Positions 1 to 64,000 of a DNA stretch of 64,000 nucleotides are shown piece after piece. Each line of letters starts with the position of its first letter. The stretch's first letter is position 1. The stretch is from Metabacillus sp. KUDC1714 (GTDB taxonomy: Bacteria; Bacillota; Bacilli; Bacillales; Bacillaceae), in NCBI RefSeq assembly GCF_014217835.1, contig NZ_CP055263.1:3599501-3663500 (forward strand). The letters run 5' to 3'. Position numbers and translations under genes: made by a program. The notes under the pieces were generated by a model that made no database searches, was not told the origin of the DNA, and was given only the letters and a program-made list of their open reading frames with translations.

Positions 1-849
1 GTAAAAGGCTTAGGCACATTAACACCTGCAGAAAATCAACCTTTAGCTTTTTCACAGTCAGGTAGCCGTTTGAAAAAGGTGAGTGTGAAAAAGGGAGAGA
101 TAGTAAAAAAGGGACAGCTCATCGCACAATTGGATCCAGGAAGCTTAACTGTTGAATTGGAGTTAGCAGAAATTGAATTAAAAAAGGCAGAAATAAAGGT
201 TAAGCAATTACGTGCACAGGCAGCTGATTCATATTCGATGGAATTGGCTGAATTAGATATTGATGGCCTGCAAATTCGGGTTGAAAATCTTAGAAATGAG
301 CTAGAGAAAACAAAAATGATATCACCTATAAATGGGATCGTTACATTTATTACTGAAAAAAAGGCAGGGGATTCTGTAGAAGCATTTGAATCAATTGTTC
401 ATGTTGCCGATACATCAAATCTTCAACTAGTTTACTCGGCCATCAGTGGAGATGAAGTAGTGGATACAAAGGTTGGTATGAAAGCCGAGATCTTAATTAA
501 TGGGAAAACAATGACAGGAAAAGTGGTCCAAACACCTTCGGAGGTTCCGATCGAAAAGCTTGAAGAGAATCCTGATTTGTATCAACGAAGTATTTTTATG
601 GCCATTGAAAAGCAACCAAAGGATATAAATGTAGGAGAATCGGCTGACTTTGAAATTATTACTGCGCAGAAAAAGGATGTCCTTATTATTCCTAAGAGTG
701 CCTTAAGAACCTTAGTTGGCCGTGATTACGTACAAATATTAGAAGGTCAAGCAAAGCGAGAAATTGATATTGAAAAAGGGCTTGTTTCAGCAACTGAGGT
801 CGAGGTTATTAGTGGCTTAGAAGTGGGAGACACAGTCATTTTGAAGTAG
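1..849 (+). CDS. Efflux adaptor (MFP/HlyD family), 5' partial
   Basis: The frame is open from base 1, so the true start lies left of the window; 282 residues are visible. A TTG at 70 is only an internal codon. The visible part starts in the lipoyl half-motif (VKKGEIVKKGQLIAQLD), continues into a charged alpha-hairpin that is a likely coiled coil, and ends with the beta-barrel and membrane-proximal segment VISGLEVGDTVILK typical of membrane-fusion proteins. It lies 16 bp before an FtsX-type permease that is followed by its ATPase. By family knowledge the adaptor links such MacB-like ABC transporters to substrate export at the outer face of the membrane; the substrate cannot be read from sequence. 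Confidence 0.85.
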   Translation, partial: VKGLGTLTPAENQPLAFSQSGSRLKKVSVKKGEIVKKGQLIAQLDPGSLTVELELAEIELKKAEIKVKQLRAQAADSYSMELAELDIDGLQIRVENLRNELEKTKMISPINGIVTFITEKKAGDSVEAFESIVHVADTSNLQLVYSAISGDEVVDTKVGMKAEILINGKTMTGKVVQTPSEVPIEKLEENPDLYQRSIFMAIEKQPKDINVGESADFEIITAQKKDVLIIPKSALRTLVGRDYVQILEGQAKREIDIEKGLVSATEVEVISGLEVGDTVILK

Positions 850-865
850 GAAGAGGTGAGCGAGA

Positions 866-3688
866 GTGGCATTAATTAAAATTATCATTCAAAAAATGTT
901 GAATAATAAATGGTTAACCTTCAGCTTATTCCTTGGGCTTTTAATGACTGTTTCACTTGTCTCAAGTATACCCACCTATACCTCAAGCGTGTTACATAAG
1001 CTATTAGTAAAGGAATTGGAACAACATCAAATAGATAAAAAACAATTTCCGGGGGAATTTTCTTTTTTAACAAGCTTTACAGAAGGGAAAAACTCAGTAG
1101 ATGCTACGAAGGAAATCGAAGCAATAAATGAAAGGCTTACTACTGAAGTGAATGTACCGATCTTAACGAATACCACAGTGCTAAATACGGTCCCTTTTAA
1201 TATCTATAAGGAAAACATGACAGAAGCTGATAAGCATGGTAGATTTGTTAGCCTCACAAATATTGAACAGCATATTACCATTACAGATGGCAGGCTTCCA
1301 TCAAAAACTGAAAATGGGATTATCGAAGTATTAGTACCAGAGAGAACATTGAAAAAAAGAGGTATTGTCTTAAATAATAAATTACGTGCAGAAGAAGGGA
1401 ATCAGAAGTTTTCAGTCATTCCAGTCGGTACATTTCGTGCAAAAGAAAAAAATGATCCTTATTGGTCGATTCCACCTGAACGATATACCGATGATTTTGT
1501 TGTGTTGGAGGAAAAGTTTAAAAATGAGCTTTTAAAAGAAGAGTTTCTTGCTTCAGCACGTTTTTATTCAGCTTGGGATTATCATGCTATCGAAAATCAG
1601 CATCTCCCCTCCATGCTTCAATTAGAGGGAAACGTAAAAGCTGAAATTAGCGATGTGATTGACGCAAATGTAATTGTCAATTTTCCGATTGCTGATATTT
1701 TAGCAACATATGAGAAAAAAGAGGAACAATTAAAGACAATGCTATGGTCCTTAAATGTACCTGTCCTTGTTATGCTGTCACTCTACCTCTTTATGGTTTC
1801 ACGCTTAATTGTAAATCGACAGCTAAGCGAAATATCCGTCTTATCTAGCCGTGGGGCAACAAGATTGCAAATTATGTTTATCTATTTAATCGAGATTGGC
1901 ATTCTAGGGGGCATTGCATTTCTTCTAGGACCACAGATTGGGATGCTGATGTGTAAATTATTAGGTGGGACAAACGGCTTTCTTCAGTTTGTACAAAGAG
2001 AGTCCCTACCTGTAAGAGTGGGAGCTGAATCATATCTATATGGTGCAATAGCCTTATTAACGTCAGTTTTTATGGTTATGATCCCAGTGTATCAAGGATC
2101 GAGGCAAAGTATTGTTCATCAAAAACAACTTGCTGCAAAGTCCATGACAAAAACGAACTGGCTGACACTAATCCTAGGACTAATTCTGATTGTAATTTCA
2201 AGTTACGGGTTATATGTATTTAATAATCGAAAGCCAGTAGCAAATCAAGAATTATTTGTTGATCCGATTTTATTTTTCATTCCAGCTTTATTCATCATTG
2301 GACTTGGACTAATACTGTTACATCTTTACCCGCTTCTATTAGGGTCAATATACAAGCTAGGAAAAAAATATTGGAATCTTTCACTCTACAGTACATTTAT
2401 CCAAGTAAGTCGCTCTATTAAGCAGTATCAATTTCTAATGCTTTTTCTCATCATGACAATTGGTGTTGGCGTATTTAGTGCTAGTGCAGCAAGAACACTT
2501 AATGAAAATTTTGAGCAGCAGCTGCGCTATGAAAATGGTGCTGATCTTACTATAGATGTTAAGTGGGAAAGTAATGAGATTCAAGCAACATCAGAAGTAG
2601 CTTCTCCTACTGAGACGAATGATACAAATGGAGCACCAGAAGCAACAGAAACACCTGTTTCAGCAGCAAATGAAATCGTTTATACAGAACCTTCATTTGA
2701 ACCATTTTTACAAATAGAAGAGATCGATCATGCAGCAAAGGTGCTACGCGTGAATGGTATGAAGGCAGAAGCAAAGGGGAATAGCCTCTATTCCTTCGAG
2801 GTGATGGGTATTGAACCGAAGGAGTTTGGGCAAACAGCCTGGTTTAAGCCTTCCTTACTTCCACATCACTGGTACGACTATTTAAATTTATTAGCTAAAG
2901 AACCAAGCTCGGTATTGATCTCAAGGTCTGTGGCAAAATCACTTGGGGTAAAGGAAGGAGATTACATTAAGCTTGATGGGGATCAGACAAACACGATGGA
3001 AGTTGTCGTGTATGGAATTATTGATTATTGGCCGGGTTTTCTCCCGAAAAAAGAGGAAAAGGATGAAGAACAGCCAGCGTTAATCATAGCAAATTTACCT
3101 TACGTTCAAAATGCGATGGGGCTTGAGCCATATGAAGTCTGGGTAAAAGTAAAGCCTGATGCATCTAGGGAGAGTTTATATGAAAATTTAAAACAGGCAA
3201 ATCTTCCAATCTTGGAGATTAATGATGTTCATCCAGAGTTAGTAGCGTTAAAAAATAGTGCCTTTTTATTAGGTTTAAATGGAACGCTTTCTCTAGGATT
3301 TATCATCTCGATTTTAATTGCTTTTATTGGCTTTCTATTATTCTGGATTTTAACGATTAAATCAAGGGTTCTTCAATATGGAGTGTATCGTGCAATGGGG
3401 ATTCCACTCCGTAAACTGATAGGAATCCTTGTATATGAACAAGTATTCACATCAGGTATTGCATGTTTACTAGGTTTATTAATCGGAGGAATGACAAGTG
3501 TCCTTTTCGTACCACTTTTCCATCTCTCAATGGATAACCAATTACCATTCCAAGTATTGTTCGATCCAAGTGATGAACAAAAAATATATTTATTTGTATC
3601 GTTCATGTTAACGGTAGGTTTATTGATCTTAGTCGTACTTGTGAAAAAAATAAAAATCTATCAAGCAATTAAGTTAGGTGAGGATTAA
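866..3688 (+). CDS. FtsX/MacB-type ABC transporter permease, double-domain
   Basis: A 940-residue membrane protein starting at GTG 866, with AGAGGTG just upstream. One N-terminal membrane helix (about 15-35) is followed by a large extracytoplasmic domain (about 36-290), then a block of membrane helices (about 295-545), a second extracytoplasmic domain (about 550-810) and three last helices. This is the layout of a permease with two FtsX domains. The second outer domain begins with a Thr/Ser/Glu/Pro-rich linker near residues 570-605 that looks unstructured. It is the middle gene of the adaptor-permease-ATPase operon and ends one base before the ATPase start. Such permeases usually work by mechanotransmission on exported or lipid-linked substrates; the exact role is unknown. 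Confidence 0.88.
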   Translation: MALIKIIIQKMLNNKWLTFSLFLGLLMTVSLVSSIPTYTSSVLHKLLVKELEQHQIDKKQFPGEFSFLTSFTEGKNSVDATKEIEAINERLTTEVNVPILTNTTVLNTVPFNIYKENMTEADKHGRFVSLTNIEQHITITDGRLPSKTENGIIEVLVPERTLKKRGIVLNNKLRAEEGNQKFSVIPVGTFRAKEKNDPYWSIPPERYTDDFVVLEEKFKNELLKEEFLASARFYSAWDYHAIENQHLPSMLQLEGNVKAEISDVIDANVIVNFPIADILATYEKKEEQLKTMLWSLNVPVLVMLSLYLFMVSRLIVNRQLSEISVLSSRGATRLQIMFIYLIEIGILGGIAFLLGPQIGMLMCKLLGGTNGFLQFVQRESLPVRVGAESYLYGAIALLTSVFMVMIPVYQGSRQSIVHQKQLAAKSMTKTNWLTLILGLILIVISSYGLYVFNNRKPVANQELFVDPILFFIPALFIIGLGLILLHLYPLLLGSIYKLGKKYWNLSLYSTFIQVSRSIKQYQFLMLFLIMTIGVGVFSASAARTLNENFEQQLRYENGADLTIDVKWESNEIQATSEVASPTETNDTNGAPEATETPVSAANEIVYTEPSFEPFLQIEEIDHAAKVLRVNGMKAEAKGNSLYSFEVMGIEPKEFGQTAWFKPSLLPHHWYDYLNLLAKEPSSVLISRSVAKSLGVKEGDYIKLDGDQTNTMEVVVYGIIDYWPGFLPKKEEKDEEQPALIIANLPYVQNAMGLEPYEVWVKVKPDASRESLYENLKQANLPILEINDVHPELVALKNSAFLLGLNGTLSLGFIISILIAFIGFLLFWILTIKSRVLQYGVYRAMGIPLRKLIGILVYEQVFTSGIACLLGLLIGGMTSVLFVPLFHLSMDNQLPFQVLFDPSDEQKIYLFVSFMLTVGLLILVVLVKKIKIYQAIKLGED

Positions 3689-3689
3689 C

Positions 3690-4571
3690 ATGATTCAGTG
3701 TAAAGATTTAGTCAAGATATATAAAGTGGATGATGAACATGAAGTCATGGCACTACAGGGTTTAGACCTTGAAGTGCAAAAGGGCGAATTAATGGGGATT
3801 ATCGGTAGCAGTGGAAGTGGAAAGTCTACACTATTAAACATGCTTGGCGGCTTAGATAGACCGACGGCTGGAAAATGTGTCGTAGATGGCAAGGACCTAT
3901 TAAGGCTGCAGCCTAAGGAGTTAGTCAGCTATAAGTTAGAATCAGTTGGCTTTGTTTGGCAAAACAATGCACGTAACATCATCCCTTATTTAACGGCAAT
4001 CGAAAATGTAGAGCTGCCCATGCTATTAAAAGGGCGCCATAAACGAGAGAGAGCAAAAGAATTACTCGAGTTAGTTGGTATGGGACACCGTTTTCATAAT
4101 AAGTTGACCATGCTTTCTGGTGGAGAGCAACAACGTGTTGCCATTGCCATCTCACTCGCCAATGATCCTAACCTCTTATTAGCTGATGAACCAACAGGAA
4201 GTGTAGATTCAAAAACAGCAGATGTTATTTTAGGTGTTTTTAGAGAATTAAATCGAAGTCTTCAAAAAACAATTGTGATTGTGTCCCATGATACGGAATT
4301 AACGAAGAAGCTTGATCGTGTCGTTGCGATAAGAGACGGAAAGACGTCCAGTGAAATTTTGCGGAAATCCTTTTATGAAGCTGAAGATCTACTAAATGAA
4401 AAAGAGATGAAAGCGGAAGAAACCCATGTAGAGCTTGCCGTCATTGATCGTGCCGGAAGAATTCAAATCCCTCGCGATTATTTAGATTCGATTGAGCTTG
4501 GAGACGCAAACAAGCTGCGAGTTGAGCTAGAAGATGGGAAAATTACGTTGGTGAATCCGAAAAGTTCATGA
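3690..4571 (+). CDS. ABC transporter ATPase with AbrB-like C-terminal tail
   Basis: The start chosen is ATG 3690, one base after the permease stop and preceded by TAGGTGAGG; GTG 3678 overlaps that ribosome site. The ATPase has Walker A GSSGSGKS (about 39-46), signature LSGGEQQRVAIA, and Walker B LLLADEPTGSVD, as in LolD/MacB ATPases. The protein is 293 residues, some 60 longer than a minimal LolD. The extra end contains IDRAGRIQIPRDYLDSIELG followed by an RVELEDGKITL strand, which looks like a SpoVT/AbrB swapped-hairpin half. That assignment is by eye. The tail might drive dimerisation or bind DNA, but no function is shown. Confidence 0.88.
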   Translation: MIQCKDLVKIYKVDDEHEVMALQGLDLEVQKGELMGIIGSSGSGKSTLLNMLGGLDRPTAGKCVVDGKDLLRLQPKELVSYKLESVGFVWQNNARNIIPYLTAIENVELPMLLKGRHKRERAKELLELVGMGHRFHNKLTMLSGGEQQRVAIAISLANDPNLLLADEPTGSVDSKTADVILGVFRELNRSLQKTIVIVSHDTELTKKLDRVVAIRDGKTSSEILRKSFYEAEDLLNEKEMKAEETHVELAVIDRAGRIQIPRDYLDSIELGDANKLRVELEDGKITLVNPKSS

Positions 4572-4735
4572 GGGTGAAATTGTCATTTTTTGTCGAATGG
4601 TCGATATTCTTCTCATTCTACCCAATAAAATAAAAGATCTAGACAATAAAATGAACCAGTCAGCAATAGGATGAAATTTCGGACAATTAGTCATTTACAT
4701 GCCTTAGCACAGTAGTTGGACTCTTGCCGATGAAA

Positions 4736-4768
4736 ATAAAAAAACGGCTCAAGAATAGCCTGTTTTAA
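4736..4768 (+). terminator. Weak terminator after ABC export operon
   Basis: AAAAC-GGCT pairs with AGCC-T-GTTTT with one bulged base and a short T-run in the stem end. It lies about 170 bp after the ATPase stop and just before yesL. The hairpin is short, so it may be leaky. Confidence 0.35.
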
Positions 4769-4789
4769 ACTAGCATGAGGTGATAAACA

Positions 4790-5383
4790 ATGAATGTAAT
4801 GAATGGTAAATTTACACGCGTAATGGAAATTCTATCAAACTTCTTTTTATTAAACCTGACCTGGCTGCTGATGTGTCTACCGATTGTTACGATCTTCCCA
4901 GCAACAGCAGCGATGATTGGTGTTGTAAGACAATGGATTTTACATGATGATACAGCTGTATTTTCTGTCTTTATGAAATACTTCAAGGAAAATCTGAAAC
5001 AAAGCATGGTAATTGGTATCCTCTGGGGGTTCTTTGCATTTATTTTATATATGAACTTTAATGTTATGGTTCAGCTTGAAGCAATGAAATTCATCCTATT
5101 ACCATTCTTGGTTCTATTTAGCGTATTGATGGTTTTTACAACCGTTTATATTTTTCCGGTAATGGTTCATTACAGGCTAAATGTTTTCGGGATTATTAGA
5201 AATTCATTTTTATTGTCGATGAGCTTTTTGCCAACTAGTTTACTTGCTGCTCTTGTTCTCTTTGGAATATTTGTTTTGTTTTTATGGCAACCTTTTACGG
5301 TTTTTATTAGCTTTAGTGTAGGCGGTTATCTTATTTTCACACTTTGTAATAAGGTTTTTACGAGAAAAGAAACTCTCAATTAA
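4790..5383 (+). CDS. YesL family (DUF624) membrane protein
   Basis: A 197-residue protein with about five hydrophobic helices, starting at ATG 4790 after GAGGTGATAAACA. The N-terminus (VMEILSNFFLLNLTWLLMCLPIVTIFPATAAM) is the hallmark of DUF624/YesL. The family is often found near carbohydrate transporters and hydrolases, and its biochemical role is not established. Here it precedes an aldo/keto reductase by 25 bp, so the two may be co-transcribed. No sugar transporter is adjacent. Confidence 0.85.
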   Translation: MNVMNGKFTRVMEILSNFFLLNLTWLLMCLPIVTIFPATAAMIGVVRQWILHDDTAVFSVFMKYFKENLKQSMVIGILWGFFAFILYMNFNVMVQLEAMKFILLPFLVLFSVLMVFTTVYIFPVMVHYRLNVFGIIRNSFLLSMSFLPTSLLAALVLFGIFVLFLWQPFTVFISFSVGGYLIFTLCNKVFTRKETLN

Positions 5384-5408
5384 TCAACATAACGATGGAG
5401 GGATTGGT

Positions 5409-6335
5409 ATGAAAAAGATTCATGTAAATGGTTTAGATAAAGACTGTTCGCAAATTGTCCTTGGTTCGATGATGTTCTCACCAAGTAATATGGAATTTGC
5501 AACAGAATTATTAAACTCATATGTTGAAGCAGGAGGCAACACAATTGATTTAGCACATATATACAATAGTGGTGAAAGTGAAAAGGCTGTGGGTTTATGG
5601 CTGAAAGAAACGAACCTACGAGACGAAATCGTAATATTAGATAAAGGGGCCCACCCTGATGCAAACGGACCACGTGTTACACCTGAAGCAATTGAACAGG
5701 ATTTGCAAGAGAGCTTACAACGATTACAGGTTGAACATATCGACATCTATATGCTACATCGCGATGATCCTACAATTCCTGTTGAAGTTATCATTAACGC
5801 ATTAAATAAACATATTCAAGCTGGACTTGTTCAAGCAATTGGTGTCTCAAATTGGACAACAGGCCGTATCCAAGAAGCAAACGCATATGCTGAAAAGAAC
5901 AATTTAATTGGATTTGCGGTCAATAGTCCGAATCTCTGCTTAGCCAAAGCAAATGAGCCAAGATGGCCAGGCTGTGTATCAGTAGATGAAAAGGACAAAA
6001 AATGGCACACCGAAAACCAGCTGCCTTTATTTGCATGGTCATCACAGGCAGGGGGCTTTTTCACAGGGAGGTTCACACCAGAAAATCTTGAAAATAAAGA
6101 AATGGTCCGGGTCTATTATAATGAAGTAAACTGGGAACGCTATCGCCGAGCAGAAAAGCTAGCATGGAAAAAAGGAGTGACGACAAACCAAATAGCATTA
6201 GCATATGTCTTAAACCAGCCATTTCCAACATGTGCACTTATCGGACCAAGTAATATTGAAGAACTCCAATCAAGTATAGTAGCTAGCAATGTGACTCTTA
6301 CTGTGGAAGAAATGGCAGAATTGGAGAATGGCTAA
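5409..6335 (+). CDS. Aldo/keto reductase
   Basis: A 308-residue NAD(P)H-dependent oxidoreductase of the AKR superfamily. It starts at ATG 5409 behind GGAGGGATTGGT. The TIM-barrel catalytic residues are visible: Asp and Tyr in DLAHIYNSGESE, Lys in ILDKGAH, His in YMLHRDDP. The C-terminal NADPH-binding part has the usual GPSNIEEL segment. It follows yesL closely. The substrate is not predictable; the family reduces sugar and other aldehydes or ketones. Confidence 0.88.
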   Translation: MKKIHVNGLDKDCSQIVLGSMMFSPSNMEFATELLNSYVEAGGNTIDLAHIYNSGESEKAVGLWLKETNLRDEIVILDKGAHPDANGPRVTPEAIEQDLQESLQRLQVEHIDIYMLHRDDPTIPVEVIINALNKHIQAGLVQAIGVSNWTTGRIQEANAYAEKNNLIGFAVNSPNLCLAKANEPRWPGCVSVDEKDKKWHTENQLPLFAWSSQAGGFFTGRFTPENLENKEMVRVYYNEVNWERYRRAEKLAWKKGVTTNQIALAYVLNQPFPTCALIGPSNIEELQSSIVASNVTLTVEEMAELENG

Positions 6336-6376
6336 ATAACAAAAACAAATAAAAACAACGATAAAAAGAAGAAACG

Positions 6377-6405
6377 TTAATATTCACACTAATTTCAACT
6401 ATAAT
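6377..6405 (+). promoter_or_regulatory. SigA-type promoter of a putative structured RNA
   Basis: TTAATA (6377-6382), a 17-bp spacer and a perfect TATAAT (6400-6405). The predicted transcription start near 6411-6413 falls at the first base of the outer stem of the RNA described at 6411. The -35 box matches consensus at only four of six positions. Confidence 0.5.
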
Positions 6406-6410
6406 TGAAT

Positions 6411-6632
6411 GGTTAGTGGTCCAGGTAGGGTATATGAAACTTACTCATTGGAACCATATGTTTAGCCTACATATATTCTTTATTGTGTATAGTTTCGTCC
6501 TACCGTTACACTTTAGGATAATAAAATGTAATATAGATTAAACTAATCACTACTTCTAGCATAACTCTAAAGTAGCATATTTCAAAAATACTAGCAGGGA
6601 CCTATTCAAATTGATGAGTAGGTCTTTTTTTC
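6411..6632 (+). ncRNA. Putative structured RNA: three-way junction plus terminator
   Basis: No reading frame explains this 500-bp gap, but strong nested pairing does. GGTTAGT (6411-6417) pairs with ACTAATC (6542-6548). Inside it, one arm is built from GGTAGG (6424-6429) with CCTACC (6499-6504), GAAAC (6436-6440) with GTTTC (6492-6496) and a capping hairpin ATATGT/ACATAT (6456-6461, 6469-6474). A second arm is TTACACTTTA (6506-6515) with TAAAATGTAA (6522-6531). A further hairpin CTACTT/AAGTAG (6550-6575) follows, then an intrinsic terminator. The architecture resembles a riboswitch or a stand-alone sRNA. I could not match it to a known class. Confidence 0.45.
6599..6632 (+). terminator. Intrinsic terminator closing the putative RNA
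   Basis: GACCTATTCA (6599-6608) pairs with TGAGTAGGTC (6615-6624), one wobble pair, followed by seven T. It is 264 bp past the aldo/keto reductase stop and 206 bp before the helicase start, so it fits best as the end of the separate short transcript. Confidence 0.75.
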
Positions 6633-6837
6633 TTTGGTATAGATCTTTTCGAACTTACAAAATAAAAATATGCCTCCCCATATGATACAATCGTGATGTT
6701 CATAATTATTTCTTGTCGAATTCGTGCTCATGCAATGTGTATAAAATCCCACAATTACCAAACCATTTACTATAAAGCATTTTAATGTAAAAGCCTTTAT
6801 AACAGATGCGAAATGTCCTCAGGAAGGAGAAAGGCAT

Positions 6838-9800
6838 TTGAACATACATTTAAACCATAAAATTATTATAGAAAAGTGCGGTTCCGCCTCCTTTAAAAGA
6901 GGGGATGCTTTTTATCGCGCAAATAAAATAACATTTGAATATTTCAGTCATGAGGGTTGTGAAGCAACGGTTTCAGGTACGGAAGATTTCTATGTAACCG
7001 TTGATCAGGAAAAAGGTGGAGATTTTCACACGAAATGTAGCTGTCCTAAGCTTGCTTCCTTTCAAAAGGATTGTCAGCATGTTGCCGCTGTTTTACTATC
7101 GATTTACGAACATCAGTGTAATGGAACTATTCCTATTAGTAGGAACAACAATCAGTCTGAGTCTACAAAAAATTCATCATTATCAAATGATTTATTGTCC
7201 CTTTTCAATGAACAGCCTTTAAGGGCAAGTGGCCATCAGCGCCACTTTGAAAACAGGCAAGTACTTGATACAGAGCTTTTATGTAAACCGGTTATTTTAG
7301 GTAAGGGACGTCATATGTTTGGAATAGAAATGAAGATCGGTCCAATTAATGTCCAAAATATTAGGGGATTTCTCGAGCATGTGAAGACTGGTAGACCATT
7401 CTTGCTTTCTAAGTTATTCACATACAATCCAAACCTTCATTGTTTTCAAAAAGAGACAGATGAAGTGATTAAACAGCTCATTCAAATAATTTATGATGAA
7501 AAAATGTATCTTGCGGCATTGCCTGAAACTGCAGATTATGTAAGTCATAATCATCTCTTAGTAATTCCTCCATCTTCTTGGGACAAGCTTTTTCCTTTAC
7601 TTGAGAAAGCACCCTCGGCGAAACTAGAAAATGATGGGTATGTGTATGACGGTATTCATTTATCAAATGAGCCTCTATCCTTACAGTTTAATTTTGCTGA
7701 TACAGAGAGTAAGGGATATCAGCTGAAGATCAAAGGAATGAATCAAATGGTTGTATTGGAATCATATCATTCTGTCCTTTCAGAAGGAAAACTAATAAAG
7801 CTTAAAAGTGAGGATTGCAAACGACTTTCACACCTAAAAGAGATGCTAGATGAATCAGGAACAAATCAAATTCCAATTCCTCAGGAGCAAGTTGGTGTTT
7901 TTCTTGATAAAGTGGTGCCAGGCTTAAAAAAAATTGGCCATGTCCAATTATCGGGAAGAATGCTTGAGCAGCTTGATAAGACACCGTTAATAGCCAAACT
8001 ATTCTTAGATAGGGTGAAAAATCGTCTGCTTGCAGGATTGGAGTTTCATTATGAAAATGTGGTGATTAATCCATTGGAGAGTTTTTCTAAGCTCCAAGCA
8101 AGTTCTATTCTCATAAGGGATGTAGTGAAGGAAGAGGAGATTTTGCAGCTAATGGATAACAGTTCGTTTGCCAAGACGGACGGCGGATATTTTTTGCATA
8201 ACGAAGAGCTGGAATATGAGTTTTTGTACCATGTTGTTCCAAAGCTCCAAAAGCTTCTCCAACTATATGCCACTACAGCAGTGAGAAACCGAATATTTAC
8301 AGGAAATGCTCGTCCGAAGATCAGGATAAAGATGAAAAAGGAGAGAACGAATTGGCTTGAATTCAAATTTGAGATGGACGGAATTCCGGAGAAACACATT
8401 CGTGAAGTACTATTAGCTCTTGAGGAAAAGCGAAAGTACTACCGCTTAAGAAATGGATCGATCCTTTCGTTGGAAACAAGGGAGTTTGAAGAAATTAAAC
8501 GTTTCATGAATGCACTTCCTGTACAGAATGAAGATCTAGAAAGTGGTTTGAATGTACCAATTATCCGAGGTTTACAGTTATTAGATTCAGTTGATGACAA
8601 TTATACCTTTACGGTAGAGGAATCGTTTCGTCAGTTTTTAGAAAATATCAGAAATCCAGATAGATTGCAGTTTTCTGTGCCGAAAAGTCTGGAGCCGATA
8701 TTACGCGACTACCAAATACATGGCTACAAATGGATGAAAACTCTTGCTCATTATGGATTTGGAGGAATCCTTGCAGATGATATGGGATTAGGGAAAACGC
8801 TGCAAAGTATTACATTTGTACGATCAGAGCTTGCTAACATCCGTGAAAAACAGCTTCCAGCTCTTATTATTTGCCCTTCATCTTTGACGTATAACTGGCT
8901 TAGTGAATTTATGAAATTTGCTCCTGATATACAAGCTATTGTCGTTGATGGTAATAAAACAGAACGGAGCGATATCCAGAAGAATGTAAAGGATATAGAT
9001 GTAGTCATTACATCTTACCCATTGTTGCGAAGGGACATTAAATGGTATGAAAAACAAGCTTTTCACACTGTGTTTTTTGATGAGGCACAAGCCTTTAAAA
9101 ACCCCGTTACTCAAACAGCAAAAGCGGTGAAGAAACTTCATGCAGATTATCGCTTTGCCCTAACAGGTACACCTGTAGAGAATTCGCTTGAGGAGCTGTG
9201 GTCGATTTTTCACGTTGTCTTTCCTGAATTATTCCAAGGATTAAAGGATTACAGTAACCTCACAAGAAAAACGATTGCTAGAAGGATCCGCCCATTTTTG
9301 CTTCGAAGGCTGAAAGAGGATGTCCTTTCAGAGCTTCCTGAAAAAAAAGAGTCGATCGAATTAGTAGACCTACTTCCTGATCAGAAGAAGCTTTACACTG
9401 CTTACTTGGCAAAACTAAGACACGACACGCTGAAACACCTTGATAAGGATACACTTCGGAAAAATAAAATCAAAATCCTCGCTGGTTTGACCCGATTACG
9501 ACAGATTTGTTGTCATCCAGGCTTGTTTGTCGACGGCTATAAAGGAAGCTCAGCGAAATTTGAACAGCTACTGAAAATCGTAGAGGAATCAAAGCTTTCA
9601 GGAAGAAGGGTATTGATTTTTTCACAGTTTACGAAAATGCTAAATCTCATTGGTAGAGATTTAACTGCTAAAGGGAAACCATTTTTCTACCTTGATGGAC
9701 AAACTCCTTCAGATGAGCGAGTGGAGATCTGTCAGCGGTTTAATGCAGGTAAACGTGATTTATTCCTCATTTCCTTGAGGGCAGGCGGAACAGGTCTTAA

Positions 9801-10062
9801 TCTGACGGGTGCCGATACTGTTATCCTCTACGATATTTGGTGGAATCCAGCAGTTGAAGAGCAAGCAGCAGATCGTGCCCATCGCTTTGGCCAGAAAAAT
9901 GTGGTGCAAATCATCAAACTTGTTGCCAAAGGCACAATCGAAGAAAAAATGAATGAACTTCAAGAGAAAAAACGCCATCTTATTGAAGAAATCATCGATT
10001 CCAAGGAGAAAAACTCATCTACTCTTACTGAAGAAGATATTCGCGAAATATTAATGATATAA
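6838..10062 (+). CDS. SNF2-family DEAD/DEAH helicase with SWIM zinc finger
   Basis: A 1074-residue protein starting at TTG 6838 after AGGAAGGAG. A SWIM finger lies near the N-terminus (C67, C69, C79, H81: CSCPKLASFQKDCQH). A long middle region with no motif I recognise follows, then a SNF2 core: Walker A DDMGLGKT (647-654), DEAQ box (748-751) and the motif VI region DRAHRFGQ (about 1012). Bacterial SWIM-SNF2 proteins are DNA-dependent ATPases linked to RNA polymerase recycling or DNA transactions (RapA/HepA-like); the precise role of this subtype is unknown. It is monocistronic, with its own terminator. Confidence 0.92.
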   Translation: MNIHLNHKIIIEKCGSASFKRGDAFYRANKITFEYFSHEGCEATVSGTEDFYVTVDQEKGGDFHTKCSCPKLASFQKDCQHVAAVLLSIYEHQCNGTIPISRNNNQSESTKNSSLSNDLLSLFNEQPLRASGHQRHFENRQVLDTELLCKPVILGKGRHMFGIEMKIGPINVQNIRGFLEHVKTGRPFLLSKLFTYNPNLHCFQKETDEVIKQLIQIIYDEKMYLAALPETADYVSHNHLLVIPPSSWDKLFPLLEKAPSAKLENDGYVYDGIHLSNEPLSLQFNFADTESKGYQLKIKGMNQMVVLESYHSVLSEGKLIKLKSEDCKRLSHLKEMLDESGTNQIPIPQEQVGVFLDKVVPGLKKIGHVQLSGRMLEQLDKTPLIAKLFLDRVKNRLLAGLEFHYENVVINPLESFSKLQASSILIRDVVKEEEILQLMDNSSFAKTDGGYFLHNEELEYEFLYHVVPKLQKLLQLYATTAVRNRIFTGNARPKIRIKMKKERTNWLEFKFEMDGIPEKHIREVLLALEEKRKYYRLRNGSILSLETREFEEIKRFMNALPVQNEDLESGLNVPIIRGLQLLDSVDDNYTFTVEESFRQFLENIRNPDRLQFSVPKSLEPILRDYQIHGYKWMKTLAHYGFGGILADDMGLGKTLQSITFVRSELANIREKQLPALIICPSSLTYNWLSEFMKFAPDIQAIVVDGNKTERSDIQKNVKDIDVVITSYPLLRRDIKWYEKQAFHTVFFDEAQAFKNPVTQTAKAVKKLHADYRFALTGTPVENSLEELWSIFHVVFPELFQGLKDYSNLTRKTIARRIRPFLLRRLKEDVLSELPEKKESIELVDLLPDQKKLYTAYLAKLRHDTLKHLDKDTLRKNKIKILAGLTRLRQICCHPGLFVDGYKGSSAKFEQLLKIVEESKLSGRRVLIFSQFTKMLNLIGRDLTAKGKPFFYLDGQTPSDERVEICQRFNAGKRDLFLISLRAGGTGLNLTGADTVILYDIWWNPAVEEQAADRAHRFGQKNVVQIIKLVAKGTIEEKMNELQEKKRHLIEEIIDSKEKNSSTLTEEDIREILMI

Positions 10063-10071
10063 AATGTTTAT

Positions 10072-10099
10072 AAAACCTCCTAGTATTTTAGGAGGTTTT
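10072..10099 (+). terminator. Intrinsic terminator of the SNF2 helicase gene
   Basis: AAAACCTCCT (10072-10081) and AGGAGGTTTT (10090-10099) form a perfect 10-bp stem. With A-run and T-run on both sides it can work in both directions, also ending the convergent gene at 10155. Confidence 0.85.
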
Positions 10100-10154
10100 C
10101 ATCAAGATATTCACATAAAACATAGAAATTCTAAAAGGCATTAAAACAGGGAAA

Positions 10155-10583
10155 TTACATTCCCGTTTCTCCATCGTCATAGTTTAATTGCCATTGAATG
10201 CCAAACTTATCTGTTACATTGCCGTAGCATTTGCTCCAGAATGTTTCCTGCAGCTCCATGCCTACATTACCGCCATCTTTCAATTTATTAAATGCAGATT
10301 TAATTTCGTCCAAGTTTTTACTAACAATTGCAAGGCTTATATTATTTCCTTCAACGAATGGCATACCTGGGAAAGTATCAGAAAACATAATTGTGCTTCC
10401 GCTAATCGTAAGTCGTGTGTGCATTACTAAATTTTTTGCTTCCTCTGGAAGAGGATAATCTGGATTTTGCGGTGAATCTCCAAAGGTCGAAATTTGTGGT
10501 TGTTCAGTTCCAAAAACCTCTGCGTAAAACTCTACTACTTCTCGACAGTTACCATTAAAACTTAGATACACTTCAACAGCCAT
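10155..10583 (-). CDS. VOC (PhnB-like glyoxalase/dioxygenase fold) protein
   Basis: 142 residues from the ATG whose first base is 10583; an in-frame GTG at 10592 sits inside the GAGGAGTG ribosome site and is unlikely. The pattern VEVYLSFNGNCREVVEFYAEVFG, then HTRLTISGSTIMFSD and DKFGIQWQLNY, is that of the PhnB/DUF1428-like branch of the vicinal oxygen chelate superfamily. Members are small dimeric proteins with varied or unknown functions. The gene stands alone and converges with the helicase. Confidence 0.85.
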   Translation of the reverse strand: MAVEVYLSFNGNCREVVEFYAEVFGTEQPQISTFGDSPQNPDYPLPEEAKNLVMHTRLTISGSTIMFSDTFPGMPFVEGNNISLAIVSKNLDEIKSAFNKLKDGGNVGMELQETFWSKCYGNVTDKFGIQWQLNYDDGETGM

Positions 10584-10777
10584 TTGCTTCACTCCTCAAT
10601 TAAATCGCTAAACATTGTTAAATGCCACTCTTTCATTGTAGCCTATTAACGAAAATTAATAATAGTTATTTTTTTAAAAAAGAAAACGAAAAGTATGAGG
10701 GAAAAAAGTGAATAAACAACGATATAAGGTCAATTCTATATACATAGTAAACATTGATATAAAGGAGATTACAGCGC

Positions 10778-11005
10778 GTGAAGCCATATGAAATAAAAAA
10801 TATGATTATTGATGACGAGTTTGATGGTGAAGAATTCGTGACAGCCGATATTACTCACAATCAGAAGGATTATAGTATTACATTTAAAAAAGCCGATCTT
10901 GAAATCATAAATACCTGGATTTTTGAGAATGGTTCCTCTCTTCCTGCAAATTTATCAGATACGATCATTGAATCAATAAGAGAAGATGTTAAAAAGAAAA
11001 TCTAG
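10778..11005 (+). CDS. Small acidic hypothetical protein
   Basis: 75 residues, starting at GTG 10778 with AAGGAG at 10760-10768. The composition is acidic and soluble (IDDEFDGEEFVTADITHNQKDYSITFKKADLEIINTW split over two strands and a helix). I do not recognise the family. The good ribosome site and a terminator that overlaps its last codons support a real single-gene unit. Confidence 0.65.
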   Translation: MKPYEIKNMIIDDEFDGEEFVTADITHNQKDYSITFKKADLEIINTWIFENGSSLPANLSDTIIESIREDVKKKI

Positions 11006-11027
11006 GTTTTTGTACTAGATTTTTTTG
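10998..11027 (+). terminator. Intrinsic terminator overlapping the stop of the 75-residue gene
   Basis: AAATCTAG (10998-11005) pairs with CTAGATTT (11015-11022), followed by T residues. The left arm includes the stop codon. Confidence 0.7.
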
Positions 11028-11170
11028 TTTTAGTCAGAAGAACTTTACTGCTAAAGTGGCGATGAATAGTTAGGGGATTAAATGTTTTACATTGGTTAGA
11101 TTTTTCGAGAGAATAAAGGTAAGATATAATAATATTTAGTCTTAGTAATAACAAAAAGATAATGAGGTAG

Positions 11171-11920
<750 letters not shown>

Positions 11921-11931
11921 ATAAAAGCTGA

Positions 11932-11960
11932 AAAAGACTCGGTTATATGAGTCTTTTTTT
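11932..11960 (+). terminator. Intrinsic terminator after methionine aminopeptidase
   Basis: AAAGACTC and GAGTCTTT form a stem with an 8-base loop and a run of T. It lies 12 bp past the stop. Confidence 0.85.
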
Positions 11961-12008
11961 GTTGTTTGTCAATCAGCATCCGATAAACAAAGAATTAGTC
12001 AATTCATA

Positions 12009-13010
12009 TTACCTGCTTTCCAGATTTTTACGATTTGTAGCTTGTGGGGGTTTTTCTAACCAACCTCGATTTACCATAATCGAAAATCCCGATTCGGCAT
12101 AAAGTAATATTTCTCCAATGACTTTACTATAAAAAGTTGACAAATCAGCTCTCATTGACATTGAGAGGGCATGGCCAATAAGTGTAATATCTATCGAGTT
12201 TAAAAAATGAAATAATGACATAACAAGTTTATCTGAAAACGGTGAAATCGTTGAATCTGTTACTTCCATACTGACGGAAATTATGCCTAGAAAATCTTCT
12301 TTTTGCAAAATCTCGTTAAAAAAGTTTATCTGTTTTTCAGAAATTCTTTTGCCATCTTTTATAAAGTTTTTAATTTCCTTGTCTTTAACCACTTGAATTA
12401 AACCTAAACAGAATAAAATCGAAAAGTAATTACGCTCAATGTTAAAAAAGATTTCTGTAAGCTCAACAGCGTTTAATGTTCTTTTTTGCCCGATAAAACC
12501 TGAAATATAAGACTTTTTTTGTATGTATTCTATCTTTTTTGGATAGCTAATTTTAGGAGGTCTGTCATAAATCCCCTTTGATAACATCATCGTAGTAGCA
12601 TCTGTATAAAGCTCTGTAACTTGGGCTAAAGCATTGGTGAAAAAGCTAAGAATGTCTGAGCGAGCAATATTGGCAGTAATGAACGCGTAGTTGATCATGC
12701 CCATTCGGCTCATGATGTAAACATAACTTAAAGCAAAAGGTTCATTAAAGAGTGGTGGTGCTGATAAATCAATATCCTTTTCTGAGAAACCATCAGGTAA
12801 TGGAATATTCTCTTTACTATATATTTCTTTGATTTTTTTAATGTTTAAATGAGAAAAATCTAATGCTTTGGTTAGAACAATCTTAATTTCTTCATCCTTT
12901 ATGTGGTGTAGAAAATATTTTAATAAACAAACAGACATTGTTTCTTGAAAAAAGGCTTCCCACAAGCCACCAATTTCAGCACTTGTTAAGCCGATATTAT
13001 GTTTAATCAC
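12009..13010 (-). CDS. DUF3231 family protein
   Basis: 333 residues from the GTG whose first base is 13010, placed about 5 bases after AGGGGGG; an upstream ATG at 13028 would put the ribosome site inside the gene. Two repeats of the DUF3231 unit are visible, each starting like LTSAEIGGLWEAFFQETMSVCLLKYFLHH and LNAVELTEIFFNIERNYFSILFCLGLIQ. The repeats are four-helix ferritin-like bundles by family. The family is common in spore-forming Firmicutes and has no assigned function. It is a single-gene unit, convergent with map. Confidence 0.88.
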   Translation of the reverse strand: MIKHNIGLTSAEIGGLWEAFFQETMSVCLLKYFLHHIKDEEIKIVLTKALDFSHLNIKKIKEIYSKENIPLPDGFSEKDIDLSAPPLFNEPFALSYVYIMSRMGMINYAFITANIARSDILSFFTNALAQVTELYTDATTMMLSKGIYDRPPKISYPKKIEYIQKKSYISGFIGQKRTLNAVELTEIFFNIERNYFSILFCLGLIQVVKDKEIKNFIKDGKRISEKQINFFNEILQKEDFLGIISVSMEVTDSTISPFSDKLVMSLFHFLNSIDITLIGHALSMSMRADLSTFYSKVIGEILLYAESGFSIMVNRGWLEKPPQATNRKNLESR

Positions 13011-13254
13011 CGACACCCCCCTATACAATTGGCTATCATTTAGACTTCACTTTATTTCAAAAGTTATTCATTATTAACAGATTATCCGTATATTAAAATT
13101 AGAAAGTGTTATAAGGTGCAAGGAGAAATGTGAAGATTTTGGTATGAAGGTTTCTTGCATTTACTGGAAGGGGTATTACTTTTTGTAGCGAATATAAATT
13201 AAAGTTAAATAGCTGAGTCAGGATGATTAGAATGAGAGAGGATGAGATGAATAA

Positions 13255-13644
13255 ATGGGACAAATAAAAATTTATGGCCTTAAGGAAAGATTAAATCCAA
13301 TTAAAGAGTCATTTTCGAATATTATTCATTCATGTTTAGTAGAGGCATTTGAAATTCCGACGGATAAAAGATTTCATCGGTTTTTTCCGATGGAGAAAGA
13401 GGATTTTCACTATGCCAATGGACGGACAGAATCTTACACGGTTATTGAGGTTAGTATTTTTGAGGGGAGAACGGTTGAAGCGAAAAAGAAGCTGATCCGT
13501 TTACTATATGAACGAATTAATAGTGGATTAAACATTTCCTCACAAGACATTGAAATAACAATTTTTGAGACACCGAAGCATAATTGGGGAATAAGAGGTT
13601 TACCAGGAGATGAATTGTCATTAGATTATAAGGTTAATGTTTAA
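13255..13644 (+). CDS. Tautomerase family protein
   Basis: 129 residues from ATG 13255, with AGAGAGGATGAG upstream. It matches the two-domain Tautomerase_2 group seen in bacilli (YusQ/YrdN type): IPTDKRFHRFFPMEKEDF followed by YTVIEVSIFEGRTVEAKKKLIRLLYE and IEITIFETPKHNWGIRG. Unlike classic 4-oxalocrotonate tautomerases the mature protein does not begin with Met-Pro, so the usual Pro1 catalyst is missing. The role is unknown. Confidence 0.85.
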   Translation: MGQIKIYGLKERLNPIKESFSNIIHSCLVEAFEIPTDKRFHRFFPMEKEDFHYANGRTESYTVIEVSIFEGRTVEAKKKLIRLLYERINSGLNISSQDIEITIFETPKHNWGIRGLPGDELSLDYKVNV

Positions 13645-13784
13645 AATTGTCGAGTAATACTTGTTTCATAAATTGCGAAGAAAACCAGGGATGAGAGAAC
13701 CATCAAGTATTAACTATTATCTATGATTGGTATTTATGGATGGTGGTAAAAAACGATTAAATAAACAAAAAAAGAGGCGATAAT

Positions 13785-13985
13785 ATGGATGTTTCACTAC
13801 GTGAAACTATTACGATTTATCATCCTAGTTATGGGGGTTTTACAACAAGTTGTGTTGAGTTAATTCAACATGTAGCTAACCATGGTACATATCATCGTGG
13901 AAATCTAACAGCTATGTTGAGACAACTAGGACATCAAGGAAAGCCTACTGATTATGTTTCTTATTTGTTTGAAATAAAAGGATAA
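13785..13985 (+). pseudogene. DinB-family remnant, C-terminal fragment
   Basis: 66 residues are readable. The last 45 (LIQHVANHGTYHRGNLTAML, then RQLGHQGKP and YVSYLF) are the C-terminal helix pair of a DinB/YfiT-type four-helix bundle, including the His and HR metal-binding positions. Full-length relatives are about 150-165 residues, and the first two helices with their His are absent. The 140 bp upstream contain no readable N-terminal part in any forward frame. I call it a truncated remnant, although an ATG with AAGAGGCGATAAT precedes it and a short product could still be made. Confidence 0.65.
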
Positions 13986-13994
13986 CCTGTATAT

Positions 13995-14033
13995 CAAAGG
14001 GTAGTAATACTTAGGAGTATGCTGCCTTTTTTC
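13995..14033 (+). terminator. Intrinsic terminator after the DinB remnant
   Basis: AAAGGGTAGTAATACT and AGTATGCTGCCTTT form a long interrupted stem followed by T residues. The survival of this signal fits a formerly complete dinB gene. Confidence 0.75.
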
Positions 14034-14179
14034 TATTCGATATTCAATAGAAATTTTACATAAAAGTTAATTTAACTCAGAATTCAAGTATAATGAATAT
14101 AGTCAGATTATGCATATGATATTTCTATCGAGAGAATCCTATATATATGTCGGATAATAAAATAAATCGAGGTTATTAG

Positions 14180-15625
14180 ATGAATGAAATAAGTTTTAAG
14201 AATTACGAGTTAAGCGATGAAATAAGAAGAGCTCTTTCTGTGTTAAAATATGAAACTCCCACAGAGGTTCAAAGTAAAGTCATACCAAAAGCAATGGAAA
14301 ATCAAGACCTTGTCGTAAAATCTCAAACAGGTAGTGGGAAGACGGCATCCTTTGGTATTCCGATTTGCGAAATGATCGAATGGGAAGAAAAAAAGCCGCA
14401 GGCATTAATTCTTACACCAACTCGAGAGCTTGCTGTTCAAGTTCGAGAGGATATAACGAATATTGGAAGGTTTAAACGAATTAAAGCGATGGCGGTTTAT
14501 GGTAAGGAACCTTTTGCGAAACAAAAAGAGGAATTGAAACAAAAAACTCATGTCGTCGTTGGTACACCCGGTCGTGTAATGGACCATATTGAGAGAGGAA
14601 CTTTAGTTTTAGATCAAATAAAGTATCTTATTATTGATGAAGCAGATGAAATGCTTAATATGGGTTTTATCGACGAAGTAGAAGCGATAATAAAAGAAGT
14701 CCCTTCTAGCAGAGTAACGATGGTCTTTTCTGCGACAATGCCTAAGGATGTTGAGAGTCTCTGTCATAAATATATGGAAAATCCACTGAATATTGAGATT
14801 GCTGCTACTGGGGTAACAACAAACACAATTGAACATCGTATAATCGAAGTGAAAGATAATGAAAAGATGTCACTGCTTAAAGATATAACGGTCGTTGAAA
14901 ACCCAGAAAGCTGTATCATCTTTTGTCGAACGAAAGAAAATGTCGATAACGTATTTACCGAATTGGATCAAGCTAATTATTCATGTGAAAGACTCCATGG
15001 AGGATTGGAACAGGAAGATCGATTTGCTGTTATGGATGGTTTTAAAATGGGGAACTTCCGTTATCTTGTGGCAACAGATGTAGCGGCTAGAGGCATTGAT
15101 ATTGATAATGTGACCCTTGTTATTAACTATGATATTCCAATGGAAAAAGAGAGCTATGTTCACAGAACAGGGAGAACTGGGCGTGCAGGTAATAAAGGAA
15201 AAGCAATTACATTTGCGACACCATTTGAAGGGAAATTTATTAAAGCCATTGAAACATACATTGGCTTTGATATACCTACAATGGAAGCGCCAAGTCCCGA
15301 GGAAGTTGCGAGTGGAAAAGAAGCATTCGAAGAAAAAATCCATGGCCGTCGCGTCGTTAAAAATAATAAGACAGCTCGAATTAACAAAGATATTATGAAA
15401 TTACATTTTAATGGTGGAAAAAAGAAAAAGCTAAGAGCTGTCGATTTTGTTGGAACGATTGCAAAAATTCCTGGAGTTACTTCAGAGGATATTGGCATTA
15501 TAACCATACAGGATCAATTAACCTATGTTGATATTCTTAATGGAAAAGGCTCATTAGTCCTACAAGCGATGGAAAAAACAACAGTCAAAGGGAAGAAGCT
15601 GAAGGTTAGCCCGGCGATTAAGTAA
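14180..15625 (+). CDS. dbpA: ATP-dependent RNA helicase DbpA (YxiN type)
   Basis: 481 residues starting at ATG 14180. The DEAD-box core is complete: Q-motif region YETPTEVQ, Walker A SQTGSGKT (48-55), PTREL, TPGRVMD, DEAD (153-156), SAT, and motif [12 protein letters not shown]. The last 75 residues (about 405-481: [27 protein letters not shown] split by a Gly) are the DbpA RNA-binding domain, which in B. subtilis YxiN and E. coli DbpA binds hairpin 92 of 23S rRNA for 50S subunit assembly. The leader has no obvious cold-shock element I can name. Confidence 0.93.
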
Positions 15626-15640
15626 TAACTGATTAACAAG

Positions 15641-15671
15641 GACGATTATGCAACCATAGTCGTTCTTTCTC
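15641..15671 (+). terminator. Intrinsic terminator after dbpA
   Basis: GACGATTATG pairs with CATAGTCGTT with one wobble, followed by a T/C-rich tract. The T-run is interrupted, so efficiency is uncertain. Confidence 0.55.
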
Positions 15672-15723
15672 ATTCTATTATAGAATAATTGAATCATGAG
15701 ATAGGAAAGGAGTGAGCAATCAG

Positions 15724-15915
15724 ATGAAATATGTAAAATCACAAATGAAACAGTTGGTCAAAGACAATAAAGAATTGCAAATTCGTTTAAAAGAGATGAT
15801 GGAGGAACACGATCTTGAGAAAAACTTTGCCTTTAAGGCATTGTATCATTCAGAAGTTGCTGAAGGCGGAAAGTACCAGTTAGCATACCAAGCTCTTGAC
15901 TTACCTAAAGGGTAA
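15724..15915 (+). CDS. Small charged helical hypothetical protein
   Basis: 63 residues from ATG 15724, 11 bases after AAAGGAG; the in-frame GTG at 15712 overlaps the ribosome site. The first two thirds (MKYVKSQMKQLVKDNKELQI, then RLKEMMEEHDLEKN) form a highly charged amphipathic helix, probably a coiled coil. I do not recognise a family. It converges with the small gene at 15950, and both share one hairpin terminator. Confidence 0.6.
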   Translation: MKYVKSQMKQLVKDNKELQIRLKEMMEEHDLEKNFAFKALYHSEVAEGGKYQLAYQALDLPKG

Positions 15916-15929
15916 GACTCAGATTGTCG

Positions 15930-15970
15930 ACAAAGGGGTTCGGATTTTTTTACATTCCGAACCCTTTTGA
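15930..15970. terminator. Bidirectional terminator shared by two small convergent genes
   Basis: AAAGGGGTTCGGA and TCCGAACCCTTTT form a 12-13 bp stem around a T-rich loop. Its right arm is also the last codons of the minus-strand gene ending at 15950. Confidence 0.75.
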
Positions 15971-16126
15971 GATTGGTTTTATTTCTTTATGATGACGGTG
16001 ATGTTTAGCTAATGACAAAATCAATTGCAGCCTCACTTTTACGAACCAAACGGTTGCTGGTACTTGTCGGTCTAAAGCAATGATTTCAATTTGATCTCGT
16101 TGAAAGGAATTATGTTTCAAAATCAT
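15950..16126 (-). CDS. Small basic hypothetical protein
   Basis: 58 residues from the ATG whose first base is 16126; GAGGTGATAATT gives a well placed ribosome site. The sequence is basic with many His near the end (LAKHHRHHKEIKPISKGFG), and a hydrophobic stretch VRLQLILSLA. It has some feel of the YpmT/DUF2535 group of bacillus small proteins, but I am not certain. The strong ribosome site and shared terminator are the main support. Confidence 0.5.
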   Translation of the reverse strand: MILKHNSFQRDQIEIIALDRQVPATVWFVKVRLQLILSLAKHHRHHKEIKPISKGFGM

Positions 16127-16171
16127 AATTATCACCTCAAGCTTTTCTTAATTCCAGTTTAAATCAAAAAA

Positions 16172-16290
16172 GAGGCTGACTCAAAAGGGTCTGACACCTC
16201 CCAACATTACTAATATATAGTAGCCTTTAACGTTTAAGGTGCTATATATTGTGTTGGAGGGGTCTGACCATTTGGTTTTGAGTCACCCTC
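16172..16290. repeat. 119-bp near-perfect palindromic repeat element
   Basis: The outer arms GAGGCTGACTCAAAA (from 16172) and TTTTGAGTCACCCTC (to 16290), middle blocks GGGTCTGACACCTCCC / GGAGGGGTCTGACC, and inner arms AATATATAG..CCTTTAA / TTTAAGG..CTATATATT fold the whole unit back on itself around position 16231. It lies between a small gene and the BCCT gene. A short relative with the same GAGG-TGACTCAA and GGTCTGA blocks occurs at 27181. It looks like a member of an interspersed intergenic palindrome family, without a transposase. Confidence 0.75.
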
Positions 16291-16323
16291 TGAGGTATCG
16301 AAACTCTAATGGTTTTGATACCT

Positions 16324-17865
16324 TTAACTATTTGTTTTGACGAAACCTTTCTTTTCTTTGAAAGGTTTTATTTTTAATTGACCAATTCCAAGTTCCTTCG
16401 CTTCCTTATTTAGAGCCTTAAGTAAACTTCCTGCCATTAACGCAATGATAACTGAAAAAGGTAAAGCTGCGATAATCATTGTATTTTGTAGTGCCTGCAA
16501 TCCACCGGAATATAAAAGTACTAATGCGGTAATCGCCAGAAGGACACCCCAAATCACTTTTATGCTTGAGCTAGGATTTTGTGATCCATTTGTTGTCATC
16601 ATCCCTAAAACAAAGGTACCTGAATCAGCAGATGTGACAAAGAAAGTTACAATAATTATGATTGCAAGAATGGATACAACCGTTGGCAATGGATAATTAG
16701 CTAATAAAGCAAATAACGAAACTTCACTCGATAATGAAGAAATAGTTGTTCCTGCTCTTTCTGTTAAAATGGCTGCACTACCAAAGGTCGAGAACCAAAT
16801 GAAGCTAATCAATGATGGAACGAGTAACACGCAAACAACAAATTCTCGAATTGTTCGTCCTTTTGATACTCGTGCAATAAAGATTCCAACAAATGGTGAC
16901 CAAGCAATCCACCAAGCCCAATAGAAAATGGTCCATCCGTCTATCCAACTACGATGTTCAGGATTTACAGGTGCAATACGGAAACTCATATTGACAAAGT
17001 TTTGAATATAAGTGCCAATAGTATCTGTAAATATATTAAGGGTAAATAATGTTGAGCCGAAAATAAACACGAATAAGAAAAGGATAAATGTTAAGCCCAT
17101 ATTTAAGTTACTAAGAATTTTGATTCCTTTACTTAGTCCTGTTAATGCCGACATCATGAATAAAATGGTAAGACCAAGAATGATAAAGAACTGTGTAGTA
17201 ATATTCGTAGGTACATCATATAAATAGGATAGTCCACCATTTATTTGTACCGCTCCAAATCCAAGTGTTGTTGCTATACCAATAACAGTCGAGACAACTG
17301 CTATCGTATCGATTGTTTTACCAATGACACCATCGGCATGCCTTCCAATTAACGGTCGTAATGTTTTACTGATTAAGCCTGTTTCTCCTTTTCTGAAGGT
17401 TGCATAAGCGATTGCTAATGCGACAATGCCATAAATAGCCCAAGCATGAATACCCCAATGGAAAAAAGTAAATCTCATCGCATCTTTAATTCCCTGATTT
17501 GTTCCTACTTCACCTGTTGGAGAGCTGAGAGCGTAATGACTTAACGGTTCAGCAGTACCATAAAAAATTAAACCAATTCCAACTCCTGCACTAAATAGCA
17601 TGGCAAGCCAAGTTGGACGTGAAAACTCAGGATGTTCATCTTGCTTTCCAAGTTTAATGCGGCCTACTGGACTGACTAATAGATACATACACACCCCAAC
17701 GAAAATGGTTACGATAATTAAATAATACCAACCAAATGAATCCGTTAAAAATGCTTGCAGATTTCCTGTTGCAGTTTCTAATGTTGAAGGCATTGTTACA
17801 CCTATAAAAACAAGAAGTGCCATAATGGCTAATGAAATGTAAAAGACAATTGATGCATTCTTCAT
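16324..17865 (-). CDS. BCCT-family glycine betaine/choline transporter (OpuD-like)
   Basis: 513 residues, twelve membrane helices, starting at the ATG with first base 17865. The BCCT signature around the Trp-rich helix is intact (GWTIFYWAWWIAWSPFVGIF, then ARVSKGRTIREF), as is the glycine-rich GVGIGLIFYGTAEPL. The family takes up betaine, choline or carnitine with Na+ or H+, mostly for osmoprotection; the closest bacillus type is OpuD. The soluble C-terminal end after the last helix is short and lysine-rich. The gene is monocistronic. Confidence 0.9.
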   Translation of the reverse strand: MKNASIVFYISLAIMALLVFIGVTMPSTLETATGNLQAFLTDSFGWYYLIIVTIFVGVCMYLLVSPVGRIKLGKQDEHPEFSRPTWLAMLFSAGVGIGLIFYGTAEPLSHYALSSPTGEVGTNQGIKDAMRFTFFHWGIHAWAIYGIVALAIAYATFRKGETGLISKTLRPLIGRHADGVIGKTIDTIAVVSTVIGIATTLGFGAVQINGGLSYLYDVPTNITTQFFIILGLTILFMMSALTGLSKGIKILSNLNMGLTFILFLFVFIFGSTLFTLNIFTDTIGTYIQNFVNMSFRIAPVNPEHRSWIDGWTIFYWAWWIAWSPFVGIFIARVSKGRTIREFVVCVLLVPSLISFIWFSTFGSAAILTERAGTTISSLSSEVSLFALLANYPLPTVVSILAIIIIVTFFVTSADSGTFVLGMMTTNGSQNPSSSIKVIWGVLLAITALVLLYSGGLQALQNTMIIAALPFSVIIALMAGSLLKALNKEAKELGIGQLKIKPFKEKKGFVKTNS

Positions 17866-18546
17866 ATGATAATAAAAAACTCCTATCTATTATATTCTTG
17901 CAAAATAGCTTTGTTTAATTTTGATAAGTAAAATAAAACGACATCAGTTTACTTAAAAATAAAGCTATTCTTACCTATGTAATGTTACTGGAAAACCAAA
18001 ACTAAACGCTCTGTGAACAAAGGGATAGATACATATTTTCAGGATTTTTACAGTCTGAATTTAGTAAGTGTTTTTGTGTGTCTCGTGAACAGTCCGCTTC
18101 GAAGAGGCTACCAAGAGTTAGGTAAGAGGTATAAATTAATTATATCGTAATTAAAACTATATTGATAATCCCATATTCATAGATTAAGACATGTCTAGTA
18201 CAAGGATAACTTCTATCAGTAAAGGAAGTGCTAGTATCCTTACTTATCCTCAAATATCCGAGAGATTCTTTCGATATCCTACATATTCCCCATAAATCTA
18301 TCCCGTTTTAATCATATATTTTAAATTACTTCAATTTATTTTTTCATTCTAAGAGAGGGTGATTCCTAAAGTAAAAAGAAATATAATAAGAGGCTTTTCA
18401 GCAAGGCTATAACGCTTATAAAGGTAGGAGGTGGTCAGTAATTGTAGTAGAGTCATTCTGATCATTTTAAGTAGACGCAATTATGTGTTCTAATAAAGAA
18501 CGTTCGCACTACATATTTCAAACTAACTGTTAGTTCACTTCACTTG
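17866..18546. other. Long non-coding stretch upstream of the BCCT gene
   Basis: About 680 bp with no convincing gene on either strand. The first 100 bp must hold the BCCT promoter (reading left), though I cannot point to clear boxes. Near 18382-18387 there is a TATAAT, then an AGGAGGTGGTC ribosome-like site at 18427 and a 20-codon frame (18431-18493), followed by a strong terminator at 18547. This may be a short transcript or a decayed small-toxin unit. Confidence 0.4.
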
Positions 18547-18582
18547 AAAACTCCTCTAAAATTTAGCTAGAGGAGTTTTTAC
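18547..18582 (+). terminator. Strong intrinsic terminator
   Basis: AAAACTCCTCTA and TAGAGGAGTTTT form a perfect 12-bp stem with a 9-base loop and five T. No gene I trust lies directly upstream, which suggests a short transcript begins near 18390. Confidence 0.8.
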
Positions 18583-18725
18583 TGTGTCTTATTTCAAAAT
18601 GTTCTTTGTGTTCAAAGCTTTTTTATTAACTGATGAATGAATAGTAAACACGGAAAGTAAATGAGTCGAATATTGAATTATTATACTGTTTTTATACCCA
18701 AATAAAAAGTTGATAGAACGATTCC

Positions 18726-19172
18726 TTAATGATCAATAGTATTTAAATGGTTTGCTGTTTTTTCATTACTTTGTCTCTCAGCATAGCTATTAATTAGCTT
18801 ATACAAAGACCGCACTACAATAAAAGTAAAGAAAATGGAGCATAAACTATGTACCCAACTCCAATTCCTTTTGTAATTAATGAGTTTTGTGTTTTTCTCG
18901 AGAATATTTTCAAATAAAGCCATTGGAACACTAAAGGCTATGCATGTAAATAGTGTGCCCACAATCTTTGACTGTTTAGTTAGTTGATTAAAGTAAATGC
19001 ATGTTATTGGAAAGATAAGATAACTAAAAATAACACTTATATCAAATGATTTAAATAATTTCACAGGGTATCTAATATACCCGTTTCTTACTGCAAGATT
19101 ATCTAAAAACGTAGCAATATAACTTTTAATAAGAAAAATCATAATCCAATCTTTCATTGGTGGTTTTCTCAT
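18726..19172 (-). CDS. CBO0543-family membrane protein (start uncertain)
   Basis: 148 residues from ATG 19172, with about four membrane helices. RKPPMKDWIMIFLIKSYIATFLD, the YPVKLFKSFDISVIFSYLIFP segment and WSWVHSLCS are typical of CBO0543 proteins of bacilli, whose function is unknown. The family-like sequence continues upstream of this ATG in the same frame (LLTFSGILSFFNL) as far as CTG 19226, which directly follows the stop of the upstream gene and stands where relatives have their start. Neither start has a good ribosome site. The gene may depend on coupling or may be decaying. Confidence 0.65.
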   Translation of the reverse strand: MRKPPMKDWIMIFLIKSYIATFLDNLAVRNGYIRYPVKLFKSFDISVIFSYLIFPITCIYFNQLTKQSKIVGTLFTCIAFSVPMALFENILEKNTKLINYKRNWSWVHSLCSIFFTFIVVRSLYKLINSYAERQSNEKTANHLNTIDH

Positions 19173-19226
19173 TAAATTAAAAAAACTTAAAATTCCACTA
19201 AAAGTTAAAAGTTTAAGTATGTTCAG

Positions 19227-19864
19227 TTAGAATTTATTTTTCATTGTTAATTTTCTCCCTATTGAAAATATGCGAGACAAGAATATAGTAAGCGAAAAAC
19301 AAATCAATTGGTGATAATTAATAAGATCATTTTTTTTAGAGGTGTAACTTTTGAAAATTTTAAGGTGTATGATGTGAAGCGAAAATAAAATAGGATAAGT
19401 AATAGCAGAATGCCAGTATTCCCAACCATTGTGATAAAAATATCCTGACTTTATCGAGAGAAACTCGAAAATAAGACAAAAAATAGTCCAACAAAAGATA
19501 TACAAAAATTGATAAAGTATTGATTTTTTAGATGGATAGAAGTTCATGAATAATACGCCTGAACAAGGAAAAAGCACTAAAATAGGTAAAAAACCTTCAA
19601 ACTGGACACCGGTAGTAAAATAGCCATAGAGATTATATTTAAGATCAAAGGTTATATCAGTAAAAAACCCCAAACCGATTGAAAATAAGGCAATCGCATA
19701 TAACTCAGATTTTTACCAATATGAAAACTAGTACAGAGATAATTAAGAAAACCATAAGCAATTAATTCCCTTTCCAGTAAGACGATAGATATAGTGTTTC
19801 CAAAATGTAACTGGATAATCGATAACGTGTAAAAACGAAAAAGGGTTTGGAATTTTACAGTATG
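19227..19864 (-). pseudogene. Frameshifted CBO0543-family gene
   Basis: Reading left, one frame gives LSIIQLHFGNTISIVLLERE, then LIAYGFLNYL and HIGKNLS. At about 19705 the family sequence moves to another frame, which gives LYAIALFSIGLGFFTDITFD, then LKYNLYGYF and GYFYHNGWEYWHSAITYP to the stop at 19227. Both pieces together look like a complete CBO0543 protein. In addition no ATG, GTG or TTG precedes the first piece before a TAG at 19865. Two lesions argue for a pseudogene rather than a sequencing error. A 148-codon frame from TTG 19673 remains open. Confidence 0.7.
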
Positions 19865-19946
19865 CTACTTATTTATGCATGGGAAAATCGATTAAACCTG
19901 ACTTAATAATTAGTATCAATAATAAAGAGTCAACTTTAATGTAAAA

Positions 19947-19974
19947 GCAAACTTTTTATTTGCTAAACTCGTCT
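19947..19974 (+). promoter_or_regulatory. Candidate ECF-type promoter (autoregulation)
   Basis: GCAAAC (19947-19952), a 17-bp spacer and CGTCTA (19970-19975) resemble the AAC / CGTC boxes used by extracytoplasmic-function sigma factors of bacilli. It sits 25-50 bp before the sigma gene at 19999, as expected if the factor drives its own operon. Confidence 0.5.
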
Positions 19975-19998
19975 AAGAACTAAGAGAGGGGAGAAATT

Positions 19999-20532
19999 GT
20001 GGAAGACGTAATAGTAGAATTGATTGAAACGGAAGATAAAGAAATGATGATCAATGAGATTATGAACAAATATGGGCAAGAAATATTGCAGCTTGTTTAT
20101 TCTTATGTAAACAATAAAGCCTTGGCTGAGGATTTAACACAGGACATATTTGTTAAGTGTTATAAAGCTCTTCATACATACAATAAAAAATCAACGATAA
20201 AAACATGGTTGTGGCGAATCGCAATTAATCATTGTAAGGATTATTTGAAAAGTTGGTATAACAGAAATGTTTACATAGGTGAAAATGACTGGTTGAATAG
20301 GTCGACTCAAAATACTACTGTTGAGCAGACAATTATTCAGAGGGAGGAAGATTCTCAATTAGCACAAACTGTGATGAACTTGCCAATTAAATATCGTGAG
20401 GTCATCTATCTTTTTTATTATGAAGAATTATCGATAAAAGAAGTCGCAGAGGTAACACAGGTGAAATTAAACACTGTAAAGACTCGGCTTAAACGTGCTA
20501 AAGAACTTCTGAAAATACAATTGGAGGGCTAA
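19999..20532 (+). CDS. ECF-type RNA polymerase sigma factor
   Basis: 177 residues from GTG 19999, preceded by AGAGAGGGGAGAAATT. Sigma region 2 is clear (YVNNKALAEDLTQDIFVKCY, KTWLWRIAINHCKDYL) and region 4 has the helix-turn-helix LSIKEVAEVTQVKLNTVKTR. Region 3 is absent, as in group IV factors. Five bases separate it from a PadR gene with an unusual N-terminal extension, which in turn overlaps a SEDS gene. There is no classical membrane anti-sigma factor next to it, so one of the two partners may serve that purpose. Confidence 0.9.
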   Translation: MEDVIVELIETEDKEMMINEIMNKYGQEILQLVYSYVNNKALAEDLTQDIFVKCYKALHTYNKKSTIKTWLWRIAINHCKDYLKSWYNRNVYIGENDWLNRSTQNTTVEQTIIQREEDSQLAQTVMNLPIKYREVIYLFYYEELSIKEVAEVTQVKLNTVKTRLKRAKELLKIQLEG

Positions 20533-20537
20533 GCAAT

Positions 20538-20954
20538 ATGGAAGATCGTATAAAAGGACTTCGTATAGCGATGAAAAAACATACATTTAACCAGTTGGAA
20601 TTTACTGAACAGCTTCAAAAGAATATCAAGGAAAAAATAAACAAACAAGAAACGAAGGAAGAAGAAGTTGTTTTTGCGATTATGAATCTACTTTCCCAAG
20701 AAAAATCAGGCTACGAACTAGCTAATTCAATACGTAGCAGGGGGATTCGGAATTTTGAGGATAATGATGGTTTTTTATATTCGTTGCTACATCGATTAGA
20801 GAATGTTGGTTACTTACAATCGAGATGGGATGAGACAGAGATCAAATATTATTTATTAACTGAAAAGGGAAGAAAAATTTTGCGAAAGCTGGAAAAGAAA
20901 CAAGCAAGGAAACGATTTGTATTAAATGAATTGTATGAGGGGGGATGGAATTGA
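20538..20954 (+). CDS. PadR-type regulator with anti-sigma-like N-terminal segment
   Basis: 138 residues from ATG 20538. Residues about 45-130 form a PadR winged helix (AIMNLLSQEKSGYELANSIR, YSLLHRLENVGYLQSRW, YYLLTEKGRK). The preceding 40 residues (MEDRIKGLRIAMKKHTFNQL and EFTEQLQKNIKEKI) are not part of PadR. They look like the short helical N-terminus of bacillus ECF anti-sigma proteins of the RsiX type; this is my reading, not a database result. It sits between the sigma factor and a HAAS-SEDS protein. PadR genes are typically paired with HAAS-domain membrane proteins, as here. Confidence 0.82.
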   Translation: MEDRIKGLRIAMKKHTFNQLEFTEQLQKNIKEKINKQETKEEEVVFAIMNLLSQEKSGYELANSIRSRGIRNFEDNDGFLYSLLHRLENVGYLQSRWDETEIKYYLLTEKGRKILRKLEKKQARKRFVLNELYEGGWN

Positions 20955-22225
20955 ATGATGTAAGAGGAACCTTTTTAAAACAAGTAACAGATCAAATCAA
21001 AGCGAAGGAAGCGAAGAAAGCTGTATCAGTAGAATTGAATCATCACATTAAAGAAGTAAAAAACACGTGGATTAAGAAGGGATTACCTGAACTTGACGCA
21101 GAGAAAAAAGCTGTTGAACAAATGGGTAGTCCAATAAAGCTTGGACAACAACTTAATAAACTTCATCAACCAAGGGTTGATTGGATGATGGTTAGTTTAC
21201 TGATAACAGTTCTTTGTGTGGGGTTTTTACCATTAGTCCCCCTTGGCTACGTGGATGAAAAACATTTCTTACTATCTAAAATGATTTTTGTCGTTCTAGG
21301 TGGAGTAACAGCTCTAGGACTAATGTTGATTGATTATCGGAAATTAATGAAACACGGGTGGCTTTTTTATTACATTGGAATGATCATCTTGTTTGGAATC
21401 TGTTTTTTTCCGAATTCTATGGTAGGTGGAATACTAGCCATAAGAGTAAGTCCGTTAACAATTGAAAGCATGTTGGCTGTACCGATATTTTGGCTGGCAT
21501 GGGCTTCCTTTTTCCATTGTAATAAATTAAAAATCTGGCAGTTTGCCGCTTTGTTTTCAATGTCATTTATTCTCTTTTTTGAAGCAGGAAGTATCACGAC
21601 CACTGCTATATACTCAAGTATGGTCTATGTCATGCTATGTTGGAGTATAGGAAGTAGAAAAAATGTGCTGAAGATTACATTCATATCTATTTGTATAGCA
21701 ATCATTGCTGGATTCATATTTTGGTTTTCACTAAATACAGATCAGCTGGAACGATTGCTAGGGTTTTTGAATCCTGAGGATCATTCAAGTACTGCAGGAT
21801 ACACTTACTTACATATTAAGGAGTTGATCTCAATCGCTGGGTGGTTTGGAAATACCGGTAATAATGAGTTTATCCCAGGGGCACATACAGACCTCGTTTT
21901 CGTAAGTTTAACCTATTATTTCGGTTGGCTGTTTGCATTTGGACTTATTATTATGTTGTCGTTCATTTTTGCTAGAATGTTTTTTATTATAAAAAAGGTC
22001 CACGATCACTTTGGCAATCTTCTTATTATTGGAGGGATGACTCTATTTGTTGTACAAGTTTCATATAATATAGGAATGACCCTAGGTTTATTCCCGATCA
22101 TAGCTGTATCATTACCCTTTATTAGCTACGGATTTATGCCAGTCATGTTAAACTCAATTATTATTGGAGTTATTTTAAGTGTTTATAGGAGGAAAGATTT
22201 TTCATCGGTAAATAGTCTTATATAA
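20951..22225 (+). CDS. FtsW/RodA/SpoVE (SEDS) protein with N-terminal HAAS domain
   Basis: 424 residues. TTG 20951 is chosen because it follows AGGGGGG by six bases and overlaps the PadR stop; ATG 20945 touches the ribosome site. Residues 1-75 form a HAAS / permease-prefix domain (VELNHHIKEVKNTWIKKG, AVEQMGSPIKLGQQL). About ten membrane helices follow. SEDS motifs are FIPGAHTDLVFVSLTYYFG and GMTLGLFPIIAVSLPFISYG. SEDS proteins are peptidoglycan glycosyltransferases; the conserved HTD Asp is present, but the EELG that usually follows is changed. No partner class B PBP is adjacent. A cell-envelope role under ECF control is likely. Confidence 0.85.
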   Translation: MNDVRGTFLKQVTDQIKAKEAKKAVSVELNHHIKEVKNTWIKKGLPELDAEKKAVEQMGSPIKLGQQLNKLHQPRVDWMMVSLLITVLCVGFLPLVPLGYVDEKHFLLSKMIFVVLGGVTALGLMLIDYRKLMKHGWLFYYIGMIILFGICFFPNSMVGGILAIRVSPLTIESMLAVPIFWLAWASFFHCNKLKIWQFAALFSMSFILFFEAGSITTTAIYSSMVYVMLCWSIGSRKNVLKITFISICIAIIAGFIFWFSLNTDQLERLLGFLNPEDHSSTAGYTYLHIKELISIAGWFGNTGNNEFIPGAHTDLVFVSLTYYFGWLFAFGLIIMLSFIFARMFFIIKKVHDHFGNLLIIGGMTLFVVQVSYNIGMTLGLFPIIAVSLPFISYGFMPVMLNSIIIGVILSVYRRKDFSSVNSLI

Positions 22226-22252
22226 CCCGAGTAAGTCGTTTAGTATATCAGT

Positions 22253-22302
22253 AAAAGCAGGCAGGAGTATTTCTCAAAATACATAACCTGCTTGCTTTTT
22301 TA
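22253..22302 (+). terminator. Intrinsic terminator of the sigma-PadR-SEDS operon
   Basis: AAAAGCAGGCAGG and CCTGCTTGCTTTT pair with one wobble over a 21-base loop, followed by T residues. Confidence 0.8.
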
Positions 22303-22316
22303 TGGTAAGTTAATAG

Positions 22317-22871
22317 TTATGATAACGAAAACTTATTCATCACATTTTTGGCAAATGATGATTTTGATAATATATTAATAAGCAAATACCCTAACACACT
22401 CCCAAGCGTATTAGCAATCAAGTCGTTTATATCCGTACTCCTGGCACTTCCTAATGAAACCCTGATCAATAATTGGATGACTTCTATTGAAAAACTGAGT
22501 GAAAACCCAAGTTTAGCAACACTTTTTACGCTGTCAAACCTCTTGTTTATAAATGGCAAGTACATTCCGAATGGTATCAACATCATGATATTTAATAGAA
22601 ATGTTTTTAAGTCAATTGTTAAGATAGGTATGATATTCGTCGAGCTATACCATGGTGCTTGATTAGCATACTTTCCAAAATTTACATCTATTGGTAGGAA
22701 CACAAAGTATATGACACCTAATATGTAAATGACAAACGATGTTAATAACGTATATTGAAAAATACTATATGATTGCTTTCTAGACTTTGCGAAATAAATC
22801 ATGAATAGTACAAAGATAAAGAATAATGGTACAAGAATAAACCATGAATTAATTGTGAACATGATAGACAT
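22317..22871 (-). CDS. VanZ-family membrane protein
   Basis: 184 residues with five membrane helices, from ATG 22871 behind AGGAGGTTTTAACGAT. The VanZ pattern is present: a first helix pair, NIIPILTIDLKTFLLNIMMLIPFGMYLPF and the acidic SFSIEVIQLLIR...STDINDLIANTLGSVLGY. VanZ-type proteins confer low-level teicoplanin resistance in enterococci; in bacilli most members have no defined role. It is a single gene, convergent with the SEDS operon. Confidence 0.88.
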   Translation of the reverse strand: MSIMFTINSWFILVPLFFIFVLFMIYFAKSRKQSYSIFQYTLLTSFVIYILGVIYFVFLPIDVNFGKYANQAPWYSSTNIIPILTIDLKTFLLNIMMLIPFGMYLPFINKRFDSVKSVAKLGFSLSFSIEVIQLLIRVSLGSARSTDINDLIANTLGSVLGYLLINILSKSSFAKNVMNKFSLS

Positions 22872-23060
22872 ATCGTTAAAACCTCCTAGTTTGTTTTTTT
22901 ATCTCAAATATGGATATGTCTTTTAGTATAGCGATGAAATCTTAAGATTTATTAAAGGAAAAGTGAATGTTTTCTTATGATCGTAACCTAAGTAAACAAT
23001 CCTAAAAAAATGCCATACAACCCTTTATTTTTCATATATATAAATGAAGGGGGTTGTTCG

Positions 23061-24218
23061 GTGAAGTCAAGAGGGCGTTTCTGGATAAAGGCTGCGTATG
23101 TACCGATTCTATTGATTATTTTTGTGTTTTGTTTGATTGGACTAATTATTACGATGAATGTAACGATTGATTCCAAAAATATTCAGAGAACAATTGGTGA
23201 ACTAAATACAGAAGACTTGTTTGTTCATTTTCTTCAAGCAGAAAATCATTACTTTTATCTCGACCAAGAGGATCCCTTATTTACGACATCTTCTCTATCT
23301 TCTTTAGCGATCCAGTTAGCAACTAGTATTAAACCTACTGATGCAAGAACATTTCTTGGCAATGAATTACCTGGATTAAGGCTATATGATACAGAAATAG
23401 CTGTTGCTGGTGAAGGAACGAATTTGAGCAACATTCCTTATGAATCTCCACCACCTACAGAGGTCTTACTTAATGAAAGAAAAGTTGCAGAAGAAAAATT
23501 GCAGGAGAGACAAACGTCTGAAGAGGATAAAAAGCCTGCAACAAATCCTGATAAAAAAACGGTCTTTATTTATCAAAGCCATAGCTGGGAATCATTTCTT
23601 CCATTATTAGAAGGTGCAGAAAATCCAAACGATGCAATAAGCTCAGATGAGAGGGTAAACGTCATAGGTCTAGGCAATCGTTTAGCTCAAAATTTAATGG
23701 AAAGAGGAATTGGGGTAGAACATGATAAAACAAATATGACACAAGAACTACATAAAAAGGGGTGGAAATCAACGCAGGCATACACGGTATCAGGTACGAT
23801 TGTTGATGAAGCTGTAGTAGCTAAAAATAATGATCTTGATTATTTTATTGATATCCATCGCGATTCTGCACGAAAGAATATTACAACGAAAACAATCAAT
23901 GGAAAGAGCTATGCGAGGGTTTACTTCGTAGTTGGAAGAGAACATGAAAATTATTTGGAAAACCTTGATTTTGCCAAAAAACTTCATGCTGAACTAGAGA
24001 AAAAGTACCCTGGTATAAGTAGAGGAGTTTTTCTAAAATCAAAAAGCGAAGGAAATGGGGTTTATAACCAGGATGTTTCCACAAAAGCGATGTTATTGGA
24101 AATAGGTGGAGTTGATAATAATCTGGATGAGCTTGAAAGAACAGTCGATGTCTTTTCAGATGTGCTTGCTGATTATTATTTTGAAGGGAATGAAGCAAAA
24201 GAGGTGAATGGCAATTGA
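23061..24218 (+). CDS. spoIIP: Stage II sporulation protein P (SpoIIP) homologue
   Basis: 385 residues from GTG 23061, nine bases after GAAGGGGG; a longer frame from 23010 has no ribosome site. One N-terminal membrane helix (about 10-32) is followed by a linker and the amidase domain with QSHSWESF, DIHRDS and the late Glu in MLLEIGGVDNN. SpoIIP cleaves the amide bond and glycan of septal peptidoglycan during engulfment with SpoIID and SpoIIM. The usual neighbour gpr is not adjacent, so this may be a second copy. The gene has its own terminator. Confidence 0.88.
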   Translation: MKSRGRFWIKAAYVPILLIIFVFCLIGLIITMNVTIDSKNIQRTIGELNTEDLFVHFLQAENHYFYLDQEDPLFTTSSLSSLAIQLATSIKPTDARTFLGNELPGLRLYDTEIAVAGEGTNLSNIPYESPPPTEVLLNERKVAEEKLQERQTSEEDKKPATNPDKKTVFIYQSHSWESFLPLLEGAENPNDAISSDERVNVIGLGNRLAQNLMERGIGVEHDKTNMTQELHKKGWKSTQAYTVSGTIVDEAVVAKNNDLDYFIDIHRDSARKNITTKTINGKSYARVYFVVGREHENYLENLDFAKKLHAELEKKYPGISRGVFLKSKSEGNGVYNQDVSTKAMLLEIGGVDNNLDELERTVDVFSDVLADYYFEGNEAKEVNGN

Positions 24219-24281
24219 TAACCATTTGCCATCCTTGCTTATATCATAACTTTTATTAGAAGTTTGTTAGGATGAATTTTT

Positions 24282-24322
24282 AAAAAGCCGAACTTCAGCA
24301 TATGAAAAGTTCGGCTTTTAAA
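24282..24322 (+). terminator. Intrinsic terminator after spoIIP
   Basis: AAAAGCCGAACTT and AAGTTCGGCTTTT form a perfect 13-bp stem with an 11-base loop. A- and T-runs flank it, so it may also stop the convergent permease gene. Confidence 0.88.
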
Positions 24323-24345
24323 TGTTCTATAGCTATTTTTGCCTA

Positions 24346-25731
24346 CTAATAATACCGAATCTTACTTTTCGTTTTTTTCCAACCCTTTTTCATTTTCAAG
24401 CACACTAAACCAATAATTGCTATAAAAAGTAAACTTACAAAGAACCCAGGGCGAATTGCTTTTTCTAGTAAAGTTCCGCTAATAGCAGCCAAAATTAATG
24501 CTAGCCCAAAAAAGGCAAAGATTTTATTCCATATTTTAAATTCGAGGATTCGAAATGAAGAAATAATGATAAAAAACCAGTTGTATAATAGCAAAATCCC
24601 GGCTGCAGTTGTGATATACTCATATATTTTTCCAGGCAGCAGTAAAGCGGTAATGATAGATGCAAGTAAACCTACTGTTGCCAATCCTAATGATGGCAGA
24701 GGCAGGCTCTTGAACTTATCTAGCTTTTTGGCAAATATTGCAGGTGCATCACCGCCATTTGCTAATGTGACAAGTAAATTAGTCACGCCATACAAGGAAG
24801 CTGTCATCGTTGAAAATCCAGCGATGATGATTGCCCCATTAAACACATGAGGAAAAAACGATATATTGTAATTTGCCAAAGCTGTCACAAATGGGCTTTC
24901 TTTCTCATGAAAGGCTTCGAGTGATACAAGCGTTACAGCAAGTGCTAATGATAAGACATACACAAAGGTTAAGCAAATTAGCATCACTGTACCTGCCTTT
25001 GGAGCATCCTCTTTCTTTTTAAGCTGCATTGCCATAATCCCAATAACCTCAATTCCACCATAAGCATAAAATGCGTAGATGAGAGAAGCCCAAAATCCTT
25101 TAAATCCACCTGCGAACAATTCACCTGCAGAATTAGGGAGTCCAGTAGGCTTAGCATTGTCTGCATTTATCCATCCGAAAAGTGCAGCAAGAGCAAGAAT
25201 AATAAACATAATGATTGCTGCAAATTTTATTATTGCTAGGAGATCTTCGATTTTGTCAAACCCCTTGGTCCCAGTTAATACTACAAGAATGGAAAGAATC
25301 GCATAACCCGCTGCAAAAATCCACAAAGGAACATTAGGAAACCAAAATCGTGAAAGAATAGAAAGGGCTGTCAATTGACTCCCCATAATAAGAATATTCG
25401 AACACCAATAATTCCAGCCACAACTAAACTCTGCCCATTTTCCATATGCCTTACCGGCATAATAACAAAACGAACCTTCCTGAGGGTCTTCAGCAGTCAT
25501 TTTTGCCAAAACATTAAATACGATATATGTTCCGATTGCTGCTAAAAGAAATGAAAAAACGATAGAGGGACCTGTAATACCGACTCCGATACTAGAACCT
25601 AGAAAATAGCCAGTACCTATGGTACAGCCGATACCGACTAATGATAATTGCCACCACTTTAAATTTCCCTCATTTTGGCCTTTATTTGATTTTTGACTAG
25701 AGCCACCTGGACTACAACTTGCGTTACTCAT
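24346..25731 (-). CDS. APC-family amino acid permease
   Basis: 461 residues and twelve helices. The first segment GIGCTIGTGYFLGSSIGVGITGPS (helix 1 with the broken GTG motif) and QEGSFCYYAGKAYGKWAEF identify the amino acid/polyamine/organocation superfamily, GABA-permease (AAT) branch. The first 20 residues are Ser/Gly/Gln-rich and probably disordered. The substrate is not predictable; relatives in bacilli carry neutral or aromatic amino acids. ATG 25731 has a usable GAGG ribosome site. It is monocistronic. Confidence 0.9.
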   Translation of the reverse strand: MSNASCSPGGSSQKSNKGQNEGNLKWWQLSLVGIGCTIGTGYFLGSSIGVGITGPSIVFSFLLAAIGTYIVFNVLAKMTAEDPQEGSFCYYAGKAYGKWAEFSCGWNYWCSNILIMGSQLTALSILSRFWFPNVPLWIFAAGYAILSILVVLTGTKGFDKIEDLLAIIKFAAIIMFIILALAALFGWINADNAKPTGLPNSAGELFAGGFKGFWASLIYAFYAYGGIEVIGIMAMQLKKKEDAPKAGTVMLICLTFVYVLSLALAVTLVSLEAFHEKESPFVTALANYNISFFPHVFNGAIIIAGFSTMTASLYGVTNLLVTLANGGDAPAIFAKKLDKFKSLPLPSLGLATVGLLASIITALLLPGKIYEYITTAAGILLLYNWFFIIISSFRILEFKIWNKIFAFFGLALILAAISGTLLEKAIRPGFFVSLLFIAIIGLVCLKMKKGWKKTKSKIRYY

Positions 25732-25906
25732 ATAATACCTCCTCGTATTCCCTAAGTATTATTGTTAGAAGGAAGCGGCCTATTTATGTATAGAATACAA
25801 CCAGATGGCTAGTTGAATTTCGTAGTAATTTTACATAGTGGGAACTATTCTTGTCCTTAAAAATTACCCATGATCAAAATGTACCTGATTAATATGTGTT
25901 ACATAT

Positions 25907-25938
25907 AAAAAAACCCTCGAACTATATTCAAGGGAATT
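25907..25938 (-). terminator. Intrinsic terminator after gvpU
   Basis: On the minus strand CCCTTGAA and TTCGAGGG form a stem with a 5-base loop followed by seven T. Confidence 0.75.
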
Positions 25939-25950
25939 TTTCATATCAAA

Positions 25951-26379
25951 TTAAACAAGTGAGTCAAAGGAAAAACCATCTATAGAGGAAATTCTTCCTC
26001 TCCACCATGTGCCGCTAGATGGAATTGGTTGACTGCTTGTACTAAGATATTTAGCATCTTTTAAATGAATAAATGTTAGTGTGTTTTCATCTGATTCTTG
26101 ATCTGCTTCATCTTGTTTTTGTTTTGCATAGGCATCTTTTAAATCTCCGAATTTTTTTGAGATGATTTTTGACATCGTTGTATCAGTTAGTTTCTTAGAG
26201 GATTCTGTTATTCCTTCATAATAGGCGTTTGCTCCAATTAGAGTGCCAGACACAATTGTGCCCCTTACGCTTAGTGTAACTTCTACTTCAATACCGTCTT
26301 CTTCAACTAAATTTAAAAACATAAGAACAATGGCATCGTCTGTACCAGCTTGTTCTTTCTCTTTCTCTTTATTTGCCAT
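25951..26379 (-). CDS. gvpU: Gas-vesicle accessory protein GvpU homologue (orphan)
   Basis: 142 residues from the ATG with first base 26379, just after GAGGTGAGATAT; an upstream ATG at 26469 has no ribosome site. The sequence follows GvpU of Bacillus megaterium: EVEVTLSVRGTIVSGTLIGA, a variable acidic middle, then LTFIHLKDAKY and GTWWRGRISSIDGFSF. GvpU is a non-structural protein of gas-vesicle clusters in that species. No gvpA or other gas-vesicle gene occurs in this window, so the function here is open. Confidence 0.8.
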   Translation of the reverse strand: MANKEKEKEQAGTDDAIVLMFLNLVEEDGIEVEVTLSVRGTIVSGTLIGANAYYEGITESSKKLTDTTMSKIISKKFGDLKDAYAKQKQDEADQESDENTLTFIHLKDAKYLSTSSQPIPSSGTWWRGRISSIDGFSFDSLV

Positions 26380-26536
26380 ATATCTCACCTCTTCATTACT
26401 ATGTATGTTTATCTTGTCCTTAATTTTTAAGTTAAACCAAAAATAAATAGCAGACTTTGACTTGTCCAATTGGGATTAAAAGTCATAGGAAATCACTCAG
26501 TTCATATAATGTACAAGTTATTAATTATGGAAGTGA

Positions 26537-27178
26537 GTGGTTTTGTTGAGTATTGGTATTCTAATTAGTTATATATTTTTAGGGTTATCTTTAGCAGCAC
26601 CTATAGGACCTGTAAATTCTGCACGTTTAGATAAAGGGATAAAAAATGGATTTTGGCATGCATGGATTGTAGGCGCAGGATCGATGGTTGCTGATGCCTT
26701 GTTCATGCTTATGGTATATTTTGGTATGGTTCAGTTCTTAGGAATACCAATCGTTCAAATTTTTCTTTGGTTGTTTGGTGGCTTTATTTTAATCTATTCA
26801 GGTACTGAAAGTATTTTAGGTGTGAATAAAGTAAACCTAACATATACCAGGAAAAAAGACTCTTTATCAAAATGCTTTCTAACAGGATTTATCATGTCTG
26901 TTACAAGTCCATTATCCATTTTATTTTGGTTAGGGATATATGGATCAATATTAGCAAAAACAGCGCAAACAAACGGTACAAGCCAGCTGTTAATTTATAG
27001 TTGTATGATCTTTATAGGTTTAACATTATGGGATATTTTTGTTGCTGGCTTAACAACCGGCTTTCGTAAGTTTTTAAATGATGAGAGTTTAAAAGCAATT
27101 TCGATTATATCTGGGATATCATTACTTGGCTTTGGTCTGTACTTTGGATATCAAGGATTAAAAGCGTTATTTGGTTAG
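26537..27178 (+). CDS. LysE/RhtB-family exporter
   Basis: 213 residues with six helices. The N-terminal AAPIGPVNSARLDKGIKNGFWHAWIVGAGSMVADALFML is the LysE-family signature, and the central SVTSPLSILFWLGIYGS matches helix 4. Such proteins export amino acids or related small molecules. The start is unclear: GTG 26537 lacks spacing from the GGAAGTGAG, and TTG 26543 or 26546 would sit better. A strong hairpin terminator follows two bases after the stop. Confidence 0.85.
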   Translation: MVLLSIGILISYIFLGLSLAAPIGPVNSARLDKGIKNGFWHAWIVGAGSMVADALFMLMVYFGMVQFLGIPIVQIFLWLFGGFILIYSGTESILGVNKVNLTYTRKKDSLSKCFLTGFIMSVTSPLSILFWLGIYGSILAKTAQTNGTSQLLIYSCMIFIGLTLWDIFVAGLTTGFRKFLNDESLKAISIISGISLLGFGLYFGYQGLKALFG

Positions 27179-27180
27179 TA

Positions 27181-27228
27181 GAGGATGACTCAATTGGTCT
27201 GATCTTTTTGAGTCATCCTCATTTTTTA
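27181..27228 (+). terminator. Terminator hairpin belonging to the TGACTCAA/GGTCTGA repeat family
   Basis: GAGGATGACTCAA (27181-27193) and TTGAGTCATCCTC (27208-27220) pair perfectly over a loop that holds GGTCTGA, followed by six T. The same blocks build the outer ends of the palindrome at 16172. Confidence 0.85.
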
Positions 27229-27513
27229 GTGGGAATCATTAAAAGGTGCTTCTGTATCCTTATCTTTTTCATCATGTGTTGGGTGGGCCCCTGGGAATTG
27301 TCTAGGAACATCTTCATGCATATTACGGTATTCGTAAGTAAAGTTGCTATAGTATTGCTGACCTTCCTTCCATGGGGTGCTCTTATTTTCTACGGGTTCA
27401 TCTTTACGGAAAGGAGAACCATATGCACCTTCAGGGAAATCCTCATGTGTTAAAAAGTTCCTTTGTTTTTCAACATTCGAAAAGTCTGTATATTCTTCTT
27501 CATTATCGCTCAC
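27226..27513 (-). CDS. Small acidic cytosolic protein, conserved in bacilli
   Basis: 95 residues, from GTG 27513 behind GGAGGTGTAAAC. It is hydrophilic, without membrane segments, and rich in Asp, Glu, Pro and aromatic residues: DFSNVEKQRNFLTHEDFPEG, YGSPFRKDEPVENKSTPW, PRQFPGAHPTHDE. I recognise the pattern as a conserved bacillus protein of unknown function. It converges with the LysE gene. Confidence 0.75.
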   Translation of the reverse strand: MSDNEEEYTDFSNVEKQRNFLTHEDFPEGAYGSPFRKDEPVENKSTPWKEGQQYYSNFTYEYRNMHEDVPRQFPGAHPTHDEKDKDTEAPFNDSH

Positions 27514-27712
27514 GTTTACACCTCCATTAAATTCTTTTTGTTAGTTTGACCTTATGATCTAAAATATAATGATGGAGAATTATATGAAAAGTTTACTATT
27601 TTGGGGAAAAGAGGAAGTTTTTTGTTAGTTAGATTCGTGGGAATGGAAATGGGAAAAATTGCAATAGGCTCTACTTACTTATGCAGAGTCTATTGCTTAA
27701 TAGATAAAATTG

Positions 27713-29401
27713 TTACATTTCCTCAGGCGCCTTTATCCCAAGTAATCTTAGTCCTTCACTCAAAACAATCGTCACAGTTTTCACTAAAGCTACCCGATTC
27801 TGTTTTTGATTATCCTCTGCTAAGATTTTGACAAGACCATAGTATTTATTGAATTCCTGTGACAAATCAATCAGATATTTTGCGATTTGCGATGGTTCGT
27901 ATAACGTAAGGCTCTTTTTAATGACAGTTGGGAATTCCATAAGGTGTTTCACCAAAGCCCAGCTTTCCTCTCCTTCTAAACCTTCAGCTTGTAAATCATT
28001 TGTTTCCTTTACTTTTCTTAAAATTGAGCATGCACGGGCATGTGTATATTGAACATATGGTCCAGTTTCACCTTCGAACTTTAACATCTCTTCTAAAGAA
28101 AACTCAATATTATTTAATCGCTCATTTTTTAGATCATGGAAGATAAGTGAACCAATCGCAACATTTTTTGCAACTTCTTCTTTATGTTCTAACGTTGGAT
28201 TTTTTGCTTCAATATTTTGATTAGCCAGAATAATCGCGTCATTAATGACCTCTTCCAAAAGAACAATTTTCCCTTTTCTTGTCGACATTTTTTTGCCGTC
28301 CTTTAATATAAACCCAAAGGGAACATGGACTAATTCTTTTGCCCAGCTATAACCTAATTTTTCAAGAACGAGGAATACTTGTTTAAAATGAAGGCTTTGT
28401 TCATGGCCAACGACATATAACCCTTTTGAAAAATGGTATGTTTCTTGTCGATAAAGTGCTGCAGTTAAATCTCTAGTAGCGTAAAGGGTCGCACCATCAG
28501 TTTTTTTTATTAAACAAGGTGGTAAATCGAATTCTTCTAAGTTGACTACTTCTGCACCATCTGAGTATGAAAGAATCTCTTGATTCTTTAATACATTTAT
28601 GGTTTCTTCCATTTTATCGTTGTAAAAGGCCTCACCATGGTAAGTATCAAACTCAATACCTAAAAGGGAATAGATTTTTGAGAACTCTTGAAGGGATTCT
28701 TTTCTAAACCATTTCCAAAGTGTCTTAGCTTCTTCATCGCCATCTTCGAGTTTTTTAAACCACATTCTGGCTTCAGCTTCTAAGTGTGAATGACTTTCTG
28801 CCTCTTTATGAAATTTCACATAAAGATCGAGGAGTTCTTTTATTGGATTTTGCTGAACACTTTGTTCGTTACCCCATTTTTTATAAGCGACGATTAATTT
28901 TCCGAACTGTGTACCCCAATCACCTAAATGATTTATTCGGATTGCCTTATAGCCACACTTTTCAACAATATGCGCGAGAGAATTTCCAATCACTGTTGAT
29001 CTTAGATGTCCCATTGAGAAGGGTTTTGCAATATTAGGTGAAGAAAAATCAATCGTAATGTTTTCACCATTCCCAATTTGAGTCGAGCCGTATTTTTCAC
29101 CCTGCTGTAAAATTGAATGAATAACTTCCTTGCTAATGATTTTCTTATTGAAGAACCCATTCACATAGGGTCCATCAGCGACTACCTTTGCAAATAAAGG
29201 ATGTTTTACGTTGTTTGCTAGCTCAATTGCGATTTGGTTTGGAGATTTCTTTGCGATCTTTGCTAATGTAAAACAAGGAAATGCGATGTCACCTTGGTTT
29301 GTATGTCTTGGTTTTTCTATTAACTTTGTCACGTTACTAACAGGGAGAATGCCTTTTAAACATTTGGTTAATTCATTTGCAAATATGCTAATTAATTCCA
29401 T
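27713..29401 (-). CDS. argS: Arginyl-tRNA synthetase
   Basis: 562 residues from the ATG with first base 29401, six bases after AAAGGTG; two earlier in-frame starts overlap that site. The N-terminal tRNA D-loop domain is followed by the class I core, with HIGH-type MGHLRS (after SSPNIAKPFS) and the KMSTRKG loop, and the anticodon-binding domain ends with the family's YGLVKILAEDN and RLLGIKAPEEM. A T-box riboswitch with an Arg specifier controls it. Its context does not reveal whether it is the only argS of the genome. Confidence 0.95.
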   Translation of the reverse strand: MELISIFANELTKCLKGILPVSNVTKLIEKPRHTNQGDIAFPCFTLAKIAKKSPNQIAIELANNVKHPLFAKVVADGPYVNGFFNKKIISKEVIHSILQQGEKYGSTQIGNGENITIDFSSPNIAKPFSMGHLRSTVIGNSLAHIVEKCGYKAIRINHLGDWGTQFGKLIVAYKKWGNEQSVQQNPIKELLDLYVKFHKEAESHSHLEAEARMWFKKLEDGDEEAKTLWKWFRKESLQEFSKIYSLLGIEFDTYHGEAFYNDKMEETINVLKNQEILSYSDGAEVVNLEEFDLPPCLIKKTDGATLYATRDLTAALYRQETYHFSKGLYVVGHEQSLHFKQVFLVLEKLGYSWAKELVHVPFGFILKDGKKMSTRKGKIVLLEEVINDAIILANQNIEAKNPTLEHKEEVAKNVAIGSLIFHDLKNERLNNIEFSLEEMLKFEGETGPYVQYTHARACSILRKVKETNDLQAEGLEGEESWALVKHLMEFPTVIKKSLTLYEPSQIAKYLIDLSQEFNKYYGLVKILAEDNQKQNRVALVKTVTIVLSEGLRLLGIKAPEEM

Positions 29402-29426
29402 ATCCATCACCTTTCTTCTGAAAAAT

Positions 29427-29655
29427 AAAAAAATCCCGTCTCTAAATTAGAGACGAGATTAACCCGCGGTACCACTCTTATTGTTCATCATGAACCATCT
29501 TTGCCATTGATAACGAGGTTTTCCCCGGCTAGACCTACTTTGAATTTTCGGATTAGCATCTCAGAAGTGCGCTTCATTTTATTGAATCCATTAGGCTCCC
29601 ACCATCCCTAACTCGCTTTTGGCATCATATAAAATTACTCTCTTCGTCGTCGAAC
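29427..29655 (-). promoter_or_regulatory. T-box riboswitch (tRNA-Arg) with terminator
   Basis: On the minus strand the leader contains the T-box core AGAGTGGTACCGCGGGTT (29478-29461) and the stem I elements AGCGAGTTAGGGATGG and GGGAGCC. A plausible specifier codon CGC lies at 29571-29569, inside GAAGCGCACTTC. The terminator AATCTCGTCTCT / AGAGACGGGATT with T-run ends at 29427. A promoter TTGCTT-17 bp-TATAAT lies just upstream. Uncharged tRNA-Arg would favour the antiterminator and argS expression. Confidence 0.9.
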
Positions 29656-29844
29656 AGTATAGCTTTTTAGTGATTATAAAGAAATAATGAAGAGAAAGCA
29701 ATAAGAATATACAAAATAAGGTATCAGTTTATTTGGGATTTAGTCATGTAATATCAATTGTGTAAATGGTAAAATTTAATAATATTTTGTAATATGATAA
29801 AAATAGTAGCTTAAAAGTTTTAGATTAATCCGAGGTGGATATAA

Positions 29845-30630
29845 ATGGAAAAAATAGTTGAACTCGAACAAATATCCTTAAAAAGAAACGGACACTGGCT
29901 TTTAAAGGATATAAATTGGAGTATCCATAAAGAAGAGAACTGGGTACTTTATGGATTAAATGGAGCGGGAAAGACAGCTCTATTAAACATGCTTTGTGCT
30001 TATTATTTCCCTACAGAAGGTCGTGCAACAGTATTAGGAAAAGTATTTGGACGAGATTATTTAGCTGAGAAGCTCCGTCAAAAAATTGGACTTGTATCAT
30101 CCAAGTTACAACAAAAGTTGTATCAATCTGATACAGCGTTCCAAATCGTTTTAAGTGGAGCATTTGCTTCGATTGGTTTATTTGAAAAACCGACCGATGA
30201 AATGAGAGAAAAAGCAATTAGATTATTAGAGGAATTGCACTGTTTATCTTATGCAGATAGAGCATATGAAACTCTTTCTCAGGGGGAAAGGCAGCGTGTG
30301 TTAATTGCTCGTGCGTTAATGGCAGATCCTGAATTGCTAATATTAGATGAGCCAACAACAGGACTTGACTTTCTTGCTCGAGAACAGCTTTTGGAAGGAC
30401 TCGAGTCGATTAATAAGAGGGAAAATGCGCCTACATTTCTTTATGTTACCCACCATGTTGAGGAAATATTGCCGATCTTCACACATACCCTTCTGCTGAA
30501 AAATGGAGAGGTATTTGATTCTGGTCTAACAAATGAGATGATATCAGAAGAAAAGCTATCAAAGCTTTTTGACTGTGATATTTTGGTTACATGGGAAAAG
30601 GGTCGTGTAAGCTTAAGGAGAAAGTTTTAA
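29845..30630 (+). CDS. ABC-type ATPase, YlmA-like
   Basis: 261 residues from ATG 29845 after CCGAGGTGG. Walker A is GLNGAGKT, the signature is LSQGERQRVLIARAL and Walker B is LLILDEPTTGLD. The start (VELEQISLKRNGHWLLKDINWSIHKEENWVLYG) and VTHHVEEI match the YlmA/ModF-like subgroup. No permease is adjacent; the next gene is a regulator. The partner or substrate is unknown. Confidence 0.85.
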   Translation: MEKIVELEQISLKRNGHWLLKDINWSIHKEENWVLYGLNGAGKTALLNMLCAYYFPTEGRATVLGKVFGRDYLAEKLRQKIGLVSSKLQQKLYQSDTAFQIVLSGAFASIGLFEKPTDEMREKAIRLLEELHCLSYADRAYETLSQGERQRVLIARALMADPELLILDEPTTGLDFLAREQLLEGLESINKRENAPTFLYVTHHVEEILPIFTHTLLLKNGEVFDSGLTNEMISEEKLSKLFDCDILVTWEKGRVSLRRKF

Positions 30631-30666
30631 AAGTTGAAACTATTTTAATTAATTGGAGTTGCAGCA

Positions 30667-32136
30667 ATGAAGATTCTCATGGTAGCAAAAGATGCACTGG
30701 AAGCACAGGGGATTCGCTGGATTTTACAATCACATTTCACAGGAATTCAATTAACAGTTTTGGATAATATGAAAGGGCTTTTAAATACAATACAGTACGA
30801 AAAGCCAGATTTTATCATTGTAGATATGGATAAATGGACATGGGAAAATGACACACTTAAAGATGCCTTACAAACTAATAAGATACGTTGGCTCGGAATT
30901 TCATCTGAAAGGGTTTTTCGGGTTGCCTATCTTGGACTTTGCTTACATGCAGAGGACATTTTGTTTCGGCCGTTTTCTCCTTCAGATTTAATTAAACAAA
31001 TTCAGCAAGTACGTTTTCAAATAAGGAACGAACAGCACCAAGTCCAAAATAGCAGGAATGAAAAATTAGAAGGTGTTGACGTAAACTACGCTGATTTTTT
31101 CATGACAGAAAGAATGTATAACCAACCAGTTATCATGTCGGCTTTTTTAACTCCACATGTAAATACACTACCATTTGTTTATGACACCATACAAGGTTAT
31201 CACTTTACTGGAAAGCATCAATTTTTTGCATTATCTCACTTTATATTAGGGGTACATGAAACGGAAGAATCAACGCTTCTTAAGGAGGAATATCGCAGGT
31301 TTCTTACACACTGGAAAGAGAAAATGGAGGAGCCACTTGCACTTATTATAAATGCATCCACAAAAAAGGCCACAATAAAAGAGATTTACCAACAAACAAA
31401 ACAATTAACGGAACAAGTTTTCTTCGAGGGCTATGACATAATTTTATCCGAAGATGATCGTTCAGGCTGGCAGGAATTGGATCCGTTCCTTACACCACTT
31501 GAGCAACGACAATGGATTGAAATGCTTGAGAAGAGGGACATAAAAGCAATTCGTGAATGGGTTGAACATGAATTTTTTACATATAGACGGCCATATCCTA
31601 GTCCCGACATGGTCAGAATCCGACTTACAAGTGTTCTAGCTCAAATCCGTCGCTATATGAAGGCTTACAAAACAAATGAGGTAGAATGGGAAGCGGCATA
31701 TCATAATGTCTTTCAACAAATCATCCGAAAGCCTGTAATCTATCAAATCGTTTCAGAACTGCTTACATTTATCACACAGCTACTAATACCAGGTCATGAC
31801 AGTTTACAGGAGGGTGCTGGTACACTTGTCGAAAAGGTAAAAACAATGATCGAATCGAACTATTGGGATACCCAGTGGAATTTAGCTGCATGTGCTGAAG
31901 GACTTCGTATGAATAAAAGTACCCTAAGTCGTCGCTTTGCTGTAGAATCAGGACAGTCCTTTCGAGAAACCCTACATCAAGTACGTATTCGGGAGGCAAA
32001 ACGTCTTTTGCAGGAAACAGATTTATCTCTAGAAGAAATTTCCCGTTTAACAGGTTATTCTCATCAAACCTATTTTAGTGCGAAATTCAAACAGCTAGAA
32101 GCTTGTACACCATTAGCCTATCGATCCGGGATTTAA
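30667..32136 (+). CDS. Receiver-like / AraC-type DNA-binding regulator
   Basis: 489 residues from ATG 30667. The first 115 residues have a response-regulator fold, with DFIIVDMDKW supplying an Asp at 53 or 55. The usual acidic pair at the N-terminus is missing (KILMVAKDA), so phosphorylation is doubtful. A long middle domain of about 250 residues is unassigned. The last 100 residues form an AraC double helix-turn-helix (NLAACAEGLRMNKSTLSRRF, EEISRLTGYSHQTYFSAKFK). No sensor kinase is nearby. The upstream ABC ATPase, 36 bp away, may be co-transcribed. Confidence 0.85.
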   Translation: MKILMVAKDALEAQGIRWILQSHFTGIQLTVLDNMKGLLNTIQYEKPDFIIVDMDKWTWENDTLKDALQTNKIRWLGISSERVFRVAYLGLCLHAEDILFRPFSPSDLIKQIQQVRFQIRNEQHQVQNSRNEKLEGVDVNYADFFMTERMYNQPVIMSAFLTPHVNTLPFVYDTIQGYHFTGKHQFFALSHFILGVHETEESTLLKEEYRRFLTHWKEKMEEPLALIINASTKKATIKEIYQQTKQLTEQVFFEGYDIILSEDDRSGWQELDPFLTPLEQRQWIEMLEKRDIKAIREWVEHEFFTYRRPYPSPDMVRIRLTSVLAQIRRYMKAYKTNEVEWEAAYHNVFQQIIRKPVIYQIVSELLTFITQLLIPGHDSLQEGAGTLVEKVKTMIESNYWDTQWNLAACAEGLRMNKSTLSRRFAVESGQSFRETLHQVRIREAKRLLQETDLSLEEISRLTGYSHQTYFSAKFKQLEACTPLAYRSGI

Positions 32137-32141
32137 ACGGA

Positions 32142-32255
32142 TTGATAAGTAGGAAAAGTAAAACGATAATAGCTCTAATGATTGGGATTTATGTCTTATT
32201 GACAGCTGTTGTCATCAATGTGTATTTAAGAACATTTACAGCTTTCTTTACATAA
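32142..32255 (+). CDS. Possible 37-residue membrane peptide
   Basis: A short frame from TTG 32142, five bases after the AraC-type gene stop. It encodes a basic start (ISRKSKT) and one membrane helix (IIALMIGIYVLLTAVVINVY), then LRTFTAFFT. No good ribosome site is visible, so translation would rely on coupling. The charge-then-helix pattern is what a real small membrane protein looks like, but chance cannot be excluded. Confidence 0.35.
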   Translation: MISRKSKTIIALMIGIYVLLTAVVINVYLRTFTAFFT

Positions 32256-32316
32256 GCTAGCATAAGAGGTGGAGCTTCATAGAAAACCATGTAGTACTAA
32301 TTCATGAAACTTATGG

Positions 32317-32346
32317 TTGACACGTTATCGTTGAAGCGCTTACAAT
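32317..32346 (+). promoter_or_regulatory. hut promoter overlapped by a CcpA cre site
   Basis: TTGACA (32317-32322), an 18-bp spacer and TACAAT (32341-32346). The cre-like TTGAAGCGCTTACA (32331-32344) matches TGNAANCGNWNNCA at all but one fixed position and covers the spacer end and -10 box. Catabolite repression of hut by CcpA is established in B. subtilis. Confidence 0.7.
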
Positions 32347-32408
32347 TAAACTAGTTATTAGACATTAGAGTATTTTAGATGAGTAGGATAAAAGAAAGAG
32401 TTGTTTAT

Positions 32409-32852
32409 ATGGCATTGAATAAAGATCGTCGAATAGGTCGACACGCCATTCTTCTATTGCTGTCAGATAATCCGACTGAACAGTTGGCAAAGCTTGAGCA
32501 GTCAAATTGGAAGGGTTGTTTAGGAAAAGTTGGATCGATGGATGCTCAAAAAATAGTTGCAGCTATTGAAACAGCAGCTAAAAAAAATGAGATCGTAAAA
32601 ACAGATGTTTATCGCGAATCACATGCTTTATACCATGCGATTATTGAAGCATTGCATGGTGTTACAAGAGGCCAAGTGCAATTAGGATCAGTACTTAGAA
32701 CCGTTGGTTTATCTTTTGCTGTTTTGCGAGGCAACCCATATGATAATGAGCAAGAAGGAGATTGGATTGCTGTTTCCTTATATGGCACAATTGGTGCACC
32801 TGTTAAGGGATCTGAGCATGAAACCATTGGTTTAGGTATTAATCACATATAA
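32409..32852 (+). CDS. hutP: Hut operon anti-terminator HutP
   Basis: 147 residues from ATG 32409 ([18 protein letters not shown]). The in-frame ATG at 32379 would add ten residues not found in relatives. The protein follows B. subtilis HutP closely, including [29 protein letters not shown] and [12 protein letters not shown]. The Mg-binding His residues correspond to H72, H76 and the His in GSEHETIG. With L-histidine and Mg2+ HutP binds spaced NAG triplets in the mRNA and prevents termination ahead of hutH. It is the first gene of the hut operon. Confidence 0.95.
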
Positions 32853-32860
32853 TTTGCCCA

Positions 32861-32878
32861 TAGTATTTTAGTTAATAG
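32861..32878 (+). promoter_or_regulatory. HutP RNA-binding site (three UAG triplets)
   Basis: TAG at 32861, 32869 and 32876, separated by five and four bases. Three NAG triplets with about four-base spacing is the known arrangement bound by one face of the HutP hexamer. The last triplet enters the 5' arm of the terminator stem. Confidence 0.65.
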
Positions 32879-32930
32879 GGGGCTATATCTTGAAATCCTT
32901 TTGGATTTCATTGATATAGCCCCCTTTTCT
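32878..32930 (+). terminator. HutP-controlled terminator between hutP and hutH
   Basis: GGGGCTATATC and GATATAGCCCC are the outer stem. GAAATCC and GGATTTC extend it inside around TTTT, and a T-run follows. Its position between hutP and hutH equals that of the regulated terminator of B. subtilis. Confidence 0.85.
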
Positions 32931-32975
32931 ATTGATCCTTTACTTAGCTAAAGGGAAATGAAGGGAGAAAAAATA

Positions 32976-34496
32976 ATGGTTACATTAAATGGTCAAACAC
33001 TAAGTTTTTCAGAGGTTGAGAAGGTTCTTTTTGATCGTGAAAAGGTTGTTTATTCAGAAGAGAGTATGAGAAAAGTTCAAGAAAGTCGAAAAGCTGTTGA
33101 TAAGATTGTTGCTGAAGGAAGAATCGTTTACGGCATTACAACTGGCTTTGGAAAATTTAGTGATGTGTTTATAGATAAAGAGAATGTTGAAGCATTGCAA
33201 CTAAATCTAATCCGCTCCCATGCATGCGGAATTGGCGATCCTTTTCCAGAAGTTGTTTCAAGAGCAATGATCCTCCTGCGAGCAAATGCATTACTGAAAG
33301 GTTTTTCTGGTGTACGCCCAGTTGTAATTGAACGATTGTTGGATTTATTAAATGCGGAGATTCATCCAGTGATTCCACAGCAAGGATCACTTGGTGCAAG
33401 TGGTGATTTAGCACCACTCTCACATTTGGCGCTTGTCTTAATTGGTGAGGGCGAGGTCTTTTATAAAGGGGAGAGATTACCTGCAATAAATGCTTTAACG
33501 AAAGAATCAATTTTTCCAATCACCTTAACAGCAAAAGAAGGGTTGGCTCTAATTAATGGAACACAAGCAATGACAGCAATGGGGGTTGTTGCCTATTTAG
33601 AAGCTGAAAAACTAGCATATCAAACAGAGTTAATCGCATCTCTTACAATTGAGGGGTTACGTGGGATTATTGATGCGTTTGATGAAGATATACATCTTGC
33701 ACGAGGTTATAAGGAACAAGTAGAAGTAGCTGAGCGAATGCGTACTCATCTTGTGGATAGTCATTTAACGACAAAACAAGGGGAAATACGTGTTCAAGAT
33801 GCTTATTCAATTCGCTGTATTCCTCAGGTACATGGGGCAACATGGCAAACGTTAAACTATGTGAAGGAGAAATTGGAAATTGAAATGAATGCAGCTACGG
33901 ATAATCCGTTAATTTTCGATGACGGTGAAAAGGTTTTATCTGGGGGAAATTTTCACGGACAGCCAATTGCATTTGCGATGGATTTCTTAGCGATTGCGAT
34001 TGCGGAACTAGCAAACATTTCAGAACGTCGAATTGAACGCTTAGTAAATCCTCAATTAAATGATTTACCACCGTTTTTAAGTCCTGAACCAGGCTTGCAA
34101 TCAGGTGCAATGATCATGCAGTATGTCGCAGCATCTCTTGTATCTGAAAATAAAACATTAGCACACCCAGCAAGTGTTGATTCCATACCATCATCTGCAA
34201 ACCAGGAAGATCATGTTAGTATGGGAACAATTGGATCAAGACATGCTTACCAAGTAATTACGAATACACGCAGAGTATTAGCAATCGAAGCAATTTGCAG
34301 TATGCAGGCAGCCGAAATACGTGGTAAAGATCAAATGGCTACAGCGACGAGTGAATTTTTAGAAAATGGAAGAAAGATCGTTCCCTTTATTAGTGCAGAT
34401 CGGATATTCTCTAAGGATATTGAAGCAATGAATGCGTGGTTAAAGGAAGGGGAATTTCACTTTGATACTAGTGTAACAAAGGGAATTCACTCATAA
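32976..34496 (+). CDS. hutH: Histidine ammonia-lyase
   Basis: 506 residues from ATG 32976 behind GAAGGGAG; the ATG at 32958 lies upstream of that site. The MIO cofactor forms from Ala141-Ser142-Gly143 in [14 protein letters not shown], and the active-site Tyr loop and [14 protein letters not shown] are intact. It removes ammonia from L-histidine to give urocanate, the first step of histidine breakdown. It is the first catabolic gene behind the HutP terminator. Confidence 0.96.
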
Positions 34497-34582
34497 TAAG
34501 AGTGATGCTATTTTAAAATAGTAGTTTACTAGAAATAGAAACAAAATTGTAACAGGCTAATTCTTGATTAGTAGTATTTTAT

Positions 34583-34607
34583 GGGGAGGCTATGTAAGTC
34601 TCCCTTT
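34583..34607 (+). terminator. Weak hairpin between hutH and the transporter gene
   Basis: GGGGAGGCT and AGTCTCCC pair with one wobble over five bases, followed by only three T. Two adjacent TAG triplets (34569, 34572) lie just before it. It may attenuate expression or process the mRNA. Confidence 0.35.
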
Positions 34608-34707
34608 GTAAACATCACTAAAGACAAGAGAGAGGTTGTGATAAGCATTAATAAATTTCTACACCTATTTGAACTTTCGACTATTAATACATAAGGGGGA
34701 CGAATGT

Positions 34708-36015
34708 TTGATAAATGCTGTTCTTATTTCCGTGGTTGTCATGGTCGTTTTAAGTCTTTTAAGGGTAAATGTTGTGTTAGCAATTTTATTCGCTGCATTA
34801 ACAGCTGGATTGACTTCTGGATTATCCGTTGTCGAGACAGTAGATATCCTTGTATCAGGAATGGGAGGACAAGCAAATACGGCATTAAGTTACATCTTGC
34901 TAGGGGTATTTACCGTTATGATTGGATACTCAGGTATTACTGGGTTTCTCGTAAACTATTTAATAAATGTGTTGAAAGGGAAAAAAGCAATTATGCTGTT
35001 AGCGATTGCTGGGGTTGCTTGTTTATCACAAAATGTTGTTCCAGTACATATCGCCTTTATTCCGATCTTAATCCCGCCTCTGCTTCATTTATTTGACAGG
35101 ATGAAATTGGATCGAAGAGCTATAGCTACTGCTTTAACATTTGGGCTAAAAACTCCATATATCATGATACCAGCAGGGTTTGGCCTTATTTTTCATGGTA
35201 TTATCGCAGAAGAAATGAAAGCGAATGGAATGCCAATTAATATTACTCAAATTCCAATGGCTATGCTTTTACCAGGGCTAGGAATGATTGTTGGTTTGTT
35301 CATAGCCATTTTTATTACGTATCGAAAAGACCGAGTAGTAAATGTCGAAAACGAAAGCATCGCTGAAATTGCTGTAACTGTCGAGAAAAGTTTAACATTC
35401 ACAAAATATCATATGTTTACAATCATAGCGATAATTGCTGCCCTTGCCATACAACTAATGACAAACTCATTAATTATGGGAGCACTGACTGGAATTGTCA
35501 TTATGTTCGTACTAAGAATTGTTCCATTCAAGGATGGAGATCACGTTGTTAATGAAGGGATAAAGATGATGGGGATGATTGCTTTTGTCATGTTAATCGC
35601 CTCAGGTTATTCAACGATCTTGAAGGAAACGGGAGCAGTTGAAAATTTAGTAGAATCTACAATAAGTTTTCTTGGTGATAGCAAGTTTATGGCAGCTTTT
35701 TTCATGCTGTTAGTAGGATTATTAATTACGATGGGGATTGGCTCATCTTTCGGAACAATTCCAATTTTAGCAGCGCTGTTCGTCCCGTTATGTGCAGCAC
35801 TAGGTTTCTCACCTTTAGCTACAGCAGCCTTAATTGGAACTGCAGGAGCATTAGGGGATGCTGGTTCGCCGGCTTCTGATAGTACTCTAGGTCCAACTTC
35901 AGGATTAAATGCAGATGGAAAACATCATCATATTTGGGATACTTGTGTTCCAACGTTTATTCATTTTAATATCCCATTATTTGTATTTGGTATGATTGCT
36001 GCGATGTTTTTGTAA
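34708..36015 (+). CDS. NhaC-like Na+/H+ antiporter-family transporter in the hut operon
   Basis: 435 residues from TTG 34708, eight bases after AAGGGGG. About eleven membrane helices are visible, with SQNVVPVHIAFIPILIPPLL and the late GDAGSPASDSTLGPTSGLN typical of the YuiF/NhaC-like 'Na+/H+ antiporter family protein' group. It lies between hutH and hutU, where B. subtilis does not have a transporter (its hutM is last). The likely job is uptake of histidine or urocanate with Na+ or H+ exchange, inferred only from context. Confidence 0.82.
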   Translation: MINAVLISVVVMVVLSLLRVNVVLAILFAALTAGLTSGLSVVETVDILVSGMGGQANTALSYILLGVFTVMIGYSGITGFLVNYLINVLKGKKAIMLLAIAGVACLSQNVVPVHIAFIPILIPPLLHLFDRMKLDRRAIATALTFGLKTPYIMIPAGFGLIFHGIIAEEMKANGMPINITQIPMAMLLPGLGMIVGLFIAIFITYRKDRVVNVENESIAEIAVTVEKSLTFTKYHMFTIIAIIAALAIQLMTNSLIMGALTGIVIMFVLRIVPFKDGDHVVNEGIKMMGMIAFVMLIASGYSTILKETGAVENLVESTISFLGDSKFMAAFFMLLVGLLITMGIGSSFGTIPILAALFVPLCAALGFSPLATAALIGTAGALGDAGSPASDSTLGPTSGLNADGKHHHIWDTCVPTFIHFNIPLFVFGMIAAMFL

Positions 36016-36211
36016 TTTTGGTTCTTTCTAAACGTTTGTGGTTTAAGACCTATATTAATATTAAGAGTAATAGAAAGAGAATTGAGATCATTTATAAAAA
36101 ATAAAAAGAATAAATGTAAGTTGAGATAAATTATAAAAAAATCATCAATTTATAATATTTTTCTTAAATTTTCATTATAAAATGAAGATAACACAACTAG
36201 GAGGGGAAAAA

Positions 36212-37888
36212 ATGAAAGCGATAACAAATGGTAAAATTACTCAATATAAAGGAACTGAATTAAATACGAAAGGCTGGCAACAAGAAGCTGTACTTCGTAT
36301 GTTGATGAATAATCTTGACCCGGATGTTGCTGAAAAACCAGATGAGCTTGTTGTCTACGGTGGAATTGGCAAAGCAGCACGTAATTGGGAATCATTTGAT
36401 GCAATTGTAAAATCACTTAAAGAACTAGAAAATGATGAAACCTTACTTGTGCAATCAGGAAAACCAGTTGTTATTTTTAAAACACATAAAGATGCCCCGC
36501 GTGTTTTACTTGCAAATTCTAATCTTGTACCAGCTTATGCGAATTGGGAGACCTTCCATGAACTCGATAAAAAAGGATTGATGATGTATGGACAAATGAC
36601 AGCAGGCAGTTGGATTTATATTGGTTCCCAAGGAATTGTTCAAGGTACGTATGAAACATTTGCAGAGCTAGCGAAACAGCATTTCAACGGGACACTAAGA
36701 AATACGATTACTGTAACAGCAGGTCTTGGAGGAATGGGTGGTGCACAGCCACTTGCTGTAACAATGAATGGCGGTGTATGTATCGGAATTGAAGTTGATG
36801 AGTCAAGAATTGATCGTCGAATTGAAACACGTTACACCGATGTAAAAGCTTATACACTTGAAGAAGCCATTCAGTTGGCTGAAGAAGCGAAATTTGCTGG
36901 GAAAGCATTATCAATTGGTTTGTTAGGTAACGCGTCAGAACTTCTTCCTGAGATGATTGCAAGAAACTTTATCCCTGACGCATTAACAGATCAAACATCT
37001 GCACATGATCCACTGAATGGATATGTTCCATTAGGGATGTCGCTTGAAGAGGCAGCAAATTTACGAAAATCAAATCCAGAAGAGTATGTGAAACTTTCAA
37101 AAGCATCCATGGCAAAGCATGTTGAAGCAATGCTTGTGATGATGGAAAAAGGAGCAATCACATTTGATTATGGTAATAACATTCGTCAGGTTGCAAAAGA
37201 TGAAGGCATAGAAAATGCATTCGATTTTCCTGGCTTTGTACCCGCCTATATACGCCCGCAATTTTGCGAAGGAAAAGGACCATTCAGATGGGTAGCATTA
37301 TCTGGAGATCCAGAAGATATTTATAAAACAGACGAGGCAATATTACGTGAATTTAGTGATAATGAACATTTGTGTAATTGGATCCGTATGGCACAGGAAA
37401 AAATACAATTTCAAGGGCTACCTTCTCGTATTTGCTGGCTTGGCTATGGAGAACGTGCTCGTTTTGGAAAAATCATCAATGACATGGTTGCAAATGGTGA
37501 ATTAAAAGCTCCGATTGTGATTGGGCGTGATCATTTAGATTCAGGCTCTGTTGCATCACCTAATCGTGAGACAGAAGCAATGATCGATGGATCAGATGCA
37601 GTGTCAGACTGGCCGATTCTAAATGCAATGGTAAATGCTGTTGGTGGAGCAACATGGGTATCAGTTCACCACGGTGGTGGAGTAGGAATGGGTTACTCAC
37701 AACATGCTGGTATGGTTATTGTTGCAGATGGTACAGAAGAAGCGGCCTCACGTATAGAACGAGTCTTAACAACAGATCCAGGTATGGGTGTTGTTCGTCA
37801 CGCTGATGCAGGATATGAACTAGCTAAGAAAACAGCACGTGAAAAAGGAATCAACATGCCAATGCTTGATAAAGGGGCTGATCAGTAA
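36212..37888 (+). CDS. hutU: Urocanate hydratase
   Basis: 558 residues from ATG 36212 behind AGGAGGGG; an ATG at 36182 precedes that site. The urocanase fold is full length, with [32 protein letters not shown], the NAD-binding [14 protein letters not shown] and [15 protein letters not shown]. It converts urocanate to 4-imidazolone-5-propionate with NAD+ as electrophile. Its stop overlaps the hutI start by one base (TAATG). The AT-rich 190 bp before it hold a weak hairpin near 36130-36156. Confidence 0.96.
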
Positions 37889-39144
37889 TGTCAAAACCGA
37901 TCTGGATTAAGCATGCAGCTCAATTAGCTACTTTAGCTTCTGAAGGAAAAGGTCCGCGTTCCAAAGAAGCGATGTCTGAGCTTGGTTTAATTGAAGATGG
38001 TAGCATATGGATTGAAGAAGGGATGATAAAAGCTGTTGGTACGACAAATGAGCTTGAAGAACGTTATGCAGATAGAGTTAATGAAGCGGAAGTTGTAGAT
38101 GCTACAGACCATTTAGTTACTCCAGGACTCGTGGATCCTCATACACATGTTGTGTATGGGGGAAGTCGTGAACGTGAATTTGAAATGCGACTTGAAGGTG
38201 CAAGCTATATGGATATTATGAACGCGGGTGGAGGGATTCATGCAACCACCCGCATGACAAGAGAAGCATTAGAAGAAGAGTTAATTGAACAAACCACTCT
38301 CCGTCTCGATTCGTTTCTTGCACATGGTGTAACAACAGTGGAAGGAAAAAGCGGTTATGGTATGAACCTGGAAACTGAGCTAAAACAGTTGCGAGTAATG
38401 AAAAAATTACAGGAACAACATGCAATTGATCTCGTTCCTACATTTATGGGTGCACATGCGGTTCCAGCAGAATATAAGGGACGAGAGGATGAATTTGTCG
38501 ATCAATTGATAAATGAAATGCTACCTGTAGTAGCTGAGGAAAAACTGGCTGAATTTAATGATGTTTTTTGTGAAAAAGGTGTGTTTACCCCTGAACAAAC
38601 TGAACGAATATTAGATGCAGGAAAAAGGTTTGGATTGATCCCGAAAATCCATGCAGATGAAATTGAGTCATATGGTGGAGCAGAATTGGCTGCAAAGATT
38701 GGTTCAATTTCTGCTGAACATTTATTAAAGGCTTCAGATGCAGGAATTAAAGCAATGGCGAAAGCTGGAACAATCGCTTGTTTACTTCCAGCAACAGCGC
38801 TTTATTTACGTGAAGAAGCAGCGGCAGGTAGAAAAATGATTGATGAGGGTGTAGCTGTGGCCATTTCAACAGACTGTAATCCTGGTTCTTCGCCAACAAC
38901 ATCTATGCCACTCGTGATGAATTTAGCATGTATCTCAATGCGGCTCACACCTGCTGAAGCTTTAACAGCAGCAACTTATAATGCAGCCTGTGCAATTAAC
39001 CGCGAGGAAAAGGTGGGGTCGCTTGAAGTTGGAAAACAAGCAGATATCGTTCTATGGAATGTGAAAAATTATCAGGAATTACAATATTTATTCGGCGTAA
39101 ACCATGTTAAAGCAGTATGGAAAAAAGGTGTAAAGGTGGTGTAG
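37888..39144 (+). CDS. hutI: Imidazolonepropionase
   Basis: 418 residues from ATG 37888. It is an amidohydrolase-superfamily enzyme; the metal-binding HTH in VDPHTHVVYGGSREREF, the later His in PTFMGAHAVP and KIHADEI, and the Asp in ISTDCNPGSSP are present. It hydrolyses 4-imidazolone-5-propionate to N-formimino-L-glutamate. It overlaps hutU by one base and ends three bases before hutG, so it is translationally coupled on both sides. Confidence 0.96.
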   Translation: MSKPIWIKHAAQLATLASEGKGPRSKEAMSELGLIEDGSIWIEEGMIKAVGTTNELEERYADRVNEAEVVDATDHLVTPGLVDPHTHVVYGGSREREFEMRLEGASYMDIMNAGGGIHATTRMTREALEEELIEQTTLRLDSFLAHGVTTVEGKSGYGMNLETELKQLRVMKKLQEQHAIDLVPTFMGAHAVPAEYKGREDEFVDQLINEMLPVVAEEKLAEFNDVFCEKGVFTPEQTERILDAGKRFGLIPKIHADEIESYGGAELAAKIGSISAEHLLKASDAGIKAMAKAGTIACLLPATALYLREEAAAGRKMIDEGVAVAISTDCNPGSSPTTSMPLVMNLACISMRLTPAEALTAATYNAACAINREEKVGSLEVGKQADIVLWNVKNYQELQYLFGVNHVKAVWKKGVKVV

Positions 39145-39147
39145 GCT

Positions 39148-40125
39148 GTGAGTGAACATTTTCTTCAAGTACCTGAATGGTCTTGGAATCATCCTGTTGA
39201 AGATGAACCAGCATATGTCCATCATTGGGTTAAACCGCTTCATGAAATGGAACAACCACCGGATTTAATTCTTTATGGAGCACCGATTTCCCGGTCCTCA
39301 ATCAGTGTATCTGGAGCTTCTTTATACCCATCAGAATTTCGGAGAATGTGGAAAGGATTCGCCACATATAACTTGGACGAAGATATTGATTTAAGTACGT
39401 TTCAAGTAGGTGATGCAGGAGATGTGGCAATGCATACGACCGATATCCTTTTATCACATCAACGCATTCAGAAAACAACTGCCTATCTTGCTACACACTA
39501 TCCTACTACTCGAACATGTATGATTGGCGGCGACCATTCAACGACAGCTTGTGCTGTCCGTGGGATAAAAGAAGTCTTTGTCGGGGAAAAGATTGGGGTC
39601 TTACAGCTAGATACACATCTTGATGTGAGGGATCCGAAAGAATTAGGACCAGCAAATGGAACACCAATCCGTCAATTAATCGATGGCAATATCGTAAAGG
39701 GAGAAAATGTCATCAATATTGGATTGCATGGTTATTACAACGCAAAGCCTTTAATCAATTATGCAAATGAACATAGCATTCAAATGGTCACATTAAAGCA
39801 GGCTCGTAAGCTGGGTCTAATTGAAACGATTAAAGGGGCGCTTAAGCAGTTATCAGAAAAAGTTGATCGCATTTACGTGACAGTCGACATGGATGTTCTA
39901 GATATTTCTGTTGCACCTGGTGTTCCAGCATCCACTCCAGGTGGAATGTCGGCAATTGAACTTTTTGATAGTTTACTAGAAATCGGCAAGCATCCTTCGG
40001 TTCAGCATATTGATTTTGTTTGCCTCGACCCGAGCAGAGATTCAGCAGTATCTGAAACAGTTAAGATTGGGGTATATGCATGGCTGCAATTTATTACGGG
40101 CTGCATAAACCAGATTAGAATATAA
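39148..40125 (+). CDS. hutG: Formimidoylglutamase
   Basis: 325 residues from GTG 39148. The arginase/agmatinase-family metal motifs are GGDHSTT, QLDTHLDVRD and TVDMDVLDISVAPGVPAS, with Thr replacing the Ala or Ser common in arginases. It releases formamide from N-formimino-L-glutamate to give L-glutamate. With hutH, hutU and hutI it completes the bacillus-type pathway. It lies 3 bp after hutI and 32 bp before the YjiH gene. Confidence 0.94.
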   Translation: MSEHFLQVPEWSWNHPVEDEPAYVHHWVKPLHEMEQPPDLILYGAPISRSSISVSGASLYPSEFRRMWKGFATYNLDEDIDLSTFQVGDAGDVAMHTTDILLSHQRIQKTTAYLATHYPTTRTCMIGGDHSTTACAVRGIKEVFVGEKIGVLQLDTHLDVRDPKELGPANGTPIRQLIDGNIVKGENVINIGLHGYYNAKPLINYANEHSIQMVTLKQARKLGLIETIKGALKQLSEKVDRIYVTVDMDVLDISVAPGVPASTPGGMSAIELFDSLLEIGKHPSVQHIDFVCLDPSRDSAVSETVKIGVYAWLQFITGCINQIRI

Positions 40126-40157
40126 ACATAATTCAGCATAGAGAGGAAGGAACTGGG

Positions 40158-41495
40158 ATGGAGTTAAATCAACAGCCGAGACAGAAACCAACAGTTGAGA
40201 AAAAGTTGGGAACACCTCAAATGTGGAAATTTTTTGTCTATAGCTTTATTGGTGCTTTCATTTTCTTTGTACCAGTCACAATTGATGAGAAAAGCTCAAT
40301 TATGCTTGATCATATTGTCACATATATTCAGTCGCACACTTCACCCTTTTTGCCGTATTATGCGTTACTTGTCATTGCAGCAGGTGCTATTTATCCGTTT
40401 TTGACTGGAATATGGAAAAGGTCAACTGTTAATCTTATTTTCTCAATTTTTAAGATGCTTGGTTTATTTGTTGGTATAATGCTTGTATTTAACTTTGGAC
40501 CAGCTTGGCTTTTTGATCCTAACATGGGACCGTTTTTATTTGATAAACTTGTTATTCCTGTAGGATTGCTCGTCCCAATTGGAGCTGTTTTCCTTGCGCT
40601 TTTAGTTGGATACGGTTTACTTGAATTTATCGGTGTGTTGACACAGACAGTTATGCGACCGATATGGAAGACTCCAGGTCGTTCTGCGATTGATGCAGTA
40701 GCTTCTTTTGTTGGTAGTTATTCGATTGGACTTCTTATTACCAATCGAATATATAAGGAAGGGAAATATAGTGCAAAAGAAGCTGCGATCATTGCAACAG
40801 GTTTCTCAACGGTTTCAGCTACATTTATGGTTATCGTCGCAAAAACACTAGGCTTAATGGAAATCTGGAATATGTATTTTTGGTTGACACTTATTGTCAC
40901 TTTCACAGTAACTGCAATCACGGTACGAATATGGCCATTATCTAAAATGAAAGATGAGTACTATGAAGGATCAACTCCACAGCCGGAAATAAAGGTAAGC
41001 AGCAATCTCCTTGCAGCAGCTTGGAATGAGGCAAAGGAAACAGTCGCTAGTTCTCCTCGCTTACTAGATAATATTTGGATGAATATGAAAGATGGATTAC
41101 AGATGGCTATGGCGATTCTTCCATCGATTTTATCGATTGGACTACTTGGATTGGTCCTTGCAGAATATACACCTGTTTTTGATTGGATTGGCTATATTTT
41201 CTATCCATTTACTGCTTTACTTCAATTACCAGAACCAATGCTTGTAGCAAAAGCAAGTGCCCTTAGTATTGCTGAAATGTTCTTGCCGGCTTTATTGGTA
41301 ACTGAGTCTGTTCTTATCGTAAAATTTGTGATTGCTGTTGTTTCGGTTTCAGCGATTATCTTTTTCTCAGCACTTGTACCATGTATTGTTTCGACAGAGA
41401 TTCCTATTTCGATACCCAAGTTGATCATTATTTGGATTGAACGTGTAATTCTTACACTTATCATCGTAACACCACTTGCATTTATCTTGTTCTAG
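40158..41495 (+). CDS. YjiH-family membrane protein (nucleoside-recognition gate domain)
   Basis: 445 residues and about ten helices, from ATG 40158 behind GAGAGGAAGG. The start MWKFFVYSFIGAFIFFVPVT and the two gate regions (ASFVGSYSIGLLITNRIYKE and LPSILSIGLLGLVLAEYTPVF) identify YjiH. YjiH genes are often found at the end of hut clusters in Firmicutes and proteobacteria, which suggests transport of histidine or a breakdown product; no biochemical proof is known to me. Confidence 0.85.
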   Translation: MELNQQPRQKPTVEKKLGTPQMWKFFVYSFIGAFIFFVPVTIDEKSSIMLDHIVTYIQSHTSPFLPYYALLVIAAGAIYPFLTGIWKRSTVNLIFSIFKMLGLFVGIMLVFNFGPAWLFDPNMGPFLFDKLVIPVGLLVPIGAVFLALLVGYGLLEFIGVLTQTVMRPIWKTPGRSAIDAVASFVGSYSIGLLITNRIYKEGKYSAKEAAIIATGFSTVSATFMVIVAKTLGLMEIWNMYFWLTLIVTFTVTAITVRIWPLSKMKDEYYEGSTPQPEIKVSSNLLAAAWNEAKETVASSPRLLDNIWMNMKDGLQMAMAILPSILSIGLLGLVLAEYTPVFDWIGYIFYPFTALLQLPEPMLVAKASALSIAEMFLPALLVTESVLIVKFVIAVVSVSAIIFFSALVPCIVSTEIPISIPKLIIIWIERVILTLIIVTPLAFILF

Positions 41496-41496
41496 T

Positions 41497-41552
41497 AAGG
41501 GAAGAAAAGATTTAAGGGCTTCCTTTAAGGGATCGCCCCTTCCCTTTTATAT
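41497..41552 (+). terminator. Terminator at the end of the hut operon
   Basis: AAGGGAAG and CTTCCCTT enclose a second stem AAGGGC / GCCCCTT, followed by TTTAT. It separates the hut genes from the glutamate dehydrogenase gene 60 bp further on. Confidence 0.65.
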
Positions 41553-41613
41553 AGGTTACAAAAATATTCAAGGATTTTCTCATTAAATTACATATACATA
41601 AGAGGTGTATTGC

Positions 41614-42912
41614 ATGAAAGCGCCAGCCCCTGTAAATCGTCATCACACTGAAAAACCAGAGCATAAGCAAAGTGAATCCCTGGATCTATTATGTTCAACA
41701 CAATCAATCATAAAAGCTGCAGTAAAAAGGTTAGGGTATACCGAGGAGATGTATGAATTATTAAAAGAACCACTTAGAGTGATCACGGTGCGTATTCCTG
41801 TACGCATGGATGACGGTTCAATTAAAATTTTTACAGGTTACCGTTCTCAGCATAATGATTCAGTAGGCCCAACAAAAGGCGGTGTTCGTTTCCATCCAGA
41901 AGTCAATGAAGAGGAGGTAAAAGCATTATCGATTTGGATGAGTCTAAAGTGTGGGATTACAAATCTTCCTTATGGCGGTGGAAAGGGTGGGATTATCTGT
42001 GACCCAAGGAATATGTCGTTTGGCGAACTTGAGAGGTTAAGTCGTGGATATGTTCGTGCAATTAGCCAAATAGTTGGCCCGACTAAAGATATTCCGGCAC
42101 CAGATGTATATACAAACTCGCAAATTATGGCATGGATGATGGATGAGTATAGTCGCCTTCGTGAATTTGATTCCCCAGGCTTTATTACTGGAAAGCCGCT
42201 TGTGTTAGGTGGCTCACAAGGTCGTGAGACAGCAACTGCTCGTGGTGTAACAATCTGCATTGAAGAGGCAGTCAAGAAAAAGGGAATTAGCTTACAAGGA
42301 GCACGCATTATTGTTCAAGGCTTTGGAAATGCAGGAAGCTTCTTGGCAAAATTCATGTATGATGCTGGAGCGAAAGTAATTGGTATTTCAGATGCAAATG
42401 GTGCTCTTTATGATTTAGATGGACTTGATATTCCTTATTTACTTGATCGTCGTGATAGTTTTGGGACAGTGACGAATTTGTTCTCTGATGTTATCACGAA
42501 TCAGGAATTACTAGAAAAGGAATGTGACATTCTTGTCCCTGCTGCTATCTCTAATCAGATTACGGCACAAAATGCAGATCGTATAAAAGCAAAGATCGTA
42601 GTGGAAGCAGCAAATGGACCCACAACCCTAGAAGCAACAAAAATTTTAGATAGTAAAGAAGTTCTCCTTGTACCTGATATCCTAGCAAGTGCGGGTGGTG
42701 TAACTGTCTCTTACTTTGAATGGGTTCAAAATAATCAAGGATATTATTGGTCAGAGGAAGAGGTTTCAAGGAAACTTCGAAAAGTAATGGTTGATTCATT
42801 TGATGCGATTTATTCTATGTCACAGTCGCATAAAGTTGATATGCGATTAGCAGCATATATGGTAGGCATAAGAAAACACGCTGAAGCTTCACATTATCGG
42901 GGATGGGTATAG
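41614..42912 (+). CDS. NAD-dependent glutamate dehydrogenase (GudB/RocG type)
   Basis: 432 residues from ATG 41614; GTG 41605 overlaps the AAGAGGTG ribosome site. The core follows B. subtilis GudB almost throughout, with PVRMDDGSIKIFTGYRSQHN, the catalytic Lys in PYGGGKGGI, and the Rossmann motif VQGFGNAGS. It oxidises glutamate to 2-oxoglutarate and ammonia. Placement directly after the hut genes, which end at glutamate, suggests a joint use of histidine as carbon and nitrogen source. The gudB and rocG types cannot be separated with confidence here. Confidence 0.92.
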   Translation: MKAPAPVNRHHTEKPEHKQSESLDLLCSTQSIIKAAVKRLGYTEEMYELLKEPLRVITVRIPVRMDDGSIKIFTGYRSQHNDSVGPTKGGVRFHPEVNEEEVKALSIWMSLKCGITNLPYGGGKGGIICDPRNMSFGELERLSRGYVRAISQIVGPTKDIPAPDVYTNSQIMAWMMDEYSRLREFDSPGFITGKPLVLGGSQGRETATARGVTICIEEAVKKKGISLQGARIIVQGFGNAGSFLAKFMYDAGAKVIGISDANGALYDLDGLDIPYLLDRRDSFGTVTNLFSDVITNQELLEKECDILVPAAISNQITAQNADRIKAKIVVEAANGPTTLEATKILDSKEVLLVPDILASAGGVTVSYFEWVQNNQGYYWSEEEVSRKLRKVMVDSFDAIYSMSQSHKVDMRLAAYMVGIRKHAEASHYRGWV

Positions 42913-42954
42913 AAAACCATCTCTCTAATTTTCTACTAAATGGAGGGGATCTTC

Positions 42955-43107
42955 TTGTGGATCATCACTACTCATTCAAAGAACAACATTAAAATGTATG
43001 AATTTGACACTGAAATGGAAGCAAAAGAAATATTTAAGAGAATGCCAGGTAGTAAAATCCTTACTGAAGTCATTTATTTTAATGATAGGTTAATTGTTGG
43101 TCTGTAA
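42955..43107 (+). CDS. 50-residue small protein
   Basis: Starts at TTG 42955 behind GGAGGGGATCTTC and reads WIITTHSKNNIKMYEFDTEM, EAKEIFKRMPGSKILTEVIY and FNDRLIVGL. The predicted pattern is strand-helix-strand. It lies 42 bp after the glutamate dehydrogenase stop and may belong to the same transcript. I recognise no named family. The strong ribosome site and regular codon use support it. Confidence 0.65.
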   Translation: MWIITTHSKNNIKMYEFDTEMEAKEIFKRMPGSKILTEVIYFNDRLIVGL

Positions 43108-43233
43108 AAAAGGAAAATAAATTCTTTTTTATAGAAATGAAGTAATTCTTTAAACCTTATCGTGTTAAGTATTTTCATATCCCTTGTTTTTTCCTTCTAG
43201 TTTAAGTAAACTACCTGTAAATTCAATTTTTTT

Positions 43234-43330
43234 CGGGGGCTGGTGGAAACTGGCTGAGATTGTAACTATTCCGTTACTGACCGTGATAACCTGTTGGATA
43301 ATGCCAGCGTAGGGAATGTGATTAGGGAAA
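43234..43330 (+). promoter_or_regulatory. TPP riboswitch (THI element)
   Basis: The conserved cores are in order: GGGGGC, CTGAGA (43254-43259), ACC...ATAACCTG (43280-43293), then GGATAATGCCAGCGTAGGGA (43296-43315). This matches the thiamine pyrophosphate aptamer. A terminator follows at once, so TPP should switch the operon off by premature termination. The first gene starts 125 bp downstream. Confidence 0.96.
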
Positions 43331-43332
43331 CT

Positions 43333-43372
43333 AAGAGCACTTTGCGTAGCATAAGCAGAGTGTTCTTTTTTG
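43333..43372 (+). terminator. Riboswitch-controlled terminator
   Basis: AGAGCACTTTGC and GCAGAGTGTTCT form a 12-bp stem with two wobble pairs, a 9-base loop and six T. It is the expression platform of the TPP riboswitch. Confidence 0.9.
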
Positions 43373-43454
43373 TTTACATACGCTAAAATTTTAGAACTTT
43401 TGCTTTAACCGTTTAGTCAACAAAGAAATTTTCAAATGAGAGGGACTGAGTAAA

Positions 43455-44537
43455 TTGACACACGAAATCGTTGATAGCGTACTTCAATTTCTAAAGAATG
43501 AATCCACTTCTGATATAGCTTTTAATGATCAGGCATTGCGTCTATTCAATTACCAATATAAACATAATCTACCATTTCAAATGTATTGTCGCCAAAAAGG
43601 GAAAACACCAAGAATGGTCAAAACGTGGAAGGATATTCCTGCAGTACCGATCAATGCGTTTAAAGATTTAACCTTAAGTTGTGAAGACCCAGAAAAAGCT
43701 GAAGATATTTTTATGACAAGTGGAACAACAAAGGGAGTTAGGGGGAAGCATTTCCATCCAACGCTACAGGTTTATGACAACTCAATGCTTATTAATTTTA
43801 ATGCGCGATTCATGAATGGATATGAGAGCATAAGAACGGGAATTCTCTTTCCGACTGAAGCTGAGATGTCTAATTCTTCGTTGTCTCATTACTTAGCATT
43901 AGCTTTTAAACACTACGGGACCAGTGAAAGTCGTTATTTTGTTAATAATGAGGGATTACAGGTTGAACAGTTGTTAGCAGAACTGAGAGAAGTTGAAGAG
44001 CTTGGTGAACCATATGCGCTATTAGGGGCAACCTTTAGCTTTGTTCATTTATTTGAAGAATTACAAACTCGGGGAAAATCTTTCAACTTACCAAAAGGAA
44101 GCAGAATTTTGGATACGGGTGGTTTTAAAAATAAGTCAAAGGAACTTGAATTAGGAGCATTTTATACACAACTATCAACATTATTAGGTGTTGAAAAGTC
44201 AAATTGTATCAATATGTATGGAATGACAGAACTAAGTACTCAATTCTACGATTCTGGTAATGAAGTAGTTCCATCTTTAAAGTCAGGTCCACATTGGATT
44301 AGAACTAGGGTTGTGAATCCATTGACTGGGGGAGAGGTTGCAAAAGGAGAACGCGGCGTTCTTGTACATTGTGATTTAGCGAATTTTAATTCTGTGACAA
44401 CGATTTTAACTGAGGATTTGGGAATTGAGAAAGAGGCTGGTTTCCTATTATTAGGCAGGGTGCAGGGAGCAGAAGCGAAGGGTTGCTCGATCGCTGTTGA
44501 TGAATTTATACGAGCTGCAAAAGGGTCTTCATTATGA
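43455..44537 (+). CDS. LuxE-type acyl-protein synthetase in a TPP-controlled operon
   Basis: 360 residues from TTG 43455, after GAGAGGGA. The fold is the LuxE / PaaK adenylate-forming type: MTSGTTKG (from residue 87) is the ATP-phosphate loop, and NMYGMTELSTQFYD the adenylate motif. Cys344, sixteen residues from the end (AKGCSIAVDEF), sits where LuxE carries its acyl-accepting Cys. LuxE activates a fatty acid with ATP and passes the acyl group to LuxC. The gene is first behind a TPP riboswitch and overlaps the LuxC gene by four bases. A small carboxylic acid from thiamine breakdown is my inferred substrate. Confidence 0.85.
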   Translation: MTHEIVDSVLQFLKNESTSDIAFNDQALRLFNYQYKHNLPFQMYCRQKGKTPRMVKTWKDIPAVPINAFKDLTLSCEDPEKAEDIFMTSGTTKGVRGKHFHPTLQVYDNSMLINFNARFMNGYESIRTGILFPTEAEMSNSSLSHYLALAFKHYGTSESRYFVNNEGLQVEQLLAELREVEELGEPYALLGATFSFVHLFEELQTRGKSFNLPKGSRILDTGGFKNKSKELELGAFYTQLSTLLGVEKSNCINMYGMTELSTQFYDSGNEVVPSLKSGPHWIRTRVVNPLTGGEVAKGERGVLVHCDLANFNSVTTILTEDLGIEKEAGFLLLGRVQGAEAKGCSIAVDEFIRAAKGSSL

Positions 44538-45985
44538 TGGAAATAGCAGGCTATCTTCCAGCAATTGAAGGTGAGGAGTTTGCATTTAAAACCTTAACAT
44601 TTGAAGCGAAAGATGAAAAGCTGGCTGTTCAGGTCCCTGTTCTGACAAAAGAACAAATGGATAAAATTACTGAGAGAATAAAAATAGCTAGCGCAAATGT
44701 ATTAAAATCACTTACCATTACTGAAATTGTTCAAGTGATAGATCGTGTGATTGAACAACTTCTTGATAGGACAAATCCGTATCGTCAAAAGGCAGAACAG
44801 CTTTTGCCTATTATTACAGGCTATGATGAAGAGTTGGTTAGACTAGGATTAACTGCTTATTTAAAAACATTTCGCAAGCAAAATCTACAGCGATTTCTCG
44901 TAGAAGATTTCGGGAATCCTTTGCTTATTGACGATTTTCAACCGAGATCTAAAAGGGGATATTCGAAAGCAATTGGTCCGAACCTAATCGTTCAAATATG
45001 GGCGGGAAATGTACCAGCTCTACCTTTATGGAGTCTGATTTCTAGTCTTCTAGTTAAATCAGGATCAATTGGAAAGGTACCGAGTGCTGAACCACTATTC
45101 GCAGGTTGGTTTGCCAAAATGATAGTAGACGTTGAACCGAAATTGGCTGATTGTATGGCGGTGGTCTGGTGGAAGGGCGGGGACGAAGAAAAGGAGAGAC
45201 ATCTGTTTCAACAGGCAGATGTTGTACTTGCTTATGGTGGAAATGAATCCTTAGATTCTATTAAGAGTCGAGTTCCTATAACAACCCGTTTCTTGCCATT
45301 CGGACATAAAATTAGTTTCGGGATTGTTTCAAAGATGAGTCTGGACTCTCGTAAATCATGGAAAACGATCCATCATGCCGCATATGATGTGATTCGCTAT
45401 GATCAGCAGGGCTGTTATTCCCCACATGTCTTTTATGTGCAAAAGGGTGGGAATGTTTCTCCAAGGGAGTTTGCTAGATTGTTGGCACATGAGTTGGAGG
45501 GCTTTGAAAAAAGATATCCTCGTCGGGCTCTATCTGTCGAAGAAGGAGCGAGTATGGCTGAGTGGAGACAAAGTGAAGAGCTTAGTATGTATATAAATCG
45601 TGAAAAGGAAGTCTTAGGTGAAGTAAGTGGTGCATGGACAGTTGTGTATGCGGATAAGGAAGGAGAGCTTGTACCTAGTTGTTTAAATAGAGTGATCAAA
45701 GTGACCGAAATAAACGAGCTTACTGAGGTTATTCCATATATAGATACGCATAGAGCTTATTTACAAACAGTGGGTATAGCTAGTACCCCAAATGAACTTT
45801 TTGCTCTTTCTGATTTATTGGGGAAAGCAGGTGTAACACGCATTACAGGGTTAGGTTCTATGACTTCACCTGAGGCGGGATGGCATCATGATGGTCGTTG
45901 TAATTTACTGGATCTTGTCAATATGGTTGATATTGAACATAGTGCAGAAGAGTATGCAGAAAGTCTCGCTTCTTATGTAGATTAG
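44534..45985 (+). CDS. LuxC-type acyl-CoA/acyl-enzyme reductase
   Basis: 483 residues from ATG 44534, overlapping the LuxE stop (ATGA). The aldehyde-dehydrogenase-like core is recognisable: NLIVQIWAGNVPALPLWSLI, KVPSAEPLFAGWFAKMI, and the catalytic Cys294 in YDQQGCYSPHVFYV. LuxC takes the acyl group from LuxE on this Cys and reduces it with NADPH to the free aldehyde. The pair is thus a carboxylate reductase. No luxA or luxB is present, so light emission is not its purpose. Confidence 0.88.
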   Translation: MMEIAGYLPAIEGEEFAFKTLTFEAKDEKLAVQVPVLTKEQMDKITERIKIASANVLKSLTITEIVQVIDRVIEQLLDRTNPYRQKAEQLLPIITGYDEELVRLGLTAYLKTFRKQNLQRFLVEDFGNPLLIDDFQPRSKRGYSKAIGPNLIVQIWAGNVPALPLWSLISSLLVKSGSIGKVPSAEPLFAGWFAKMIVDVEPKLADCMAVVWWKGGDEEKERHLFQQADVVLAYGGNESLDSIKSRVPITTRFLPFGHKISFGIVSKMSLDSRKSWKTIHHAAYDVIRYDQQGCYSPHVFYVQKGGNVSPREFARLLAHELEGFEKRYPRRALSVEEGASMAEWRQSEELSMYINREKEVLGEVSGAWTVVYADKEGELVPSCLNRVIKVTEINELTEVIPYIDTHRAYLQTVGIASTPNELFALSDLLGKAGVTRITGLGSMTSPEAGWHHDGRCNLLDLVNMVDIEHSAEEYAESLASYVD

Positions 45986-45996
45986 GGGATGACAAG

Positions 45997-46743
45997 ATGA
46001 GTTTTTTGGTTATAGACGGAGTGACATATAGCTACGAGAATAAAAAACAGATTATCAAAGATACTACTTGGAAAATAAAAGAAGGAGAATTTCATAGCTT
46101 ATTAGGTAGAAGTGGCTGTGGGAAGACAACCTTATTAAAAATTGCTTCAGGACTTTTGCAACCCGACCAAGGAGCAGTATTTTTACAAGGTGAGAAAGTA
46201 TTTAAGCCATCCCCTGAGGTTGGGTTTGTTTTCCAAGCCCCTACTTTATTGGAGTGGAAGACAGTCATTGACAATGTCCTCTTGCCTATTTCACTTAAAA
46301 GAAAGCCAACGATAGAGGAATGTGAAAGAGCAAGCTCTATATTAAAAATAATGAAGCTTGATGATTACCACACACACTATCCAACAGAGCTTTCGGGTGG
46401 GCAGCAAAGTAGGGTTGCGATAGCACGTGCTCTTATTAAAAATCCATCCATGTTATTTTTGGACGAGCCCTTTGCTGCACTTGACGCGATGACAAGAGAG
46501 GAACTACAGGACGATCTGTTAACTCTTTGTCAAAACCATATGATAACCGTGCTGTTTATTACACACGATATTTCAGAAGCGGTTTACTTATCTGATCATG
46601 TTGCAGTAATGATAGATGGCCAAATTGCTTATGATCTCAAGGTGACATTACCAAAGACACGTAAGGGTGAGAATAGATATAGTTCAACCTTTAACGCACT
46701 TTGTTTAACTGTACGAAATGTTATGAATGGAGGAATGACATGA
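45997..46743 (+). CDS. ABC transporter ATPase (SsuB/TauB/ThiZ type)
   Basis: 248 residues from ATG 45997, after AGGGGATGAC. Walker A GRSGCGKTT, signature LSGGQQSRVAIARAL and Walker B LFLDEPFAALD place it in the nitrate/sulfonate/taurine family, which includes the thiamine-pyrimidine transporter ThiXYZ. It is coupled to its permease (four-base overlap), and lies inside the TPP-controlled operon. It should energise uptake of a thiamine-related compound. Confidence 0.9.
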   Translation: MSFLVIDGVTYSYENKKQIIKDTTWKIKEGEFHSLLGRSGCGKTTLLKIASGLLQPDQGAVFLQGEKVFKPSPEVGFVFQAPTLLEWKTVIDNVLLPISLKRKPTIEECERASSILKIMKLDDYHTHYPTELSGGQQSRVAIARALIKNPSMLFLDEPFAALDAMTREELQDDLLTLCQNHMITVLFITHDISEAVYLSDHVAVMIDGQIAYDLKVTLPKTRKGENRYSSTFNALCLTVRNVMNGGMT

Positions 46744-47495
46744 AGAGCTATCGTTTTTATTCATTTCTCCTATTCCTTTGTTTGATCATTGGTTGGGAGT
46801 TTGCGGCAAGCTCGATGTCAGAGTTAGTTTTACCAGCGCCTTCCGTTGTTCTTGTTGTCCTATGGGAAGGATTAACAACTGGGTATTTATTGCCACATAT
46901 CTATCGAACAACTCTGGAAGTCTGTCTCGGCCTATTTTTCGGAACTGCTTTAGGTCTTCTAACAGGTATTTTAATGGGGGAAGTTGACTTTTTACGTCGG
47001 ATTCTACTCCCATATGTTATCGCGACTCAAGCTGTTCCGAAGTTAGCCCTGGCACCATTGTTTATTTTATGGTTTGGATTCGGGATGACATCAAAGGTTG
47101 TGATTACAGCACTTATTTGTTTTTTTCCCTTACTTGAAAATACGATTACGTCTATTCAACAGACAGAATCAAACAAGAAAGAGTTGTTTCGTGTATTAGA
47201 CGCAACGCGATGGCAAACATTGATCCATCTTAAAATCCCAGCCGGTTTGCCAGGGATTATGGCAGGATTTCGTGTCGCAGTTGTATTAGCTATTGTCGGG
47301 GCAGTGGTTGGTGAATTTATTGGTGGGAGTGAAGGGTTAGGAGCGATGATTGTTGCTTCTCAAGGAATGATGGATACGCCACTTATGTTTGCTGTACTTA
47401 TCTTACTTACTGCTCTAGGAATGATTCTATATGAGTTCGTGAACATAATAGAAAAATGGTTTTTAAGACCATATACAAAGGAGAAAAAAAGATGA
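46740..47495 (+). CDS. ABC transporter permease (SsuC/ThiX type)
   Basis: 251 residues from ATG 46740, directly behind GGAGGAATGAC and overlapping the ATPase stop. Six helices are visible, with the coupling-loop motif KKELFRVLDATRWQTLIHLKIPAGLPG, the EAA-type segment of this family. Its stop overlaps the start of the binding-protein gene (ATGA). With its neighbours it forms a complete importer. Confidence 0.9.
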   Translation: MKSYRFYSFLLFLCLIIGWEFAASSMSELVLPAPSVVLVVLWEGLTTGYLLPHIYRTTLEVCLGLFFGTALGLLTGILMGEVDFLRRILLPYVIATQAVPKLALAPLFILWFGFGMTSKVVITALICFFPLLENTITSIQQTESNKKELFRVLDATRWQTLIHLKIPAGLPGIMAGFRVAVVLAIVGAVVGEFIGGSEGLGAMIVASQGMMDTPLMFAVLILLTALGMILYEFVNIIEKWFLRPYTKEKKR

Positions 47496-48511
47496 GATTT
47501 AGACTAGTTTGTATGGTTGTTTTAATAGGCTTACTTACATTATTAACTGCATGTAATCAAGATTCAACTTTAAAAAAAGAAACACCACCAAAAGAAAAAA
47601 CAAACGAGAATATTCGTGTGGCTAGCTGGAGTCAACCGATTACTGAACAAACTAACCTATTAGTTGATGAAGAGAAACATTTTTTCGAGGAACAAGGGCT
47701 AAATATGACATTTATTCCAGGTGCTGGTGGAGGGGATGCGATAAAAAATATCCTTTCTAGGAAAGCCGATATTGCCTTTACAGATCCTGGTTCGCTTTTC
47801 TTTGCTTTAGACAAAGGCGAAAAACTGAGAGTAATCTACAATATTTATCCGCAAAACGTCTTTAATATCGTGTCATTAAAAGAAAAAAACATCACAAAAC
47901 CAGAAGACTTAAAAGGGAAAACCATCGGAGTATATAGTCTCTCGAGTGGTACAAGGCAAAATCTACTGGTACTGTTACACGAAGCTGGCTTAACCGAAGA
48001 GGATGTTAAAATTGTTGAAACAGGTCTGTTGAATTTTGCGCCATTAATGCAAGGCCAAGTCGATGCAACAGCTGCTACAGACACAGGTCTTTATACTGGT
48101 AAACAAAAGGGCCTTGGAGATGTAAATGTGATGGAGGTAAAAGATTACTTGAATTTTCCAAGTGATGTATTTGTTGTGACTGAGGAGACATATCAGGAGA
48201 AAAAAGAGCTTTTGCAAAAGTTTTTAATAGGATATAAGAATAGTGCTGAATGGATGATAGAAAACCCAAATGAAGCAGCAACACTGGCTGTTAAACATGC
48301 AATTGATGGTAAGGCCGAAGAAAATAATTTAGAGATCATTAAAATCCGAAAAGCATCAAGCGTCTCTCCGACAACAGATGAAAGAGGCCTTGGTGCTTTT
48401 GATCGTGATGTCCTTCAAGAAGCGGCAGATGCGTATCAAAGATTAGGCTTGATTGAGAATAAACTAGATATTGAAGGGATTGTAAGTGAAGAACTTCTTC
48501 CAAAGAAATAA
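47492..48511 (+). CDS. Substrate-binding lipoprotein (NMT1/ThiY-like)
   Basis: 339 residues from ATG 47492 behind AAAGGAG. The N-terminus is a lipoprotein signal with lipobox LLTAC (Cys near residue 22), then a charged linker. The binding fold starts RVASWSQPITEQTNLLVDEE and contains the NMT1/THI5-like GAGGGDAIKNILSRKADIAF and PEDLKGKTIGVYSLSSGTRQN. Proteins of this fold bind pyrimidine precursors of thiamine, sulfonates or nitrate. In this operon a thiamine fragment is expected, but its identity is not readable. Confidence 0.88.
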   Translation: MRFRLVCMVVLIGLLTLLTACNQDSTLKKETPPKEKTNENIRVASWSQPITEQTNLLVDEEKHFFEEQGLNMTFIPGAGGGDAIKNILSRKADIAFTDPGSLFFALDKGEKLRVIYNIYPQNVFNIVSLKEKNITKPEDLKGKTIGVYSLSSGTRQNLLVLLHEAGLTEEDVKIVETGLLNFAPLMQGQVDATAATDTGLYTGKQKGLGDVNVMEVKDYLNFPSDVFVVTEETYQEKKELLQKFLIGYKNSAEWMIENPNEAATLAVKHAIDGKAEENNLEIIKIRKASSVSPTTDERGLGAFDRDVLQEAADAYQRLGLIENKLDIEGIVSEELLPKK

Positions 48512-48525
48512 TGGGGTGAGATCAA

Positions 48526-49293
48526 ATGAAGTTTGAAAGCAAAGTAATCCTTGTTACTGGGTCAAGTCGTGGGATTGGTGCTTCCCTTGCCCGTGGATTT
48601 GCCAGAGAAGGAGGTACGGTTGTTGTAAACTATTTGCAAAATAAAACAGCTGCTGAGGATGTTGTTTCTTCATGTATTGATCTTGGCGGAGATTCCTGGG
48701 CAATCCAAGCCGATGTCACGTCAGAGCAAGCTGTTATTGAGATGGTAGATGAAATCATCCTAGAAACTGGGAAAATTGATGTGGTCGTAAACAATGCGTT
48801 TAAACCATTTGTGTTTGATCCAGATCAACGTAAGTTGGCGTGGCAATTAACTTGGGAGGATTATCAAGGACAGATCAATGGAGCAGTTCGCTCTACCCAT
48901 AACGTTTGTCAAGCTGTTATACCTGGAATGAAAAAACAAAGCCAAGGGAGCATAATCAATATGGTAAGTAATTTAGTAGAAAGACCAATTATTCCATATC
49001 CAGAGTATACAACAGCGAAATCAGCTCTAGTAGGTTATAGTAAAAATTTAGCAGCAGAACTAGGGTCCTTCGGAATTCGCGTGAATTGTGTTGCTCCAGG
49101 CCTCGTTTATCCGACTGATGCAAGCCGCTATACGAAGGAAGAAGTAAAAGAAATGATTATCTCTCAAACTCCGTTAAGACGACTAGCATCTCCAAGTGAT
49201 ATAGAAGGACCTGTCTTATTTTTAGCATCAAAATGGAGCAAGTTTATGACAGGCCAGACGCTTTATGTAGATGGCGGACTTGTCATGAAGTGA
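48526..49293 (+). CDS. SDR-family NAD(P)-dependent oxidoreductase
   Basis: 255 residues from ATG 48526, after GGGGTGAG. The classical SDR signature is complete: TGSSRGIG cofactor loop, VVNNAF, catalytic Ser in NMVSN, YPEYTTAKSAL with the Tyr-x-x-x-Lys, and the C-terminal DGGLVMK. Fatty-acid FabG-like enzymes share this layout. In the operon it follows the LuxE/LuxC carboxylate-reductase pair and the importer, so it may reduce the resulting aldehyde to the alcohol that ThiM or ThiD phosphorylates. That role is inference. Confidence 0.9.
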   Translation: MKFESKVILVTGSSRGIGASLARGFAREGGTVVVNYLQNKTAAEDVVSSCIDLGGDSWAIQADVTSEQAVIEMVDEIILETGKIDVVVNNAFKPFVFDPDQRKLAWQLTWEDYQGQINGAVRSTHNVCQAVIPGMKKQSQGSIINMVSNLVERPIIPYPEYTTAKSALVGYSKNLAAELGSFGIRVNCVAPGLVYPTDASRYTKEEVKEMIISQTPLRRLASPSDIEGPVLFLASKWSKFMTGQTLYVDGGLVMK

Positions 49294-49318
49294 AAAAATA
49301 ATGGAAGGATGAAAAGAA

Positions 49319-50125
49319 ATGAGTAATGAGCAAATCGTGAATACATTGGAAAAAGTGAGACAGCAAAATCCGCTTGTCCATAATATAACGAATGTAGTGG
49401 TAACAAACTTTACTGCAAACGGTCTTTTAGCATTAGGAGCATCACCTGTAATGGCATATGCAAAGGAAGAAGTTGCAGATATGGCAAAGATTGCAGGGGC
49501 ACTCGTTTTGAATATTGGTACATTAACACAGGCAGAAATTGAGGCAATGCTGATCGCAGGAAAATCGGCAAATGAGCATAACGTACCGGTCATTTTCGAT
49601 CCTGTTGGTGCAGGTGCGACACCTTTTCGAACAGAAACAGCACGACGTATTGTAGGGGAACTATCAATTTCAATCCTTAGAGGAAATGCCGCAGAAATCG
49701 CTAATGTCATTGGTGAAGAATGGACTATTAAGGGCGTGGATGCTGGAGAAGGAACGGGGAATACGATTGAATTAGCACAAACAGCTGCAAGTAAGCTAAA
49801 TATTACAGTTATTATTACCGGGAAGGATGATGTGGTTACAGATGGGCAAAACACATATATCGTTCACAATGGCCACTCCATTTTAACTAAAGTAACTGGA
49901 ACTGGGTGTTTACTAAGTTCCGTAATCGGTGCCTTTGCAGCTGTAGAAAAAGACTCACTACATGCATCTGTTGCAGCTCTTACAACGTATGGTGTTGCTG
50001 CTGAGATTGCTGCAAATCAAATAGAAGAAGCAGGTCCGGGGAGCTTTCAAATTGAATTTTTAAATCAATTATCCAACGTTTCTTCTGAAGATATAAGGGA
50101 GCTTGGCAAGATCACTCAACTGTAA
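49319..50125 (+). CDS. thiM: Hydroxyethylthiazole kinase
   Basis: 268 residues from ATG 49319, preceded by GGAAGGATG. The ribokinase-like ThiM pattern is intact: [20 protein letters not shown] at the N-terminus, [11 protein letters not shown] and TGTGCLLSS with the conserved Cys. It phosphorylates 4-methyl-5-(2-hydroxyethyl)thiazole for salvage into thiamine. It lies 25 bp after the SDR gene. Confidence 0.95.
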
Positions 50126-50147
50126 TAGAAATGAGGAGAGAATGAAA

Positions 50148-50963
50148 ATGGCGATTAATAAGGCACTAACAATTGCGGGTTCAGATAGTGGTGGAGGTGC
50201 TGGAATCCAAGCTGATTTGAAAACCTTTCAAGAATTAAATGTGTTTGGAATGTCGGTAATTACTGCTGTTACTGCACAAAATACGCTTGGTGTTCATGGC
50301 GTATATCCTCTATCTGTCGAAGCGGTCATAAATCAAATAGAAGCAATCGGAACAGATCTTGGAACCAATGCAGTAAAAACAGGAATGCTGTTTAGTAGTG
50401 AAATTATAGAGGCAGTCTCAAATTGTATAAAAAAATTCAAATGGGAAAATGTTATTGTTGATCCCGTTATGATTGCAAAGGGTGGAGCATCATTACTTCA
50501 AAATGAAGCAGTAACCGCGTTGAAAAAACATCTGTTACCGCTTGCTATGGTGATTACACCTAACATTCCCGAAGCTGAAGTGTTAGCAGATATGAGTATT
50601 CATACATTGGATGATCGAATGGAAGCTGCAAAAAGGCTTCATCAGCTAGGTACTAAATATGTCATCATTAAAGGCGGACATGGTGAAGAGGAAGAATTAA
50701 TAGACCTTTTATATAACGGTGAAGAGTTTTCCTATTTTACAGGTAAACGAATAACTACGAAAAATACACATGGAACAGGATGTACGTTTGCAGCAGCTGT
50801 TACCGCAGAGATCGCAAAAGGAAACTCAGTTCAAGGTGCGGTTGAAATAGCTAAAAGCTTTATCCAGGCTGCAATTGAATATGATTTAGAACTTGGAAAT
50901 GGTCATGGTCCAACAAATCACTGGGCGTATCAAAAGCGAGAACACTCCACGATTCGTCAGTAA
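50148..50963 (+). CDS. thiD: Hydroxymethylpyrimidine (phosphate) kinase
   Basis: 271 residues from ATG 50148, nine bases after GGAG; ATG 50142 lies only three bases from it. The ThiD signatures are TIAGSDSGGGAGIQADLKTF, DPVMIAKGG, TPNIPEAE and THGTGCTFAAAV. It phosphorylates HMP and HMP-P to HMP-PP. The gene is 22 bp after thiM and 8 bp before thiE. Some ThiD-like enzymes are pyridoxal kinases, but the thi context settles the assignment. Confidence 0.94.
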   Translation: MAINKALTIAGSDSGGGAGIQADLKTFQELNVFGMSVITAVTAQNTLGVHGVYPLSVEAVINQIEAIGTDLGTNAVKTGMLFSSEIIEAVSNCIKKFKWENVIVDPVMIAKGGASLLQNEAVTALKKHLLPLAMVITPNIPEAEVLADMSIHTLDDRMEAAKRLHQLGTKYVIIKGGHGEEEELIDLLYNGEEFSYFTGKRITTKNTHGTGCTFAAAVTAEIAKGNSVQGAVEIAKSFIQAAIEYDLELGNGHGPTNHWAYQKREHSTIRQ

Positions 50964-50971
50964 AGGAGAGA

Positions 50972-51637
50972 ATGTTTTTGACTAGAATTGCAAAAAAAGA
51001 TATGCGTGATTTGCTTCGATTATATTTTATAATGGGCAGTAATAATTGCCAATCGGACCCTAAACACGTGCTAGAACAAGCAATCAAAGGTGGAATTTCG
51101 TTATTCCAGTTTAGAGAAAAAGGAAACGCTGCTTTTTCTGGTGAAGAAAAGTACCACTTTGCCAAGGAATTACAAAGCATTTGCAAAAAACATATGATTC
51201 CATTCATAGTTAACGATGATGTGGAGTTAGCCTTAGCACTTAATGCAGATGGTGTTCATATCGGTCAAGATGATGAATCAGCAGAAGCAGTCAGACGAAA
51301 GATTGGGGACAAAATTCTTGGGGTTTCTACTCATAATCTGTTAGAAGTTGAAAAAGCAATTGCCGAAGGAGCAGATTATGTAGGAATTGGTCCTATCTAT
51401 TCCACGGAAACAAAAGTGGATGCGAAAGCTGCTCAAGGTACGAAGCTAATTCTAGAGGTTCGAAACAAGGGTATAAATGTTCCTATCGTTGGGATTGGTG
51501 GGATTACCTCAGAAAATGCAGCTCCTGTAATGAAAAGTGGGGGTAACGGTGTATCAGTCATTACAACGATTAGTCTTTCAGCAGACCCAGCAAAAAGTGC
51601 TAGAGAACTGAAAGAATTAATTGACTCACTAGGTTAA
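50972..51637 (+). CDS. thiE: Thiamine phosphate synthase
   Basis: 221 residues from ATG 50972, after GGAGAGA; TTG 50978 has better spacing and is an alternative. The TIM-barrel motifs are QFREKG, VNDDVELALALNADGVHIGQDD, GVSTHN, GIGPIYSTETK and GIGGI. It joins HMP-PP and thiazole phosphate to thiamine phosphate. It ends the TPP-regulated operon and is followed by a terminator. With thiM and thiD the salvage branch is complete, while no de novo ring-forming gene is present. Confidence 0.95.
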   Translation: MFLTRIAKKDMRDLLRLYFIMGSNNCQSDPKHVLEQAIKGGISLFQFREKGNAAFSGEEKYHFAKELQSICKKHMIPFIVNDDVELALALNADGVHIGQDDESAEAVRRKIGDKILGVSTHNLLEVEKAIAEGADYVGIGPIYSTETKVDAKAAQGTKLILEVRNKGINVPIVGIGGITSENAAPVMKSGGNGVSVITTISLSADPAKSARELKELIDSLG

Positions 51638-51653
51638 ATATTAATAAAACGAA

Positions 51654-51688
51654 GACAGCATAACTTTAATTAGTGATGCTGTTTTTTT
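51654..51688 (+). terminator. Terminator of the thiamine operon
   Basis: ACAGCAT and ATGCTGT pair over a 14-base loop, followed by seven T. It lies 17 bp after the thiE stop. Confidence 0.85.
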
Positions 51689-51847
51689 ATGGAGGAATAT
51701 TGAGTATTGTAGTAGAAAGGTTTATACCATAAATTTATCATAGTTAAAAGTGACGAATTTAATAAAGACTCTGACAACTATCCTTAAAAATTGAACTGTC
51801 TTTTATCGTTGCAACGTAAAATAGTATAGAGAAAGTAGTGAACAAAG

Positions 51848-52618
51848 ATGATGCATCTTCCAATGACATTAACGAAATTAGTTAATGGCTACACATGGGA
51901 GCAGATAACGATCGGGCTCTCTGAATCGAAAACCTTCCTTTTGAAAACCAATAACCACAATCAATATTTAAAGATACAATCGATCAAGACAATTGAAAAT
52001 CTACAAGATGAAAAGAATCGCTTAGAGTGGTTACAGGGGAAGCTCCCTGTACCAAAGGTTCTTCATTATGAAAAAGATGAAGAAAATGAATACCTATTAC
52101 TTTCAGAAATAAAAGGAAAAGATGCCTCCAACCAATTCTATGAAAACAACTTACCGCAGTTAATGAAATTGTTGGCTATAGGTGTGAAAATGATGCATGG
52201 GATAAGCATCAAAGACTGCCCTTTTAATGAGAAATTAGAGAAAAAAGTAGAAGAAGCGAGGCGGAGAGTTAAGAATGGGCTTGTGGATGAAGAAGATTTT
52301 GATGAGAAAAGAAGTGGTAAAACAGCCAAGCAACTTTTTCAGGACCTTATCATAAAGAAACCTGTAAATGAGGAATTGGTCTTTACTCATGGCGACTATT
52401 GTCTTCCAAATATCATAATGGACAATGATAAAGTCAGTGGCTTTATTGATATGGGGCGAGCTGGAGTTGCTGATAGACATCAGGACTTGGCTTTGGCAAT
52501 AAGAAGTATAAGGTATAATTTTGGCGAAGAGATGGTTCCTTTTTTTCTAAATGAGTATGGTTATGAAGCTGATGAGACAAAAATCGAATATTATCAACTT
52601 TTAGATGAGTTTTATTGA
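51848..52618 (+). CDS. APH(3')-like aminoglycoside phosphotransferase family kinase
   Basis: 256 residues from ATG 51848. The kinase-like signature is complete: FLLKTNNHNQYLKI with the ATP-binding Lys, catalytic loop THGDYCLPN (Asp183) and GFIDMGRAGVADRHQDLAL with the metal-binding Asp. These are the motifs of APH(3') enzymes that phosphorylate kanamycin-type drugs. Chromosomal homologues in bacilli often have unknown natural substrates, so resistance is not proven. No mobile element flanks it. It is shortly followed by a GNAT gene. Confidence 0.85.
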   Translation: MMHLPMTLTKLVNGYTWEQITIGLSESKTFLLKTNNHNQYLKIQSIKTIENLQDEKNRLEWLQGKLPVPKVLHYEKDEENEYLLLSEIKGKDASNQFYENNLPQLMKLLAIGVKMMHGISIKDCPFNEKLEKKVEEARRRVKNGLVDEEDFDEKRSGKTAKQLFQDLIIKKPVNEELVFTHGDYCLPNIIMDNDKVSGFIDMGRAGVADRHQDLALAIRSIRYNFGEEMVPFFLNEYGYEADETKIEYYQLLDEFY

Positions 52619-52682
52619 CTAAGAGTAAATTTGGTTCCATTCAATCTATATCTGCATCGAGCTATAGGGGGTGTAAGGTAAC

Positions 52683-53363
52683 ATGTTTTCAGATCTAGAA
52701 CTAATGGAAATTCAGGCCGAGGTTTTATTTCAATATGATATATCTGGACGTATGGAACAAATAAATGATCCTCTAAAAATGAATGCTCCCTTATTCTTTC
52801 TTGGACGAACAAAAGATGGAAATGTTACAAAATTTCATTCAGCTCTATCTAATACGAAAATAGACGAGATAAAAAAAGTTATTGCTAAAGATTCAACAAA
52901 TGTTAACTTGTCTAAGCTAATCACAATACTCAAGAGCAGTACTCAATCTATAAGAAACTTATGGATTGGCCCTGCATATGTTTTTCCAGACAACATCAAT
53001 AGACCTTCTAGTGCTATAAGAATGACCAAGGAGAACAGACATTTACTTTTGGAAGGTTTCCCAACTATTTTTGAACAACTAGAGTGGAGACAACCATGCT
53101 TTGGCATAATAGAAGATGGGTTTGTTGTTTCAGTATGTTGTAGTGCGAGGAGAAGTTCATCAGCTGCAGAGGCAAGTGTGGAAACGATGGAAGAATTTCG
53201 AGGTAGAGGCTATGGTGTTCAAACTGCAATAGCATGGGCAAATGCATTGCAAGAGGAGGGGATTATTCCTTTGTATAGCACATCCTGGGACAATTTTTCT
53301 TCACAGACAATTGCAGGGAAATTAAAACTATATTCATATGGGGTAGACTTCCATATAAGCTAG
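52683..53363 (+). CDS. GNAT-family N-acetyltransferase
   Basis: 226 residues from ATG 52683, after GGGGGTGTAAGG. The acetyl-CoA site is EFRGRGYGVQTAIAWA near residue 175, with the preceding strand ASVETM and the later YSTSWDNFSSQTIAGKL. The first 120 residues are a separate region without recognised motif, as in some GNAT proteins of 220-260 residues. The acceptor is unknown. It may be co-transcribed with the APH-like gene 64 bp upstream. Confidence 0.8.
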   Translation: MFSDLELMEIQAEVLFQYDISGRMEQINDPLKMNAPLFFLGRTKDGNVTKFHSALSNTKIDEIKKVIAKDSTNVNLSKLITILKSSTQSIRNLWIGPAYVFPDNINRPSSAIRMTKENRHLLLEGFPTIFEQLEWRQPCFGIIEDGFVVSVCCSARRSSSAAEASVETMEEFRGRGYGVQTAIAWANALQEEGIIPLYSTSWDNFSSQTIAGKLKLYSYGVDFHIS

Positions 53364-53522
53364 AGAACAAAATCTACGAGAGAGATAAAAATAGTTTGCC
53401 TGGTGAAACTTTTTTGCACAAACATTACTAGTATAGAATAGTGAAACAAGATTGCTCTAGACCCACACGATTGTTACTTGTTATTATGTTCAAGTAATTG
53501 AAAAGTGGAGGCTCAAACATAA

Positions 53523-54392
53523 ATGGAAGAACAAAAATATAACGATTTAAAATTGGGTGAACGAGGGGTAATGATTAGTATCATTGCTTACATTTGTTTA
53601 TCCTCGTTGAAATTAATTGTCGGATACTCAGCAAATTCAGAAGCCCTAAAAGCCGATGGTTTAAATAATGCCACAGATATCATTGCCTCGGTAGCAGTTT
53701 TAATTGGACTTAAGGTATCACAAAAACCAGCTGATAAGGATCATCCTTATGGTCATTGGAAGGCAGAAACGGTTGCTTCAATGGTCGCATCGTTCATCAT
53801 GATTGTCGTAGGAATTCAAGTATTGTATGGAGCAATTTTATCTGTTTTTGCGAACGAGCATGAAGCTCCGGATTTAATTTCTGCATGGACAGGGATTTTT
53901 TGTGCAATCGTTATGTTTTTGGTTTATCGATATAACAAAAATTTAAGTAGAAAGATCAATAGCCAAGGATTAATGGCTGCTGCAAAAGATAATCTTTCAG
54001 ATGCGTTGGTAAGTATTGGAACAGTTATTGGGATAATTGGTTCACAATTCGCACTTCCTTGGCTAGACCCTTTAACAGCTGTAATCGTGGGATTACTTAT
54101 TTGTAAAACAGCATTGGATATTTTTCGTGATGCCTCTCATCATTTAACGGACGGTTATGATACAGATAAGATTCAGTCATATAAGGATACTGTTCTTTCT
54201 CAATATGGTGTTAAGGGTGTAAAAGATATTAAGGCGAGGAACTATGGGAATAATTCTGTCGTTGACATTGTCATCCTTGTGAACTCAAATCTAGGGATTC
54301 GCGATGCACATGATATTTCAACAAAAGTTGAAGAAGTCCTAAAAACCAAACATGGTGTTTATGACGTACATGTCCATGTTGAGCCTAATTAA
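53523..54392 (+). CDS. Cation diffusion facilitator (MneP/MneS-like)
   Basis: 289 residues from ATG 53523, after GTGGAGGC. Six helices and a cytosolic domain are visible. The metal-site residues are in EALKADGLNNATDI (helix 2) and KDNLSDALVSIGT (helix 5), and the HPYGHWKAE loop follows helix 2. This DxxxD pair in the LKLGERG group resembles the B. subtilis manganese exporters MneP and MneS. Manganese efflux is therefore likely, with zinc or iron possible. Confidence 0.88.
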   Translation: MEEQKYNDLKLGERGVMISIIAYICLSSLKLIVGYSANSEALKADGLNNATDIIASVAVLIGLKVSQKPADKDHPYGHWKAETVASMVASFIMIVVGIQVLYGAILSVFANEHEAPDLISAWTGIFCAIVMFLVYRYNKNLSRKINSQGLMAAAKDNLSDALVSIGTVIGIIGSQFALPWLDPLTAVIVGLLICKTALDIFRDASHHLTDGYDTDKIQSYKDTVLSQYGVKGVKDIKARNYGNNSVVDIVILVNSNLGIRDAHDISTKVEEVLKTKHGVYDVHVHVEPN

Positions 54393-54614
54393 TTGGATAT
54401 TGAAACAAAACATGAAATTCTAAAAAATAGTGAGCTAGACTGGACCCTAGTGCGTCTACCGTTTGTAGTTGAAGGACCATAGACAGGATACATAAAGGAA
54501 AATACTAGAGACGTGCCAAGTACCAAAATAATGAATGCTGACATTGCGCATTTTCTCATCCAGCAAATTCATGATAACAAGTATCTGTTGAAAACCCCTT
54601 TTATTGCGAATTAA
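54393..54614 (+). pseudogene. Remnant of an NAD(P)H-binding oxidoreductase (NmrA-like), C-terminal end
   Basis: One frame right after the CDF stop reads KHEILKNSELDWTLVRLPFV, then VEGP, a TAG at 54480, TGYIKENTRDVPSTKIMNAD, IAHFLIQQIHDNKYLLKTPF and a final stop. DWTLVRLP and the late AHFLIQQI are typical of the C-terminal half of NmrA/YwnB-type SDR proteins. The N-terminal Rossmann part is missing, and the internal stop confirms decay. Confidence 0.7.
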
Positions 54615-54805
54615 GGAAACAGTTTAAATGGCAAGGGTAAAGTAAAAACTTTAGAGTTTCTTTATGAGGAAAAGGTTTAAGGAAACAATTAATAGGGTTA
54701 TGTAGTGTCAATTTAGATGTTGCCTTAGAATAGAAAATTGAATATGGAGCACGATAATTATGGGGCAATTCTGTACCCGATTATAATTATTGGAGGCTAA
54801 TCCTT

Positions 54806-55051
54806 ATGGATCAAAATCAGCAACAGAAATTCCAACAAGCGCAACAAGATGTTCAAAAGGCTCATCAACAGCTTCAAACGGAAAATCAACAATTACTACA
54901 TGCTCAGCAGCAGGTCCAAACAGAAATTCATCAACTAAAACAAGCTCAACAAAAAGCTGAGCAAGAGCAACTCGACGTTCTAAATGCACAACAAAAACTC
55001 CAACAAGCACAAGCTACGGCAATGATCTATCAAAACAATCCACAACAATAA
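54806..55051 (+). CDS. Gln-rich coiled-coil small protein
   Basis: 81 residues from ATG 54806, after TGGAGGC. More than a third of the residues are Gln, in a regular QQ-heptad pattern (FQQAQQDVQKAHQQLQTE, QLLHAQQQVQTEIHQLKQ) that predicts one long helix. There is no signal or membrane segment. It has a clear ribosome site and its own terminator, so it is probably real. I know of no assigned function; low complexity makes homology statements unsafe. Confidence 0.65.
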   Translation: MDQNQQQKFQQAQQDVQKAHQQLQTENQQLLHAQQQVQTEIHQLKQAQQKAEQEQLDVLNAQQKLQQAQATAMIYQNNPQQ

Positions 55052-55063
55052 AATAAGAGCAGA

Positions 55064-55102
55064 CAAAATGAGCTATCATTATTACATGTGGCTCATTTTT
55101 TT
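55064..55102 (+). terminator. Terminator after the Gln-rich gene
   Basis: AAAATGAGC and GCTCATTTT form a 9-bp stem followed by T residues. Confidence 0.8.
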
Positions 55103-55281
55103 ATTTTGAAACTTCTGTCCAAACTATTTTCCTTTTATTTTTTTACTGTTGTCATAACATCTACTATTATTACAATACCGTAACTTTACATATTTATAAC
55201 AAGCATTTACTATAAATTGGTAAAGGTAGGGAGAACAATACAATAATTAGTAAGTTTAAACTAAACGAAAGGAGCAAAAAT

Positions 55282-55782
55282 ATGGTATTGAAAATAGAAG
55301 AAATTAAAGTAATCGACAAAGAAATTGATGAGCTTTCGGAATTATTGAAGCTTGTAGTGGATGATGGTGCATCGATTGGTTTTTTACCACCAATGAAACT
55401 TAACAAGGCAATAAATTATTGGCGGACTGTATTAAAGCCGGATGTGATTTTATTTGTAGCAAGAATAAACAATCAATTGGCAGGTAGTGTTCAATTACAT
55501 TTAGATACAAAGGAAAATGGAAGGCATCGAGCTGAAATTGGCAAACTTATGACCGATCCTCAGTTTAGACGAAATGGAATCGGTCGTTCACTAATGCAAA
55601 AGGCTGAGGACAGAGCAAAACTTGAAAATAGAAGTTTAATTGTTTTGGACACAAGAGAAGGAGATCCATCTAATAATCTATATCAGTCACTTAATTATAT
55701 TGAAGCTGGAAAAATTCCATACTATGCTAAATCGGAAAATGGGGAATTCCATACTACTGTTTTTTATTATAAAAAGATCTAA
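55282..55782 (+). CDS. GNAT-family N-acetyltransferase
   Basis: 166 residues from ATG 55282, after AAAGGAGC. The core is AEIGKLMTDPQFRRNGIGRS then LMQKAEDRA, with the QFRRNGIGRSLM pyrophosphate loop, and LIVLDTREGDPSNNLYQSLNYIEAG. The length is typical of single-domain GNAT enzymes. The substrate is unknown. It is monocistronic with a terminator. Confidence 0.88.
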   Translation: MVLKIEEIKVIDKEIDELSELLKLVVDDGASIGFLPPMKLNKAINYWRTVLKPDVILFVARINNQLAGSVQLHLDTKENGRHRAEIGKLMTDPQFRRNGIGRSLMQKAEDRAKLENRSLIVLDTREGDPSNNLYQSLNYIEAGKIPYYAKSENGEFHTTVFYYKKI

Positions 55783-55817
55783 GCGTTAAAGCTATATTTC
55801 ATTTTAAATAATAGATT

Positions 55818-55857
55818 GAAGGACACAATCAAAAATTTTGATAGTGTTCTTTTTTTT
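55818..55857 (+). terminator. Terminator after the second GNAT gene
   Basis: AGGACAC and GTGTTCT pair with one wobble; inside, TCAAAA and TTTTGA extend the stem. Eight T follow. Confidence 0.8.
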
Positions 55858-56017
55858 AGGCCCTGATAAGGCTAATTTATTTACTTTTAATAGCTAATCG
55901 TTTACCCTATTTATCGTATATTTTCATTCTGATCAGAACTGATATTTAGAAATAATTTATCTTATATATGAATATACCTACTATTTTACTAACTTTATCG
56001 AATGCCTAATAAAATTA

Positions 56018-56046
56018 TTGACTCAACATGAAAGCGCTATTATTAT
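56018..56046 (+). promoter_or_regulatory. Mannanase promoter with cre site in the spacer
   Basis: TTGACT (56018-56023), exactly 17 bp, and TATTAT (56041-56046). The cre-like TGAAAGCGCTATTA (56029-56042) fits the consensus with one mismatch and fills the spacer up to the -10 box, a layout expected for CcpA repression. It lies 228 bp before the mannanase start; the rest of the 415-bp gap shows no gene. Confidence 0.65.
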
Positions 56047-56273
56047 TAATGCTAGCAAATAATATATTTGTTAATGAGTAAGTGACTGGAGGGATGATTA
56101 CAGGTATAGACAGTTGGATTGATTCCATTCTGAGGAAGTATCTTTCATGAGAAAGGTAAACATTACGACCTTTGAAAAGAGACATTTGTAAGAAAAGTAG
56201 AATGAAAGTCCATCAGACTATACCATTCTTACTAATTATGTTTTATTAAAACAAAGAAATGGGAGGTTTTTGA

Positions 56274-58859
56274 ATGAACAAACCTAAAAAACAAGTAATT
56301 CCAGCACTTTTATCAATTCTTTTGTTATTCTCCATGGCGATCCCAACATATGCTAATCACCAGGAATCAGAGCCTGTTTCAACGAAAAAACAATCTCCAA
56401 GTTATGTTGATTTAGTAGATCAAAAGGCTACTAGTCAAACAAAATCACTTTTTGCGTATTTGGAGAGTGTTCGTGGAAATTCCATTTTGTTCGGTCATCA
56501 ACATGCGACAACAGAAGGATCGACCATTTCTGTAAATGATGGGACAGAATCAGAGGTTAACAAGGCAGTTGGAGATTTTCCAGCAGTGTATGGCTGGGAC
56601 ACTTTAAGTCTTGAAGGAAAAGAAAAACCAGGAAAATGGGAAGGGACTCAAGCTGAAAACAGAGATGCATTAATTAATGTAATGAGAATTGCCTATGAAA
56701 AGGGTGGGGTTCTTAACTTAAGTGCCCATATGCCAAATTTCGTTACCGATGGCAGCTTTTACGATACAACAGGAAATGTTGTAACTCACATTTTACCTGG
56801 TGGTAATAAAAATCAGGAGTTCAATGAATACTTAGATATGATTGCTGATTTTGCTAACAATCTAAAAGATAATCAAGGAAATGCGATTCCGGTTGTTTTC
56901 CGTCCTTTCCATGAGCAAAATGGTAGTTGGTTCTGGTGGGGAGCAGCATTTACAACTCCAGCTCAGTATAAGGAAATCTATCGATATACGGTGGAATATT
57001 TACGAGATAAAAAGCGAGTACGTAACTTTTTATATGCGTTTTCTCCGGGGAGTCCATTTAATAATGAAGAAGCTAAATACTTAACAACCTATCCAGGTGA
57101 TGACTATGTCGATATTCTAGGCTTTGATACGTATAACAATGGTGAAGGAACTGAATTATGGCTCAAACAGGTTGTTGAAGATGCTAAATTGATTTCAAAG
57201 ATTGCCGATTCAAAAGGGAAAGTTGCAGCCTTTACTGAATTTGGTTATAGCAATATGAAAGTATCTGGGAATCCAGATATAGAGTGGTTTACAAGATTGT
57301 TAAATGCACTTAAGTCTGATTCAGATGCAAAACGAATGGCTTACATGTTAACATGGGCAAATTTCAGTGCTGAAGGTTCTTTTACACCTTTCCGTGACCA
57401 CCGAACCTATGGTAATCATGAGTTACTAGACGATTTTATCGCATATTACAATGACAGTTATACAGGCTTTAACCGTGAAGTGAGTGGTGCTTATAATATT
57501 GAGGTAAAAACAACAAAGGAAGATGGTATCATTCATACAGCGTCACCAACTGATAAGGCGACGATTAAAAATGCAACAACAACTATTCGTGTTCGTGCTA
57601 TCGATTCTACAGTATCGAAGGTTGTGTATTCTGTTGAAGGTTCAGATAAGGAATATACGCTCAAGTTTAATGCGAAAGAAAACTACTATATGGCTGACTG
57701 GCAGCCAAAGGCTAGTCAAAATGGGAAAACTGTTCAGATAACTGTAAAGGCATATTTAGGAAATGAAGTAGTGTATGAGGAACCGATTTCGGTGAATGTG
57801 GAAGCTAGCGATGTTGTAGCGAAAACCTATGATTTTGATTCTTCGATTGCAGGAATGACATCAGAGGGAACCTATCCTGAATCGATCTCAATGGAGTTAA
57901 GCCATGATAAAAAAACGCTGAACAATGGTGCAGTGAGGTTAGATGTAAATATTCCAGATGCTTCACAAACATGGCAGGAATTGAAGCTTAAAATGGAAAA
58001 CCTAGAACTAACCAATGTTAATAAACTGAAGTATGATGTCTATCTCCCAATTGTAGGAAATGAATCAGCTACTATTCAAGGTGTAGCAACTGTTCCTCCT
58101 AATTCGTCAGAAAAATATGGAATGGGACAATCTAAACGATTAGCAGATTTGGAAAAAGTCAAGATCGGCAATGATGTTTACGGTAAATATCTAGCAGAAA
58201 TCGATTTGAGCTCAGTTGAGGAGCTGGAAGCAGTAACAGAACTTGGGTTATCAATTGTAACAAGTAACTTAAATTATCAGGGGCCAATATTCGTTGATCA
58301 TGTTCAATTATTGAATGATTATAAGGAGCCTGTTCTAGATCCGTTAGTTGTTGATGAATTTGAAGTCTATAATGGAAGTAATGCAAAGCTTGATGAAAAG
58401 TATACAGTTGCGTCACAAGGAGATCCGATAAAGCTTTCTCTTGATCAAGATCATAAAGAATCAGGGGATTATGGATTGAAATATGAATATAACCTCGGTG
58501 GCTCGGGTTATGGAGGTGTGACAAAAATACTTGGTGGTGTAGATTGGTCTGAACAAAATACATTGCAATTTTGGTATACTCCTGATGGGAATGACCAAAA
58601 GCTTGTTATCCAAGTAAAAGCAAATGATGTTTCCTTTGAAGCTTACCCTTCACTAGCAGGTGATGAACCACAACTCATCCAGATTCCATTCAGTACTTTT
58701 GTTGTGGCAACATGGGATACATCCCACACAGGTGAAAAATTAGATGCAGTGAATGCGAAGAAAGTTCAGGAGTTCTCTATATATGTAAATGCGAAAGAAC
58801 CAGGAACGACTTTGTCTAGTGTGCTTTATTTTGATGATATTCGTGTTATAACGGAATAA
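56274..58859 (+). CDS. Secreted GH26 beta-mannanase with C-terminal binding modules
   Basis: 861 residues from ATG 56274, after GGGAGG. A signal peptide (cleavage likely after Ala27 in IPTYA) is followed by a GH26 domain (about 45-405). The acid/base is Glu214 in RPFHEQNGSWFWWG, and the nucleophile Glu322 in FTEFGYS. An Ig-like module (about 415-510) and two beta-sandwich modules (about 520-690 and 700-861), probably carbohydrate-binding, complete it. It should cut beta-1,4-mannan outside the cell. No mannan-oligosaccharide transporter is near. A cre-covered promoter suggests glucose repression. Confidence 0.9.
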   Translation: MNKPKKQVIPALLSILLLFSMAIPTYANHQESEPVSTKKQSPSYVDLVDQKATSQTKSLFAYLESVRGNSILFGHQHATTEGSTISVNDGTESEVNKAVGDFPAVYGWDTLSLEGKEKPGKWEGTQAENRDALINVMRIAYEKGGVLNLSAHMPNFVTDGSFYDTTGNVVTHILPGGNKNQEFNEYLDMIADFANNLKDNQGNAIPVVFRPFHEQNGSWFWWGAAFTTPAQYKEIYRYTVEYLRDKKRVRNFLYAFSPGSPFNNEEAKYLTTYPGDDYVDILGFDTYNNGEGTELWLKQVVEDAKLISKIADSKGKVAAFTEFGYSNMKVSGNPDIEWFTRLLNALKSDSDAKRMAYMLTWANFSAEGSFTPFRDHRTYGNHELLDDFIAYYNDSYTGFNREVSGAYNIEVKTTKEDGIIHTASPTDKATIKNATTTIRVRAIDSTVSKVVYSVEGSDKEYTLKFNAKENYYMADWQPKASQNGKTVQITVKAYLGNEVVYEEPISVNVEASDVVAKTYDFDSSIAGMTSEGTYPESISMELSHDKKTLNNGAVRLDVNIPDASQTWQELKLKMENLELTNVNKLKYDVYLPIVGNESATIQGVATVPPNSSEKYGMGQSKRLADLEKVKIGNDVYGKYLAEIDLSSVEELEAVTELGLSIVTSNLNYQGPIFVDHVQLLNDYKEPVLDPLVVDEFEVYNGSNAKLDEKYTVASQGDPIKLSLDQDHKESGDYGLKYEYNLGGSGYGGVTKILGGVDWSEQNTLQFWYTPDGNDQKLVIQVKANDVSFEAYPSLAGDEPQLIQIPFSTFVVATWDTSHTGEKLDAVNAKKVQEFSIYVNAKEPGTTLSSVLYFDDIRVITE

Positions 58860-58865
58860 GTTTTT

Positions 58866-58895
58866 AAACCCCGCTAGGTTCTTAGCGGGGTTTAA
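58866..58895 (+). terminator. Terminator after the mannanase gene
   Basis: AAACCCCGCTA and TAGCGGGGTTT form a perfect 11-bp stem with a 6-base loop and short T-run. Confidence 0.88.
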
Positions 58896-59063
58896 TTTTA
58901 GAAGCTTATTTTTAGGGTGTTTTTACCTATAAAAGAACTACATTGTTGATGAAAAAAAGATAACAAGGTATGATATTCTTTTCTAATAATGGTGATAACT
59001 ATTATCTTGTTTTTTCAAGTACTGCTTTAAGGAACATAAGATAAGTGAGTGAGGGGGATTAAT

Positions 59064-59336
59064 ATGAAAGATAAACGATTTAAAGTTGCCCATAAGGAAG
59101 CGAAAATAGGTATTGCACTTGTTATCTTTAATTTTATTTGGTGGTTCGGCTTTGCTTATGGATTAGGTTCTGGTGATCCAGCTCATTATAATTACATATT
59201 TGGACTACCTGAATGGTTTTTCTATAGTTGTGTATTAGGGTTTATTGTTATCGGGATTCTTGTTATTTTAGCTGTGAAATTTCTCTTTTCAGATGTACCT
59301 TTTGAAGACGAAGAGGAAAGTGGTGAACGTACTTGA
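59064..59336 (+). CDS. YhdT-family (DUF997) small membrane protein
   Basis: 90 residues from ATG 59064, after GAGGGGGATT; GTG 59049 overlaps that region. Two helices are visible, with the family pattern VAHKEAKIGIALVIFNFIWW, FGFAYGLG and YIFGLPEWFFYSC. YhdT genes lie upstream of panF in many bacteria, as in E. coli, and the stop overlaps the panF start here. It is a probable accessory subunit of the symporter; its mechanism is unknown. Confidence 0.88.
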   Translation: MKDKRFKVAHKEAKIGIALVIFNFIWWFGFAYGLGSGDPAHYNYIFGLPEWFFYSCVLGFIVIGILVILAVKFLFSDVPFEDEEESGERT

Positions 59337-60781
59337 ATTGGGGAGTTATTTTTCCGTTATTATTATTTCTCATTGTAATTTTTTTAATTGGGTTTTGGGC
59401 AAACAAATTTGTTAAATCAACTGATTCATTTCTTCAAGAATATTTTTTAGGAGGAAGGCAGTTAGGTGGATTTGTTTTAGCGATGACAATGATTGCTACG
59501 TATGGAAGTGCTAGTAGCTTTATCGGAGGACCGGGTGTTGCTTATACGAGAGGGCTAGGATGGGTCCTTCTCTCAATGGCTCAGCTTTCGACAGGATATT
59601 TTGTCCTTATGGTGTTAGGTAAGAAGTTTGCGATTATGGCTCGGCAATATAAAGCGATCACCTTAATTGACTTTTTAAAGGAAAGATACCAGAGTCATGC
59701 GGTTGTAATCATTTCTGCAGTAAGTATTATTGTTTTTTTATTTTCAGCAATGGCTGCGCAATGGGTAGGCGGGGCAAGGCTGATAGAATCATTGACAGGG
59801 TTATCTTATACATCCGCATTGTTTATTTTTGCTGTATCTGTGCTTGTTTATGTCATTATTGGAGGATTTAGGGCAGTTGCGTTAACAGATGCGGTTCAAG
59901 GTGTCATTATGTTTATTGGAACTGCTGTGTTGTTAGTTGCTACAATAATTGCTGGCGGTGGAATCCCTAATATTATGGCTGACCTAGTGGCAGAGAATCC
60001 CAACTTAGTTTCGCCTTATGGGGCTGCTAGAGACTTAACACCACTTTATGTTTCTTCATTTTGGATATTAGTTGGAGTCGGGGTTGTTGGTCTTCCGCAA
60101 ATTACGGTCAGAGCGATGTCCTATAAAAACTCTAAAGCAATGCATAAAGCGATTGTGATTGGTACGTTAGTCATTGGATTTATTATGCTGGGAATGCATT
60201 TAATCGGAGTGTTTGCGCGACCGATCTTGCCAGGAATTGAAGTGGGGGATACGGTTATGCCTACACTAACCTTGAAAGTTTTACCCCCATTACTTGCTGG
60301 ACTTGTCCTTGCAGCACCAATGGCGGCAATTATGTCTACAGTAGACTCATTACTAATTTTAGTCAGTTCAGCCATAACAAAGGATATTTATTTGAATTAC
60401 ATTAACCCAAATGCATCAGAGGAACAAGTGAAAAGGACAAGTTTTTGGGTAACGACTATCATTGGCGTATCAGTTGTTTTGTTTGCATTAAGTCCGCCAG
60501 ATTTACTAATATGGTTAAATCTGTTTTCATTTGGTGGATTAGAATCAGTGTTTATTTGGCCGGTCGTGTTTGGACTTTATTGGAGCAAAGGCAATAAGTA
60601 TGGTGCAATTTCATCAATGATAATTGGGATGGGTTCTTATATTATGTTTGACCGTTTATTACCAAATGCACTAGGGATGCATACAGTCGTTTTACCGATT
60701 TTCTTATCTCTTATCGCTTATGTCATCGTAAGTTTAATTTCTCATAAATCTATTCGTACAAAAAAGGCCATTGATTTTTAA
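59333..60781 (+). CDS. panF: Sodium/pantothenate symporter
   Basis: 482 residues from TTG 59333, overlapping the YhdT stop (TTGA). It is a sodium:solute symporter-family protein with about thirteen helices: YFLGGRQLGGFVLAMTMIATYGSASSFIGGPG at the start and the Na+ site region AAPMAAIMSTVDSLLILVSSA. Together with YhdT it matches PanF, which takes up pantothenate for coenzyme A synthesis. Other SSF substrates cannot be excluded by sequence alone. Confidence 0.9.
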   Translation: MNWGVIFPLLLFLIVIFLIGFWANKFVKSTDSFLQEYFLGGRQLGGFVLAMTMIATYGSASSFIGGPGVAYTRGLGWVLLSMAQLSTGYFVLMVLGKKFAIMARQYKAITLIDFLKERYQSHAVVIISAVSIIVFLFSAMAAQWVGGARLIESLTGLSYTSALFIFAVSVLVYVIIGGFRAVALTDAVQGVIMFIGTAVLLVATIIAGGGIPNIMADLVAENPNLVSPYGAARDLTPLYVSSFWILVGVGVVGLPQITVRAMSYKNSKAMHKAIVIGTLVIGFIMLGMHLIGVFARPILPGIEVGDTVMPTLTLKVLPPLLAGLVLAAPMAAIMSTVDSLLILVSSAITKDIYLNYINPNASEEQVKRTSFWVTTIIGVSVVLFALSPPDLLIWLNLFSFGGLESVFIWPVVFGLYWSKGNKYGAISSMIIGMGSYIMFDRLLPNALGMHTVVLPIFLSLIAYVIVSLISHKSIRTKKAIDF

Positions 60782-60797
60782 TCACTGCCTTTTTCTT
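60760..60797 (+). terminator. Terminator overlapping the panF 3' end
   Basis: AAAAAGGC and GCCTTTTT pair over an 18-base loop, followed by CTT. The left arm lies within the last codons of panF. Confidence 0.65.
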
Positions 60798-61026
60798 AAT
60801 TGTTTACCTTATCACCTCATACTTAATTTTATGAATGGATCGTGATATGATATTCATGTAGTAGTTCTCTATTTTTAACTAATTAACTAAGTAAAATATT
60901 CAGAAGGTCTACAAGCCTTTTTGTGGAATAAATATAGAATGGTCTTTTTAAGAGTATGGAATTGTTCCTGAAAATAATTGTTATACGCTTACCGGTCATT
61001 CACAGCTAGAGAAGGGAGGAATCGAG

Positions 61027-62232
61027 TTGGAAAAGAAAGACGTTCCTGTTCTTTGGACGAAATCGTTTATTTTACTTATCATAGGAAACCTATTTCTATT
61101 TATGAGTTTTATGATGCTAATGCCAACCATGCCTCCTCAGGCGAAAGCGCTTGGTGCATCTGACTTACAGATTGGACTTGTCACATCACTTTTTGCTGTT
61201 GCAGCAATTTTTGTCCGGCCATTTGTTGGTTTTGTGTTAGAGTCCAATAGCCGTAAATGGCTTGTTGTTGTTGGAGCTGTAGTTCTACTAATTTTAACGA
61301 TTAGTTACTCCTTTACATACATGATTCTACTATTCCTTGCGGTTCGTTTTATTCACGGGTTTGCCTGGGGAGTGTCAACAACCGTAAATGGTACAGTAGC
61401 GGTTGAACTAGTCCCTTCAAAGAGAATTGGTGAAGGAGTAGGGTATTTTGGCTTATCCGTAACTATTGGGATGATTGTTGCTCCTAGTGTGGGTATCTTT
61501 TTATATCAAAACTTTGGCTTTCAAACACTTATAATTGGTTCTGCAACACTAGGTATGATTGCGATTGTTACATTGGCACTCGGTAAGTATCATACTCCAA
61601 AGTCTGTTCAAGAAAAGACTTTTAATCCTAAGGAGTTTTCTTTTATTAGCGCTTTATTCGATAAAGATAGCTGGTTTCCAGCGGTTGTAACAATTCTATC
61701 TACATTTGGCTACGGAGCAATTGTTACATTTATCGTCATTTTTGGAGAAGAGCGTGGTATTGATCAAATCTTTTTATATTATTTCTGTAATGCGATTATG
61801 GCTACTATTGCTCGCCCTATTTCAGGGAAATGGTTTGATTCTAAGGGACCTTGGTCATTGATTGTTGTCTGTGCAGTGTTAACAATTGCAGGGCTGTGGG
61901 TTTTATCATACACTTATTCTGTTGGGATGCTTATTTTAGCAGGGTGTATATTTGGGGCAGGCTATGGATCAATGCTACCAGCACTCCAAGCTTGGGTATT
62001 ATCAAAAACCAAGCCTGAGCAACGTGGTATTGCCAATGGCATGTATTATTCATCTATTGATTTAGGAATCGGTTTAAGTGCCATTCTTTTGGGTGTTGTA
62101 TCTTCATATGTAGAATTAGGTACTGTCTTTCAAATTTCCAGTATTTGTTTTGTCATTGTCATAATGATGACAATGATTGATTACCGAAAACAAAAGCAAG
62201 TTAAGAAAAAACAATCAACAGCTACTGTTTAA
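61027..62232 (+). CDS. MFS transporter
   Basis: 401 residues from TTG 61027, after GAAGGGAGGAATCGAG. Twelve helices in two halves are visible, with the MFS loop motif RPFVGFVLESNSRKWLVVVG after helix 2 and RPISGKWFDSKGPW in the second half. The group matches drug or metabolite exporters of the YfkF/YwoG-like kind in bacilli; the substrate is open. It is monocistronic with a shared convergent terminator. Confidence 0.88.
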   Translation: MEKKDVPVLWTKSFILLIIGNLFLFMSFMMLMPTMPPQAKALGASDLQIGLVTSLFAVAAIFVRPFVGFVLESNSRKWLVVVGAVVLLILTISYSFTYMILLFLAVRFIHGFAWGVSTTVNGTVAVELVPSKRIGEGVGYFGLSVTIGMIVAPSVGIFLYQNFGFQTLIIGSATLGMIAIVTLALGKYHTPKSVQEKTFNPKEFSFISALFDKDSWFPAVVTILSTFGYGAIVTFIVIFGEERGIDQIFLYYFCNAIMATIARPISGKWFDSKGPWSLIVVCAVLTIAGLWVLSYTYSVGMLILAGCIFGAGYGSMLPALQAWVLSKTKPEQRGIANGMYYSSIDLGIGLSAILLGVVSSYVELGTVFQISSICFVIVIMMTMIDYRKQKQVKKKQSTATV

Positions 62233-62249
62233 AAATGTTAACGAATTAC

Positions 62250-62297
62250 AAAAAGAAGGAGAGAACCAAGTGAAAATTGGTCCTCTCCTTCTTTTTA
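62250..62297. terminator. Bidirectional terminator between MFS and SRPBCC genes
   Basis: AAAAAGAAGGAGAG..ACCAA and TTGG.CCTCTCCTTCTTTTT form a very stable, nearly perfect stem with A- and T-runs at both ends. Confidence 0.9.
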
Positions 62298-62726
62298 ATT
62301 TCCCATTAATTTTTTAAGCCGCTTATAATCAGAGGTAACAGAGTGTTTGACCATTGCCTTCAATAAACCTTCAGCAACTTTAAAAAATTTACTTGCATCA
62401 CCTTCGACAATAGCTGATACTTTTGTACCAGCAGCTTTAGGTTCAACAATCCGTGTTACCGTAATCGGGAATGAACTCTCAACACTATTAATTTTAATCA
62501 AATGATCTTTTTCAAACTGAATCACTTCAAAAGACGTATAAATTTTTTTACCTAAAAATGTAGCAACTTGTTCATACGTTGAGCCCTTTTGCAAAGGACC
62601 ATCTGATGTAAAAGTAGCTTCAAGCATGCCACCTTGCCATTTAGGGTTGTTTTCAAAGTTTGCAATATAAGCAAAAATCTCTTGATGTGGTTTATTGATG
62701 TTAACCGACACATTTACTTTTATCAT
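62295..62726 (-). CDS. SRPBCC (START-like) family protein
   Basis: 143 residues from ATG 62726. It begins VNVSVNINKPHQEIFAYIANFENNPKWQGGML and carries the Gly-rich turn LQKGSTYEQV, as usual for polyketide-cyclase-like SRPBCC proteins that bind hydrophobic ligands. It starts eight bases after the stop of the ArsR-SRPBCC fusion gene, so both lie in one operon. The function and ligand are unknown. Confidence 0.85.
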   Translation of the reverse strand: MIKVNVSVNINKPHQEIFAYIANFENNPKWQGGMLEATFTSDGPLQKGSTYEQVATFLGKKIYTSFEVIQFEKDHLIKINSVESSFPITVTRIVEPKAAGTKVSAIVEGDASKFFKVAEGLLKAMVKHSVTSDYKRLKKLMGN

Positions 62727-62734
62727 CTGATCAC

Positions 62735-63535
62735 CTATGATTGTCTTTCTTCAGGAAGTTTGCCAGTTTCAACATACTCCTTTAAAAAGCTACCTAATAA
62801 TTCCTCCCAGCCATGACTATGCATATCTTTCCAATTCGGATCTAGCAGACCTGCTGCTGTATGAGAAAGCTTTAATAAAGTAGAGTTTACTTTTTCCTCT
62901 AATTTAAATGAGTAAGCACTGTTAACCGCACCACGCATTCCTAATAAACCATTTAAACGAATTTCTTCGTAAGCTTTCACATACGTAACAGTCCCCCAAA
63001 TTGCACCTTCGCCATTACCTGCATCTTCAAGAAAGCTTCCTCCGACTTTAGGATCAAGGGTCAATATAGACTCTTGTCCAAATAAACGATATGCCCACCA
63101 TTGATTGATATCTTTCGTTAACGAAGTAAATACCGTTTGACGATCTGCCTCAATCATTACCTCTTGCTCAATTTGAAAAGTATCATGCTTTAATGCTTGT
63201 TCCATTTGTTCATTTCTCCTCTCAGCTACTTGTTTTAATTTTAAAATTGAAGCGACATCGCTTGCTTGATATTTACTTACCCAGCGATCGTACATCTGTT
63301 GAAGGGGGACGACATTTATGAAGTTTAGTCGTGTGCGACCCTCTCTTCGAATTAAAATTAAGCTTGCCTCTTCTAATAAATTTAAATGCTTCATTACTGC
63401 AAATCTCGTAACATCCTGAAAACAGTTATTTAGCTCACCTGTTGTTCTTGGTCCATCCTTTAAAAAGTCTAAGATTTGTCTTCTAATCGGATGACCAAGT
63501 GCTTTGAAAATGTTCGTAAGTTGCTCGTCAATCAT
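62735..63535 (-). CDS. ArsR-type regulator fused to an SRPBCC (AHSA1-like) domain
   Basis: 266 residues from ATG 63535, nine bases after AAGG; ATG 63544 touches that site. Residues 1-95 form an ArsR winged helix (IFKALGHPIRRQILDFLKDG, TRFAVMKHLNLLEEASLILI, RREGRTRLNF). No metal-binding Cys pair is visible. Residues about 120-260 are an SRPBCC domain (EVMIEADRQTVFTSLTKDIN, GGSFLEDAGNGEG). The fusion suggests a one-component sensor for a hydrophobic ligand. A double palindrome just upstream is a good operator candidate. Confidence 0.88.
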   Translation of the reverse strand: MIDEQLTNIFKALGHPIRRQILDFLKDGPRTTGELNNCFQDVTRFAVMKHLNLLEEASLILIRREGRTRLNFINVVPLQQMYDRWVSKYQASDVASILKLKQVAERRNEQMEQALKHDTFQIEQEVMIEADRQTVFTSLTKDINQWWAYRLFGQESILTLDPKVGGSFLEDAGNGEGAIWGTVTYVKAYEEIRLNGLLGMRGAVNSAYSFKLEEKVNSTLLKLSHTAAGLLDPNWKDMHSHGWEELLGSFLKEYVETGKLPEERQS

Positions 63536-63562
63536 GCTACTCATCCTTAATTTTAAAAATAA

Positions 63563-63603
63563 GTTACCATTTGGTCACATTTAATTCGTGACTAAATAGT
63601 AAC
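63563..63603. promoter_or_regulatory. Double-palindrome operator upstream of the ArsR-SRPBCC gene
   Basis: GTTACCATTTGGTCAC (63563-63578) and GTGACTAAATAGTAAC (63588-63603) are inverted copies with 14 of 16 positions paired. Each copy is also palindromic by itself (GTKACY-N4-RGTMAC), and their centres are 25 bp apart. It starts 28 bp upstream of the gene's first codon, where an autoregulatory operator is expected. Confidence 0.6.
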
Positions 63604-63719
63604 ATAAAAGGGGTTTGTAAAACAAATGGGAAAAAATGGTGAACTAACTCAACCCAATCTGCATGAAAAATGATTTATATGTAGGAGTATTTGCTTATTA
63701 AAAAAGGGGAATAAGGACA

Positions 63720-63745
63720 TAAAAAAGACCGTCCACTGACAGTCC
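63720..63745 (-). terminator. Terminator after the SigH-like gene
   Basis: On the minus strand GACTGTC and GACGGTC pair with one wobble, followed by six T. Confidence 0.7.
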
Positions 63746-63763
63746 TGTACTAAAATATATTGA

Positions 63764-64000
63764 TTAGATAGCCGTTTTTATTTCTAGGTGTCGTTCTAGT
63801 TTCCTTTTTACTCGCTGAAGAGCATTATCAATCGACTTTATATGAGTGTTTAATTCTTCAGAAATTTCCACATAGGATTGACCATCCATATATAAGGTCA
63901 ACACTTTTCTTTCCAAATCACTAAGCAATTCTGCTATTTTTAGTTCGATATAAGCAGCTTTTTCTTGATTAATAATTACTGCTTCCGGATTCGTTATTTT
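63764..64000 (-). CDS. SigH-like RNA polymerase sigma factor, C-terminal end (partial)
   Basis: The frame is open to the window edge; 78 residues of the C-terminus are visible. LLSDLERKVLTLYMDGQSYV, EISEELNTHIKSIDNALQRV and KRKLERHL correspond to region 4.2 of SigH, with the promoter-binding helix-turn-helix. SigH starts the sporulation and competence programmes in bacilli. In B. subtilis the gene is followed by rpmGB, secE and nusG; here a terminator follows, then the ArsR-SRPBCC operon. This suggests a paralogue rather than the standard sigH. Confidence 0.8.
   Translation of the reverse strand, partial: KITNPEAVIINQEKAAYIELKIAELLSDLERKVLTLYMDGQSYVEISEELNTHIKSIDNALQRVKRKLERHLEIKTAI

Follow-up and report, generated by a model that had tools for sequence, protein, structure and literature searches.

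The TenA/YlmB/ThiXYZ system salvages base-degraded thiamine: FAMP is converted to HMP by deformylation and hydrolysis, and the product joins thiamine synthesis at HMP and ThiD. Acids are reduced to aldehydes, at the expense of ATP and NADPH, by carboxylic acid reductases (CAR), which are single multidomain proteins; the formation of long-chain fatty aldehydes is the best-known role of LuxE and LuxC. Bacteria oxidise thiamine, animals excrete pyrimidine carboxylic acid, and the pyrimidine acid occurs in nature. Nucleobase-type permeases cluster with thiamine genes, as in the case of the CytX and PLUTO carriers of HMP (PMC5874261). The available portion of a 2024 paper (PMC10881298) names ThiY and TenA roles in pyrimidine salvage and lists the thiamine vitamers HMP, AmMP, FAMP, HET and cHET, with no pyrimidine acid among them. 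Here we describe a candidate import-and-reduction module under a predicted TPP riboswitch; on balance, it probably supplies thiamine synthesis with its pyrimidine moiety.

The analysed stretch of 64,000 nucleotides (the window) covers positions 3,599,501-3,663,500 of NZ_CP055263.1 from Metabacillus sp. KUDC1714, whose genome is 5.76 Mb long. Of the named relatives found, Metabacillus bambusae is the closest (LuxC identity 96%). Nine genes on the forward strand (43455-51637) encode, in this order, LuxE, LuxC, an ABC ATPase, a permease, a lipoprotein, an SDR, ThiM, ThiD and ThiE (Table 1). The original prediction had named these genes from the sequence, and Pfam domains back all nine names, with NCBIfam in agreement. 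It had also described a TPP riboswitch and terminator followed by nine co-directional genes with several 4-bp overlaps; this was confirmed by the RF00059 match, by RNA folding and by exact 4-bp overlaps at three junctions (LuxE/LuxC, ATPase/permease, permease/lipoprotein). No LuxA, LuxB, LuxD or TenA was found by Pfam among the nine operon genes; TenA is encoded elsewhere in the same genome.

Table 1. Features of the candidate operon (positions in the window)
Feature	Position	Strand	Basis
TPP riboswitch aptamer (THI element)	43223..43332	+	RF00059
Predicted leader intrinsic terminator (12-pair stem, 9-nt loop, T run)	43334..43371	+	RNA fold placed on sequence
LuxE-family acyl-activating enzyme, 360 aa, TTG start, Cys344, TSGTT 88-92	43455..44537	+	PF04443 86.5 bits, cut-off 24.9
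LuxC-family acyl reductase, 483 aa, Cys294	44534..45985	+	PF05893 335 bits, cut-off 21
ABC importer ATPase	45997..46743	+	PF00005 (ABC_tran)
ABC importer permease	46740..47495	+	PF00528 (BPD_transp_1)
Substrate-binding lipoprotein, NMT1/THI5 family, ThiY-like fold	47492..48511	+	PF09084 170 bits; predicted structure
SDR oxidoreductase (FabG-like), Tyr161/Lys165	48526..49293	+	PF13561 186 bits
ThiM, hydroxyethylthiazole kinase, accessory to core	49319..50125	+	TIGR00694 333 bits, cut-off 256; Pfam HK
ThiD, HMP/HMP-P kinase, accessory to core	50142..50963	+	TIGR00097 362.6 bits, cut-off 205; Phos_pyr_kin
ThiE, thiamine phosphate synthase, accessory to core	50972..51637	+	TIGR00693 212 bits, cut-off 145; TMP-TENI
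Likely operon terminator (short stem, 14-nt loop, T run)	51655..51688	+	by eye on sequence

LuxC relatives were collected from three sources: a genome contig search (14 loci); 24 genomes from family and order searches (5/80 in the family and, at E 1e-100, 20/397 in a sample of the order, with G000, the genome of the window, common to both); and 55 plasmid records, where 27 of the best 40 have identity of at least 38%. We read 44 loci, namely the window, 34 loci from genome assemblies (14 + 20 neighbourhoods, those of G409 and G068 being left aside and G052 being already represented by locus L010) and nine from the 27 plasmid records. Two of them, L071 and L076, share protein accessions and are not independent. 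The hosts are Bacilli, Desulfosporosinus and proteobacteria. LuxC and SDR occur in all 44 loci and LuxE in 43; L022 begins inside LuxC, and the reading frames of L072 are broken. Besides the window, LuxC and SDR are thus found together in 43 loci, LuxE also in 42, and the TPP riboswitch in 42. The module is plasmid-borne in Pantoea, Azospirillum, Priestia, Niallia and Pseudomonas, and also in Lactiplantibacillus plantarum and Levilactobacillus brevis, where the plasmids measure 10 and 21 kb.

The window aptamer matches RF00059 over model positions 1-105 of 105, conserved core included, and we assign it to this family; its score of 50.9 bits (E 5.4e-9) is 3.4 bits short of the Rfam gathering score of 54.3, and therefore it is missing from a default Rfam scan. 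Our own covariance model R1, of which the window sequence is a part, gives it 95.5 bits. R1 places a TPP riboswitch at 43 of the 44 loci, matching by construction those sources, nine in all, that supplied its 11 aptamers; the remaining locus, L022, is truncated and has no upstream sequence. Independently of R1, Rfam at the gathering score recognised the riboswitch in 16 of 22 related loci (all but L010, L013, L015, L020, L022 and L070), the scan covering loci other than L023 and L048-L067. The original prediction proposed to look for LuxE-LuxC pairs with THI elements or thi genes in other genomes, and took a lack of recurrence as refuting it. They do recur, and the objection of no recurrence fails, since the core shares its locus with a TPP riboswitch almost everywhere. 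At least five such riboswitches were found in the 5.76 Mb genome, with 150 of 177 candidates scored, so this association is far beyond chance. Chance or artefact as an explanation was rejected on the same riboswitch count and on the presence of LuxC and SDR in every locus.

In the relatives, the riboswitch lies ahead of the first gene of the module. It is separated from the module by thiW in L018, L050 and L073 and by thiD in L020; in L065 it precedes thiM-thiD-thiE, which are situated upstream of the module. In the window, RNA folding predicts that positions 43334-43366 form a stem of 12 pairs, with a T run behind it, which would put the operon under TPP control. Neither this stem nor the one at the operon end is present in the output of a consensus terminator scan (loop limit 8).

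The window LuxE and LuxC are members of their Pfam families. Outside the plasmid loci, Cys344 and TSGTT of LuxE are invariant in 34 rows, and Cys294 of LuxC and Tyr161 and Lys165 of the SDR in 35 rows each. We take Cys344 to be the acyl-acceptor cysteine and TSGTT the adenylation motif; Cys294 is presumably the catalytic cysteine of LuxC. By analogy, LuxE, LuxC and SDR would form a carboxylate-to-alcohol reductase, the acid being converted via acyl-AMP and acyl-enzyme to an aldehyde and then to an alcohol. Sequence comparison finds no solved relatives other than the LuxC and LuxE chains of PDB 7xc6, and the similarity is low (E 1e-25 and 4e-21). One could suggest that the module serves to produce or recycle an aldehyde unrelated to thiamine, such as a fatty aldehyde, and shares only its control with thiamine genes, given the best-known role of LuxE and LuxC and the database records, which label the relatives as long-chain fatty acid--CoA ligase and acyl-CoA reductase. 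However, the window proteins fall well short of the curated cut-offs of the two long-chain models (LuxE, 77.5 bits against 550 for NF052244; LuxC, 127.5 against 750 for NF052251), and the transporter that accompanies the core, where there is one, is a ThiY-like importer or a nucleobase permease, with the TPP riboswitch present in 43 of the 44 loci. This makes an unrelated aldehyde highly improbable. The same scores and the riboswitch association support the originally proposed carboxylate-reduction branch in the salvage of thiamine precursors.

The LuxE-LuxC-SDR core is constant, and the transporter is swapped. An ABC importer is encoded between LuxC and SDR in 33 of the 44 loci. Eight loci (L062-L066, L071, L073, L076) have instead an NCS2 nucleobase permease ahead of LuxE, identified by Pfam in six cases, by annotation and a shared protein accession in L076, and by position and length only in L064. 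The remaining three (L068, L072, L075) have LuxE, LuxC and SDR alone. The NCS2 permease is nearest to PbuX, yet below the PbuX cut-off, and its nearest PDB relative by sequence is uracil permease. The predicted structure of the window lipoprotein (pLDDT 85) is nearest to ThiY among Foldseek matches to solved proteins, followed by a thiamin-bound protein, and Thi5 is also matched. Thus the lipoprotein combines the NMT1/THI5 domain with the ThiY fold, as expected of a ThiXYZ-type importer. The rank of the thiamin-bound protein, and the identity to ThiY of only 21%, are points against a pyrimidine ligand.

The genes thiM-thiD-thiE adjoin the core in seven of the 44 loci, window included; two more have thiD without thiM, and thiM without thiD was never seen beside the core in the stretches read. 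Hence the coupling to thiM-thiD-thiE, as originally proposed, holds for the window, but these genes are outside the constant unit. In the carrier genomes, ThiD was found in 37 of 37 and ThiM in 32 of 37. Among the five with no ThiM found is G055, rated 100% complete, with thiD-thiE but no thiM behind its core. TPK was found in 13 of the 18 carriers tested; the five with none found include Delftia, Achromobacter and G382, which belongs to the same taxonomic order as the window's genome and is rated 100% complete. Neither ThiM nor TPK was found in G474 (Delftia sp. PS-11) and the drafts G471 and G473; three draft genomes contribute to the ThiM and TPK absences.

These distributions bear on two other substrates. 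Firstly, 4-methylthiazole-5-acetate could be imported and reduced by LuxE, LuxC and SDR to hydroxyethylthiazole for ThiM. The seven loci with thiM and the three with ThiW would agree with this, but the carriers lacking ThiM, G055 in particular, and the absence of thiM without thiD beside the core do not. A nucleobase permease would be an odd carrier of a thiazole acid, and the binding protein, judging from its predicted structure, resembles pyrimidine binders. We consider this substrate rather unlikely. Secondly, thiamine acetic acid, which the original prediction did not list among the substrates, could be imported intact and reduced to thiamine, to be used by thiamine pyrophosphokinase. The second-best fold match is compatible with that, and thiamine acetic acid is a reported rat metabolite (Amos and Neal 1970, as cited in the accessible part of PMC7575681). 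However, TPK, the sole thiamine kinase searched for, was not found in the five carriers mentioned above, an NCS2 permease would hardly be expected to carry a thiazolium, and the thiD neighbours would be superfluous. Salvage of the whole vitamin is thus unlikely.

Phylogenetic profiles were computed for 54 genome handles, made up of 37 different carriers, of G461 (a repeat of G052) and of 16 members of the same genera lacking the module. ThiC is missing from ten handles, all of them carriers. TenA was not found in 11 of the 37 carriers, and ThiC and TenA are both missing from G168, G362 and G469; in G168 and G469 the module is accompanied by ThiW. Full-length ThiG is missing from G168 and G362, both without ThiC, and the draft G471 has only ThiG fragments. 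In G168, G362 and G469 a thiazole product would leave the cell with no pyrimidine, unless it is supplied by another transporter. The profile as a proof of the branch was overturned by an order-wide control, in which ThiC is commoner in carriers (16/20) than in the other genomes (134/377). In this sample ThiC (150/397) is much rarer than ThiG (305/397), and thus the branch cannot be read from the ten carriers lacking ThiC taken alone. As loss of ThiC is no more frequent among carriers, the module would supplement ThiC at low TPP rather than replace it. The lack of enrichment where ThiC is lost is a point against the pyrimidine reading, and the ThiW neighbours could also mean a thiazole link.

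The original prediction had left two acids open, 4-methylthiazole-5-acetate and the pyrimidine carboxylate. The former is disfavoured and the latter fits better, because the core is partnered by an NCS2 nucleobase permease, because the nearest folds of the lipoprotein are ThiY, a thiamin-bound protein and Thi5, because carriers have ThiD more regularly than ThiM or TPK, and because thiD without thiM occurs beside two cores and the reverse never. A likely scheme is as follows. At low TPP, the leader would permit read-through. The ThiY-like ABC importer, or the nucleobase permease in relatives, would import a carboxylated pyrimidine, most likely 4-amino-2-methylpyrimidine-5-carboxylate, that is, oxidised HMP. 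LuxE would activate the acid with ATP to an adenylate and take the acyl group onto Cys344; LuxC would accept it on Cys294 and release an aldehyde using a nicotinamide cofactor; and the SDR would reduce the aldehyde to the alcohol HMP. HMP would then be phosphorylated by ThiD and united with thiazole phosphate by ThiE. The steps from acid to alcohol follow the chemistry of the enzyme families, and the pyrimidine carboxylate is suggested by the context. Since context also leaves room for another carboxylated vitamer of thiamine, and since the absence of the pyrimidine acid from the list in the available portion of PMC10881298 suggests that vitamers present in the environment may not all have been catalogued, a substrate of this kind should be mentioned. 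It seems quite improbable: the carboxylate of cHET is on thiazole C2, and on chemical grounds its reduction yields no substrate for ThiM or ThiD.

A tree was built from the best tblastn segments of LuxE, LuxC and SDR (42 tips, midpoint root; the truncated L022 and the broken L072 were omitted). The eight NCS2 forms group together with support 1.0, and so do the eight proteobacterial forms included. The latter, both ABC and minimal, stand beside the main Bacillota ABC group, and the divergent ABC forms L058-L061, from the same taxonomic order as the window's genome, stand beside the NCS2 group. Such a topology agrees with transfer between phyla and with a stable reductase core around which transporters were exchanged or lost. 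More broadly, the balance is even on whether carboxylated HMP is an unrecognised environmental precursor of vitamin B1, so common that bacteria from two or more phyla, among them lactobacilli with the genes on small plasmids, maintain and pass on a dedicated LuxE-LuxC-SDR vitamin-carboxylate reductase under TPP control, with interchangeable importers.

In line with the original prediction, no description of LuxE or LuxC with thiamine genes was found in the open-access literature among the matches listed, mostly judged by title. In the available text of PMC3599157 "thiamin" and "acyl-protein synthetase" co-occur, once each; "LuxE" is absent from the accessible main text of Sun et al. 2013 (PMC3766115), whose gene tables are in a supplement, and "acyl" from the accessible part of PMC2211319, where 23 TPP riboswitches were left unassigned. 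The putative salvage of a thiamine precursor by carboxylate reduction would be new to the literature searched, although the genes may have been listed earlier. If the scheme is correct, a rescuable oxidised pyrimidine would be a new vitamer, its reduction would be a new step in the vitamin B1 cycle, proteins labelled long-chain fatty acid--CoA ligase or acyl-CoA reductase would acquire a function, and the LuxE-LuxC pair would be seen to reduce small-molecule carboxylates in a role other than bioluminescence.

The relatives with a permease are similar to CytX and PLUTO in that a nucleobase-type permease occurs with thiamine genes. However, the permease here is NCS2, PbuX-like rather than NCS1, and is tied to a reductase module, and the argument of PMC5874261 from the absence of ThiC does not transfer to the module carriers. 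With TenA/YlmB/ThiXYZ the window module shares an ABC importer with a binding protein of the NMT1 family and predicted ThiY fold, and its product would likewise enter at HMP and ThiD. Unlike that system, it would reduce a carboxylate with ATP and a reductant instead of deformylation and hydrolysis; the window operon has no tenA, and some carriers lack TenA altogether. The fatty acid reductase LuxC-LuxE of luminous bacteria (7xc6) has the same adjacent genes, domains and both cysteines. The window operon differs in having no LuxA, LuxB or LuxD and in scoring far below the long-chain models, and its SDR would take the aldehyde onward. Finally, the conversion of acid to aldehyde would be the same as in CAR, but in the module it would be divided between separate LuxE and LuxC proteins.

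The LuxE proteins of four plasmid-borne modules (L068, L069, L070 and L075) are publicly annotated as 'long-chain fatty acid--CoA ligase', and the SDR proteins of two of them (L069 and L070) as '3-oxoacyl-ACP reductase'. These labels are probably misleading.

Small plasmids of two lactobacilli (L071 and L076) carry the same NCS2-LuxE-LuxC-SDR module, including a TPP riboswitch. In L076 a transposase lies close to the module, and typing classifies the plasmid as mobilizable. On a Niallia taxi megaplasmid (L073), two TPP riboswitches in tandem precede thiW-NCS2-LuxE-LuxC-SDR.

No ThiC, the enzyme of pyrimidine (HMP) synthesis, was found in the genome of L016. Downstream of the module, this genome has another TPP riboswitch, a TenI/ThiE-family gene, a thiO-like oxidase gene of the DAO family, and thiG of the thiazole branch. 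The Desulfosporosinus genomes G463 and G465, containing loci L012 and L014, each have three ThiC-family genes, two of which lie close to each other.

In each of two Bacillus genomes (L013 and L015), two cobalamin riboswitches in divergent orientation lie downstream of the module. The window contains a T-box leader (118 bits), separate from the module operon.

Coordinates of regulatory elements and thiamine genes
Feature	Locus	Position	Strand
TPP riboswitch 1 of tandem	L073	4549-4657	
TPP riboswitch 2 of tandem	L073	4736-4845	
Second TPP riboswitch, TenI/ThiE-family gene, thiO-like gene and thiG	L016	15227-18182	
Divergent cobalamin riboswitch pair	L013	20011-20601	
Divergent cobalamin riboswitch pair	L015	20257-20844	
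T-box leader	window	29446-29659	-
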